A stretch of DNA of 39,535 bases from positions 1 through 39,535 of the forward strand of contig PBBA01000009.1 in the NCBI GenBank assembly GCA_002716405.1, read 5' to 3'. Below the pieces are notes generated by a model, which saw nothing but the letters and a program-made list of their open reading frames with translations, was not told the DNA's origin and did not search any database. This document shows positions 1-39,535 of this stretch, in pieces. Within the stretch, counting starts at the first letter, position 1. Each line of letters begins with the position of its first letter. The position numbers were made by a program, and so were the translations under genes. The DNA is from Chloroflexota bacterium (GTDB lineage: Bacteria > Chloroflexota > Dehalococcoidia > UBA2979).

Positions 1-1770
1 GAAGTAAATCAAGGTCCTGCGCAAACTGACCTCTTTGCCTTTGGTCCAATGATGCCACCTGATGGACAACCTGGCCCTGCCGGCCAACCTGGCCCTGTTG
101 GACAACCTGGCCCTGGTGGACCTGATGGAATACCTAATGCAGGACAACCTGGTCTATCTCAACAACTTGGACAAGCGGCTCCTGCAATGAACTTCTCGGA
201 TTTCTTCTTCGGTTCAACTCCAGCGGAACCAGGACCTGACGGACGAACTGGACCTGGTGGACCTGGTGGGGAATTTGGACCTGGTGCTCCAAGTCAAGCC
301 CCTGGGCCTGGACCTGACGGACAATCTGGACCTGGGCCTGGTGCTCCACCACCTATGGATTTCGGACCACGAGGATTTTTCTTTGATGCATCTGTACCTC
401 CTACCGGTGCTCCTGGACCTGACGGACAATCTGGACCTGGACCTGGTGGACCTGATGGAATTCCTAATGCAGGACAACCTGGTCTATCACAAGGTGCCTT
501 ACCTCCATCAACAACAGGCAATGCCCCTGCGGGTGGACTTTTCTCATTATTTATGACTCCTCCTACCGGTGTTCCTGGACCTGACGGACAATCTGGACCG
601 GGACCTGGCAGTCCTGGCGATACTCCTCCTGGCGGACAATTCGGCCCTGCCGGCCAACCTGGGCCTGGTGGACAACCTGGACCTGCTGGACAACCCGGCC
701 CTGGCGGACAACCTGAACAAGGATTTGATGCAAAAGACTTCTTCTTCGGTGGAGGAATGACTGAAGGTCCTGCGCAAACTGACCTCTTTGCCTTTGGTCC
801 AATGATGCCACCTGATGGACAACCTGGCCCTGCCGGCCAACCTGGCCCTGTTGGACAACCTGGCCCTGCTGGACAACCTGGCCCTGGTGGACCTGATGGA
901 ATACCTAATGCAGGACAACCTGGACCTGTAATGAATTTCTCGGATTTCTTCTTCGGTTCAACTCCTGCGGAACCAGGACCCAATGGACAGCCTGGTGGAC
1001 CTGACCGACAGCCTGGTGGGCCTGACGGACAGCCTGGTGGACCTGACGGACAGCCTGGTGGACCTGATGGACAGCCTAGTGGACCTGATGGACAGCCTGG
1101 AAATGCACCAACTGACAGTGGACCACGAGGATTTTTCTTTGATGCATCTGCGCAACCCGACCCTGGTGGACCAGACGGCCAACCTAGTGGACCTGACGGC
1201 CAACCTGGACAACCTCAAGGGGCTTTACCTCCTCCAACAACAGAGGGTGAAACTACGGGTGGATTGTTCTCATTATTCTCTTCTCCACCATCTGATGGAG
1301 AGTCTGACTCTGGTGGACAACCTGGACCTGGTGGACAACCTGGACCTGGTGGACAACCCGGCCCTGGCGGACAACCTGAACAAGGATTTGATGCAAAAGA
1401 ATTCTTCTTTGGTGGCGGTAAAGACGCTGAAGACGGTCAATCTGACGGTCAACCTACATCGGATTCTAACGATGAAAGTCAACCTGACGTAACCCCACCT
1501 GAGAATGTTGGGGGAGGTTTCGTCAATCCTAATGAACAAACTGCACCATCTGAAGCACCACCTTCAGCTGGTGGATTTGTCGCTCCAACAAGCGGACCTA
1601 CTCCTGAAAATGTTGAAGGCGTAGGCGTAGCCCCTGAAAATATTCGTGGTGGTTTCGTCAACCCAACTAACCAACAAGGATCCGAGGGTTCACCCTCTAA
1701 GCCTAAACCTAATGCAGGTGGATTCTTTGGTGGTACAGGTAATTCGGGTATACCCATTGGTTCTTCGTAG
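1..1770 (+). CDS. Collagen-like Gly/Pro/Gln repeat protein with Phe-rich islands (5' end outside window)
   Basis: The reading frame is open from base 1 and the first residues (EVNQGPAQTDLFAFGPMM) match an internal repeat, so the gene begins upstream; 589 residues are visible. Two super-repeats of about 250 residues (bases 13-765 and 766-1430) are made of collagen-like Gly-X-Y triplets (GQPGPA, GPDGQS) interrupted by five fixed Phe-rich islands: DLFAFGPMM, MNFSDFFFGS, GPRGFFFDAS, GGLFSLF and FDAKDFFFGGG. The last ~110 residues carry shorter GGFVNP/GGFVAP/GGFFGG motifs. There are no cysteines and no membrane segment in the visible part; a signal peptide, if any, lies outside. I recognise no catalytic domain. 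A secreted or surface structural or adhesive protein is the best guess (inference). Base composition is clearly more GC-rich than the neighbours, which the Gly/Pro codons explain. Confidence 0.85.
   Translation, partial: EVNQGPAQTDLFAFGPMMPPDGQPGPAGQPGPVGQPGPGGPDGIPNAGQPGLSQQLGQAAPAMNFSDFFFGSTPAEPGPDGRTGPGGPGGEFGPGAPSQAPGPGPDGQSGPGPGAPPPMDFGPRGFFFDASVPPTGAPGPDGQSGPGPGGPDGIPNAGQPGLSQGALPPSTTGNAPAGGLFSLFMTPPTGVPGPDGQSGPGPGSPGDTPPGGQFGPAGQPGPGGQPGPAGQPGPGGQPEQGFDAKDFFFGGGMTEGPAQTDLFAFGPMMPPDGQPGPAGQPGPVGQPGPAGQPGPGGPDGIPNAGQPGPVMNFSDFFFGSTPAEPGPNGQPGGPDRQPGGPDGQPGGPDGQPGGPDGQPSGPDGQPGNAPTDSGPRGFFFDASAQPDPGGPDGQPSGPDGQPGQPQGALPPPTTEGETTGGLFSLFSSPPSDGESDSGGQPGPGGQPGPGGQPGPGGQPEQGFDAKEFFFGGGKDAEDGQSDGQPTSDSNDESQPDVTPPENVGGGFVNPNEQTAPSEAPPSAGGFVAPTSGPTPENVEGVGVAPENIRGGFVNPTNQQGSEGSPSKPKPNAGGFFGGTGNSGIPIGSS
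982..1101 (+). repeat. 21-bp minisatellite coding for (GQPGGPD)n
   Basis: About five to six consecutive units encode the heptapeptide GQPGGPD with minor changes (RQPGGPD, GQPSGPD). A 7-residue period breaks the strict Gly-X-Y triplet register found in the rest of the gene. The near-identical units suggest recent slippage. Confidence 0.8.
1312..1377 (+). repeat. 18-bp repeats coding for GGQPGP
   Basis: Three to four near-identical 18-bp units (ggacaacctggacctggt and variants) encode GGQPGP. They form the spacer just before the last FDAKEFFFGGG island. Confidence 0.75.
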
Positions 1771-1831
1771 GTCCGGTAAGAATTTCTAAGATATAGAATT
1801 CAATCTAAAAGCAAAAAATCATCAGATCAGC

Positions 1832-1837
1832 TATAGT
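1832..1837 (+). promoter_or_regulatory. Candidate -10 (TATAGT) for a leaderless transcript of the glutamyltransferase gene
   Basis: TATAGT differs from the consensus -10 at one base and ends exactly 6 nt before the ATG at 1844. No Shine-Dalgarno is visible. The expected transcription start would fall on or beside the start codon. No clear -35 is seen. Confidence 0.4.
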
Positions 1838-1843
1838 GCAGCT

Positions 1844-3502
1844 ATGGAACTCTCTACTCGAAAACAATCAATTACAGCTTCGCAAGGAATAGTGACTTCA
1901 AATCACCCAGTTGCTTCCTCTGTAGGGGTTTCTATTCTTGCATCTGGCGGTAACGCATTTGATGCAGCTGTTGGTACGGCGTTCACTTTATCAGTTGTTG
2001 AACCTATGATGGTGGGCCCTTTTGGAGGTGGATTTACAAATTTTTACCAACCAAATGAAGGATTTTCGACAATCGATGGATATATATGTGCGCCTGGTGC
2101 AGCTCACGAAGCAATGTATCAACCATTGAGTAATGAACTTAAAGATTACTTCGATGTTCAAGATAAACTTAATGAAACAGGTTATCTTGCAGTTGGAACC
2201 CCTGGGAATTTAATGGTCTGGGCGCACCTCGTTGAGGAATATGGTAATTTTTCACTGGATGAAGTTATTCAACCTGCTATTAATATTGCTAAAAACGGTT
2301 TTCGAGTCACAGATTATCTTTCAAATCTTATTCGTGACAATCTTTCAGAATTATCACTGCATAAAGAGAGTGCCCAGATATATTTGAAAAATGGGCATGC
2401 CCCTGCACGTGGCGATATTATTAAGAATCCAAATTACGCACAGACGCTCGAAGGTATTGCAAAGCACGGCGCTGCATATTTGTATGGAGGAGAATTAGGT
2501 CAGCATATTGAAGATGAAATGAGTAAAAATGGTGGAATTCTGACACTCGATGACTTAAAAAAGCAACAAATTCTGTACCGTGAACCTATCGTCGGTAATT
2601 ACCGTGGTTATGATATCCATTCTGTTGGACCAGTGAGTAGTGGTGGTATTTGTCTCGTGCAAATGCTGAATATTCTAGAAAATTTTGAAATTGATAAATA
2701 TGAAATTACTGATTCAGAGAGAGTTCATATTATTTCTGAAGTTTTCAAAATTGTTTTTGCTGATCGATATGAATATATTGGTGATCCCGAATATGTTGAT
2801 ATTCCAATCGATGCTCTGCTCTCAAAAAAATATGCATTACAACGAGCACAGTCAATCAATTTAGATCATGCTCAAAACTATGAATTCACTCGTGAATTCC
2901 CAGAAAATGAAAGTAATAATACAACACATTTTAATGTTGCCGATGCTGAAGGAAACATAGTGTCAATGACTCAGACAATCAACAGTGCCTTCGGAAGTAA
3001 AGTCGCTGTCGATGGAACAGGTATGCTTCTAAATAACTGTATGATGCTATTTGATCCCCATACTGGTAATGCAAATTCGATACAGCCATATAAACGTAGC
3101 CTTTCATCGATGACACCTACGATAATTTTTAAGGATGATAAACCATTCCTCGTATTGGGAACTCCAGGTGGACGTAAAATTTTTGGTGCCGTATGCCAAG
3201 CATTACTTGCATTGATCGATACGGGGCTGAGTTTACAAGCTGCTGTCGAATCTCCTCGTGTATGGACTGATGGTGATGTTATAGAACTTGAATATGAATT
3301 TTCTGACAATGTGCATACTGAACTAAAATCGCGTGGACATGATCCAGTTAGTGTTGATCGTGTGGCTGGTGGGATGAATGCAATAAAATTTGAACATAAC
3401 ATCATAGAAGGTGCTGCTTGTCACCGAGCTGATGGCTCTCCTGTAGGACTTGGCGGAGGGTATGCCTTGCCATCACAGCCAGGTGATGCTTTCAGGGTCT
3501 AA
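1844..3502 (+). CDS. Gamma-glutamyltransferase family protein
   Basis: This is an Ntn-hydrolase of the gamma-glutamyltransferase family, which cleaves gamma-glutamyl bonds (glutathione and related compounds) or transfers the glutamyl group. At 552 residues it has normal length. Family landmarks are present: SGGNAFDAAV near 34-43, GPFGGGF near 58, SSGGICLVQMLNILENF near 265-281, then the self-cleavage site NNTTHF with the predicted nucleophile Thr360, which becomes the N-terminus of the small subunit. LSSMTPTI and GTPGGRKI follow. Unlike the Escherichia coli periplasmic enzyme, no signal peptide precedes the catalytic domain, so a cytoplasmic location is likely. The gene stands alone on the plus strand, 73 bp after the repeat protein, and converges with the next gene. 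Substrate is not certain: this family also contains cephalosporin acylases. Confidence 0.93.
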   Translation: MELSTRKQSITASQGIVTSNHPVASSVGVSILASGGNAFDAAVGTAFTLSVVEPMMVGPFGGGFTNFYQPNEGFSTIDGYICAPGAAHEAMYQPLSNELKDYFDVQDKLNETGYLAVGTPGNLMVWAHLVEEYGNFSLDEVIQPAINIAKNGFRVTDYLSNLIRDNLSELSLHKESAQIYLKNGHAPARGDIIKNPNYAQTLEGIAKHGAAYLYGGELGQHIEDEMSKNGGILTLDDLKKQQILYREPIVGNYRGYDIHSVGPVSSGGICLVQMLNILENFEIDKYEITDSERVHIISEVFKIVFADRYEYIGDPEYVDIPIDALLSKKYALQRAQSINLDHAQNYEFTREFPENESNNTTHFNVADAEGNIVSMTQTINSAFGSKVAVDGTGMLLNNCMMLFDPHTGNANSIQPYKRSLSSMTPTIIFKDDKPFLVLGTPGGRKIFGAVCQALLALIDTGLSLQAAVESPRVWTDGDVIELEYEFSDNVHTELKSRGHDPVSVDRVAGGMNAIKFEHNIIEGAACHRADGSPVGLGGGYALPSQPGDAFRV

Positions 3503-3509
3503 TATTAAA

Positions 3510-3528
3510 ATGCGTTAGATTAACGTAT
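3510..3528. terminator. Small hairpin between convergent genes, possible bidirectional terminator
   Basis: Arms atgcgtta and taacgtat form 8 pairs (one G-T) around a 3-nt loop in the 31-bp gap between the glutamyltransferase and the esterase lipoprotein. It is preceded by AAAA, which reads as a short U-run on the minus strand. There is no strong T-tract on the plus strand, so this is only a candidate. Confidence 0.35.
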
Positions 3529-3533
3529 CTGTA

Positions 3534-4553
3534 TTAATTACGTGAATGGGAAAGTAACCATTGTATGTGCTCAGGTGTGTTATATATTTCCTTCCAATTA
3601 CCATGTCCTCCACCTTGGATGCTCGTAAAACGTATCTTTGAATTATATTTTCCTAAGGCAGATACCATTTCAACGGCCATGGCATAAGAAGAGACCATAT
3701 CAGTATCTCCATGAAATATCCAAATAGGGATATTGTTAAGTTCGGGTGCTAAATCTACATAAGAATAAGGTGCATGATGGCTTGATAAAGGCATGATTGC
3801 TGCAAAAGTATTTTCTAAATGAGATGCGACTATATAAGTGCCTCTCCCTCCCATGCTCAAACCAGTTAAGTATATCCGATTTTGATCTATCCGTAGATTT
3901 TCCTGTGCCATTATGATGATATCTTCTATTTTTTTCGGATTCCAATCGATTTCATTTTTTACTGGTGCGATCACAATATAAGGTTCTTCTTGTTGCTGGA
4001 AAAAATCTTTAATCCTTCCTTGGACATTACTGATAGAACCATCAATACCGCCATGTAGGAAAAGCACTAATGGATAATTTCTAGAACTTTCAGAATATGA
4101 AGGAGGAATTTTTATAACAAAATCATAACCTTGCCTTAATCCCACTTCGACTTTTTCAGCATATTCTTGGATAAGTTGATCTGGGATTGAAGGACTATTC
4201 AATTTTTCTGAAAGTTCCTTTTCGATCATTAATTGTATTAAGATTTCCCAGATCGGATCTGTTTCGTATTCAACTTGTGATAATTCCTTTTCAACTAGCC
4301 ATCCATTATTAAAATCTTGCCAAATAGAATTTGTGAGATTGGTAGCTTTTGATGCTATTGGAGTTGTAGGTGAATTCATAGTTGTAGAGATTGTTGGAGT
4401 TGGTAGCGGATTTATATTTTTTGTATCTATGCTAGTTGGCGAAGAAGTTGGAGTTAATTCTGCTACTGAGGAAGAATTTTCGAATGATGTTTGTGAATTA
4501 CAGGCAATTGCCAAGGATAAAAATGATGCAATGAACGGTATCAAATATCGCAT
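3534..4553 (-). CDS. Alpha/beta-hydrolase lipoprotein (esterase/depolymerase-like)
   Basis: The 339-residue protein begins with a lipoprotein signal (MRYLIPFIAS... with LAIAC, lipidated Cys18), followed by a Ser/Thr/Pro-rich linker to about residue 70 and a helical segment to 140. The catalytic part at 141-339 has the oxyanion FLHGG (165-169), the nucleophile elbow GLSMG (Ser233), Asp283 in IFHGDTD and His317 in GGGHGNW, the complete triad of the esterase D/PHB-depolymerase-like hydrolases (also prolyl-oligopeptidase-like). It should sit anchored outside the cytoplasmic membrane and hydrolyse an ester, possibly a polyester or acylated sugar; the substrate cannot be read from sequence. The start is fixed by the signal peptide. 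No Shine-Dalgarno is seen, but TATAAT lies 6 nt upstream. Confidence 0.88.
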   Translation of the reverse strand: MRYLIPFIASFLSLAIACNSQTSFENSSSVAELTPTSSPTSIDTKNINPLPTPTISTTMNSPTTPIASKATNLTNSIWQDFNNGWLVEKELSQVEYETDPIWEILIQLMIEKELSEKLNSPSIPDQLIQEYAEKVEVGLRQGYDFVIKIPPSYSESSRNYPLVLFLHGGIDGSISNVQGRIKDFFQQQEEPYIVIAPVKNEIDWNPKKIEDIIIMAQENLRIDQNRIYLTGLSMGGRGTYIVASHLENTFAAIMPLSSHHAPYSYVDLAPELNNIPIWIFHGDTDMVSSYAMAVEMVSALGKYNSKIRFTSIQGGGHGNWKEIYNTPEHIQWLLSHSRN

Positions 4554-4559
4554 ATAATG

Positions 4560-4565
4560 ATTATA
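4560..4565 (-). promoter_or_regulatory. Candidate -10 (TATAAT) for a leaderless transcript of the esterase lipoprotein gene
   Basis: On the minus strand a perfect TATAAT ends 6 nt before the ATG at 4553. A TTGACC lies further upstream (4591-4586), but the 20-nt spacer is too long for a good -35. Confidence 0.4.
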
Positions 4566-4649
4566 TCTAATGTTGTTAGCAATGAGGTCAAAAAATAATA
4601 TACGGATAATTTTAGCGGTTAATGGTAGTAATACAGTTCTTTTTTGGAT

Positions 4650-4655
4650 TATAGT
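4650..4655 (+). promoter_or_regulatory. Candidate -10 (TATAGT) of the tRNA-Gly gene
   Basis: TATAGT ends 10 nt before the mature 5' end of the tRNA, a fitting distance for a short 5' leader. No convincing -35 was found. Confidence 0.35.
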
Positions 4656-4665
4656 ACCGAAGCGA

Positions 4666-4740
4666 GCGGGAGTAACTCAGTGGTAGAGTGCGACCTTCCC
4701 AAGGTCGAGGCCGTGGGTTCAAATCCCATCTCCCGCTCCA
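4666..4740 (+). tRNA. tRNA-Gly (anticodon CCC)
   Basis: A full cloverleaf can be drawn. Acceptor gcgggag pairs with ctcccgc, the D stem is actc/gagt, the anticodon stem is cgacc/ggtcg around the loop ttcccaa (anticodon CCC, reading GGG), and the T arm is gtggg/cccat with loop ttcaaat. The discriminator base is T and CCA is encoded in the DNA. The length is 75 nt. Confidence 0.97.
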
Positions 4741-4854
4741 TAAATGAATCTGTATACGCAAGCTTTTTGTAAAGAAAGAAATTACTTCATTAAAATTTTA
4801 AACGAACTACTCCTAAAATTGTTAAAACTGCGTTCAAGAAAATTACGAGTGGTC

Positions 4855-4986
4855 ATGGACAGGAATATTTCTTTACTTGTTTTTATCATTACTTTTCCAC
4901 TTTTGATGAGTGTGTGTGTATTTGTTTTTTTAAAAAATAAAATGAAAAAGAATGACAACATGGATACTAGCGACTTTACTTTCTGA
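4855..4986 (+). CDS. Possible 43-residue single-pass membrane protein
   Basis: From the ATG at 4855 the ORF encodes a short N-terminus, one hydrophobic segment (residues ~5-25, ISLLVFIITFPLLMSVCVFV) and a Lys-rich tail (KNKMKKN) ending in an acidic stretch. The arrangement suits an inner-membrane micropeptide with its tail in the cytoplasm. The same frame stays open back to 4744, giving an 80-residue alternative starting just after the tRNA. No clear ribosome site is seen for either start, and random AT-rich sequence often yields hydrophobic ORFs. No homology is recognised. Confidence 0.25.
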   Translation: MDRNISLLVFIITFPLLMSVCVFVFLKNKMKKNDNMDTSDFTF

Positions 4987-5065
4987 ATTTATTTTATGTC
5001 GGATTAGCTTTAGCACTAAATTTGTTCTATACAACATAACTATGGATTGAATTCGATAAATGGTC

Positions 5066-5071
5066 TATTTT
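5066..5071 (+). promoter_or_regulatory. Candidate leaderless -10 (TATTTT) before the LLM gene
   Basis: TATTTT (four of six consensus bases) ends 6 nt before the ATG at 5078, which has no Shine-Dalgarno. The same spacing is seen at 1832 and 4560. This supports 5078 over the upstream ATG at 5060. Confidence 0.3.
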
Positions 5072-5077
5072 AGTTAT

Positions 5078-6127
5078 ATGTCTCGTTTACCTTTGTCAGT
5101 ACTTGACCTCGCAATGACCACTACTGCTGATTCAACTTCAAGCGCACTAGATAATGCATTGAAGCTAGCTATACATGCTGATGCCCTTGGATTTAAACGC
5201 TTTTGGGTAGCTGAACACCATAATATGAAAACTGTTGCCAGCACAAATCCTGCAGTATTAATTGCTCATATCGCTACTAATACTAATCGTATTCGTCTTG
5301 GATCGGGGGGGGTTATGCTCCCAAATCATGCTCCATTAGTGATTGCAGAACAATTTGCGTTGCTAGAGGCACTGCATCCCAATAGAATTGATCTTGGTAT
5401 TGGTAGGGCACCTGGAACGGACCAGTATACTGCGACAGCACTACGACGAACCACTGGCAATCGCGATGTTCAAGATTTTCCAAATAACTTAATTGATTTA
5501 ATGGGTTTTCTTGGAGATATCCGTACAGAAAAAGGTACGTGGAACTACCTTTCTGCTACCCCTGTGGCAACTTCCTACCCAGACATCTATTTACTTGGCT
5601 CATCAAATTTTAGCGCTGAACTCGCTGGTATGTTGGGATTACCATTTGTATTTGCTAATCATTTTGATACCGGTGGAACACTACAAGCTGTTGAAATTTA
5701 TAGGAGCCATTTCAAACCTTCCATAATGCTAGAAGAGCCATTTACTATAGTTACCGCATCTGTGATTGTCTCTGAAACTCGAGATCAAGCAGAGTGGGAA
5801 TCTGGACCAGGTCGTATTAGAAAGTATGGCATGCGTACTGGGAAAAGAGCGCCTTTGATTTCTCCTGCAGAAGCAGCTGATCACCCTGATCTGCCAGCTG
5901 CAAAAGCAATGTCAACTAATGCAATTATTGGAACGCCTGTAGAAGTAAAAGGCGCTCTTGAAGCGCTCGCTGAAGCTACTTGTGCGTCAGAATTAATGAT
6001 TTCAACGTCGACATTCAATGTCGAAACTCGTTTAAAAACTTTGGATTTATTAAGTGAAGTTTGGAATGACGACTCAACTGATAAGAAAGATCTAAATACA
6101 CGTTCGATACAAGAAACATTGATATGA
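5078..6127 (+). CDS. LLM class flavin-dependent oxidoreductase (MsnO8/group 1 type)
   Basis: This is a luciferase-like TIM-barrel oxidoreductase of about 349 residues. Group 1 features are clear: LPLSVLDLA at the N-terminus, GFKRFWVAEHHNM, IAHIATNTNRIRLGSGGVMLPNHAPL, EQFALLEALHPNRIDLGIGRAPGTD and ALRR. The family uses reduced FMN (occasionally F420) for monooxygenation or hydride transfer on small organic molecules. The substrate cannot be inferred, and the partner flavin reductase is not adjacent. An in-frame ATG at 5060 exists, but homologues start at the sequence MSRLPLS, and the -10-like hexamer placement also favours 5078. The enoyl-CoA hydratase downstream is separated by 150 bp and probably has its own promoter. 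Confidence 0.9.
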   Translation: MSRLPLSVLDLAMTTTADSTSSALDNALKLAIHADALGFKRFWVAEHHNMKTVASTNPAVLIAHIATNTNRIRLGSGGVMLPNHAPLVIAEQFALLEALHPNRIDLGIGRAPGTDQYTATALRRTTGNRDVQDFPNNLIDLMGFLGDIRTEKGTWNYLSATPVATSYPDIYLLGSSNFSAELAGMLGLPFVFANHFDTGGTLQAVEIYRSHFKPSIMLEEPFTIVTASVIVSETRDQAEWESGPGRIRKYGMRTGKRAPLISPAEAADHPDLPAAKAMSTNAIIGTPVEVKGALEALAEATCASELMISTSTFNVETRLKTLDLLSEVWNDDSTDKKDLNTRSIQETLI

Positions 6128-6162
6128 TTTTTTTCGTAAATGTTGGCCACGAATTAATTCAG

Positions 6163-6198
6163 CATTCTTCAAAAGTATTCATTCAGAAACGAAGAATG
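6163..6198. repeat. Inverted repeat downstream of the LLM gene
   Basis: CATTCTTC (6163-6170) and GAAGAATG (6191-6198) are perfect 8-base arms around a 20-nt loop in the gap between the LLM and crotonase genes. No T-tract follows. It could be a transcript-end hairpin or an operator. Confidence 0.3.
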
Positions 6199-6240
6199 TT
6201 AAGTCCATAAGTACTGATAAAGAGAATACGATTACACTCC

Positions 6241-6246
6241 TATACT
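6241..6246 (+). promoter_or_regulatory. Candidate -10 (TATACT) of the enoyl-CoA hydratase gene
   Basis: TATACT matches five of six -10 bases. It would start a ~26-nt leader containing the AAAGGA ribosome site at 6266-6271, which points to the ATG at 6279. No good -35 is visible. Confidence 0.35.
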
Positions 6247-6278
6247 AGATGGATCAGGATGCAACAAAGGAATTTAAT

Positions 6279-7043
6279 ATGACGGTTGAGATACAAAATG
6301 ATAATTCTGCTTCTGGCCAAGTTGTGACTATTAGGTATAACCGCGAAGAAAAATTAAATGCATTAGATTCTGTAGGTATACAAGAGCTTACTAATGCTTT
6401 TGTTTCAATTGCTGATAACTCTAATGTCCGTGTTGTTATATTCACAGGATCTGGCTCAAAATCGTTCATAGGTGGAGCTGATGTAAATGAACTTAGCCGT
6501 TTGGATGAAAATACAGCACGCAATTTTATAACTTCGTTACATGAACTATTCGTGTCAATTCGCCATTCCCCAGTACCAGTCATTGCACGAATAAATGGAT
6601 ATTGTTTGGGGGCGGGTATGGAATTAGCAGCAGCATGTGATCTTCGTATTGCATCTGAAAATGCAATTTTTGGTATGCCAGAAGTAAAAGTTGGGATTCC
6701 TTCAGTTATTGAAGCAGCACTTTTACCTCGTTTAGTAGGTTGGGGTAGATCTAATTACCTTGTTTTTACTGGGGAGAATATTGATGCGAAAATTGCTTAT
6801 GAATGGGGTTTTCTTGAAAGTGTGACGTGCCAAGATCAATTAGATATAGAAACTGATCGATTTATTGAGGCTATTGTAAAAGCTGGACCACTGGCAGTGC
6901 GTGAGCAAAAACGTTTAGTACGCCAATGGGAAGTACTCCCTCTGGATGCTGCAATTGAAGCAGGCATCGATTCATTAGCAAAGTCTTACAGGACGGAAGA
7001 ACCTCGATCTAGCATGCAATCTTTTTTTGACCGTAAAAAATAA
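6279..7043 (+). CDS. Enoyl-CoA hydratase/isomerase family protein (crotonase fold)
   Basis: A 254-residue crotonase, the usual length. It shows the N-terminal EKLNALD helix, the first oxyanion loop KSFIGGADVNEL, the second oxyanion/catalytic stretch GYCLGAGMELAAACDLRIAS and FGMPEVKVGIPS. Both glutamates that hydrate enoyl-CoA in rat crotonase (Glu144 and Glu164) are present, in MELA and MPEV, 20 residues apart as expected, so syn-hydration of a 2-enoyl-CoA is plausible. The acyl substrate is unknown. The chosen start has AAAGGA 7 nt upstream; an earlier ATG at 6249 sits only 2 nt after a TATACT and would fall at the start of the transcript. It converges with the peptidase gene. Confidence 0.92.
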   Translation: MTVEIQNDNSASGQVVTIRYNREEKLNALDSVGIQELTNAFVSIADNSNVRVVIFTGSGSKSFIGGADVNELSRLDENTARNFITSLHELFVSIRHSPVPVIARINGYCLGAGMELAAACDLRIASENAIFGMPEVKVGIPSVIEAALLPRLVGWGRSNYLVFTGENIDAKIAYEWGFLESVTCQDQLDIETDRFIEAIVKAGPLAVREQKRLVRQWEVLPLDAAIEAGIDSLAKSYRTEEPRSSMQSFFDRKK

Positions 7044-7113
7044 TTCTTTATAGCCTCGTATTTTGTTGTTCGATATGGACGAGGGGAAATTTGAGTAATA
7101 CCCCTTGAAGAAG

Positions 7114-8469
7114 TTACACATAATCTGAATTAATTGTCAGAAGTACATAAGCTTCGGCAATCATATTTCGCTTTAACTCTGTGAGATCTTGGCTTTCATC
7201 AGGTCCATGGATGCGACTTATAGGATCGCCAACTCCTGTAATGAGTATTTCGCAATCAGGATAATTATTTTGTATTTCTGCAACTAATGGAATTGTTCCT
7301 CCTAATCCAATTTTACGAGGTACTTTACCCCATGCGTGCTGAACACCTTTTTCATAAGCTAACATTAATTTTCCGGCCTGTTGAGATTCGAAAGGGCTAG
7401 CAGTAGCACCTCTAATTACCTTCACAGATGCACCCCACGGAGGAGATGTAGTGAGATGTGTTTCTAATGCATCCAGTGCTTCAACTGAATTTTGTCCTGG
7501 TGCAATACGCATACTAATTTTTGCACTTGCTTCAGGGACTATAAGATTGATGGCTTCATCCATAGAGGGTGCGTTAATTACTAATACTGAGATTGCAGGT
7601 TGTGACCATGTTCGTGAAATTACATCGCCTGCTCCGATCGTTTCCAATGAAGGTAAAGCACCAGCTTTTTCTAACATTTCACTGTCCTGAATCAGAATTT
7701 CATTTGTTTGGTTACTGACCAACCCTTCAACTGCTACAGTACCATCGTCATTATGCAGAGAAGTAATAATTCTTGATAAAGCCATTAATGCATCAGGTAC
7801 GATTCCACCATATTCTCCCGAATGAACTCCCAGTTCTAAAGTTTTTACTATAATTTCACAATCCACTAATCCACGAAGTGAAGTAGTAATTGCTGGATCA
7901 TCAACTCCCCAATGAGTTGAATCAGCAATAATGACATAATCAGCCTTAAGTAAATTTTTATATTTTGTGAGGAATTGTGCAGCGTGTGGTGAACCTAATT
8001 CTTCCTCACCTTCGATAATTACTTTTACATGACAAGATAAAGTAGAACCATTAGAAAATATGGATTGAAGTGCTCCAAGATGTGTAATTATTCCTGATTT
8101 ATCATCACTTGCACCACGGCCAAAAATTCGATTCTTTCTGATGCTTGTTTCAAACGGCCCAGATGTCCAATTTGATAAATCACCAGTTGGTTGTACATCA
8201 TAATGTGAATATAAAAGAATGGTTGGAGCATTAGGATCCTTGTGTAAAAATTCTGCATATACTGCATCAGGCGCTTCATCGATCTCTAATAATTGAACGT
8301 TAGCTCCTAAATTTTCAAATTGCTGAGCTACGAGGGTTCGACAATTTTCCATCCCTTCGGTATGGGGGCCTTCCAAGCTTATTGATTTTGCCTCGACTAA
8401 CATTGTTAAAACATTGATCAATTGTTCAAATATGGAATCATCAATTTCGATAAATGGATTGTCTGACAT
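7114..8469 (-). CDS. M20 family dipeptidase (CNDP/ArgE-DapE type metallopeptidase)
   Basis: A 451-residue di-zinc hydrolase. Metal-site motifs are SHYDVQP (His89, Asp91), GRGASDDKSG (bridging Asp near 122), EGEEELGS (general base and ligand glutamates near 155-156), IADSTHWG and a C-terminal SRIHGPDE histidine. The GVHSGEYGG segment belongs to the inserted dimerisation (lid) domain. Such enzymes remove C-terminal residues from dipeptides or deacylate amino acids. No signal peptide is seen, so it is cytoplasmic. It is the second gene of a minus-strand pair, 21 bp after the NHL-propeller gene, with a GAGGT ribosome site before the ATG at 8469. Confidence 0.93.
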   Translation of the reverse strand: MSDNPFIEIDDSIFEQLINVLTMLVEAKSISLEGPHTEGMENCRTLVAQQFENLGANVQLLEIDEAPDAVYAEFLHKDPNAPTILLYSHYDVQPTGDLSNWTSGPFETSIRKNRIFGRGASDDKSGIITHLGALQSIFSNGSTLSCHVKVIIEGEEELGSPHAAQFLTKYKNLLKADYVIIADSTHWGVDDPAITTSLRGLVDCEIIVKTLELGVHSGEYGGIVPDALMALSRIITSLHNDDGTVAVEGLVSNQTNEILIQDSEMLEKAGALPSLETIGAGDVISRTWSQPAISVLVINAPSMDEAINLIVPEASAKISMRIAPGQNSVEALDALETHLTTSPPWGASVKVIRGATASPFESQQAGKLMLAYEKGVQHAWGKVPRKIGLGGTIPLVAEIQNNYPDCEILITGVGDPISRIHGPDESQDLTELKRNMIAEAYVLLTINSDYV

Positions 8470-8490
8470 GTCTACCTCAACAATATTGCA

Positions 8491-9444
8491 CTACGCATTC
8501 ACGCGTATCAATTTCGTGAATGACTTTACCTCTTGTGGTGGATTAAGGTGGCGACCATATATTGTATAGGATACCTCTCCTACATAAATATCTAAATTAG
8601 AATCGACAGCAATCCCATGTGGTGCAATAAAATAGCCTGCGGAAGTACCTTCATTAGATTCCCCTACAATCGCCAATCGTTCTCCTTCTTGATTATAGAT
8701 ACTTACTCGATGACCAAGATCTGGCGCACCTTCCATACCATCAATTGATTTAAGTTCACCTATATAGATATTCCTGTCTGGTCCAAAAGTCAGACCATCT
8801 GGTCGATGTATATTATTCCACATAGTTATAAAATTACCGTTTTCGTCAAAAATCTGTACACGATGTGATTCACGGTCCGCTATGTAAATGCGATTCTCTT
8901 CGTCTATCGCAAGATTGTGCGGACGTATAAACTGCCCTGCATCGATACCTGATGTTCCCCATGACAGCACATGTTCTCCAGATGAAGTGAAACGGTGTAC
9001 TTGAGAATTACCGTACCCATCAGTGATATAAATGTCTCCATTCACAGGAGATAATATTGCATGCGTTGGTCTATTGAAAGGTTTGCCACTCCATATAGGA
9101 GCTGGTTCAAACGGAGTCCCTATTGTTTGTAATAATTCTCCCGTGCGCGACCAACGAGTAATGGTGTGTGCGCCATCATCTACGCATAATAATTCTTGTT
9201 CAGGTGTGATAGAAATCCCATGCGTTCTTTCTGAAAAATTACCATTACCAAACGATCGAATAAATTCACCGTCACGTGTAAAAACAATAACAGGATGTTC
9301 TGGATTTCTAGTTAACAAAAAAACATTATCATCAGCATCAACCGCAACACCTGGAGTTTCTTTTAATATAATGCCGTCTGGCAACTGTGCCCATTCAATT
9401 GTTGCTTCATATTGATAGTTACCTTTTCCGATTAAATTACCCAT
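8491..9444 (-). CDS. NHL-repeat beta-propeller protein (peptidyl-alpha-hydroxyglycine amidating-lyase-like)
   Basis: 317 residues made almost wholly of six NHL-type blades. Recurrent phrases are GVAVDADDNVFLLTR, VIVFTRDGEFIRSFG, HGISITPEQELLCVDDG, FNRPTHAILSPVNGDIYITDGYGNSQVHRF, IRPHNLAIDEENRIYIADRESHRVQIFDENG and FIAPHGIAVDSNLDIYVGE. This matches bacterial proteins annotated as amidating lyase (PAL), whose animal counterpart splits peptidyl-alpha-hydroxyglycine into an amidated peptide and glyoxylate. Whether this one is a lyase or simply a propeller lactonase or binding protein is open. No signal peptide is present. AGGAGGG lies 4 nt before the ATG. It is the first gene of the pair with the M20 dipeptidase and is divergent from the MFS gene. 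Confidence 0.82.
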   Translation of the reverse strand: MGNLIGKGNYQYEATIEWAQLPDGIILKETPGVAVDADDNVFLLTRNPEHPVIVFTRDGEFIRSFGNGNFSERTHGISITPEQELLCVDDGAHTITRWSRTGELLQTIGTPFEPAPIWSGKPFNRPTHAILSPVNGDIYITDGYGNSQVHRFTSSGEHVLSWGTSGIDAGQFIRPHNLAIDEENRIYIADRESHRVQIFDENGNFITMWNNIHRPDGLTFGPDRNIYIGELKSIDGMEGAPDLGHRVSIYNQEGERLAIVGESNEGTSAGYFIAPHGIAVDSNLDIYVGEVSYTIYGRHLNPPQEVKSFTKLIRVNA

Positions 9445-9539
9445 ATTCCCTCCTGTCTATTTCTATACTTTATCAATATCGATAGATTTAATTAATGCAA
9501 ATACTAGATCGATACTGCCTGATCGCAGATTGTTAAGAA

Positions 9540-10826
9540 ATGTTATTTCCGGATTTTTTTATTAAGCGCCAACAAGATAACAATTTTTTTTATGGTTGGA
9601 TTATTGTAATAGTTGGTATTTTTGTCGCCTTCAGTAGTGGTCCTGGTCAGTCTTTTGTTTTTTCAGTATTTATTGATTCGATGATCGCTGAAACAGGATT
9701 TTCCCGTTCTGCTATATCAACCTTATATTTGTTAAGTACAGCTATCAGTGCAGTCATGGTTGCAATAGTTAGCCGTTTAGCTGATCGATGGGGTGCGAGA
9801 TCTAACTTAATCCTCATTGGAATAGTCTTTGGGATTTCATGTTTTAGCATGGCATTATCTTCAGGAATCATCGCTTTCTATTTGTCATTTGCAGCTTTAC
9901 GTGCACTTGGTCAAGGTTCATTGACAGTTAATGCAACATTGCTTGTTAATCAGTGGTTCGTCGAAAAACGCGGTCGTGCGATTGCTATTATGGGATTAGG
10001 ATTTCCGCTTTCAAATGCAATTTTACCTTATTTAAGTCGTGTATTGATTGATTCTTTCGGGTGGAGAGAAGCATATGGCATACTTGGTATTTTAGTCATG
10101 ATTCTAATAATACCTCCAGCTTTCTTCCTTTTACGTAATTACCCAGAAGATTTAGGTCTATTCCCTGATGGCAATAATACTCCTCCAGAAATAGAAAAGA
10201 ATAATAATATACAACACGTTACTCAAGAACGACGTGTCTTAACATCTAAAAATTTTTGGCTACTTGCATTACCTCTTGCTACTCCTGGGCTTGTTGTAAC
10301 AGCACTTATTTTTCACCAAACTTCGATTTTTGAAACAAATGGTTTGAGTGCAATTACTGCGGCGGCAATTTTTATTGTTTTTGCGTGTAGTTCTGCAATT
10401 ACATCTATGATCGCAGGTTTTTTTGTAGAACGTATAGGCCCTGTCGTTTTATTTGGTTTTTCTATGATAGTTTTGTGCTGCGTTTGCCTATTTGCACTTA
10501 TTGCTGATTCGATATTACTAGCCATAATTTATGCTGCGTTAATGGGAATAAGTGGTGGTTCACAACGTATTGTGCAGGGAATAATTTGGGCTAATTATTA
10601 TGGACGCTTTGGATTAGGTAAGGTTCAAGGATCTGCAATGATGATTGGTATCACTGGTGCTGCAATTGGGCCATTACCTCTAGCACTTATTTTTGACTTG
10701 AATGGAAATTATACATGGGGAATTTTGCTGTTAGCGCTACTCACAATTATTGCATTTTTTAGTATTGTGGTGTTTCGTCCTGAAAAAGGGCTAGAAGTAA
10801 GAATGCCTAATGCTAATCTAAACTGA
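9540..10826 (+). CDS. MFS transporter, monocarboxylate/oxalate-formate antiporter-like
   Basis: 428 residues with about 12 hydrophobic helices. The N-terminal FYGWIIVIVGIFVAF and FSRSAISTLY, and LADRWGARSNLILIG (MFS motif A position between helices 2 and 3), place it with the OFA/monocarboxylate-type MFS carriers. A cytoplasmic loop at ~residues 210-230 separates the two six-helix halves. It probably moves a small organic acid or a degradation product across the inner membrane; direction and substrate are unknown. It precedes an SDR by 39 bp on the same strand, consistent with a transporter-plus-dehydrogenase unit. Confidence 0.9.
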   Translation: MLFPDFFIKRQQDNNFFYGWIIVIVGIFVAFSSGPGQSFVFSVFIDSMIAETGFSRSAISTLYLLSTAISAVMVAIVSRLADRWGARSNLILIGIVFGISCFSMALSSGIIAFYLSFAALRALGQGSLTVNATLLVNQWFVEKRGRAIAIMGLGFPLSNAILPYLSRVLIDSFGWREAYGILGILVMILIIPPAFFLLRNYPEDLGLFPDGNNTPPEIEKNNNIQHVTQERRVLTSKNFWLLALPLATPGLVVTALIFHQTSIFETNGLSAITAAAIFIVFACSSAITSMIAGFFVERIGPVVLFGFSMIVLCCVCLFALIADSILLAIIYAALMGISGGSQRIVQGIIWANYYGRFGLGKVQGSAMMIGITGAAIGPLPLALIFDLNGNYTWGILLLALLTIIAFFSIVVFRPEKGLEVRMPNANLN

Positions 10827-10865
10827 TACACTGACGATATCAAATCACAATGAGATGAGGGCGAA

Positions 10866-11663
10866 ATGAGTTTAGATGGACAAGTAGCAATTGTACTAGG
10901 TGCTAGTCGTGGGATTGGCGCAGACATCGCTAAACATCTCGCAAAAAATGGCGCTAAAGTAGCTGTTGCAGCAAGGACTGAAACCGTTAACGATCCTCGC
11001 TTGCCTGGAACTATACATTCTGTAACTACAGAAATACAAGAAGCTGGTGGTATTGCTAAAGCTGTTGTGTTGAATATGCGTGATCCAGAAAGTATTCAAG
11101 ATGGCATTGATGCGACTGTTGCCGAATGGGGACGCCTTGATATTGTTGTGAATAATGCAGCGGTTCATGTGCATGGTGCTCTAGAACATGTTCAACCTCG
11201 ACATGTACAACTTGCGATCGATGTTAATTTTTTAGGACCTTTTTGGGCTATGAGATCAGCAGTTCCACATTTACGTGCTTCTGGTGGTGGCCATATTATT
11301 AACCTCTCTTCACGAGGCGCACTATTTCCAGGGGTTGGACCATATGATACATCTATTGAACGGCGTGGTGATGATATTTTATATGGTCCGATCAAGGCAG
11401 GTATAGAACATCTGACTCAAGGCCAAGCTCGTGATTTACAAGATGAAAATATTGCAGTTAATGTATTGTCCCCCGAAGGTAGGATTTTGACACCTGGAAG
11501 TTTGTATCCTGAACAAGATCGTGAAAATCCATCTATGGATTTTGAAGCTGCCGATAAAATGGGATTAGCTACTGTGTGGATATGTGAACAAAACCCAAAA
11601 GAATTGACAGGAAATATCCTTTATGACGAAAAATTGTGTGCTGAACAATCTTTGTCAGTATAA
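10866..11663 (+). CDS. SDR family oxidoreductase with an enlarged active-site loop
   Basis: 265 residues. The dinucleotide-binding GASRGIG is at 12-18, NNAA at ~96-99, the active-site Ser at 148/149 (INLSSRG) and a YxxxK pair at Tyr173-Lys177 (YGPIK). In classical SDRs the Ser-Tyr distance is about 13 residues; here it is ~24 because a charged segment (DTSIERRGDD) is inserted. A second Tyr at 160 lacks the +4 Lys. It is probably an NAD(P)-dependent alcohol or hydroxyacyl dehydrogenase with unusual substrate specificity. A GAGG ribosome site precedes the ATG. It follows the MFS gene and converges, with a 24-bp gap, on a second SDR. Confidence 0.88.
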   Translation: MSLDGQVAIVLGASRGIGADIAKHLAKNGAKVAVAARTETVNDPRLPGTIHSVTTEIQEAGGIAKAVVLNMRDPESIQDGIDATVAEWGRLDIVVNNAAVHVHGALEHVQPRHVQLAIDVNFLGPFWAMRSAVPHLRASGGGHIINLSSRGALFPGVGPYDTSIERRGDDILYGPIKAGIEHLTQGQARDLQDENIAVNVLSPEGRILTPGSLYPEQDRENPSMDFEAADKMGLATVWICEQNPKELTGNILYDEKLCAEQSLSV

Positions 11664-11687
11664 TTTTTTAAATCTGCTAATTAGAAT

Positions 11688-12437
11688 TTATTGAGCTATA
11701 TATCCTCCGTCAATCACGAGCTCTGTACCTGTAATAAACGATGCTTCGTCCGATGCTAAAAATAGAACCCCATAGGCGACTTCTATTGATTCTCCACTTC
11801 TCCTCAAAGGTGTCTGTGATACATAATCGTCGCGTTTGCTACCTACACCATGATTCGATGAAACCATCGGAGGCATAAAACCAGGATGTACAGTGTTTAC
11901 ACGCACTCCGTACGGTCCATACTTTACTGCCATGGCTTTACTGAAAATTCTTACGGCTCCTTTGGATGCATGATATGCAGGATGGCCATATTCTCCACCA
12001 ACAAATCCCATTATTGAAGAAATGTTTACTATAGATCCATGACCTTGAGTTTTCATAATTTCAGCCGCAGTTTTAGTACCTAAAAAGACTCCAGTTGCAT
12101 TAACATTCATGATCGTGTGCCAATCATCGGTACTTAATATATCTGAAGTGAAAGTACTACTGAGGCCGGCGTTATTGACTAATATGTCAAGTGTGCCATA
12201 TTTATTAATCACATCGGAAATCATTGATTGCCAATTTTCTTCACTTGAAACATCACAGAATTCAAACTGCACATTCCCACCAGCTTTTGAGATTTCATCC
12301 TCAAGATGTTTACCTGATTCCGAATCTATGTCCGCTAAGACAACATTTGCACCTTCACTCGCAAATAATTTTGCGTCAGAAGCCCCCATACCATTGCCTG
12401 CTCCAGTAATTATTGCCGTCTTTCCTTCTAATCGCAT
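11688..12437 (-). CDS. Classical SDR family oxidoreductase (3-oxoacyl-ACP reductase/glucose-1-dehydrogenase-like)
   Basis: 249 residues, the standard size. TGAGNGMG is at 11-18, Asp36/Asp38 (LADID) at the end of beta-2 suggests NAD(H) preference, NNAG is at 88-91, Ser140/141, Tyr155 and Lys159 (YHASKG) form the catalytic set, and the C-terminus is SFITGTELVIDGGY. The reaction is reversible oxidation of a secondary alcohol; the substrate is unknown. A perfect AGGAGG lies before the ATG. It is the second gene of a minus-strand pair, 15 bp after an LLM oxidoreductase, so both may act on the same compound. Confidence 0.93.
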   Translation of the reverse strand: MRLEGKTAIITGAGNGMGASDAKLFASEGANVVLADIDSESGKHLEDEISKAGGNVQFEFCDVSSEENWQSMISDVINKYGTLDILVNNAGLSSTFTSDILSTDDWHTIMNVNATGVFLGTKTAAEIMKTQGHGSIVNISSIMGFVGGEYGHPAYHASKGAVRIFSKAMAVKYGPYGVRVNTVHPGFMPPMVSSNHGVGSKRDDYVSQTPLRRSGESIEVAYGVLFLASDEASFITGTELVIDGGYIAQ

Positions 12438-12452
12438 TACTGCCTCCTAGTA

Positions 12453-13511
12453 TTATGATTTCTCAGTAGAAATTTCTATTACAATATCCATAAATTTGCC
12501 CAAAGCCTCTAAACGTTCATTCAAGTTATTTCCATGTGGATTTGCTCGGAATGAAGTGATACCAGCATCTCGATACATGCGTAAACGTTCACGGATCATT
12601 TGTTTATCACCGATTAAATTCGATCCTGAAACCATTTCGTCTGGAACTCGTGATCGAGCTTCATCATGCTCTCCAGCCAGCCATAATCGTTGAACATCAC
12701 GCGCTTCATCAGCAAATCCTTGCCGACGATAAGCGTCATTATAAAAATTATGCTGCCGCGATCCCATGGCACCAATGCTAAAGGCTAATCCTGACTTTAA
12801 AGTTGTGATAGCCTCATCAACATCTTCTGTAAACCAAATAGTTCCACCTGCTTGTAAATCTAGATCATCTATACTTCTACCTACACTCTGCGCTCCTTCA
12901 CGGATCGGATCGATAAAAAGATCTGCATGTTCGGGTATAAAAGATGTTCCTAACCAGCCATCGGCAATTTCTCCTGTCATGTGAAGATTTTTTGGACCTA
13001 AGGATGCTATGTATATAGGCACATTTTTCGGGGGGGAAGCTCCAGGACGTAATGCTTTCCCTTCACCTGTGGCATTCGTGAGTAATGGAAGTTCATAGAA
13101 TTTACCTTGATAAGTAAGTGTTTCTCCATTAAATATCCGCTTAACTATCTCTATTACTTCACGTGTTCTTGCGATAGGGCGCGCAAAAGGTATTCCATGC
13201 CATCCTTCGATAACTTGTGGTCCACTACTTCCTAACCCTAAGCGAAAACGTCCATTTGACATCGAATCAAGAGCCATTGCTGTCATTGCTACCAATGCTG
13301 GTGTTCGAGTACCTAATTGCATGATGCTGGTACCAAGTTTTATTTTTTCTGTTTTTGCAGCAAGATATGCAAGTGGCGTAACTACGTCATGTGCCCAAGC
13401 TTCTGCGGTCCAAAGGCAGTCGACACCTAATTTTTCTGCTTCTATGACATATGTTGAGACTTCATCCCAATCTGTAATCTCACCACGCCCTAATCCAATT
13501 GTGATCTTCAT
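12453..13511 (-). CDS. LLM class flavin/F420-dependent oxidoreductase
   Basis: 352-residue luciferase-like TIM barrel of the subfamily resembling F420-dependent methylene-tetrahydromethanopterin reductase. Features are the N-terminal MKITIGLGRGEITDW, CLWTAEAWAHDVVTPLAYLAAKTEKIKLGTSI, the RTPALVAM loop, GRFRLGLGSSGPQVIEGWHG and a C-terminal substrate-closing region. FMN or F420 cannot be told apart by eye. It leads the pair with the SDR (15-bp gap). AAGGA is placed 5 nt before the ATG. The divergent gene at 13583 is a multidrug-type exporter sharing the 71-bp upstream gap. Confidence 0.9.
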   Translation of the reverse strand: MKITIGLGRGEITDWDEVSTYVIEAEKLGVDCLWTAEAWAHDVVTPLAYLAAKTEKIKLGTSIMQLGTRTPALVAMTAMALDSMSNGRFRLGLGSSGPQVIEGWHGIPFARPIARTREVIEIVKRIFNGETLTYQGKFYELPLLTNATGEGKALRPGASPPKNVPIYIASLGPKNLHMTGEIADGWLGTSFIPEHADLFIDPIREGAQSVGRSIDDLDLQAGGTIWFTEDVDEAITTLKSGLAFSIGAMGSRQHNFYNDAYRRQGFADEARDVQRLWLAGEHDEARSRVPDEMVSGSNLIGDKQMIRERLRMYRDAGITSFRANPHGNNLNERLEALGKFMDIVIEISTEKS

Positions 13512-13570
13512 TTGGATCCTTTCGAATAAAATGACAATAACAGAACTTCGCCGTGAATCATTTTACACTG

Positions 13571-13576
13571 TAGGCT
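13571..13576 (+). promoter_or_regulatory. Weak -10-like hexamer (TAGGCT) at the leaderless spacing
   Basis: TAGGCT fits TANNNT, ends 6 nt before the ATG at 13583, and no Shine-Dalgarno is present. An alternative -10 is TACACT at 13564-13569. Confidence 0.25.
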
Positions 13577-13582
13577 AGCCCA

Positions 13583-14779
13583 ATGCGTACAGGATCGATC
13601 GGTACTATTGCATTACTCATGGGTTTAATGACTATTGCACCCTTATCTATTGATATGTTCTTACCTTCATTACCTATGATGATCGATGAATTCAATGTTT
13701 CTGCATCGACGATGCAATTGACCGTGACTACTTTTCTTTTAGCTTTTTCAGCATCTCAATTGGTCTTTGGGCCACTCTCGGATCGATTCGGACGCCGACC
13801 GATCATGATATGGGGATTGCTTTTATTTCTTCTCGGAGGGTTTGTTTCATTATTCGCCCAAACAGGGATGATGTTGATTGTAGGCAGGATAATTCAAGGC
13901 TTTGGCGGTGGTGCAGCACCTGTAATTGCTCGTGCAATTGTCCTCGATGTATTTGAAGGAAAACGTGCAGCGAAAATTTTTGCCTATATTACTATTGCTA
14001 CACCGCTTGCGCCCGCAATTGCTCCTATTATAGGAGGCATATTGCAGAGTTTATTTGATTGGCATGCCGTATTTATTACCTTGATAGCAATAGGTATTAT
14101 TTTGATCAGTTTGTACCTTATGCTTTTATCTGAAACTAATAAAAATATTGATCGACTTGCGTTAAATCCAAAAGTTTTAATCAGAAATTATACACGTCTG
14201 GGGACACATCGAATTTTCATTATTAATGTCTTACTCATGGGTTTGATGTTTAGTGCACAACTTGTGTTTATTTCCGGTTCCTCCTTCGTTTTAATTGATG
14301 AATTAGGACTATCTCCACTTCATTTTGGATTTTCTTTCGCCTTTGTTGCCGTAGGAATTATGGGAGGTGCTTATTTATCTAGCCGGATGATGGATAAATA
14401 CACATCGGTCAATGTAGTTGGAGTTGGTGTTCTGACAGCTATGATCGGAAGTTGCTGTATGTTCTTTTTTGCATTAAATAGCGTTACACACGTTTTTGCA
14501 GTTGTACTTCCGATGTTTTTTATATCTGCTGGTTTTGGGGTAAGTAGACCTCCAGTGATGGCGAGTGCGATGTTACCTTTTCGCGATATTGCTGGAATGG
14601 CATCTGCTGGATTAGGATTTTTACAAATGTTGATAGCATCTTTTTATAATATTGCTTTCAGTTCATTTTTTTCTATCGACCAACTGGCATTAGCTGTGGG
14701 TATTTTATTAGCTGTCACAACAGCGTTCATAATATTTACAGTTGACTGTTGGATACATCGAAGCCAGCATGAAAGATAA
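13583..14779 (+). CDS. Bcr/CflA-type MFS drug-resistance exporter
   Basis: 398 residues, 12 predicted helices. The Bcr/CflA signature is strong: LSIDMFLPSLPMM in the first loop, TMQLTVTTFLLAFSASQLVFGPLSDRFGRRP (motif A) and GFGGGAAPVIARAIVLDVFEG after helix 4. The family exports antibiotics or metabolites such as bicyclomycin, chloramphenicol and cysteine in exchange for protons. It opens a long plus-strand series; the crotonase pair starts 30 bp downstream. The gene is divergent from the LLM oxidoreductase. Function as an exporter of a metabolite from the neighbouring pathway is possible but unproven. Confidence 0.92.
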   Translation: MRTGSIGTIALLMGLMTIAPLSIDMFLPSLPMMIDEFNVSASTMQLTVTTFLLAFSASQLVFGPLSDRFGRRPIMIWGLLLFLLGGFVSLFAQTGMMLIVGRIIQGFGGGAAPVIARAIVLDVFEGKRAAKIFAYITIATPLAPAIAPIIGGILQSLFDWHAVFITLIAIGIILISLYLMLLSETNKNIDRLALNPKVLIRNYTRLGTHRIFIINVLLMGLMFSAQLVFISGSSFVLIDELGLSPLHFGFSFAFVAVGIMGGAYLSSRMMDKYTSVNVVGVGVLTAMIGSCCMFFFALNSVTHVFAVVLPMFFISAGFGVSRPPVMASAMLPFRDIAGMASAGLGFLQMLIASFYNIAFSSFFSIDQLALAVGILLAVTTAFIIFTVDCWIHRSQHER

Positions 14780-14809
14780 TATATTTTTGATTTTTTGGGA
14801 GAGTGAAAC

Positions 14810-15613
14810 ATGGCGTATGAAACTATTGATTGGCAACAAAATGGAAGTGTTGTCATCGCAACATTAAATAGACCCGAGTCCTTAAATGCTATTAACCAAA
14901 AAATGGACCATGAATTAATAGATGTGCTTGATCGCTTACGTAATGATAATTCCATCCGGGTTATGGTTCTTACTGGTGCTGGTCGCGCTTTCTGTGCAGG
15001 TGACGACATAAAAGAACGTGATGCTGGAGAAAATGAAAATGAATTGAGTAGAGATTTATCAGGTCCAGGATCTGTCTTAACGAATAATTATTTAAGCCTA
15101 TGGAATAATGTTGATACTGGAAAACCTATAATAGCTGCTGTTAATGGATATGCTTTAGGTGGTGGTCTGGAACTCGCTTTGGCATGTGATATTCGTATTG
15201 CGACTACAAATGCATCTTTCGGAACTCCCGAAATCACGTTAGGATTTTTTCCTGGTGGAGGGGCTCCACTTCGTCTTCCGCGAATTTTACCTGGGTCAAT
15301 CGCCATGGAAATGTTACTTACAGGTGATCGTTTTGATGCAGAAACTGCCTACAGATGGGGATTGATAAGCCATCTTGTTGAGCAAGATGAATTATTAGAC
15401 AAGGCAACAAGTATTGCTGAACGTATTGCAAGTCATGCACCATTAGCTGTTCGTGCAGTGCGTGAACTTGCCTACGGAACAAATGATATGACATTAAGCC
15501 AAGTACAACGTATGAGTGCATTTTCTAGATGGATCATCCAACAAACCGATGATGCACAAGAAGGCCCTCGTGCCTTTGTTGAAAAACGACAAGCTGAATA
15601 TCATGGACGATAA
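14810..15613 (+). CDS. Enoyl-CoA hydratase family protein, copy 1 of a tandem pair
   Basis: 267-residue crotonase. Landmarks are RPESLNAIN, the oxyanion loop FCAGDDIKERD (62-72), GYALGGGLELALACDIRIA with Glu121, and FGTPEITLGFFPGGG with Glu141, so both catalytic glutamates are kept. The FFPGGGAPLRLPR stretch replaces the usual G-GGTQRL. The last 164 residues differ from the next gene at only nine positions, whereas residues 73-101, next to the acyl pocket, differ strongly. GGGAG lies 8 nt upstream of the ATG. It probably hydrates or isomerises an unsaturated acyl-CoA; the acyl group is unknown. Confidence 0.93.
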   Translation: MAYETIDWQQNGSVVIATLNRPESLNAINQKMDHELIDVLDRLRNDNSIRVMVLTGAGRAFCAGDDIKERDAGENENELSRDLSGPGSVLTNNYLSLWNNVDTGKPIIAAVNGYALGGGLELALACDIRIATTNASFGTPEITLGFFPGGGAPLRLPRILPGSIAMEMLLTGDRFDAETAYRWGLISHLVEQDELLDKATSIAERIASHAPLAVRAVRELAYGTNDMTLSQVQRMSAFSRWIIQQTDDAQEGPRAFVEKRQAEYHGR

Positions 15614-15675
15614 TCTTATTTAACAGAAGAAATAAAAACTGTACTATAAATAATATGCTTAAGGGAGATGTTTAT

Positions 15676-16464
15676 ATGTCATATGAAACTATTGATTGGC
15701 AACAAAATGGCAATGTTGTTGTGGCAACATTGAATAGGCCTGAATCTTTAAATGCCATGAATAATACAATGGGTGAAGAGCTTATGGATTCTCTTACTCG
15801 ATTACGAGATGATGATTCCATACGCGTCATGGTCCTAACTGGTGCAGGTGAACGTTCGTTTTGTGCAGGTGATGACTTGAAGGAACGTGATGCTGGAGAA
15901 ACAGAACTTAGTCATGGGCCAAGTTCTGTGCTTTTAGGCGGCAAAACTTCTTATCATAATTTTGATACAGGAAAACCTATAATTGCTGCCGTTAATGGAT
16001 ATGCGCTAGGTGGAGGATTTGAACTTGCTTTGGCATGCGACATCCGAATTGCATCAACAAATGCCTCCTTTGGGGCACCTGAAGTTGCTTTAGGTTTTTT
16101 CCCTGGTGGAGGTGCTCCACTTCGCCTTCCACGTATTATGCCAGGATCAATTGCAATGGAAATGCTACTTACCGGTGATCGTTTTGATGCAGAAACTGCC
16201 TATCGATGGGGTTTGATCAGTCATCTTGTTGAACAAGATGAATTATTAAATACGGCAACAAGTATTGCAGAGCGTATTGCCAGTCATGCTCCATTAGCTG
16301 TTCGTGCAGTGCGTGAACTTGCTTATGGAACAAATGACATGACATTAAGTCAAGTGCAACGTATGAGTGCTTTTTCACGATGGATTATTCAACAAACAGA
16401 CGATGCTCAAGAAGGACCACGAGCTTTTGTTGAGAAAAGACAACCTGAATATCACGGAAGATAA
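15676..16464 (+). CDS. Enoyl-CoA hydratase family protein, copy 2 of a tandem pair
   Basis: 262-residue paralogue of the preceding gene. MSYETIDWQQNG matches the first copy's MAYETIDWQQNG, and GGGAGA lies 7 nt before the ATG at 15676, so I prefer this start to the in-frame ATG at 15655. Catalytic Glu116 and Glu136 and the oxyanion loop FCAGDDLKERD are intact. The variable segment after it (residues 74-97) is five residues shorter than in copy 1. The many synonymous differences in the conserved half show that the duplication is not recent. A DsbA-like lipoprotein gene begins 5 nt after its stop. Confidence 0.93.
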   Translation: MSYETIDWQQNGNVVVATLNRPESLNAMNNTMGEELMDSLTRLRDDDSIRVMVLTGAGERSFCAGDDLKERDAGETELSHGPSSVLLGGKTSYHNFDTGKPIIAAVNGYALGGGFELALACDIRIASTNASFGAPEVALGFFPGGGAPLRLPRIMPGSIAMEMLLTGDRFDAETAYRWGLISHLVEQDELLNTATSIAERIASHAPLAVRAVRELAYGTNDMTLSQVQRMSAFSRWIIQQTDDAQEGPRAFVEKRQPEYHGR

Positions 16465-16469
16465 TCGGA

Positions 16470-17462
16470 TTGCGTGCACTGTTGTTTTGGTTATTGGTAT
16501 TTTGTGTAGGTGTAATTATTGCATGTGCACAAAATACTGACTCCACTTCATCTGAAAAAATTTTATTTTCTGAACAGAATTCTAACCCTAATGTCATAGT
16601 GCAATTTTCCACCCCCACTCCGATTGCTATTCCCACACAAGTTTTATTATCAACGTCGACACAACTACCAAATGCACCTACACCTGCAATTGTGATTCCA
16701 CTATCCACAACTACACCGGCAACTGTGGTTCCATCACCAACAACTACACTTATTCCTAAAAAAGAGATTATTTTTAGTGAATCGCCATATAGCCAAGCAG
16801 TTGCAAACTACTTAAATATTGCACCTCAACTACGTCTTGGAAATCCTGATGCACCTATTTATCTTTGGATTCATGAAGACTTTCGATGCCCTTATTGTCA
16901 GAGATTCGCTATTAATACTGTTCAAAAATTAATAGAAAATTATGTCGATACAGGGATTTTACAAATAGTTTTTGTTAATACTCCAAAATTGGGACTGGAG
17001 TCTGATCATGCTGCGAATGCTTCATTATGTGCCGCCCAGCAAGATAAATTTTGGGAATATAAAGATGTACTTTACTCTGTACAAAATAAAAACAACGCTT
17101 ATACAGAAGCAAGCCTTTCTAGATCTTTTTCTAACTTATCGAATAGTACCATTGAGCAGGAAAAAGCTTTTGATCAATGCTTACTGGATGACGAAGGAGA
17201 TTTTAAAAAGACAGATGATATGGATATTCAGAGTATTTTGAATGCAGGAATAAATCTTGAAAAAAATCTTGAATTACCCATTCGAGGAGTACCGTGGTCA
17301 TTAGTTGTTGTCGATAAATACTATGAATTTGATGAACGTGATCAATACAAATTAGTGAGAACTTCATCATTAGCCACTTTAGCTATAGGTGCACATCCTT
17401 ATGAAACATTTGTTAATATCATCAATACAATGCTGAAATATATCAATAGTGATGATTACTAA
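16470..17462 (+). CDS. DsbA-like thioredoxin-fold lipoprotein
   Basis: The only start that includes the signal peptide is TTG at 16470, giving 330 residues. Residues 1-19 form a lipoprotein signal (VGVIIAC, lipidated Cys19). A Ser/Thr/Pro linker follows to ~95, then a thioredoxin_4/DsbA domain with the redox motif CPYC (Cys140-Cys143) in HEDFRCPYCQRF and a cis-Pro loop in RGVPWSLVV. The helical insert contains two more cysteines (SLCAAQQDKFWEYKD and QCLLDD). It is expected on the outer face of the membrane, making or isomerising disulfides or reducing a partner. It lies 5 nt after the crotonase and so is probably cotranscribed, although the roles are not obviously linked. Confidence 0.88.
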   Translation: MRALLFWLLVFCVGVIIACAQNTDSTSSEKILFSEQNSNPNVIVQFSTPTPIAIPTQVLLSTSTQLPNAPTPAIVIPLSTTTPATVVPSPTTTLIPKKEIIFSESPYSQAVANYLNIAPQLRLGNPDAPIYLWIHEDFRCPYCQRFAINTVQKLIENYVDTGILQIVFVNTPKLGLESDHAANASLCAAQQDKFWEYKDVLYSVQNKNNAYTEASLSRSFSNLSNSTIEQEKAFDQCLLDDEGDFKKTDDMDIQSILNAGINLEKNLELPIRGVPWSLVVVDKYYEFDERDQYKLVRTSSLATLAIGAHPYETFVNIINTMLKYINSDDY

Positions 17463-17494
17463 TCATAATTATCAAATTCTTAGGTAGTCGAATA

Positions 17495-18211
17495 ATGCCT
17501 TCACCGCTAATCATTTCACATAGAACACAAATGGGTACAATGCCAGAAAATTCACTCGAAGGCATTGAAGCTGCTATGCATTCAGGTGTTGATGGTATAG
17601 AAATTGATGTGCGTCAAACTGCTGACGGAGAAATTGTATTGATGCATGATGATTCTTTATTGCGGGTGACAGGCTTTGATGTAAAGATCAAAGATCTGAC
17701 AATTCAAGAATTATCTGAATACCACCTTACCAATACACATACTAAAAATGGTTCCGTAAAAATTCCTACATTACGTGAGGTTCTTCATTTTATTGATTCA
17801 AAGACGTTGTTAGTTATCGAACCTAAAGAAAGCAAATTAGAATCCCGTATTGCTGAAATTTTGGCAGAACGTAACAATATCGATCAATGCTGGGTTTGGT
17901 GTTTGGATCCAGAAGTAATTCGCGAGATCCCTTCTAAATTCACACATGTACCAACATGGTTGTCATTTGGTATGAATTCACCTCTGTCAAATGACCCCGA
18001 AATTGTAATTCAATCAGCAATGGAATTTGGAGTTAAGGGAATTACTGCAAATTATAAATTACTCAACGAAGATTTGATAATTTTGGTACATAGTTACGGA
18101 TTGCAGGTTGCTGCATGGACTGTAAATGAAATTGACGCTATTGAAAATTTGAAATCATTAAATGTTGATGTGATTTGTAGTGATTTTCCCGAACGAATTT
18201 TTAATATATAA
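17495..18211 (+). CDS. Glycerophosphodiester phosphodiesterase
   Basis: 238-residue GDPD TIM barrel. The catalytic and metal residues are in order: His9-Arg10 (ISHRTQ), PENS at 17-20, Glu36 and Asp38 (GIEIDVRQTADG), His51 (LMHDDSLLR) and Glu/Lys in VIEPKES. The usual HRG is here HRT. It hydrolyses glycerophosphodiesters from lipid turnover to sn-glycerol-3-phosphate and an alcohol. No signal peptide is present, so it acts in the cytoplasm, as UgpQ does. It lies 32 bp after the DsbA-like gene on the same strand. Confidence 0.93.
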   Translation: MPSPLIISHRTQMGTMPENSLEGIEAAMHSGVDGIEIDVRQTADGEIVLMHDDSLLRVTGFDVKIKDLTIQELSEYHLTNTHTKNGSVKIPTLREVLHFIDSKTLLVIEPKESKLESRIAEILAERNNIDQCWVWCLDPEVIREIPSKFTHVPTWLSFGMNSPLSNDPEIVIQSAMEFGVKGITANYKLLNEDLIILVHSYGLQVAAWTVNEIDAIENLKSLNVDVICSDFPERIFNI

Positions 18212-18224
18212 GTTTGAAGTTTTC

Positions 18225-18240
18225 TCCTACACGTGTAGGA
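18225..18240. promoter_or_regulatory. Perfect 16-bp palindrome upstream of the zinc ADH gene, candidate operator
   Basis: TCCTACACGTGTAGGA is a perfect dyad (8-base half-sites) ending 28 bp before the alcohol dehydrogenase ATG and just 13 bp after the phosphodiesterase stop. No T-tract follows, so a terminator is less likely than a protein-binding site. Confidence 0.45.
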
Positions 18241-18268
18241 TAACCCTGAAACATTTTGAGGGGGAAAG

Positions 18269-19333
18269 ATGACTTTAATTACGCGCGCTGCAATCAAAGC
18301 TGAACACGGAGCTCCGCTCCTTGTAGAAGAAATAGAATTGAACGACCCAAATGACAATGAAGTTTTAGTGGAATTATTTGCTACTGGTCTTTGTCATTCA
18401 CAACTTCACCAAATCCACAATCCACTTTCGCCAATGCCATTATTACTTGGTCATGAAGGTACCGGAACTGTGCTTAAAGCAGGTTCTGCTGTAACACATG
18501 TAAAAGAAGGCGATCGAGTTATGATCCAATTTGTGCCCAGAGATTTACCAGAAGGTAAAGAAGCCGCTGATCGTACTACTTTTCGCTGGCGTGGTGAAGA
18601 TCATGACGCTGGTGTTTATACTTGGGCCGAACATGCACTTCTCAATGAACAAATGGTAATTCCATTAGCGAATGATGTGCCTACAGACGTCACAGCAATC
18701 ATTGGATGTGCCGTGATTACTGGAGCTGGTGCAGCGCTCTATACAGCAGAAGTACAACCTGGCCAGTCAGTGGCAGTATTTGGTGTAGGTGGCGTTGGAA
18801 CCAATGTAATTGCTGGTGCAAAAATTGCTGGTGCTGATCCTATCATTGCTGTTGATTTGCAAGAAGGTAAACTTGGTTATGCAAAAGAAATTGGAGCTAC
18901 TCATACGGTTAATGCTGCTGAACTCGATGCACCAGAACGCATTAAAGAACTAACTGACGGTGGTGTAGATTTTGCTTTCGATGCAATAGGTGTTGAAGCT
19001 GCAGTTCAGCAAGCTATACAAAGTGTTAAAGCTGGCGTTCTAGGTGTTCGCCGTGGTGGTACTGCTGTGATCGTCGGTATTGGACAAGGTGATGTCACTC
19101 TACCTCGATTATTCCCTCAAGGAGAACGATCATTAATTGGTTCGATGGGCGGGTCTGCACGACCTGAACATGTGATGCCGAAATATGTAGATTGGTATAA
19201 AGAAGGGCAATTGCCGTTGGATAAATTTATTTCAAGGCGATATAGCAATCTTGATGAAATAAACGAAGGTGTTAGGGCATTGGAAAATGGTGAAATCGAA
19301 GGTCGTTCGATAATTGTCTACAAAGAATCTTAG
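18269..19333 (+). CDS. Zinc-dependent alcohol dehydrogenase (MDR family) lacking the structural zinc lobe
   Basis: 354 residues with the medium-chain dehydrogenase layout: a GroES-like N-terminal domain with catalytic zinc ligands Cys42, His62 (GHEG) and Cys147, and a Rossmann domain with GVGGVG (172-177) and Asp at the end of beta-2 (IIAVDLQ), suggesting NAD. The four cysteines that bind the second, structural zinc in classical class I/III ADHs (around residues 95-115) are absent; that segment is charged (PRDLPEGKEAADRTTF). The usual Asp after Cys-His-Ser is Gln45. GAGGGGG precedes the ATG. It probably oxidises a primary alcohol or reduces an aldehyde. It converges with the FNR gene, leaving 3 bp. 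Confidence 0.92.
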   Translation: MTLITRAAIKAEHGAPLLVEEIELNDPNDNEVLVELFATGLCHSQLHQIHNPLSPMPLLLGHEGTGTVLKAGSAVTHVKEGDRVMIQFVPRDLPEGKEAADRTTFRWRGEDHDAGVYTWAEHALLNEQMVIPLANDVPTDVTAIIGCAVITGAGAALYTAEVQPGQSVAVFGVGGVGTNVIAGAKIAGADPIIAVDLQEGKLGYAKEIGATHTVNAAELDAPERIKELTDGGVDFAFDAIGVEAAVQQAIQSVKAGVLGVRRGGTAVIVGIGQGDVTLPRLFPQGERSLIGSMGGSARPEHVMPKYVDWYKEGQLPLDKFISRRYSNLDEINEGVRALENGEIEGRSIIVYKES

Positions 19334-19336
19334 TTC

Positions 19337-20341
19337 TTAGAGTCTTAGTTCACTGGAGTGGCCAGGGAATAGTTTTGAATCAGGGTTAATGTAGGTATGG
19401 GCAGCATTTGCGGCTATAGCTGCCTGCCCGAAGCCTGTAACAATAAGGCTTAAAGGTTCTGATCCTTTTACAGTTGCTATATCTCCTGCGGCATAAATCC
19501 CAGGTAAATTAGTTTGCATCAAGCCATTGACATTGATGTGTCTTTGGTCCGCTAAGTCAAGACCCCAATCTAACATTGGTCCTAATGAGGCTTTAAATCC
19601 AAGGCTGAGTAGAACTATATCAACGTTCAGGGTTCTTTTCTCATCTTCTTTATTTGAAGAAATTAATGCACGTTCAACATTATCTTTTCCTTCAACAGCA
19701 TCTAATTCAAAATGAGTGAGCATTTCAATGTCAGTTTCCCTTAATTCTGCAAGACTTGACTCGTGAGCTCTGAATCCACTACGTCTATGGATTAATGTAA
19801 TTTCATCCGCCCAGTGATTTAAATTGAGTGCCCAATCAACAGCAGTATCCCCACCACCAACAATTAATACTTTACGATGTCTAAATGGTCTTCTGTCCTG
19901 TACGAAATGAAAAACTCCACGTCCATCGAATTCACTAATCCCAGGAACAGGAAGTGTATTTGGTGTAAACGCACCTATTCCTGCTGAAATTAATATAGCC
20001 TTTGTCCAATGTTCATCGTTATTTGTATTTAATACCCAATATTCCTCGCCTTCATAGATTTCTCTACGAAGCGAATTTACGCTTTCTTCAAAAACATAAG
20101 TTGGATCGAAACGTTTTGTTTGTTCGACCAATTCTCTTACTAAATCTTTTGCCATGACTTGTGGAAATCCAGGTACATCGTAAATCATTTTTTCTGGATA
20201 AAGAACAGCTAATTGGCCACCTGGTTCCGGAAGTGCTTCAATGATTTTAGTTTTCAAGCTACGGAGACCAGCATAAAAGGCACCAAATAATCCTGTGGGA
20301 CCAGCCCCGATGATTGTTAAGTCGTATATTTCATTTGACAT
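19337..20341 (-). CDS. Ferredoxin--NADP+ reductase, thioredoxin-reductase-like (type 2)
   Basis: 334-residue flavoprotein with two dinucleotide-binding motifs: GAGPTG at 12-17 (FAD) and VGGGDTAVDWA (NADPH). GGQLAVLYPEKMIYDVPGFP and the C-terminal GDIATVKGSEPLSLIVTGFGQAAIAANAA are characteristic of the YumC/green-sulfur-bacterial type FNR. The redox CxxC of thioredoxin reductase is missing, as expected for this family. It passes electrons between NADPH and ferredoxin and could supply the oxygenases or the reduced-flavin chemistry around it (inference). AGAGGAT lies 4 nt upstream of the ATG. Confidence 0.93.
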   Translation of the reverse strand: MSNEIYDLTIIGAGPTGLFGAFYAGLRSLKTKIIEALPEPGGQLAVLYPEKMIYDVPGFPQVMAKDLVRELVEQTKRFDPTYVFEESVNSLRREIYEGEEYWVLNTNNDEHWTKAILISAGIGAFTPNTLPVPGISEFDGRGVFHFVQDRRPFRHRKVLIVGGGDTAVDWALNLNHWADEITLIHRRSGFRAHESSLAELRETDIEMLTHFELDAVEGKDNVERALISSNKEDEKRTLNVDIVLLSLGFKASLGPMLDWGLDLADQRHINVNGLMQTNLPGIYAAGDIATVKGSEPLSLIVTGFGQAAIAANAAHTYINPDSKLFPGHSSELRL

Positions 20342-20421
20342 GTTGATCCTCTGTTAGGATTATATCTTCACTTCTAGATAGTTATATAGTAATCATTGTA
20401 CAGCCAAGAAATTAGGTGTAT

Positions 20422-21339
20422 ATGGAATTTTCTAATAATAAAGGTTTAAGCAACCTGATCAGTTCTACAACTGAAACTCGCTTATGTACAGGATTTGGAT
20501 TCACCGAAGGTCCTGTTTGGATCCCTGATGATGAATGTCTACTTTTTAGTGACATTCCATCGAATAAGATCCATCGCTGGAGGCCCAATACAAATGTTGC
20601 TGAAATTTATAGAGACCCTAGTCGGCATTCAAACGGTTTAACGCTGAATTTGAATGGAGAAGTAGTTGCATGTGAACATTCGGGGCGTAGAGTTTCATTT
20701 GCAAAATATAATGCACCCCCAAAATCAATCGTAGAAAAGTATGAGAATTTACTATTTAACAGTCCGAACGATGTAATTATTCACAGTTCGGGAGCTGTAT
20801 ATTTCACTGATCCAACGTATGGTCTACGTAATCCTCCTGCCCCAGGTATGGCACGTCAAGGTGAAGCTGGTGCCGTAAAAGAATTGTCGATGCAAGGAGT
20901 GTATGTAGTATATCCGGGCACCAATGAAGCAATTTTACTGACTGATGAATTTTCTGAACCAAATGGATTAACTTTTTCTCCAGATGAATCTTATTTGTAT
21001 ATAGGTGATTCACAAGATTCTATAATCAAACGATTTGTTATGAAAGATGATGGCACAATTAGTGACGGTGAAATATTCATTGATATGCGTGATGATCATC
21101 GACGAGGTGTTCCTGATGGAATGAAAGTAGATGAAAATGGTTTTCTATGGACAACTGGTGCGGGTGGTGTTTGGGTTGTGGAACCAAATGGTGAAGTGTT
21201 AGGTCAATTTGAACTAAATGAACATGCTGCAAATATTACTTTTGGCGGTAGTAATTTTTCGACATTATTTTTAACTGCGCAAACAAGTGTTTACAGCGTG
21301 GAAACTAATGTTCGTGGTATTGCCCCAGGATCTCGTTAG
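20422..21339 (+). CDS. SMP-30/gluconolactonase/LRE family protein
   Basis: About 305 residues forming a six-bladed propeller. Family motifs: GFTEGPVWIPDDECLLFSDIPSNKIHRW with the metal-binding Glu, RHSNGLTLNLNGEVVACEHSGRRVS, FNSPNDVIIHSSGAVYFTDPTYG with metal-binding Asn and Asp, and SEPNGLTFSPDESYLYIGDS, ending with GVPDGMKVDENGFLWTTG. These calcium/zinc lactonases open sugar or other lactones. I place the start at ATG 20422 with AGG 5 nt upstream; GTG at 20416 is in frame. It is divergent from FNR. Its stop codon interleaves with that of the convergent ABC permease (4-bp overlap). Confidence 0.92.
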   Translation: MEFSNNKGLSNLISSTTETRLCTGFGFTEGPVWIPDDECLLFSDIPSNKIHRWRPNTNVAEIYRDPSRHSNGLTLNLNGEVVACEHSGRRVSFAKYNAPPKSIVEKYENLLFNSPNDVIIHSSGAVYFTDPTYGLRNPPAPGMARQGEAGAVKELSMQGVYVVYPGTNEAILLTDEFSEPNGLTFSPDESYLYIGDSQDSIIKRFVMKDDGTISDGEIFIDMRDDHRRGVPDGMKVDENGFLWTTGAGGVWVVEPNGEVLGQFELNEHAANITFGGSNFSTLFLTAQTSVYSVETNVRGIAPGSR

Positions 21340-22130
21340 ACGATCAAACGACGACGCATTAACACTAAAGCAATGGCATAAAAAACTATCGCTACTATAG
21401 CTAACCAAAAAAAGTCACCGATCATGTTTAATGTTAAATTTCCGTTGAGCAAGGCTCGATTTAATTCTACGGAATGTATTAAAGGTAAAAACCATGCAAT
21501 ATTTTGTGCCCATTCTGGTAATTCGTTTATTGGAAAAAATCCTCCTGAAAGCCAGAACATGGGCATCACAATGATATTAAATAAGTAACCAAAATGACTC
21601 ATTGCACGCGCAAGTGCTGCAAAAGCAATTGCAATTGAGGAAAAAAGAAAACCTTGGAGTATTGCTACGAAGACTATGCCAATGGCGTAAGGAGAATTAA
21701 CAGCATCAGTCCAGTGATTCAATATAAGTAGAACGATTAGGATATAAGTAGCATTTAATGTTGCACGTGTAGTCCCCCAGAGAATATCACCAGTTGTAAT
21801 GTCTTCAATGCTGGCAGGTGTATTCAGAATAGCTTCATATGTACCATGCATAGAAATTCGCATAAATGCACCCCATCCACACTCAAAAATCGCTGCAAAC
21901 ATCGGGAACATTGCCATTAGACCCGGAGCAAGGAATTGTACATACTTTTCACCTGAATCAAGAGTGACAAATTGGCCTAAACCAAACCCCATTGCAAGAA
22001 TGACTATCCATGGTTCCAGACCAATACCGAGTGATTCAGTTTTCCAAATTTTAAAAAAGACGTCCCGATGTCTCTGCCAAACATATAAACTACTGATGGA
22101 TATATTTGGTCTTGATAAAATTAAATTCAT
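21336..22130 (-). CDS. ABC-2 type transporter permease (NodJ/DrrB-like)
   Basis: 264 residues with six hydrophobic segments. The N-terminal ISSLYVWQRHRDVFFKIWKTESLG, then FLAPGLMAMFPMFAAIFECGWGAFMRI, the cytoplasmic loop TYEAILNTPASIEDITTGDILWGTTRA and MFWLSGGFFPINELPEWAQNIAWFLPLIH fit the NodJ branch of ABC-2 exporters. It forms an exporter with the upstream ATPase, whose stop overlaps its ATG (ATGA). Likely cargo is a lipid-linked, polyketide-like or drug-like molecule; sequence alone does not say. Confidence 0.92.
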   Translation of the reverse strand: MNLILSRPNISISSLYVWQRHRDVFFKIWKTESLGIGLEPWIVILAMGFGLGQFVTLDSGEKYVQFLAPGLMAMFPMFAAIFECGWGAFMRISMHGTYEAILNTPASIEDITTGDILWGTTRATLNATYILIVLLILNHWTDAVNSPYAIGIVFVAILQGFLFSSIAIAFAALARAMSHFGYLFNIIVMPMFWLSGGFFPINELPEWAQNIAWFLPLIHSVELNRALLNGNLTLNMIGDFFWLAIVAIVFYAIALVLMRRRLIV

Positions 22131-23041
22131 TCGACTAACCGCCGTCCGGTCAATCGTAAAAAAACATCTTCGAGATTCGCTTTGCGTAAGTTGCCCTTAC
22201 TCGAAGTTTCAATTTTTGCACTAATAATCGATAAATTATCGTCGCTTGCATAGATATTCGTTTTGTCACCAAATATTTCATATTCGATTGTAAAATCTAA
22301 ACTTCGTTTGAGAAGTTCGATATCATTTGAAAAATTTGGTATTTCCAAGACATTATTGCCAACATATTGTTGTATTAACTCTTGTGGTTTTGCTTCGGCG
22401 AGTATTTTTCCATGATTAATCACGATAATTCGATCACATAATTGTTCAGCTTCATCCATATAATGAGTAGTTAATACTTGGGTAACACCATTTTTTGTGA
22501 GTTGGCGAAGCTGTCGCCACACTATATGGCGTGCTTGTGGATCTAACCCAACTGTTGGTTCATCTAAAATGAGTATTGATGGATTGTGGAGTAATGCACG
22601 GGCTATGAGTAGTCTCCGACGCATTCCACCTGAAAGACTATGTATTGGAGAGTTAGCACGATCAGAAAGTTCGAATATCTCTAATTGCTCCTCCACACGT
22701 CGTCGGATTAACTGTTTATTCAAACCGTAATATCGTGCGTAAACTTCTAAATTTTGTTTGACCGGGAGATCTGGATCTAGATTGTCATTTTGTGGAACAA
22801 TTCCAATATGTGATTTTATCGAACGCTGTTCGTTATTAACATTCAGACCATGAACCATCAATTGGCCACTAGTTAGAGGTGAACTGCACGTAATCATACG
22901 AATGGTGGAAGATTTTCCTGCACCATTCGGCCCTAACAAACCAAAACATTCACCTCTATGTACCGAAAAGTTTATATTGTCAACAGCTACTATATTCCCA
23001 AAATGTTTTGATAAATTAGATGCTTTGATTGCTGTTTTCAT
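22127..23041 (-). CDS. ABC transporter ATP-binding protein (NodI/DrrA-like)
   Basis: 304 residues. Walker A GPNGAGKS is at 37-44, Q-loop in GIVPQNDNLDPDLPVKQNLEVYARYYG, signature LSGGMRRRLLIARAL, Walker B LILDEPTVGLD and H-loop TTHYMDEAEQLCDR. The ~80-residue C-terminal extension is usual for DrrA/NodI ATPases. It powers the ABC-2 permease that overlaps it by 4 bp. No good Shine-Dalgarno is seen. The amidohydrolase gene lies 18 bp upstream on the same strand, so the three may be one operon. Confidence 0.95.
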   Translation of the reverse strand: MKTAIKASNLSKHFGNIVAVDNINFSVHRGECFGLLGPNGAGKSSTIRMITCSSPLTSGQLMVHGLNVNNEQRSIKSHIGIVPQNDNLDPDLPVKQNLEVYARYYGLNKQLIRRRVEEQLEIFELSDRANSPIHSLSGGMRRRLLIARALLHNPSILILDEPTVGLDPQARHIVWRQLRQLTKNGVTQVLTTHYMDEAEQLCDRIIVINHGKILAEAKPQELIQQYVGNNVLEIPNFSNDIELLKRSLDFTIEYEIFGDKTNIYASDDNLSIISAKIETSSKGNLRKANLEDVFLRLTGRRLVE

Positions 23042-23059
23042 TACAAATCTGTACTATCC

Positions 23060-24112
23060 CTAAATTTTTTCTAATTGATAAACATTCATCGCCGTATCAT
23101 GAAAAAGAAATTGACGTTCAGTTTCAGATAATTTCATTGATAATTTCTTAAACTGGTTCCATACAACATTATAGGAACAAGATTGTTTATCGACCGGAAA
23201 ATTACTTTCGAACATTGAACGTTCAGGGCCAAATTGTTCAATTGCGTACATATACCAGTCATGATTTACAGCAATTAATTCGTCTGATGAAGGCGGTACT
23301 GGACGTCTATGCCAGTCATGCCCATTTAGTGGCATTTGAATACCGCCAACTTTTAGATAAATATTTTTACATTGTGCTAATTTTGCAATTTGTTTTTTCC
23401 AAAATGGATATATTTCATCTAGTTTTCCTCTGTAAATCCCTGTTCCTAAAGGACCACCTAAATGGTTAAGAATAATTTTTGTATCTGGAAAAGCTTGGGC
23501 AAGGTCATATAATTCATTCAATTGTGGATGATATACCCATCCTTCGAATGTAAGGTCATATTTAGATAATTGTCTGAATCCTTTTCTGAAAGTTTCATCC
23601 AGTAACATGCTTTCTTTTGGAGTTCGATCAACAGTATTAATGTGCTTCGTTGGTGAGTTTTCAAGAATATCTTTGTCTTGATTTATTGTGTGTTCATCAA
23701 GCCAGACAGCACGGTGACGAATGCCCTTAAATCTATCTGGATTTGCCGCGATATGTGCTTCAAGTACTTGTGCGACTTCTTCACCTAAAAGAAGGTTAGC
23801 TGTACCAACAACGCCTGATGCTATACGTGCGGTGATATTACTATCTTTATCACTCATTTTTCCTATTTGTGATGCGAATTCAGTTTCTCCGACAACACGC
23901 ATATTAACATTGTCGCTGTCTGAATACATTTCACCACATTCGATAAAAATAGTTTGACGTATATTATGAGTCGAAACATCTTCTGCAATATCTTTAAGTA
24001 AATAGGGACTATTTGGTCGATCCCATAGATGATGATGTGGGTCAATTATAGGTAATTCTGGTTCTAGGGTTTCTTCAACTATTTGATCAAGCCAAGTATT
24101 TAAATCCTGCAT
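23060..24112 (-). CDS. Amidohydrolase family protein (Amidohydro_2, lactonase-like)
   Basis: 350-residue TIM-barrel metal-dependent hydrolase. The N-terminal metal motif is IIDPHHHLWD (Asp24, His26, His28), followed by FIECGEMY, GFRQLSKYDLTFEGWVYHPQL, the strand KIILNHLGGPLG and a C-terminal MFESNFPVDK, which carries the Asp of this fold. The pattern matches the group containing L-fuconolactonase and 2-pyrone-4,6-dicarboxylate lactonase, and many uncharacterised marine relatives. It probably hydrolyses a lactone or decarboxylates a ring product. GAGGAG lies 5 nt before the ATG. It is the first gene of the minus-strand unit with the ABC exporter and is divergent from the serine hydrolase. Confidence 0.92.
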   Translation of the reverse strand: MQDLNTWLDQIVEETLEPELPIIDPHHHLWDRPNSPYLLKDIAEDVSTHNIRQTIFIECGEMYSDSDNVNMRVVGETEFASQIGKMSDKDSNITARIASGVVGTANLLLGEEVAQVLEAHIAANPDRFKGIRHRAVWLDEHTINQDKDILENSPTKHINTVDRTPKESMLLDETFRKGFRQLSKYDLTFEGWVYHPQLNELYDLAQAFPDTKIILNHLGGPLGTGIYRGKLDEIYPFWKKQIAKLAQCKNIYLKVGGIQMPLNGHDWHRRPVPPSSDELIAVNHDWYMYAIEQFGPERSMFESNFPVDKQSCSYNVVWNQFKKLSMKLSETERQFLFHDTAMNVYQLEKI

Positions 24113-24226
24113 GGCATCTCCTCATACTCCTGTTTGGATAAATAATAACGATTGAATTACTGATTATCTGAAAACTCGTATACACTCTCAGATATATACT
24201 CACAATACTGATGGGGGAGGGTGTGT

Positions 24227-25372
24227 ATGTCTATAGAGATTGAAGGTAAATGTGATGAAAAATTTTCTAAAGTACGTGATGCATTTATTGAAAATTTTGA
24301 AACTCGTGGTGATGTAGGCGCTGCCTTGTGTATTTATCATGAAGGGAATATTGTAGTCGATCTTTGGGGCGGTTATCGCAATGCTGATCGTACAATTTCT
24401 TGGACGCCTGACACTTTGGTGCAAACTTATTCTAACGGTAAGGGATGGTTAGCTACATGTATGCATATTCTTCTCGATCGTGAATTGATTGAATTGGATA
24501 AGCCAGTTGCGTATTACTGGCCTGAGTTTGCAAAACATGAAAAGCATAATGTTTTGATTCGTCATATTTTATCTCATACAGCGGGGGTACCTGCACCAAC
24601 AATGAGAGTTCCTGATGAAGCTATTTATGACTGGCAACGAATGCTGAATTATGTAGCTGATTCTGAACTCTATTGGAAACCAGGTACACAATTAGGATAT
24701 CATGCCGCTACCTTCGGCTGGCTGAATGGTGGTGTATTAGATCGTGTCACTGGCATGACTCCTGGTGAATTTCTAAGAAAGGAAATTGCACAACCATTGG
24801 ATGCAGATCTTTACTGGGGCCTTTCATCTGAATACGACGACAGGATTGCAGATTTCGTAGCACCTCCACCAACCGATCAACTCTCAAAAAATCAAATAGC
24901 TGGTAATGTAAGTATGATGGCTAAGAAGGCTTTCAATAACCCCCCACGTAGATTCAGAGCTGCTAATACTCGTGAATGGCGTGCTGCTGTTATTCCTGCC
25001 TCAAACGGCCATGCTAGCGCGCGCGGCCTTGCACGAATGTACGCTGCAATGTCATTAGGTGGGTCAATTGATGGAATTCGATTAATGAGTTCAGAAACTG
25101 TTGACATTGCTCGATCGGAGCAGATACAAGGTCCTGATGTCATTTCTGGTGGTGAAGCACGTAGGGCTTTAGGTTATGCATTAACTATGCCTGGTCCAGA
25201 TGATCCTCGTGCCGATGGGGCATTTGGGCATGGTGGACTGGGTGGATCACTAGGCTATGCTGATGTTGAAAATAAAATTAGTTTTGGATATGTAATGAAC
25301 CAAGCAGGGCAAAATATTGATCATCGTAATCGAGAGTTGAGTCGTGCATTGTACGATTCATTAGCAATATAA
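24227..25372 (+). CDS. Serine hydrolase, class C beta-lactamase/EstB-like
   Basis: About 381 residues. The acylation motif SxxK is Ser69-Lys72 (YSNGKG), the second motif Tyr is in LGYHAATFGW (Tyr157), ILSHTAGVPAP is typical, and the third motif is GHGGLGGS near the C-terminus. No signal peptide is seen, which argues for an intracellular esterase (EstB type) rather than a periplasmic beta-lactamase. The ATG at 24227 lies 6 nt after GGGGGAGG; the in-frame GTG at 24221 is too close to this site. It begins a three-gene plus-strand set with a CoA-transferase (14-bp gap) and an aldo/keto reductase. Confidence 0.92.
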   Translation: MSIEIEGKCDEKFSKVRDAFIENFETRGDVGAALCIYHEGNIVVDLWGGYRNADRTISWTPDTLVQTYSNGKGWLATCMHILLDRELIELDKPVAYYWPEFAKHEKHNVLIRHILSHTAGVPAPTMRVPDEAIYDWQRMLNYVADSELYWKPGTQLGYHAATFGWLNGGVLDRVTGMTPGEFLRKEIAQPLDADLYWGLSSEYDDRIADFVAPPPTDQLSKNQIAGNVSMMAKKAFNNPPRRFRAANTREWRAAVIPASNGHASARGLARMYAAMSLGGSIDGIRLMSSETVDIARSEQIQGPDVISGGEARRALGYALTMPGPDDPRADGAFGHGGLGGSLGYADVENKISFGYVMNQAGQNIDHRNRELSRALYDSLAI

Positions 25373-25386
25373 TTTTGGAGAAATGT

Positions 25387-26616
25387 ATGAGATCAAATAG
25401 CAATTATAATCCACATGCCCCATTGTCAGGAGTTCGTGTTGTCGAAGTTGCAAACTTCCTTGCAGCACCGATTTGCTCTGCATTAATGGCTGATATGGGA
25501 GCTGATGTAATAAAAATTGAACCACCAGGCGGAGATACTACACGAAATATGCGTATACGTGCTAATCAACCTCCTGTTTTAAACCATGGTTTCCATGCAC
25601 TTAATCGGGGAAAAAGATCGATTACTATTGATCTAAAACAGCCTGGTTCTGCTGATGTAGTAATTGAATTAGTAAAAAATGCAGATGTTTTTGTCACTAA
25701 TTTGATGACTGTCCGATTAGAAAAATATGGCATTACATATGAAAAGATCACCGAAAATAATCCAATTGTATTCGCACAAGTTACTGGATGGGGAAGCCAA
25801 GGTGAAGGTGCATCAAGGCCAGGGTTTGATTCAACTTCATATTGGGCAGGTTCTGGTCTAATGGGAATATTAGGAGATGTCAACACACCTGCGGTAGTTA
25901 GTAGAGGTGGTCAAGGTGATTATCCTGCAGGATTAGTTTTATTAACAGGTATTTTAGCTGCTTTACGTTTAAAGGAACAAACTGGAACTTCACAATTTGT
26001 CGATGGAACGTTACAAAGAGCAGGTTTATGGTCAATGGCGCTTGAATCTCAAAATGTGATGAACAATCCTAATTATCATCCCGAGCGATATGATCGAATG
26101 ACAGCAGATCTTGCAACAAGAAATTGTTATCAAACGTCTGATGGACGTTGGATGATGCTTACAATGCATAATATTTTATATTGGAAGAAATTTTGTATCG
26201 CTTTGGGAAGAGATGATTGGGCAAAAGATCCACATTACGTGAGCTCTGATTTGATGCCACAAAATCAAAGTGAATTAATTCCCGAAATAGACACAATTTT
26301 CCGCTCGCATTCGTTTGAATATTGGGCAAAAAAATTAGATGAAAATGGTTGTGTCTGGGCAGTTGCAGCTTCTCTAGAAGAAGTCACAGCAGACAAAGAA
26401 TTAATAAACCAAGGTGCATTTCATACTATTCCGAATGTAGATGTCCAGGGAAATTCTGTTGACGTAGTTTCCATTCCATTTTCTATTGACACTGCTGACA
26501 TTAAACCTAGTCGCGGTGCACCTGAATTAGGTGAACATTCACAGTCGATTTTGTTAGAAGCCGGATTTTCTGAAAATGAAATCAGTGATATTGCGAGTAA
26601 AGGGATATTAGGTTGA
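25387..26616 (+). CDS. CaiB/BaiF family III CoA-transferase, copy 1
   Basis: 409 residues. Family traits are LSGVRVVEVANFLAAPICSALMADMGADVIKIEPP, LNRGKRSITIDLKQPG, DVFVTNLMTVRLEKYGITYE and the C-terminal APELGEHS. The catalytic Asp that carries the acyl anhydride in formyl-CoA transferase (Asp169) corresponds to Asp178 in QGDYPAG, so activity is likely. These enzymes move CoA between organic acids. I use ATG 25387, preceded by GGAG at 25377-25380; a TTG at 25375 is in frame but lacks this spacing. It overlaps or abuts the aldo/keto reductase start, indicating cotranscription. Confidence 0.93.
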   Translation: MRSNSNYNPHAPLSGVRVVEVANFLAAPICSALMADMGADVIKIEPPGGDTTRNMRIRANQPPVLNHGFHALNRGKRSITIDLKQPGSADVVIELVKNADVFVTNLMTVRLEKYGITYEKITENNPIVFAQVTGWGSQGEGASRPGFDSTSYWAGSGLMGILGDVNTPAVVSRGGQGDYPAGLVLLTGILAALRLKEQTGTSQFVDGTLQRAGLWSMALESQNVMNNPNYHPERYDRMTADLATRNCYQTSDGRWMMLTMHNILYWKKFCIALGRDDWAKDPHYVSSDLMPQNQSELIPEIDTIFRSHSFEYWAKKLDENGCVWAVAASLEEVTADKELINQGAFHTIPNVDVQGNSVDVVSIPFSIDTADIKPSRGAPELGEHSQSILLEAGFSENEISDIASKGILG

Positions 26617-26618
26617 GT

Positions 26619-27596
26619 ATGGCTGACAATGCTAAGTCTAAAAATCTGCTCGGGAATACACAGTTCCAAATATCACGATTGGGCTTTGGCACTGCCCCAT
26701 TAGGTTCACTGCGTGATGAAATTTCTGTGCAAGATGCTGAAGCACTAATTGACAATGCATTTGAAATGGGTATTCGGTATTTTGATACAGCTCCTTTATA
26801 TGGTGAAGGTCGCAGTGAATGGCATCTTGGTAACGCTCTGAAAAAATTCAATCGTAACGACTATTTGTTATCGACGAAGGTGGGACGTCTCTTAAGGACA
26901 TCTGATACATCAGATAAATTGGATGTTGTTTATGACTATAATTATCAAGGTGCACTTTCTTCACTTGAAGAAAGTTTGGAACGATTACAACTTGAATACG
27001 TCGATATTTTACTATGTCATGATATTGATGTTTGGACGCATAAATCAAAACAACCTCAAATATTTAAACAAGCGACACAAGGGATTCTGCCGGCATTATT
27101 CGATCTTCGAGAAAAAGGCAGAATCAAGGCCTTTGGTATTGGGGTGAATGAATGGCAAGTCTGTGAAAAAGTAATAGAATTATTTGACATAGATTGTATT
27201 TTACTTGCTGGCCGATTTACTCTTCTTGAACAAGAAGCATTGAATTCATTACTTCCTACCTGTGTAGAAAAAAAGATTTCAGTAATTATCGGAGGTCCAT
27301 ATAATTCAGGCCTTCTAGCAACTACTGAAAAAAATGTGGCTACTTACGATTATCGCCCAGTAAGCGATCAAAAATGGAAGCAAGCCCAAGCAATTCGAGC
27401 AGTTTGTGAGGTACATAACATCGATATCCGTGCTGCGGCACTTCAATATCCCCTACGACACAGTGCAGTAGTTTCAATTATCCCCGGCGCAAAAAACATC
27501 GATGAACTAAAAATGAATATTCAGTTAATGAATCACGATATTCCTGATGCTCTTTGGGATGATTTAGATGCTCAAGGATTAACACGCAAGATTTAG
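26619..27596 (+). CDS. Aldo/keto reductase (D-threo-aldose 1-dehydrogenase/pyridoxal dehydrogenase-like)
   Basis: 325 residues, a TIM-barrel AKR. The catalytic tetrad is visible: Asp56 and Tyr61 (FDTAPLYGEG), Lys87 (STKVG) and His134 (LLCHDID). GGPYNSGLL near residue 230 and the C-terminal SIIPGAKNIDEL (cofactor 2'-phosphate/adenosine site) point to the aldose/L-fucose/pyridoxal dehydrogenase branch. ATG 26619 follows AGG by 6 nt; a TTG at 26613 overlapping the previous stop is an alternative (AAGGGA 8 nt upstream). The gene is translationally tied to the CoA-transferase and converges with the glycine-oxidase-like gene, leaving 2 bp. Confidence 0.92.
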   Translation: MADNAKSKNLLGNTQFQISRLGFGTAPLGSLRDEISVQDAEALIDNAFEMGIRYFDTAPLYGEGRSEWHLGNALKKFNRNDYLLSTKVGRLLRTSDTSDKLDVVYDYNYQGALSSLEESLERLQLEYVDILLCHDIDVWTHKSKQPQIFKQATQGILPALFDLREKGRIKAFGIGVNEWQVCEKVIELFDIDCILLAGRFTLLEQEALNSLLPTCVEKKISVIIGGPYNSGLLATTEKNVATYDYRPVSDQKWKQAQAIRAVCEVHNIDIRAAALQYPLRHSAVVSIIPGAKNIDELKMNIQLMNHDIPDALWDDLDAQGLTRKI

Positions 27597-27598
27597 GA

Positions 27599-28708
27599 TT
27601 AACGTGCGAACCTATTAGGATCAAACGCAGCTAAATCTACAGATGTGCTTTTACCAGTCAAAATAAGTTCGCTCATTGCTAAACCGGATGAAGGTGAAAG
27701 CAGAATACCTTGTCGACCGTGACCTGTTGCAATATATAAACCTTGTATTGATTCAACTTCTCCCATAAGAGGTAACCCATCTTGTGACAAAGGTCGAAGG
27801 CAAGCTGTTTGCTCAATAAGTTCTGCATTTTCCAAGTAGGCAGAGAAATTCAATGCAAATTCCAATATTTGATCACGTGCACTTCGAGTAATGCCTGTGT
27901 CAAATCCTGCGTTTTCTTCTGTGGTACCTGCGACTATTACCTCAGGATTTTTTGCAACACAGTAATTACCATCATAATTAAAACCATACATCTTAACAGG
28001 ATTTTCAGGTCGCAATTTGAGTATCTGACCCTTCAATGGTTGCACTGGTATTGGTTGTGAAATATCGTTTTCTAACATTTTAGACCATGGCCCCATAGCG
28101 ATAAGAACAGTATCAGCCTCTATCCTTTGTGAACCAACTTCAACGGCTTGAATTTGTCGATCTGCATGAATAAGTTTTGTTACCTCGCCACTTTTTACGA
28201 TTCCCCCCATTCGTTCAGTGGCAGTATACAGAGCTAATGTATATCGGTAAGCATCTACAGAAGCACTTCCGGGTAAAACTGCTGCACCTAATATTCTTTC
28301 TCCATCTATCCAATCGCTAGTTTCTTGTAGAGTCTCTGCACTCAGCCATTCGGCGTCGAGTTGGGATTTTTGATATTCATCTATCAGATTTTCTAGATCT
28401 TGTTTTTCTAGTATGTTAGTTGCAATATGGGCACGTGATGAAAATGCGAAATCGTAACCAAACCCAGCTTCCTCAGGAAGAGTTTTTGACAACTCAAGAT
28501 GCATTGAAAATCCAAGTTTTTGTAATTCATACAACGGTGTACGATTCGTCACGGATGGTCGTGATAACAGGCCTGCGGCACCACCTGATGCTCCTGCTGC
28601 TATCCCATCTTTTTCTACGATTGTTACTTCAGCTCCAGCTTTTGCTAAATGGTATGCAACCGATCCTCCTATGACTCCTCCTCCGCATATAATTATTCGC
28701 TTAGTCAT
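27599..28708 (-). CDS. FAD-dependent amine oxidase, glycine oxidase (ThiO)/DadA-like
   Basis: 369 residues from the ATG at 28708. GGGVIGGSVAYHLAKAGAEVTIVEK (from residue 9) is the FAD-binding start, GASGGAAGLLSRP is the flavin-contacting loop of the DAO/ThiO group, and the C-terminal GLYIATGHGRQGILLSPSSG completes the FAD site. It oxidises an amino acid or secondary amine to imine and H2O2. A role in thiamine synthesis would need thiG/thiS neighbours, which are absent, so catabolic use is as likely. The frame is open upstream to 28783, but homology begins at MTKRI; the preceding Nudix stop is 1 nt away, so translation is coupled. Confidence 0.9.
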   Translation of the reverse strand: MTKRIIICGGGVIGGSVAYHLAKAGAEVTIVEKDGIAAGASGGAAGLLSRPSVTNRTPLYELQKLGFSMHLELSKTLPEEAGFGYDFAFSSRAHIATNILEKQDLENLIDEYQKSQLDAEWLSAETLQETSDWIDGERILGAAVLPGSASVDAYRYTLALYTATERMGGIVKSGEVTKLIHADRQIQAVEVGSQRIEADTVLIAMGPWSKMLENDISQPIPVQPLKGQILKLRPENPVKMYGFNYDGNYCVAKNPEVIVAGTTEENAGFDTGITRSARDQILEFALNFSAYLENAELIEQTACLRPLSQDGLPLMGEVESIQGLYIATGHGRQGILLSPSSGLAMSELILTGKSTSVDLAAFDPNRFAR

Positions 28709-28709
28709 T

Positions 28710-29324
28710 TTAACGATCCTCAGGTAATCCAAATACTTGCCAACCTGCTCGAATCGTTCCAACTTCACCAGGATCAAATACAAGTCCCGAACCAGGAGGA
28801 GTATTTAGTGCTTTCGATATTGCCCATCTGGATAAGCCTTGAACTGATTCCATTGACTCCATTTCCTCTAATGAGAAGAAACCAGCATCTGCAATTTCAT
28901 CGCCATCATATGCAGGTTCTCCACTCACTAAATTAAGTCTAAAAATAACGTACATATTTGTACTTGGTCCACCGGTTCCCCCGCCAATTGAATGTCGAAA
29001 AGCGATAACATCACTTACCTTTGCGATAATACCTGCTTCCTCTTCTACTTCACGTTCGACAGCAAGTGAAATATTTTCATCATGTTCTGCATAACCACCT
29101 GGTATTTGCCATGAACCAGCAAATGGATTCCACCCTCGTTGAACCAACAATGCCCGTTTCGCGTCGGCATCTTCACGAATAACTACCCCGGCACATCCAA
29201 TTGAAAAATCACCAAAATGTATAAAACCACATGATTCATCGGGACAGGCTATACGGTCTCGGCCGCCATCAAATTTCGTTGTTAACGACAACGCACATCG
29301 TGGACAATAAGTCATGGTTGGCAT
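28710..29324 (-). CDS. Nudix hydrolase with N-terminal zinc ribbon
   Basis: 204 residues. The zinc ribbon Cys7, Cys10, Cys27, Cys32 (YCPRC...ACPDESC) is followed by a Nudix fold whose box fits the consensus GX5EX7REUXEEXGU exactly (Gly77 to Ile99, with REVEEEAGI). Zinc ribbon plus Nudix resembles NudC-like NADH pyrophosphatases and related NUDIX proteins; the substrate is probably a nucleoside diphosphate derivative. I choose ATG 29324, with AAAGG 7 nt upstream; the GTG at 29339 overlaps the carboxyltransferase stop and lacks its own site. It is the middle gene of a three-gene minus-strand operon. Confidence 0.92.
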   Translation of the reverse strand: MPTMTYCPRCALSLTTKFDGGRDRIACPDESCGFIHFGDFSIGCAGVVIREDADAKRALLVQRGWNPFAGSWQIPGGYAEHDENISLAVEREVEEEAGIIAKVSDVIAFRHSIGGGTGGPSTNMYVIFRLNLVSGEPAYDGDEIADAGFFSLEEMESMESVQGLSRWAISKALNTPPGSGLVFDPGEVGTIRAGWQVFGLPEDR

Positions 29325-29338
29325 AGTTGTACCTTTCA

Positions 29339-30895
29339 CTATGGTCGATATGGTACAGGATTTAATCCAGTTTGAGTTTTTAATATACTTTGTGCATCTC
29401 TAACAAAGTCGACAATAAGTGGTCGTGTATCTCGAGGATCTATCACATCTTGCCCTGTCGCCTCAGCTGTGCGGAAAGGTGATGCCATTGCTTGTAAGCG
29501 TGCCTCAATTTCAGCAAGCTTTTCTTCTGGATTTTCTGATTCTGCAATTTCCCTACGATACGCCGCAGAAACACCACCTTCAATATGCATTGAACCCCAA
29601 CGTGCTGATGGCCAAACATACCTACGAAATAATCCGCTCGGACGTTGCTGGCATTGACCTGCTACACCATATAACTGCCCCATGACAATTGTAAGCCATG
29701 GTGTACGACTTTCACATGTTGCAATTACAAGACGCGCCCCTGCACGTTCGATCCCTTTTTTTTCTGATTCAAGACCAACCATAAAACCTGGTTCATCCGC
29801 AAAAGAAATAATCGGCAAATGAAAAGTGTCACATAATTGAATGAAACGAATTATCTTATCACCAGCAGCTACATCAGTGGTTCCTCCCATAACGGCTGTG
29901 TTATTTGCCATAATACCAACAGGATACCCATCGATACGAGCGAGCCCTGTAATTCTTGATTTTGCATAATGTGGTGCAATTTCGAAAAATGAATTTTTAT
30001 CGACTACATGTTCGATTACATCATGTGCATCATACGGACGACGTGTATCACGAGGGACTATCGATAACAATTCTTCATCACGACGATTCGGATCATCGTG
30101 GGGTTCTTTCCGTTCGGGAATTTCCCAGACACTTTGTGGTAAGTAACTTAAAAATTGCCTTATTTGAGTGAATGCTTCTTCTTCAGATTCGGCCAAATTA
30201 TCAACTACCCCACTTTGAAAAACATGTATTTGTTCTCCACCAAGATCTTCCTTTGTGATGTCATATCCTAATGCAGCTTTAACTACTGGTGGTCCACCCG
30301 GAAAAAGCTGGCTGATTCCTTTCACCATAATATTAAAATGTGCAATGCAAGCATTTACTGCCGGCAATCCAGCTACTGAACCTAAAATTGCAGAAACAAC
30401 GGGAACTCTTTGAAGTAACTTTACATCAAATTGTGTGTAACTATTACCATCAGGCACATAGGTACGACCTAGTTCTTCGAAACCACGAACACTTCCACCA
30501 GCTGCATCTAATAAACGTATATAAGGTAAACGAGATTCTAATGCACGTTGAGTAGCACGTGGTTCTGCGCCTAATCCTGTACCACTAGAATTGCCTGATC
30601 CGCCACGTACGGTAAAATCACCTGCGTTGACTATAGCTCTCCTACCGTTTACAGAGCAGAAACCTTCTACAGAACCTTTTGGTGTAAAAGAACTTAAAGT
30701 AGCATTGTCATATGTAGCACTTCCAATCAATCCAGCAAATTCTCTAAAAGAATTAACATCACAAAATGCATCAATCCTTTCACGAGCAGTTAATTTTCCT
30801 CGTCTTTTTTGTTCGGCAATTCCTCTTTCACCGCCCATTTGTTGTGCTAAATTCATGCGACGCTTTAGTTCGTTTACCTCTGGTTCCCAAGTCAT
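29339..30895 (-). CDS. Acyl-CoA carboxylase beta (carboxyltransferase) subunit homologue
   Basis: 518 residues, the normal size of propionyl/acetyl/methylcrotonyl-CoA carboxylase beta chains. It has GKLTARERIDAFCD, GRRAIVNAGDFTVRGGS, LLDAAGGSVRG, the central EDLGGEQIHVFQSGVVDN and C-terminal GYPVGIMANN plus IADEPGF-like strand ISFADEPGFMVG. The first oxyanion motif, usually PCAGGA, reads GSVAGLPAV, and the second region is MGQLYGVAGQC. This suggests an unusual acyl-CoA or a decarboxylase-like role. The biotin carboxylase/carrier subunit is not nearby and would have to be supplied from elsewhere. GAGGT precedes the ATG. Confidence 0.88.
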   Translation of the reverse strand: MTWEPEVNELKRRMNLAQQMGGERGIAEQKRRGKLTARERIDAFCDVNSFREFAGLIGSATYDNATLSSFTPKGSVEGFCSVNGRRAIVNAGDFTVRGGSGNSSGTGLGAEPRATQRALESRLPYIRLLDAAGGSVRGFEELGRTYVPDGNSYTQFDVKLLQRVPVVSAILGSVAGLPAVNACIAHFNIMVKGISQLFPGGPPVVKAALGYDITKEDLGGEQIHVFQSGVVDNLAESEEEAFTQIRQFLSYLPQSVWEIPERKEPHDDPNRRDEELLSIVPRDTRRPYDAHDVIEHVVDKNSFFEIAPHYAKSRITGLARIDGYPVGIMANNTAVMGGTTDVAAGDKIIRFIQLCDTFHLPIISFADEPGFMVGLESEKKGIERAGARLVIATCESRTPWLTIVMGQLYGVAGQCQQRPSGLFRRYVWPSARWGSMHIEGGVSAAYRREIAESENPEEKLAEIEARLQAMASPFRTAEATGQDVIDPRDTRPLIVDFVRDAQSILKTQTGLNPVPYRP

Positions 30896-30979
30896 AGTGC
30901 TACCTCACTTTTCATCTTCATCGAACTTACGTGATTCTAAGTTAATTGACTAGTTGATTGTTAATGAGCAATTTTCGAG

Positions 30980-31009
30980 TTCAAATTATTTCTAAATCAG
31001 CGGTACAAT
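30980..31009 (+). promoter_or_regulatory. Candidate promoter for the YceI gene
   Basis: TTCAAA (30980-30985) and TACAAT (31004-31009) are spaced 18 bp. They match four and five of six consensus bases. The start would lie close to the TAGGAG ribosome site and the ATG at 31028, giving a very short leader. Confidence 0.35.
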
Positions 31010-31027
31010 AAAATAGTTAGGAGAATA

Positions 31028-31792
31028 ATGCTAATTAATCGTCCACGTATATTAAGTATTGTTTTAATTTTAATAATTATTGGTGGTGTCGGAATTTGGC
31101 AATCTCCACTGTTTAATGAAGCACTACCTCCTGTAAGTATCGAAGAAGCTACAACACAACTCCAGGAAAATACACCTCAAGCAACCACAATAATCACAAA
31201 TCCACTTGCTACTGAAACAGTTACTCCCATGGCAATGGAAAATATTACCAACGATATAGATCCTCAAGGCGAATGGATAATATCTACTTCCGATACATCA
31301 TTTGCAGGGTACCGAATAGGTGAAGAACTATTAAACATTGGAACAACTACAGCTGTTGGAAGAACTAACCAAGTTACAGGTTCTTTAATGTTTGAAGGTA
31401 ATTCTATTCTCGATACCTATATCGAAGTTGATCTTACAACCCTTAAAAGTGATGAATCTTATCGAGATCGCGCCTTGCGGACACGTGGAATTGAAACAAA
31501 TATTTATCCTATAGCAACATTTAGTTTATCTGAGCCCATAAATATTCCTTCGTTACCAGAAAACGACGAACCTGTTGATGTCATCGCATCAGGAGTATTA
31601 AATCTGCATGGAGTCTCGAAAGAGATCATGTTTGAAATTTCTGGAACCTACATTAATAATGCAGTTGTTGTTGTTGGAAGTGCACCTATACTACTCGCAA
31701 ATTATAATATCGAAGCCCCTTTAGGGAGACGAGTACTTTCTATAGAAGATGAAGGTATAATTGAATTCCAAGTTGTATTCCGAAAAAATTAA
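31028..31792 (+). CDS. Membrane-anchored YceI-like lipid-binding protein
   Basis: 254 residues. An uncleaved or cleaved N-terminal hydrophobic segment (residues 7-24, ILSIVLILIIIGGVGIW) is followed by a Thr/Gln-rich linker to ~70, then a YceI lipocalin-like domain: GEWIISTSDTSFAGYRI, TAVGRTNQVTGSLMFEG, YIEVDLTTLKSDESYRDRALR, PIATFSL, GVLNLHGVSKEI. YceI proteins bind isoprenoid or amphiphilic ligands in a beta-barrel. No lipobox Cys is present, so it is probably anchored by the N-terminal helix outside the membrane. Its ribosome site is TAGGAG. It begins the plus-strand series and is 15 bp upstream of an MFS gene. Confidence 0.9.
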   Translation: MLINRPRILSIVLILIIIGGVGIWQSPLFNEALPPVSIEEATTQLQENTPQATTIITNPLATETVTPMAMENITNDIDPQGEWIISTSDTSFAGYRIGEELLNIGTTTAVGRTNQVTGSLMFEGNSILDTYIEVDLTTLKSDESYRDRALRTRGIETNIYPIATFSLSEPINIPSLPENDEPVDVIASGVLNLHGVSKEIMFEISGTYINNAVVVVGSAPILLANYNIEAPLGRRVLSIEDEGIIEFQVVFRKN

Positions 31793-31807
31793 TTCTGTGT
31801 AGGCAAT

Positions 31808-33082
31808 ATGCTACGTAAATTTTTCCCAAATGTGTATGAAGGCTGGATAGTTGTTGGTTCCGCAGGATGCATTGTAATGGCATTGGGTGCGATCTTTTTT
31901 TATGGTTTCGGAACTATCTATAATGAAGTGCGGACAGAATTTGGTTGGGATAACGCTGATACAGCACTTGCATTTTCATTACGAAATGAAGTGGGAGGTA
32001 TGGGTGCAGTTTTAGTTGGAATTGCAATCGATCGAATAGGTGCTCGGATTGTATTGTTTGTTGGTATTTTGATGACTGCATCAGGTGTTTTCATCATGTC
32101 GTACATGTCTGAAATATGGCATTTTTATGCGATTATGGTTTTTATTGCATTGGGATCGAGTGCAGCAGCAGGTCAAGTTGGGCTTACTGCAATAGCTACT
32201 TGGTTCCGAGATCGACGCACATTTGCAATGTCTATTATGACATTAGGTGGTGGGATTGGTGGTTTATTTGTCGTAATAATTGCATGGATTGTCGAATTAG
32301 CAGGTTGGCGTGATGCTTTACGTGTACTTGCCTTATTCATGTTTATTTTAGGATTTTCATTAGCAGGTAATGTACGTATTAGGCCTCAAGGGCACCATCA
32401 ACCTTTGGATGGTAAAAAAGATGACGACTCGCAACTGTCAGAGCAAAATATCCCTGAACCAATTGATATAGGTGTTTCGGTAAAAGATGCTTTAAAGAGC
32501 CGTGCATTCATATTCCTGTCAATTGCCTTGATGGGAAGTTCTTTTGGATTTGTTGCTATTGTTGTACATCAAATCCCTTATTTTGAAACGCAATTAGGAA
32601 TGTCCAAATCTACGGCTGGTAGCACTATTGCGATGTTTACCACATTTTCAATTATTGGTCGCTTTGGATTCGGTTGGATGGCAGATAAGACATCAAAGCA
32701 ATTTATGCTCATGATTGCTATTCTTTTACTTGCAAGTGGTTTAATTATTCTTGGGTTATCTACGAATTTTTGGATTGCTTTAATTGGTATTGCAGTCGCA
32801 GCTCCAGGGTTTGGAGGAACGATACCATTAGCACCCTCAATGACTGCAGATTATTTTGGCACTAAATATTTTGGCACGATTAATGGATTACTTCGATTTG
32901 TTTCGACTACTGGTTCGGCGACAGGTCCATGGGTTGTAGGAAAGTTAGTTGACATAAATGGTGATTACGTAATTGGATGGTTTGTTTCCGCTGCTGTTGT
33001 ATTAGTATTAGGTATTCCTAGTATATTAATGTTGCGTCAACCAACAGTATTACCATCTTCTCAATTGATTAATACGAGTTAA
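31808..33082 (+). CDS. MFS transporter, monocarboxylate-type, copy 2
   Basis: 424 residues with 12 predicted helices. YEGWIVVGSAGCIVMALG at the N-terminus, FGWDNADTALAFSL and IAIDRIGARIVLFVG (motif A position) resemble the MFS gene at 9540, indicating the same OFA/monocarboxylate-like branch, though the two are clearly diverged. A polar central loop (residues ~195-225, GHHQPLDGKKDDD) separates the halves. It probably imports a small organic acid that feeds the CoA-transferase downstream (inference). It follows YceI by 15 bp. Confidence 0.92.
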   Translation: MLRKFFPNVYEGWIVVGSAGCIVMALGAIFFYGFGTIYNEVRTEFGWDNADTALAFSLRNEVGGMGAVLVGIAIDRIGARIVLFVGILMTASGVFIMSYMSEIWHFYAIMVFIALGSSAAAGQVGLTAIATWFRDRRTFAMSIMTLGGGIGGLFVVIIAWIVELAGWRDALRVLALFMFILGFSLAGNVRIRPQGHHQPLDGKKDDDSQLSEQNIPEPIDIGVSVKDALKSRAFIFLSIALMGSSFGFVAIVVHQIPYFETQLGMSKSTAGSTIAMFTTFSIIGRFGFGWMADKTSKQFMLMIAILLLASGLIILGLSTNFWIALIGIAVAAPGFGGTIPLAPSMTADYFGTKYFGTINGLLRFVSTTGSATGPWVVGKLVDINGDYVIGWFVSAAVVLVLGIPSILMLRQPTVLPSSQLINTS

Positions 33083-33155
33083 ATATATCTTTCAATGTAT
33101 CTTTGACTCCTTTATGATGCGTGTATGTACTCTCCTTAAAATAAGTAGGTGTTCG

Positions 33156-34334
33156 ATGAATGCTCCTCTCACTGGAATAAAGATTTTAGATTTTACACGT
33201 TTTCAGAATGGGCCTCATGCTACTGTCATGCTTTCTGATATGGGTGCAGAAATAATAAAAATAGAACGTCCGGGTGATGGTGATCCTGGACGCTCTTTAG
33301 GTCGCGAAGAAGATGGTTTTTGTGCATATTTTGAAGCTTTAGATCGTGGAAAAAAATCCATGACAATAGATCTTGCAACAGAGCAAGGGGCAATCATCAT
33401 AAGAAAACTTATAGAAGAGGTCGACGTTCTAACAGAAAATTTTCGTCCAGGTCTTTTAGATAACCTAGGCTTTGGATATGAAGATGTCCGAAAAATAAAT
33501 CCTCAATTAATTTATGCTGTTAATAGTGGTTTTGGACCAGAAGGTGAATGGGCACCACGTGGCTCTTTCGATATCGTGACACAGGGAATGACAGGCGCAA
33601 TGCTCGGTCAAGCAGGTGGTCCGGGGAATACCCCAATTCAAATTCCGTGGGGTCTTGCCGATCAAGTAGGATCAATGATTTTTGCGTATGGAATTATGTC
33701 AGCTATTGTTGCAAGAGAACGTTATGGAGTTGGACAAAAACTCGACACTTCACAAATGGGGGCTATGACTACACTGCAAACTCTAAGTATACAGCGTTAT
33801 TTACACTCAAATTATGAACCTACTACTAGAAGAATCAACCCTGTATTCTATTCATATGCAGATGCGGTAGGTGATTGGTTAACTATTGGAGTACTTACAC
33901 CTAAACATTGGCCTTTGCTATGTGAAGCGATAAATCGACGAGATCTAATTACAAATGAAAAAACTGCTGATCCTTTTGCGCGTGTAGCTAATTCTGAATG
34001 GTTGCAATACCAATTAACTGAGAGTTTTAAAAAAAATACTCGTCAGTACTGGCTCGATGAATTAATAAAGCTCGACGTACCATGTGGTCCTGTGTATAGC
34101 TATGCAGAAGTTTCTGCAGAGGAACAATTTTGGCTTAACGGATATCTAACGAATTTAGAACATCCTAATTTCCCTGGTCATCGAACGGTTGGCTCCCCGA
34201 TTCAGTTAACTGAAACTCCCATAGAACTTCAAGGGCCAGCGCCTGAATTAGGCCAGCATACTGAAGAAATTTTATTGCAACTTGGATATACTTGGGATCA
34301 AATTACAGAATTACGTGATGCATGTATTATCTAA
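33156..34334 (+). CDS. CaiB/BaiF family III CoA-transferase, copy 2
   Basis: 392 residues from ATG 33156, which has AGG about 7 nt upstream; the frame also contains an ATG at 33114, but homology begins at MNAPLTGIKILDFT. Family signs: LSDMGAEIIKIERPGDGDPGR, LDRGKKSMTIDLATEQG, DVLTENFRPGLLDNLGFGYEDV and GPAPELGQHTEEIL. The catalytic Asp equals Asp169 (GLADQVG), the same number as in formyl-CoA transferase. It differs strongly from the 25387 copy, so it is not a recent duplicate. It should activate an organic acid as its CoA thioester. It precedes the DAHP-synthase-like gene by 81 bp. Confidence 0.93.
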   Translation: MNAPLTGIKILDFTRFQNGPHATVMLSDMGAEIIKIERPGDGDPGRSLGREEDGFCAYFEALDRGKKSMTIDLATEQGAIIIRKLIEEVDVLTENFRPGLLDNLGFGYEDVRKINPQLIYAVNSGFGPEGEWAPRGSFDIVTQGMTGAMLGQAGGPGNTPIQIPWGLADQVGSMIFAYGIMSAIVARERYGVGQKLDTSQMGAMTTLQTLSIQRYLHSNYEPTTRRINPVFYSYADAVGDWLTIGVLTPKHWPLLCEAINRRDLITNEKTADPFARVANSEWLQYQLTESFKKNTRQYWLDELIKLDVPCGPVYSYAEVSAEEQFWLNGYLTNLEHPNFPGHRTVGSPIQLTETPIELQGPAPELGQHTEEILLQLGYTWDQITELRDACII

Positions 34335-34415
34335 TTTATTAGACAATGAGCATGATTAGTTACACAATCGATATATTGTAAAAGAAATTATATATTTTTA
34401 TTTAAGAGGCTCCCC

Positions 34416-35519
34416 ATGCTAGCTATTTTGCACCCGAATGTCGATGAATCAAGTGATGAATACAAGCTTACTTGGGAAACGTTAGAGCGTTTACCAGGTA
34501 TCGATTTAAGAATTCATACTATACAAGGTAAAGAACAAAAACTAACTGAAATTTATCTTTTGGGAAATACTCAAGCTATAGATATCGAACTTGTTAATGC
34601 ATTACCTGCGGTCGAAAGAGTCGTTCGTATTTCTGATGAATATCGCGTACTTGGTCGTCATGCTGATACTGAACGCCAAACGGGTTTTTCTTACAATGGG
34701 ATTGATTTCAATCAGGAAACACTTAATGTTTTTCCTGGCCTATGTGCAGTTGATAACCCTGATAACGTTGAATTGATGATGAAGACACTACATGAATTAG
34801 GTCACACAACAACACGCATGGGTGCTTATAAACCACGCACCAATCCATATTCTTTCCAAGGGCATGGCAAAGAATGCTTACCGTATGTTTTTGAACTTGC
34901 TGGTAAATACGGTATTAAGGTAGTTGCGATGGAAGTGATGGATAGTTCTGAGATCGATGAAATCGATGATGCACTTGAAAAAGCTGGGCACCCTACAGGT
35001 GTAATGCTTCAAATAGGAACGAGAAACAGTCAAAATTTTGCATTACTTAAAGCTGCGGGTCGACAGCATAAATATCCTGTTTTAGTAAAACGTGGTTTTG
35101 GAATCACATTGAACGAATCTTTGAATGCTACAGAATACCTTGCTTCTGAAGGCAATACACAAGTAATTTTCTGTTTGCGTGGTATGAAAAGTGAATTCGG
35201 AGCACCTCATAGGAATATGGTTGATTTTGGACATGTTCCTATCATAAAAAGATTGACAAGAATGCCTGTGTGTATTGACCCTTCACATTCGGTTGGTACT
35301 CGGGCAATTGCACCTGATGGGATACTTGATATTGCACATGTTACAGCTCAAGGTATTACTGCAGGTGCTAATATGGTATTAGTTGATTTTCACCCTAACC
35401 CTGAAGAAGCTCTTGTTGATGGTGCACAAGCACTTAAGTTAACAGAATTATCACAATATTTAGAAGATGTAAATCTTGCTTGGAACACTTATAAAAAACG
35501 TCTTGCAATTTGGAATTGA
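34416..35519 (+). CDS. Divergent class I-beta DAHP synthase-like protein
   Basis: 367 residues with a ferredoxin-like N-terminal domain (1-75) and a TIM barrel, the layout of Thermotoga-type 3-deoxy-7-phosphoheptulonate synthase. Conserved are VVRISDEYRVL, GAYKPRTNPYSFQGHG, LQIGTRNSQNFALL, VLVKRGF, VPIIKRL and DPSHSVG. Metal residues map to Cys110, His291, Asp324 and Asp335. The diagnostic AGPC(S/A)VE is changed to FPGLCAVDN, CERG to CLRG, and the third metal ligand Glu is Asp324 (VDFHPNP). These changes and the lack of shikimate neighbours suggest altered substrate or reaction, though ordinary DAHP synthesis from PEP and erythrose-4-phosphate cannot be ruled out. AAGAGG lies 6 nt upstream. 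Confidence 0.85.
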   Translation: MLAILHPNVDESSDEYKLTWETLERLPGIDLRIHTIQGKEQKLTEIYLLGNTQAIDIELVNALPAVERVVRISDEYRVLGRHADTERQTGFSYNGIDFNQETLNVFPGLCAVDNPDNVELMMKTLHELGHTTTRMGAYKPRTNPYSFQGHGKECLPYVFELAGKYGIKVVAMEVMDSSEIDEIDDALEKAGHPTGVMLQIGTRNSQNFALLKAAGRQHKYPVLVKRGFGITLNESLNATEYLASEGNTQVIFCLRGMKSEFGAPHRNMVDFGHVPIIKRLTRMPVCIDPSHSVGTRAIAPDGILDIAHVTAQGITAGANMVLVDFHPNPEEALVDGAQALKLTELSQYLEDVNLAWNTYKKRLAIWN

Positions 35520-35527
35520 ATTCATGC

Positions 35528-35562
35528 AATCACTTATTTTACTTAGTGTAGTTGCAGTGATT
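35528..35562. repeat. Inverted repeat before the hydrolase-like gene
   Basis: AATCACT (35528-35534) and AGTGATT (35556-35562) are perfect 7-base arms separated by 21 nt, ending 34 nt before the GTG at 35597. It could be an operator or an mRNA hairpin. Confidence 0.3.
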
Positions 35563-35596
35563 ATTGTAAACCGCTATGTTTCTAGAGGAGATAATC

Positions 35597-36385
35597 GTGG
35601 CTATAGATACATCAAATGAACCTAAATCGCGTGTCGTGAACATAGCTGGACTTGATATCAATATACGTGAAGCCGGTTCAGGCAAACCATTAGTAATCCT
35701 GCACCGGAGTACTGGCTATCTACAATGGGATAATTTTGCTACTAAACTATCTGATTCTTTTCATGTAATTTACCCTGATTTACCAGGATTTGGTAATTCT
35801 GAACGTCCAGATTGGGCACGTGAAGCTCGTGATCTATCGATTGTTCTGATTGAACTGTTAAATGTGTTAGATCTAAAAGATGTGACCTTAGTTGGATTAG
35901 GCCTTGGTGGTTTCATAGCAACCGAGCTTGCAACAATGAATCAAGAACGTCTAAATAATATCGTGTTGATTAGTCCAGCAGGTTTAAAACCTGACGAAGG
36001 TGAAATATTAGATCAAATGCTTATTGAGCATTCTGAATATATTCGCCAAGGACTTGTAGATTCTTCTCATTTTGAAAATTTTTTTGGGGAGGAAATACAC
36101 CCTGACATTCTTGATATATGGGAATTTAGTCGTATCATGACTGCACGAATTTCATGGAGTCCGTATATGTTTAATAGGCGACTTCCTCATCTACTTAACA
36201 TAATTAAAGTTCCAACATTAGTAATTTTTGGAAATAGTGATAATGTTATTCCGTACACTGTTGGGCAACAATTTATTGATAGTCTGCCTGATGGACAACT
36301 TGAAATTATTGATGGTGCTGGACATCTCGTAGAGTGGGAAAAACCGGAAGAAATTAGTACTCTGATACATGAACATTCTCGTTAA
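35597..36385 (+). CDS. Alpha/beta-hydrolase fold protein without the nucleophilic serine
   Basis: 262 residues from GTG 35597, which has GAGGAG 6 nt upstream; an ATG at 35576 in frame lies before this ribosome site. The fold is clear: REAGSGKPLVILHRSTG, FHVIYPDLPGFGNSERPDWARE, DVTLVGLGLGGFIATELA, VPTLVIFGNSDNVIP and GAGHLVEWEKPEE. The elbow normally GxSxG reads GLGLG, so residue 102 is Gly (codon ggc), and the oxyanion HG is His36-Arg37. Asp (NSD) and His (GAGH) of the triad remain. It is likely a non-hydrolytic member (lyase, isomerase, binding partner, or cofactor-free oxygenase-type) tied to the LLM gene 13 bp downstream. The reading frame is intact, so it is not a decayed gene. Confidence 0.87.
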   Translation: MAIDTSNEPKSRVVNIAGLDINIREAGSGKPLVILHRSTGYLQWDNFATKLSDSFHVIYPDLPGFGNSERPDWAREARDLSIVLIELLNVLDLKDVTLVGLGLGGFIATELATMNQERLNNIVLISPAGLKPDEGEILDQMLIEHSEYIRQGLVDSSHFENFFGEEIHPDILDIWEFSRIMTARISWSPYMFNRRLPHLLNIIKVPTLVIFGNSDNVIPYTVGQQFIDSLPDGQLEIIDGAGHLVEWEKPEEISTLIHEHSR

Positions 36386-36398
36386 ATAGGAGTTTAAA

Positions 36399-37745
36399 AT
36401 GTTAATAGGAAGATTTACTGAACGACCATACCAAGATCCAAGTTCAGGATACTTCGGAGCAACAGGGCGTAGTATTCAAGATCTCTCTATCAGTAACGGT
36501 GAATATGATCCCCAATTAGGTTCAGAACTTTATAATCGTTACCTAGATGAACAAGTAGCTGCTGAAGAAGCTGGCTTTGATGCAATAATGCTGAACGAAC
36601 ATCACTCCACACCTTTTTGTATGGGCGGAACGGTAAACACAGAAGCAGCAATCTTGGCACGCATTACAGATAAGGTAAAAATTGTAATCAATGGAAATGT
36701 CCTTCCCATCTGGGACGATCCGCTATGGCTTGCTGAAGAACTCGCAACTATAGATATGATCTCAAAAGGACGGCTGGTTACAGGTTGGGTTCGAGGTACT
36801 GGAAGAGAAAGTGTCGCACATAACGCACCTCCACCTTTTAACTGGGAGCGTTTTCAGGAAGCGCATGACTTCATAATTAAAGCTTGGACAACTCCAGGAC
36901 CTTTTCGCTGGGAAGGCGAACATTATGATTTTCGGTACGTAAATCCATGGATGCGACCTTACCAGAATCCTCATCCGCAAATAATGATACCTGGAGTTGT
37001 CAGTAAAAATACAGTCAAATGGTCTGCTGAGCATCGTTATCCCTATTTAATGCTTGCAACGCGATTAGAACCGACAAAAGCCTCCTTCGATTATTATCGA
37101 GAGGTTGCACATCAATCTGGATATGAAGCGGGACCACAACATTTAGGCTATTTATTTAAAGTACATGTTGATGAAACAGAAGAACTTGCATACGAAACAG
37201 GAAAAAAATTCCTCGATGGACCCGGTAATATTTTCTTAGAAGGTTCTCGTGGTACTGCATCTCCAGTTTTGCAAAATTTACCAGGATTAACTGATCGGAA
37301 AAATTTACTACCGACAGGTGAGGTTGGTTTTGTTGCTGCCTCACGTGGTCGTAATGCAGCTGATGTTGCACGTGATAACAATGCAAATAAGCCTGACCCA
37401 CGAAATGTTCGTGGTGCACAAACTCAAGCAACTCTTGCTGATTATGACACACAGTTGGAAAACTACACGATCATATCCGGTACACCGAAAACAGTTTTAC
37501 CAAAAATCCGACATGTCCTTGAAACTCTGCGTCCTGGAACTATTTTCTTTTGGGATGGTGACGGCGCGATGACCCACGACGATTCAATGAGAAGTCTTCG
37601 CTTGATGGGATCTGATGTTATCCCTGCTGTAAAAGAAATGGCTAAAGAACTTGATCTTCCCGGATCGTTTGAAATCGATACAAAAACTAACGAACCATAC
37701 AATCCTGCTCCTGCGATAGCTGAAGTAGCAGGTGGTGGCGCTTAA
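36399..37745 (+). CDS. LLM class flavin-dependent monooxygenase (large form)
   Basis: 448-residue luciferase-like barrel, longer than the two other LLM proteins here. Visible features: MLIGRFTERPYQDP, EEAGFDAIMLNEHHSTPFCMGG, ITDKVKIVINGNVLPIWDDPLWLAEELATIDMISKGRLVTGWVRGTGRE, NWERFQEAHDFIIKAWT, GEHYDFRYVNPWMRPYQNPHPQIMIPG and a long C-terminal arm with NYTIISGTPKTVLPKI. It needs reduced flavin from a reductase not present here. It lies 13 nt after the hydrolase-like gene with AGGAG before the ATG, so the two are certainly cotranscribed and probably act on one substrate. No signal peptide. Confidence 0.92.
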   Translation: MLIGRFTERPYQDPSSGYFGATGRSIQDLSISNGEYDPQLGSELYNRYLDEQVAAEEAGFDAIMLNEHHSTPFCMGGTVNTEAAILARITDKVKIVINGNVLPIWDDPLWLAEELATIDMISKGRLVTGWVRGTGRESVAHNAPPPFNWERFQEAHDFIIKAWTTPGPFRWEGEHYDFRYVNPWMRPYQNPHPQIMIPGVVSKNTVKWSAEHRYPYLMLATRLEPTKASFDYYREVAHQSGYEAGPQHLGYLFKVHVDETEELAYETGKKFLDGPGNIFLEGSRGTASPVLQNLPGLTDRKNLLPTGEVGFVAASRGRNAADVARDNNANKPDPRNVRGAQTQATLADYDTQLENYTIISGTPKTVLPKIRHVLETLRPGTIFFWDGDGAMTHDDSMRSLRLMGSDVIPAVKEMAKELDLPGSFEIDTKTNEPYNPAPAIAEVAGGGA

Positions 37746-37778
37746 TAATAAATATATATTCTATTACTTTACATAATA

Positions 37779-37784
37779 TATAAT
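37779..37784 (+). promoter_or_regulatory. Consensus -10 (TATAAT) just upstream of the halogenase-like gene
   Basis: TATAAT ends 9 nt before the ATG at 37794 in a very AT-rich 48-bp gap without a Shine-Dalgarno. The transcript would have a leader of only a few nucleotides. No clear -35 is visible, and such hexamers are common in AT-rich DNA. Confidence 0.35.
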
Positions 37785-37793
37785 TAATTGTTT

Positions 37794-39401
37794 ATGGAAA
37801 ATTTTGATGCGATTGTTATTGGTGGAGGGCCTGCTGGGTCAACAGCAGCTACCCTAATCGCACGTCAAGGTAAGTCAGTAGTTTTAATCGAAAAAGAATA
37901 TTTTCCACGCCATCATATTGGTGAATCATTATTGCCAGCTAGTTTACCTATACTTGAATCATTAGGTGTAAATGAAGAAATTCAATCAGCCGGTTTCTTA
38001 AAAAAATATGGGGCAACTATGGTTTGGGGGACATCTCCCGATCCATGGAGCTGGTATTTTGCAGAAACTAATCGAAAATACACTCATTCATATCAAGTTG
38101 TCCGTTCAACTTTTGATCATATTTTATTAAATAATTCTATCAAGTCCGGAGTAGATGTACGACAAGGACATCAGGTCACAAAAATTCACCATAGGGAAGA
38201 TTATGTTTCAGGTGTCGAAATACATACACCCGATAATAAAATTATCGATTTAGAAGCTCCTATAACGATTGATGCTAGCGGACAATCAGCGATATTAGCT
38301 CGAAATATGAATTTACTGGAATGGGATGATTTTTTTCAAAATCTAGCAGTGTATGGATATTTTGAAAATGCTGAAAAATTAGAAGCACCTGACGAAAATA
38401 ATATTTTCATCGAAGCACATCCTGAAGGGTGGAACTGGTTAATTCCATTACATAATGGAACGGTTAGTGTTGGTGTTGTTGTTGATTCAAATATTGCATC
38501 AAAACAATTACATAGCTCCGATTTAGAAGAATTTTTATGTCACTATATTTCTTATTCATCCCATATCTCCAACCTTCTTGGGAATGCTACCTTAACTTCA
38601 CCACCACAAGCTGTACGTGATTGGTCGTATGCTGCCAATTCATTTGTGGGTGATGGCTATATATTAGTAGGTGATGCTGCATGTTTCATAGACCCATTAT
38701 TTTCATCAGGAGTACACTTAGCAATGAATGCAGGTCTGCTCGCATCTGCATATGTAAATACACTCTTCACAGATAGTACTTTGGCATTAGAGTCACGAGT
38801 AATATATACAAAATTATACAAGCAACAATATGAGCATTTTCGTGAATTGGCTAAACTTTTTTATTCATCAAACCATACGAGTGATTCATATTTTTGGGAA
38901 ACACGTAAATTGACTCCGGATGCATTTGATCTTCCCGCGCGTACTGCATTTATTAATGCAGTAGCTGGTCAACCTGCACAAGGATATGAACGCGTCGTTA
39001 TTGAGCAAGGAGAAGCACCTAGTTTTATTATCGATGCCATCAAAAATGTTGAAGATACTCGCGAGCAACGCAAAATAAAAATTGATACATCGACGGAATA
39101 TTTTCCTGATTCCATACCAAAGTTAGCAGCAAATGTTGAATTAAAAAATGAACCCATTCTTGAAAATAATGAATTCGTTAGAAGTTACGTTATTTACAAA
39201 GAAAATCGGATGGTTGGTTATCCTGTCAGCAATTTAATTGCTGCTTCGTTACCTTTCATTAATGGTAAGGCATCAATAGCGTCAATTTCCCAAGAAATTA
39301 GTAACGAATATGGTATCGATGCCAATACTATCCTCCCCATTATTATCAATGCCTTTAAGATTATGTATATTGATGGAATTATCGAGACATTTATTTTATA
39401 A
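37794..39401 (+). CDS. Flavin-dependent halogenase-like FAD protein with C-terminal winged-helix-like extension
   Basis: 535 residues from ATG 37794 (a TTG at 37788 is in frame). FAD-binding GGGPAG lies at 10-15, then FPRHHIGESLLPAS, Lys70/Lys71 in GFLKKYGATMVWG where halogenases keep their chloramine-forming Lys, the halogenase motif WNWLIP (213-218), and FIDPLFSSG (298-306), matching the FxxPxxSxG motif. GDAACFIDP is the second FAD contact. This fits the CmlS/CndH-like branch or the broader geranylgeranyl-reductase-like group; halogenase activity is likely but not certain. Residues ~475-535 (NGKASIASISQEISNEYGID..., IDGIIETFIL) look like a small winged-helix/PqqD-like domain. A reduced-flavin supplier would be needed. 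Confidence 0.85.
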   Translation: MENFDAIVIGGGPAGSTAATLIARQGKSVVLIEKEYFPRHHIGESLLPASLPILESLGVNEEIQSAGFLKKYGATMVWGTSPDPWSWYFAETNRKYTHSYQVVRSTFDHILLNNSIKSGVDVRQGHQVTKIHHREDYVSGVEIHTPDNKIIDLEAPITIDASGQSAILARNMNLLEWDDFFQNLAVYGYFENAEKLEAPDENNIFIEAHPEGWNWLIPLHNGTVSVGVVVDSNIASKQLHSSDLEEFLCHYISYSSHISNLLGNATLTSPPQAVRDWSYAANSFVGDGYILVGDAACFIDPLFSSGVHLAMNAGLLASAYVNTLFTDSTLALESRVIYTKLYKQQYEHFRELAKLFYSSNHTSDSYFWETRKLTPDAFDLPARTAFINAVAGQPAQGYERVVIEQGEAPSFIIDAIKNVEDTREQRKIKIDTSTEYFPDSIPKLAANVELKNEPILENNEFVRSYVIYKENRMVGYPVSNLIAASLPFINGKASIASISQEISNEYGIDANTILPIIINAFKIMYIDGIIETFIL

Positions 39402-39433
39402 GTATTGTAATTATCAATTAGCTAGGAGATCGC

Positions 39434-39535
39434 ATGTCGGAATACGAAACATTAATTGTGGAAAAAGAACGAGGACGAGCTCGCATCACCTTGAATAGGC
39501 CCGAAAAACTCAATGCCCTTTCAAAAACACTTCAA
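39434..39535 (+). CDS. Enoyl-CoA hydratase/isomerase family protein, N-terminal fragment (cut by window end)
   Basis: ATG 39434 follows AGGAGA with suitable spacing. The 34 visible residues (MSEYETLIVEKERGRARI then TLNRPEKLNALSKTLQ) are the typical first strand and helix of a crotonase, with the CoA-proximal RPEKLNAL. Catalytic residues lie beyond the window. It starts 32 bp after the halogenase-like gene on the same strand, continuing the cluster. Confidence 0.85.
   Translation, partial: MSEYETLIVEKERGRARITLNRPEKLNALSKTLQ

Follow-up and report, generated by a model that had tools for sequence, protein, structure and literature searches.

The open reading frame at the start of the analysed stretch of DNA (the window, 39,535 nucleotides, which is the entire contig G000:C6 of a 1.3 Mb genome that is 84.5% complete) encodes the C-terminal part of a protein in which five distinct Phe-rich islands recur in a fixed order between hydrophilic Gly/Pro/Gln spacers. 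Comparison with relatives supports the existence of the family, its secretion and the order of the islands. We further infer self-association of the islands, binding to a co-encoded lipoprotein, anchoring at the surface and a function as a coat. The complete reading, to which we assign about even weight, is that of a Sec-secreted, disordered sticker-and-spacer polymer which, together with a surface lipoprotein encoded beside it, would form a cohesive coat or gel. No curated family covers either the polymer or its lipoprotein partner, and distinct stickers that are kept in a fixed order and conserved between genera are unusual for a disordered protein.

Islands and spacers in the window and its sister species

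The window ORF is open at its 5′ end, and all five islands listed in the earlier note are found in it twice, in identical order, followed by a tail that had gone undescribed (Table 1). The 38 Phe residues, which are the only aromatic ones (there is no Trp, Tyr, His or Cys), are concentrated in the islands, 8–57 residues apart; Lys and Arg are scarce (5 of each), and the pI is about 4.05. This composition, together with a low-confidence AlphaFold2 model (mean pLDDT 42, no structural elements), which as a single-sequence prediction is a weak indication, suggests that the protein is disordered. The GC content of positions 1–1770 is 54.6%, compared with 38.9% for the remainder of the window, as expected from the Gly and Pro codons.

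Table 1. Coordinates in the window of the repeat gene, its parts and the adjacent gene
Feature	Position	Strand	Remarks
Sticker-spacer protein gene, 3′ part	1–1770	+	589 aa; 5′ end lost to contig start; stop codon 1768–1770
Unit 1	28–756	+	five islands, DLFAFGPMM to FDAKDFFFGGG
Unit 2	781–1419	+	five islands, DLFAFGPMM to FDAKEFFFGGG; last unit, conserved in sister contig L006
Island 1, DLFAFGPMM	28–54 (unit 1), 781–807 (unit 2)	+	
Island 2, NFSDFFFGS	190–216 (unit 1), 934–960 (unit 2)	+	
Island 3, RGFFFDAS	370–393 (unit 1), 1126–1149 (unit 2)	+	
Island 4, GGLFSLF	532–552 (unit 1), 1258–1278 (unit 2)	+	
Island 5	724–756 (unit 1), 1387–1419 (unit 2)	+	FDAKDFFFGGG (unit 1), FDAKEFFFGGG (unit 2)
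C-terminal tail	1420–1767	+	last 116 residues; GGFV 1513–1524, 1570–1581, 1648–1659; GGFF 1717–1728 (all within residues 505–576)
Gamma-glutamyltranspeptidase (neighbour, not counted as part)	1844–3502	+	order same in sister contig L006

Searches of Pfam and NCBIfam with the repeat protein gave no match above cutoff, so that the repeat is not accounted for by a known domain, and searches of viral contigs, phages, PDB and relatives with the whole protein recovered the sister species alone, along with weak compositional matches. One of the latter is a short collagen-like GPQGPTGQAG linker directly after the lipobox cysteine of a cytochrome-like lipoprotein (L004:787–1755, minus strand, genome G043). 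A search with the tail alone likewise matched only in sister species, and searches of open-licence papers brought up no description of such a protein.

The earlier note had called the two units nearly identical at the DNA level. This holds for the islands (45 codons identical, 8 synonymous, 1 changed) and fails in the spacers, where 80 codons are identical, 27 synonymous and 40 changed, with 56 gap positions. The same asymmetry appears in the comparison with a close relative of the window contig, L006 (PANZ01000008.1, 'Chloroflexi bacterium SAT228', apparently the same contig as G001:C8), which also starts inside the sticker-spacer gene and whose last unit and tail align end to end with those of the window. 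With the islands delimited as in the earlier note, 47 island codons are identical, 7 differ synonymously and 1 non-synonymously, with no gaps; the corresponding counts for the spacers are 131, 43 and 27, and 13 positions are gapped. Randomly placed blocks of matching lengths carry a mean of 8.5 changes versus the single one observed in the islands (P = 0.002), a result that, at the level of sequence comparison, supports stronger selection on the islands than on the spacers. A Fisher test restricted to the synonymous and non-synonymous counts, islands against spacers, did not reach significance (P = 0.25), the changed sites being few and the numbers small. Moreover, the penultimate unit of L006 carries FDAKDFFFGGG and the last one FDAKEFFFGGG, matching units 1 and 2 of the window, respectively; thus, the duplication is older than the split between the species, and both copies have kept their islands.

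A full-length homologue in another genus

The complete gene, including its N-terminus, was recovered from G035, a genome of another genus in the same family as the window, where whole-protein searches had missed it and only the lipoprotein led to it. It occupies L143:969–3635 on the minus strand (ATG at 3635, stop at 969; 888 aa), starts some 35 nt after the lipoprotein gene and encodes a putative signal peptide (MIHIRVRRRTWRRLWQVALVLGLLTIFAGYAGTAMTYAQ), a PPPGGQPGG spacer, three five-island units and three GGFFAGT repeats that run to the end. The islands are NNNLNFFGGG, GFGGLFTGP, GDFRGFLPAG, GLFGLF and DARAFFFGGG in unit 1; LNFFGGG, FSGFFFPG, GDFRGFLPAG, GLFSLF and DAKAFFFGGG in unit 2; and NFGSG, FTWNGFTSIPAEG, PDRGFLPPP, GLFSLF and DGRSFFFGGGG in unit 3. 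The putative signal peptides of this homologue (P0002) and of the 5′ part in the sister genomes G001 and G002 were read by eye, the window itself having lost its N-terminus; the signal-peptide-like start supports the suggestion that the protein is secreted or exposed at the surface. A search of plasmids with the G035 protein returned no match.

Among the 120 possible permutations, the island order of the window scores best against G035 (443, the next being 432), and shuffling within units gives P = 1e-4, with the proviso that the 15 islands of G035 were picked by eye before scoring, a choice that favours a match. Islands 2, 4 and 5 have clear counterparts and contribute most of the signal, and islands 1 and 3 are weak individually. 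The sticker-and-spacer design proposed from the window alone thus extends to a second genus, in which islands are present and ordered while the spacers vary. A third genus, represented by G012, offers two pieces that probably belong to one gene: a putative signal peptide followed by repeats at the end of contig C7, and ARNFFFGGG, two GFFGGT and one GGFFAGT motifs up to the stop codon at the start of C11. The last island and the tail therefore recur in this genus. The tail of the window protein is the counterpart of these terminal GGFFAGT and GFFGGT motifs in G035 and G012. In G120, the 3′ part was not found at contig starts.

The homologue also bears on the description of the protein as collagen-like, which we do not retain. 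On that reading, the protein would form short triple helices with hydrophobic breaks between them, and Gly-X-Y runs of 6 to 10 triplets do occur in the window, as they do similarly in L006. However, the score of the window protein with Pfam Collagen (PF01391) is 16.1 bits against a cutoff of 27.2, in unit 2 spacers with a period of 7 (GGPDGQP) disrupt the triplet phase, and the G035 protein, for which Pfam Collagen is not among the matches listed, is nearly devoid of Gly-X-Y, with at most 6 triplets in a row, so that the islands are conserved where Gly-X-Y is not. The bacterial proteins of this kind (Scl1/Scl2, BclA type) resemble the present one in having Gly/Pro-rich repeats behind a signal peptide and a probable surface location, but Scl proteins contain 50 and 79 Gly-X-Y repeats (PMC8968730), compared with no more than 10 in succession in the window. 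We therefore consider a collagen fold very improbable.

The lipoprotein partner and the breaks behind it

Homologues of the lipoprotein were detected in 27 of the 393 genomes of the class. Their alignment has two invariant cysteines, one invariant Trp and two invariant Phe, and a profile built from it found nothing convincing in PDB or Pfam, where it has no family. A contig end lies within 620 nt on the 3′ side of the lipoprotein gene in 19 of 28 loci, as opposed to 2 of 28 on the 5′ side and 1.2 expected per side (binomial 2.6e-20 for the 3′ excess, with the caveat that related genomes are not independent). The sequence that is left behind the lipoprotein gene usually codes for an N-terminus resembling a signal peptide and for the first part of a repeat; at a few loci the neighbour is unrelated. 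Because assemblies across the class break at this very point, the family has escaped annotation. These breaks expose a systematic blind spot, namely long repeat genes missing from short-read genomes, which can be detected through the conserved neighbour, as this gene mostly lies next to a contig end. One of the lipoproteins (L072:278–1057, minus strand) contains stretches, DFSDFGF and SFFYF, that resemble the island NFSDFFFGS, possibly by chance.

Different genomes carry different genes upstream of the pair (PAC2, TrkH, malic enzyme, histidine kinase, DNA ligase), which indicates that the lipoprotein gene and the repeat gene are the conserved unit. These neighbourhoods are also relevant to the possibility that the protein is a precursor of several small peptides, with the islands as cores. 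Short conserved cores repeated within disordered spacers would fit such a precursor, as would the gamma-glutamyltranspeptidase gene that adjoins the repeat gene in the window's genus. However, no maturation genes lie beside the pair in the relatives checked, nor is there a conserved one among the upstream neighbours examined; the islands are of five kinds and are not flanked by dibasic or any other constant cleavage sites; and the C-terminus carries the tail motifs. Of all the readings weighed here, we give this one the least credence. The accompanying statement that protease genes are absent from the vicinity is only loosely right, given that just 73 nt separate the repeat gene from the gamma-glutamyltranspeptidase gene downstream and that a gene for an M20 peptidase lies at position 7114.

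In families other than that of the window, the gene behind the lipoprotein encodes FDPNAVGGFNADQFAN (helical-screw-like), DKAREFV-type, Q-rich or NMEGDNFKEMGG repeats, and these proteins share with the window protein only their position, a signal-peptide-like start and repetitiveness. The 16-residue FDPNAVGGFNADQFAN repeats behind the lipoprotein at L154 and L155 (G319) are a candidate for a natural helical-screw repeat. The occurrence of other repeats implies that, in those families, the islands are not needed for the role of the pair. Indeed, very different long repeats in this position across the class, some of them probably folded as a helical screw, look as if length alone mattered. The protein might accordingly be a passive extended stalk or shield for which length and flexibility suffice, the islands being remnants or minor packing elements. 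The strong conservation of the islands relative to the spacers and the retention of their order across genera speak against such a stalk, which we consider improbable. A bolder extension, which we put forward tentatively and expect is more probably wrong than right, is that Dehalococcoidia-like bacteria share a two-gene envelope system across the class, in which a conserved lipoprotein and a fast-evolving secreted repeat polymer would make up the elastic layer of a peptidoglycan-free cell, and which would have been overlooked since the repeats break nearly all short-read assemblies at this point. The polymer would then consist of ordered Phe islands in the window's family and of helical-screw-like repeats in others.

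No contig in the window's genus carries both the 5′ and the 3′ part of the repeat gene. In two sister species, a putative signal peptide begins 24–25 nt after the lipoprotein gene and leads into GPPDM repeats, within which the contig ends. At the start of G001:C7, on the minus strand, 84 codons beginning 24 nt behind the lipoprotein gene encode MQMNTNRLQKSLRSQIVMFAMLVSILFSLVSPAIVSA and then QMGPPDMGPPDM repeats; G002:C48 starts with the same arrangement (..SPAIVSA-QMGPPDMGPPDM in both) and breaks at the same repeat. The G001:C7 start is the only outward-reading Gly/Pro-rich frame among the G001 contig ends examined (all contig starts and the ends of all contigs except C8, with the C13 end read separately). 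From the architecture of G035 and by elimination, the 5′ and 3′ pieces probably constitute one gene. The first 12 kb of the sister's lipoprotein-bearing contig have no match in G000, which we take as incompleteness of that genome rather than gene loss. An ORF at the C12 end of G000 (ECF sigma factor and membrane protein) was rejected as the 5′ part, as the sister's ORF ends normally and another gene then follows. Synteny was of no help either: pdxA and the luciferase-like gene lie on separate contigs in the nearest other genus, neither of them near a Gly/Pro-rich gene.

Two further observations concern contig ends in this genus. Many contigs of G000 (L010–L016, L035–L040) end inside low-complexity lipoprotein linkers (PTPTPT, GSAS, DADP, VVPPIPT, AVTTQAP). 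Linkers of this type therefore seem to be common in this genome and to break its assembly. At the C13 end of G001, genes for an ECF sigma factor and for a single-pass membrane protein are followed on their 3′ side by the start of a long secreted protein (L058:2910–3779), Ig-like or S-layer-like in sequence, that continues past the locus and is a candidate S-layer protein.

A putative cohesive coat and comparable systems

The preferred reading may be spelled out as follows. The polymer, whose gene lies directly 3′ of that for the lipoprotein with two invariant cysteines, would be exported with its five islands present in two or more ordered repeats and with its GGF(F/V) end. Outside the cell, the islands would bind each other, and perhaps the lipoprotein, as weak and only partly specific stickers, and the lipoprotein would tether the chains at the membrane. 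A cell that has no outer membrane, and probably no peptidoglycan either, would thereby be enclosed in a cohesive and elastic coat or gel. Judging from the record of L006 and from genome kinship, the window's genome is probably a SAR202-like member of the Dehalococcoidia. Isolates of SAR202 are monoderm, do not encode peptidoglycan synthesis and have a layer outside the membrane (PMC10444878), and the loss of peptidoglycan preceded the marine radiation of Dehalococcoidia (PMC10284905). The polymer is a concrete candidate for what gives cohesion to the envelope of peptidoglycan-free marine Chloroflexota, an abundant group in the ocean.

Counting against a gel, the islands are unlike each other and their order is retained, neither of which generic stickers would require. 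These properties favour a docking scaffold, in which every island serves as a short linear motif that specifically recognises its own partner, be it the lipoprotein or another surface protein; the chain would then be an ordered multivalent platform and not a self-associating gel. The islands are nearly letter-identical between species and ordered between genera while the spacers turn over, and a conserved lipoprotein is co-encoded. However, one chemistry, Phe with Gly or Asp, is common to all islands in a protein devoid of other aromatic residues, and the lipoprotein also adjoins repeat proteins without islands. We regard docking as the strongest competitor of the coat, albeit a clearly less probable one.

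Several known systems offer parallels to the proposed polymer. HeliScrew4 (PDB 9zem) matches the 16-residue repeats of a lipoprotein-linked protein from another family (L155, E = 1.4e-7) but not the window protein, and thus concerns the distant variants only. FG-repeat nucleoporins, with their FG, GLFG and FxFG motifs, are similar in that Phe stickers next to Gly recur at regular intervals along a hydrophilic, disordered chain, whereas the window protein is bacterial and secreted and has five distinct islands in a fixed order; homology between the two was not detected. In elastin-, resilin- and flagelliform-silk-like chains, hydrophobic and Gly/Pro-rich segments alternate as they do here, and GPGGQ resembles the GPGGX of such chains; no sequence relation to them was found, however, and the islands of this bacterial, lipoprotein-linked protein are Phe-rich and heterogeneous.
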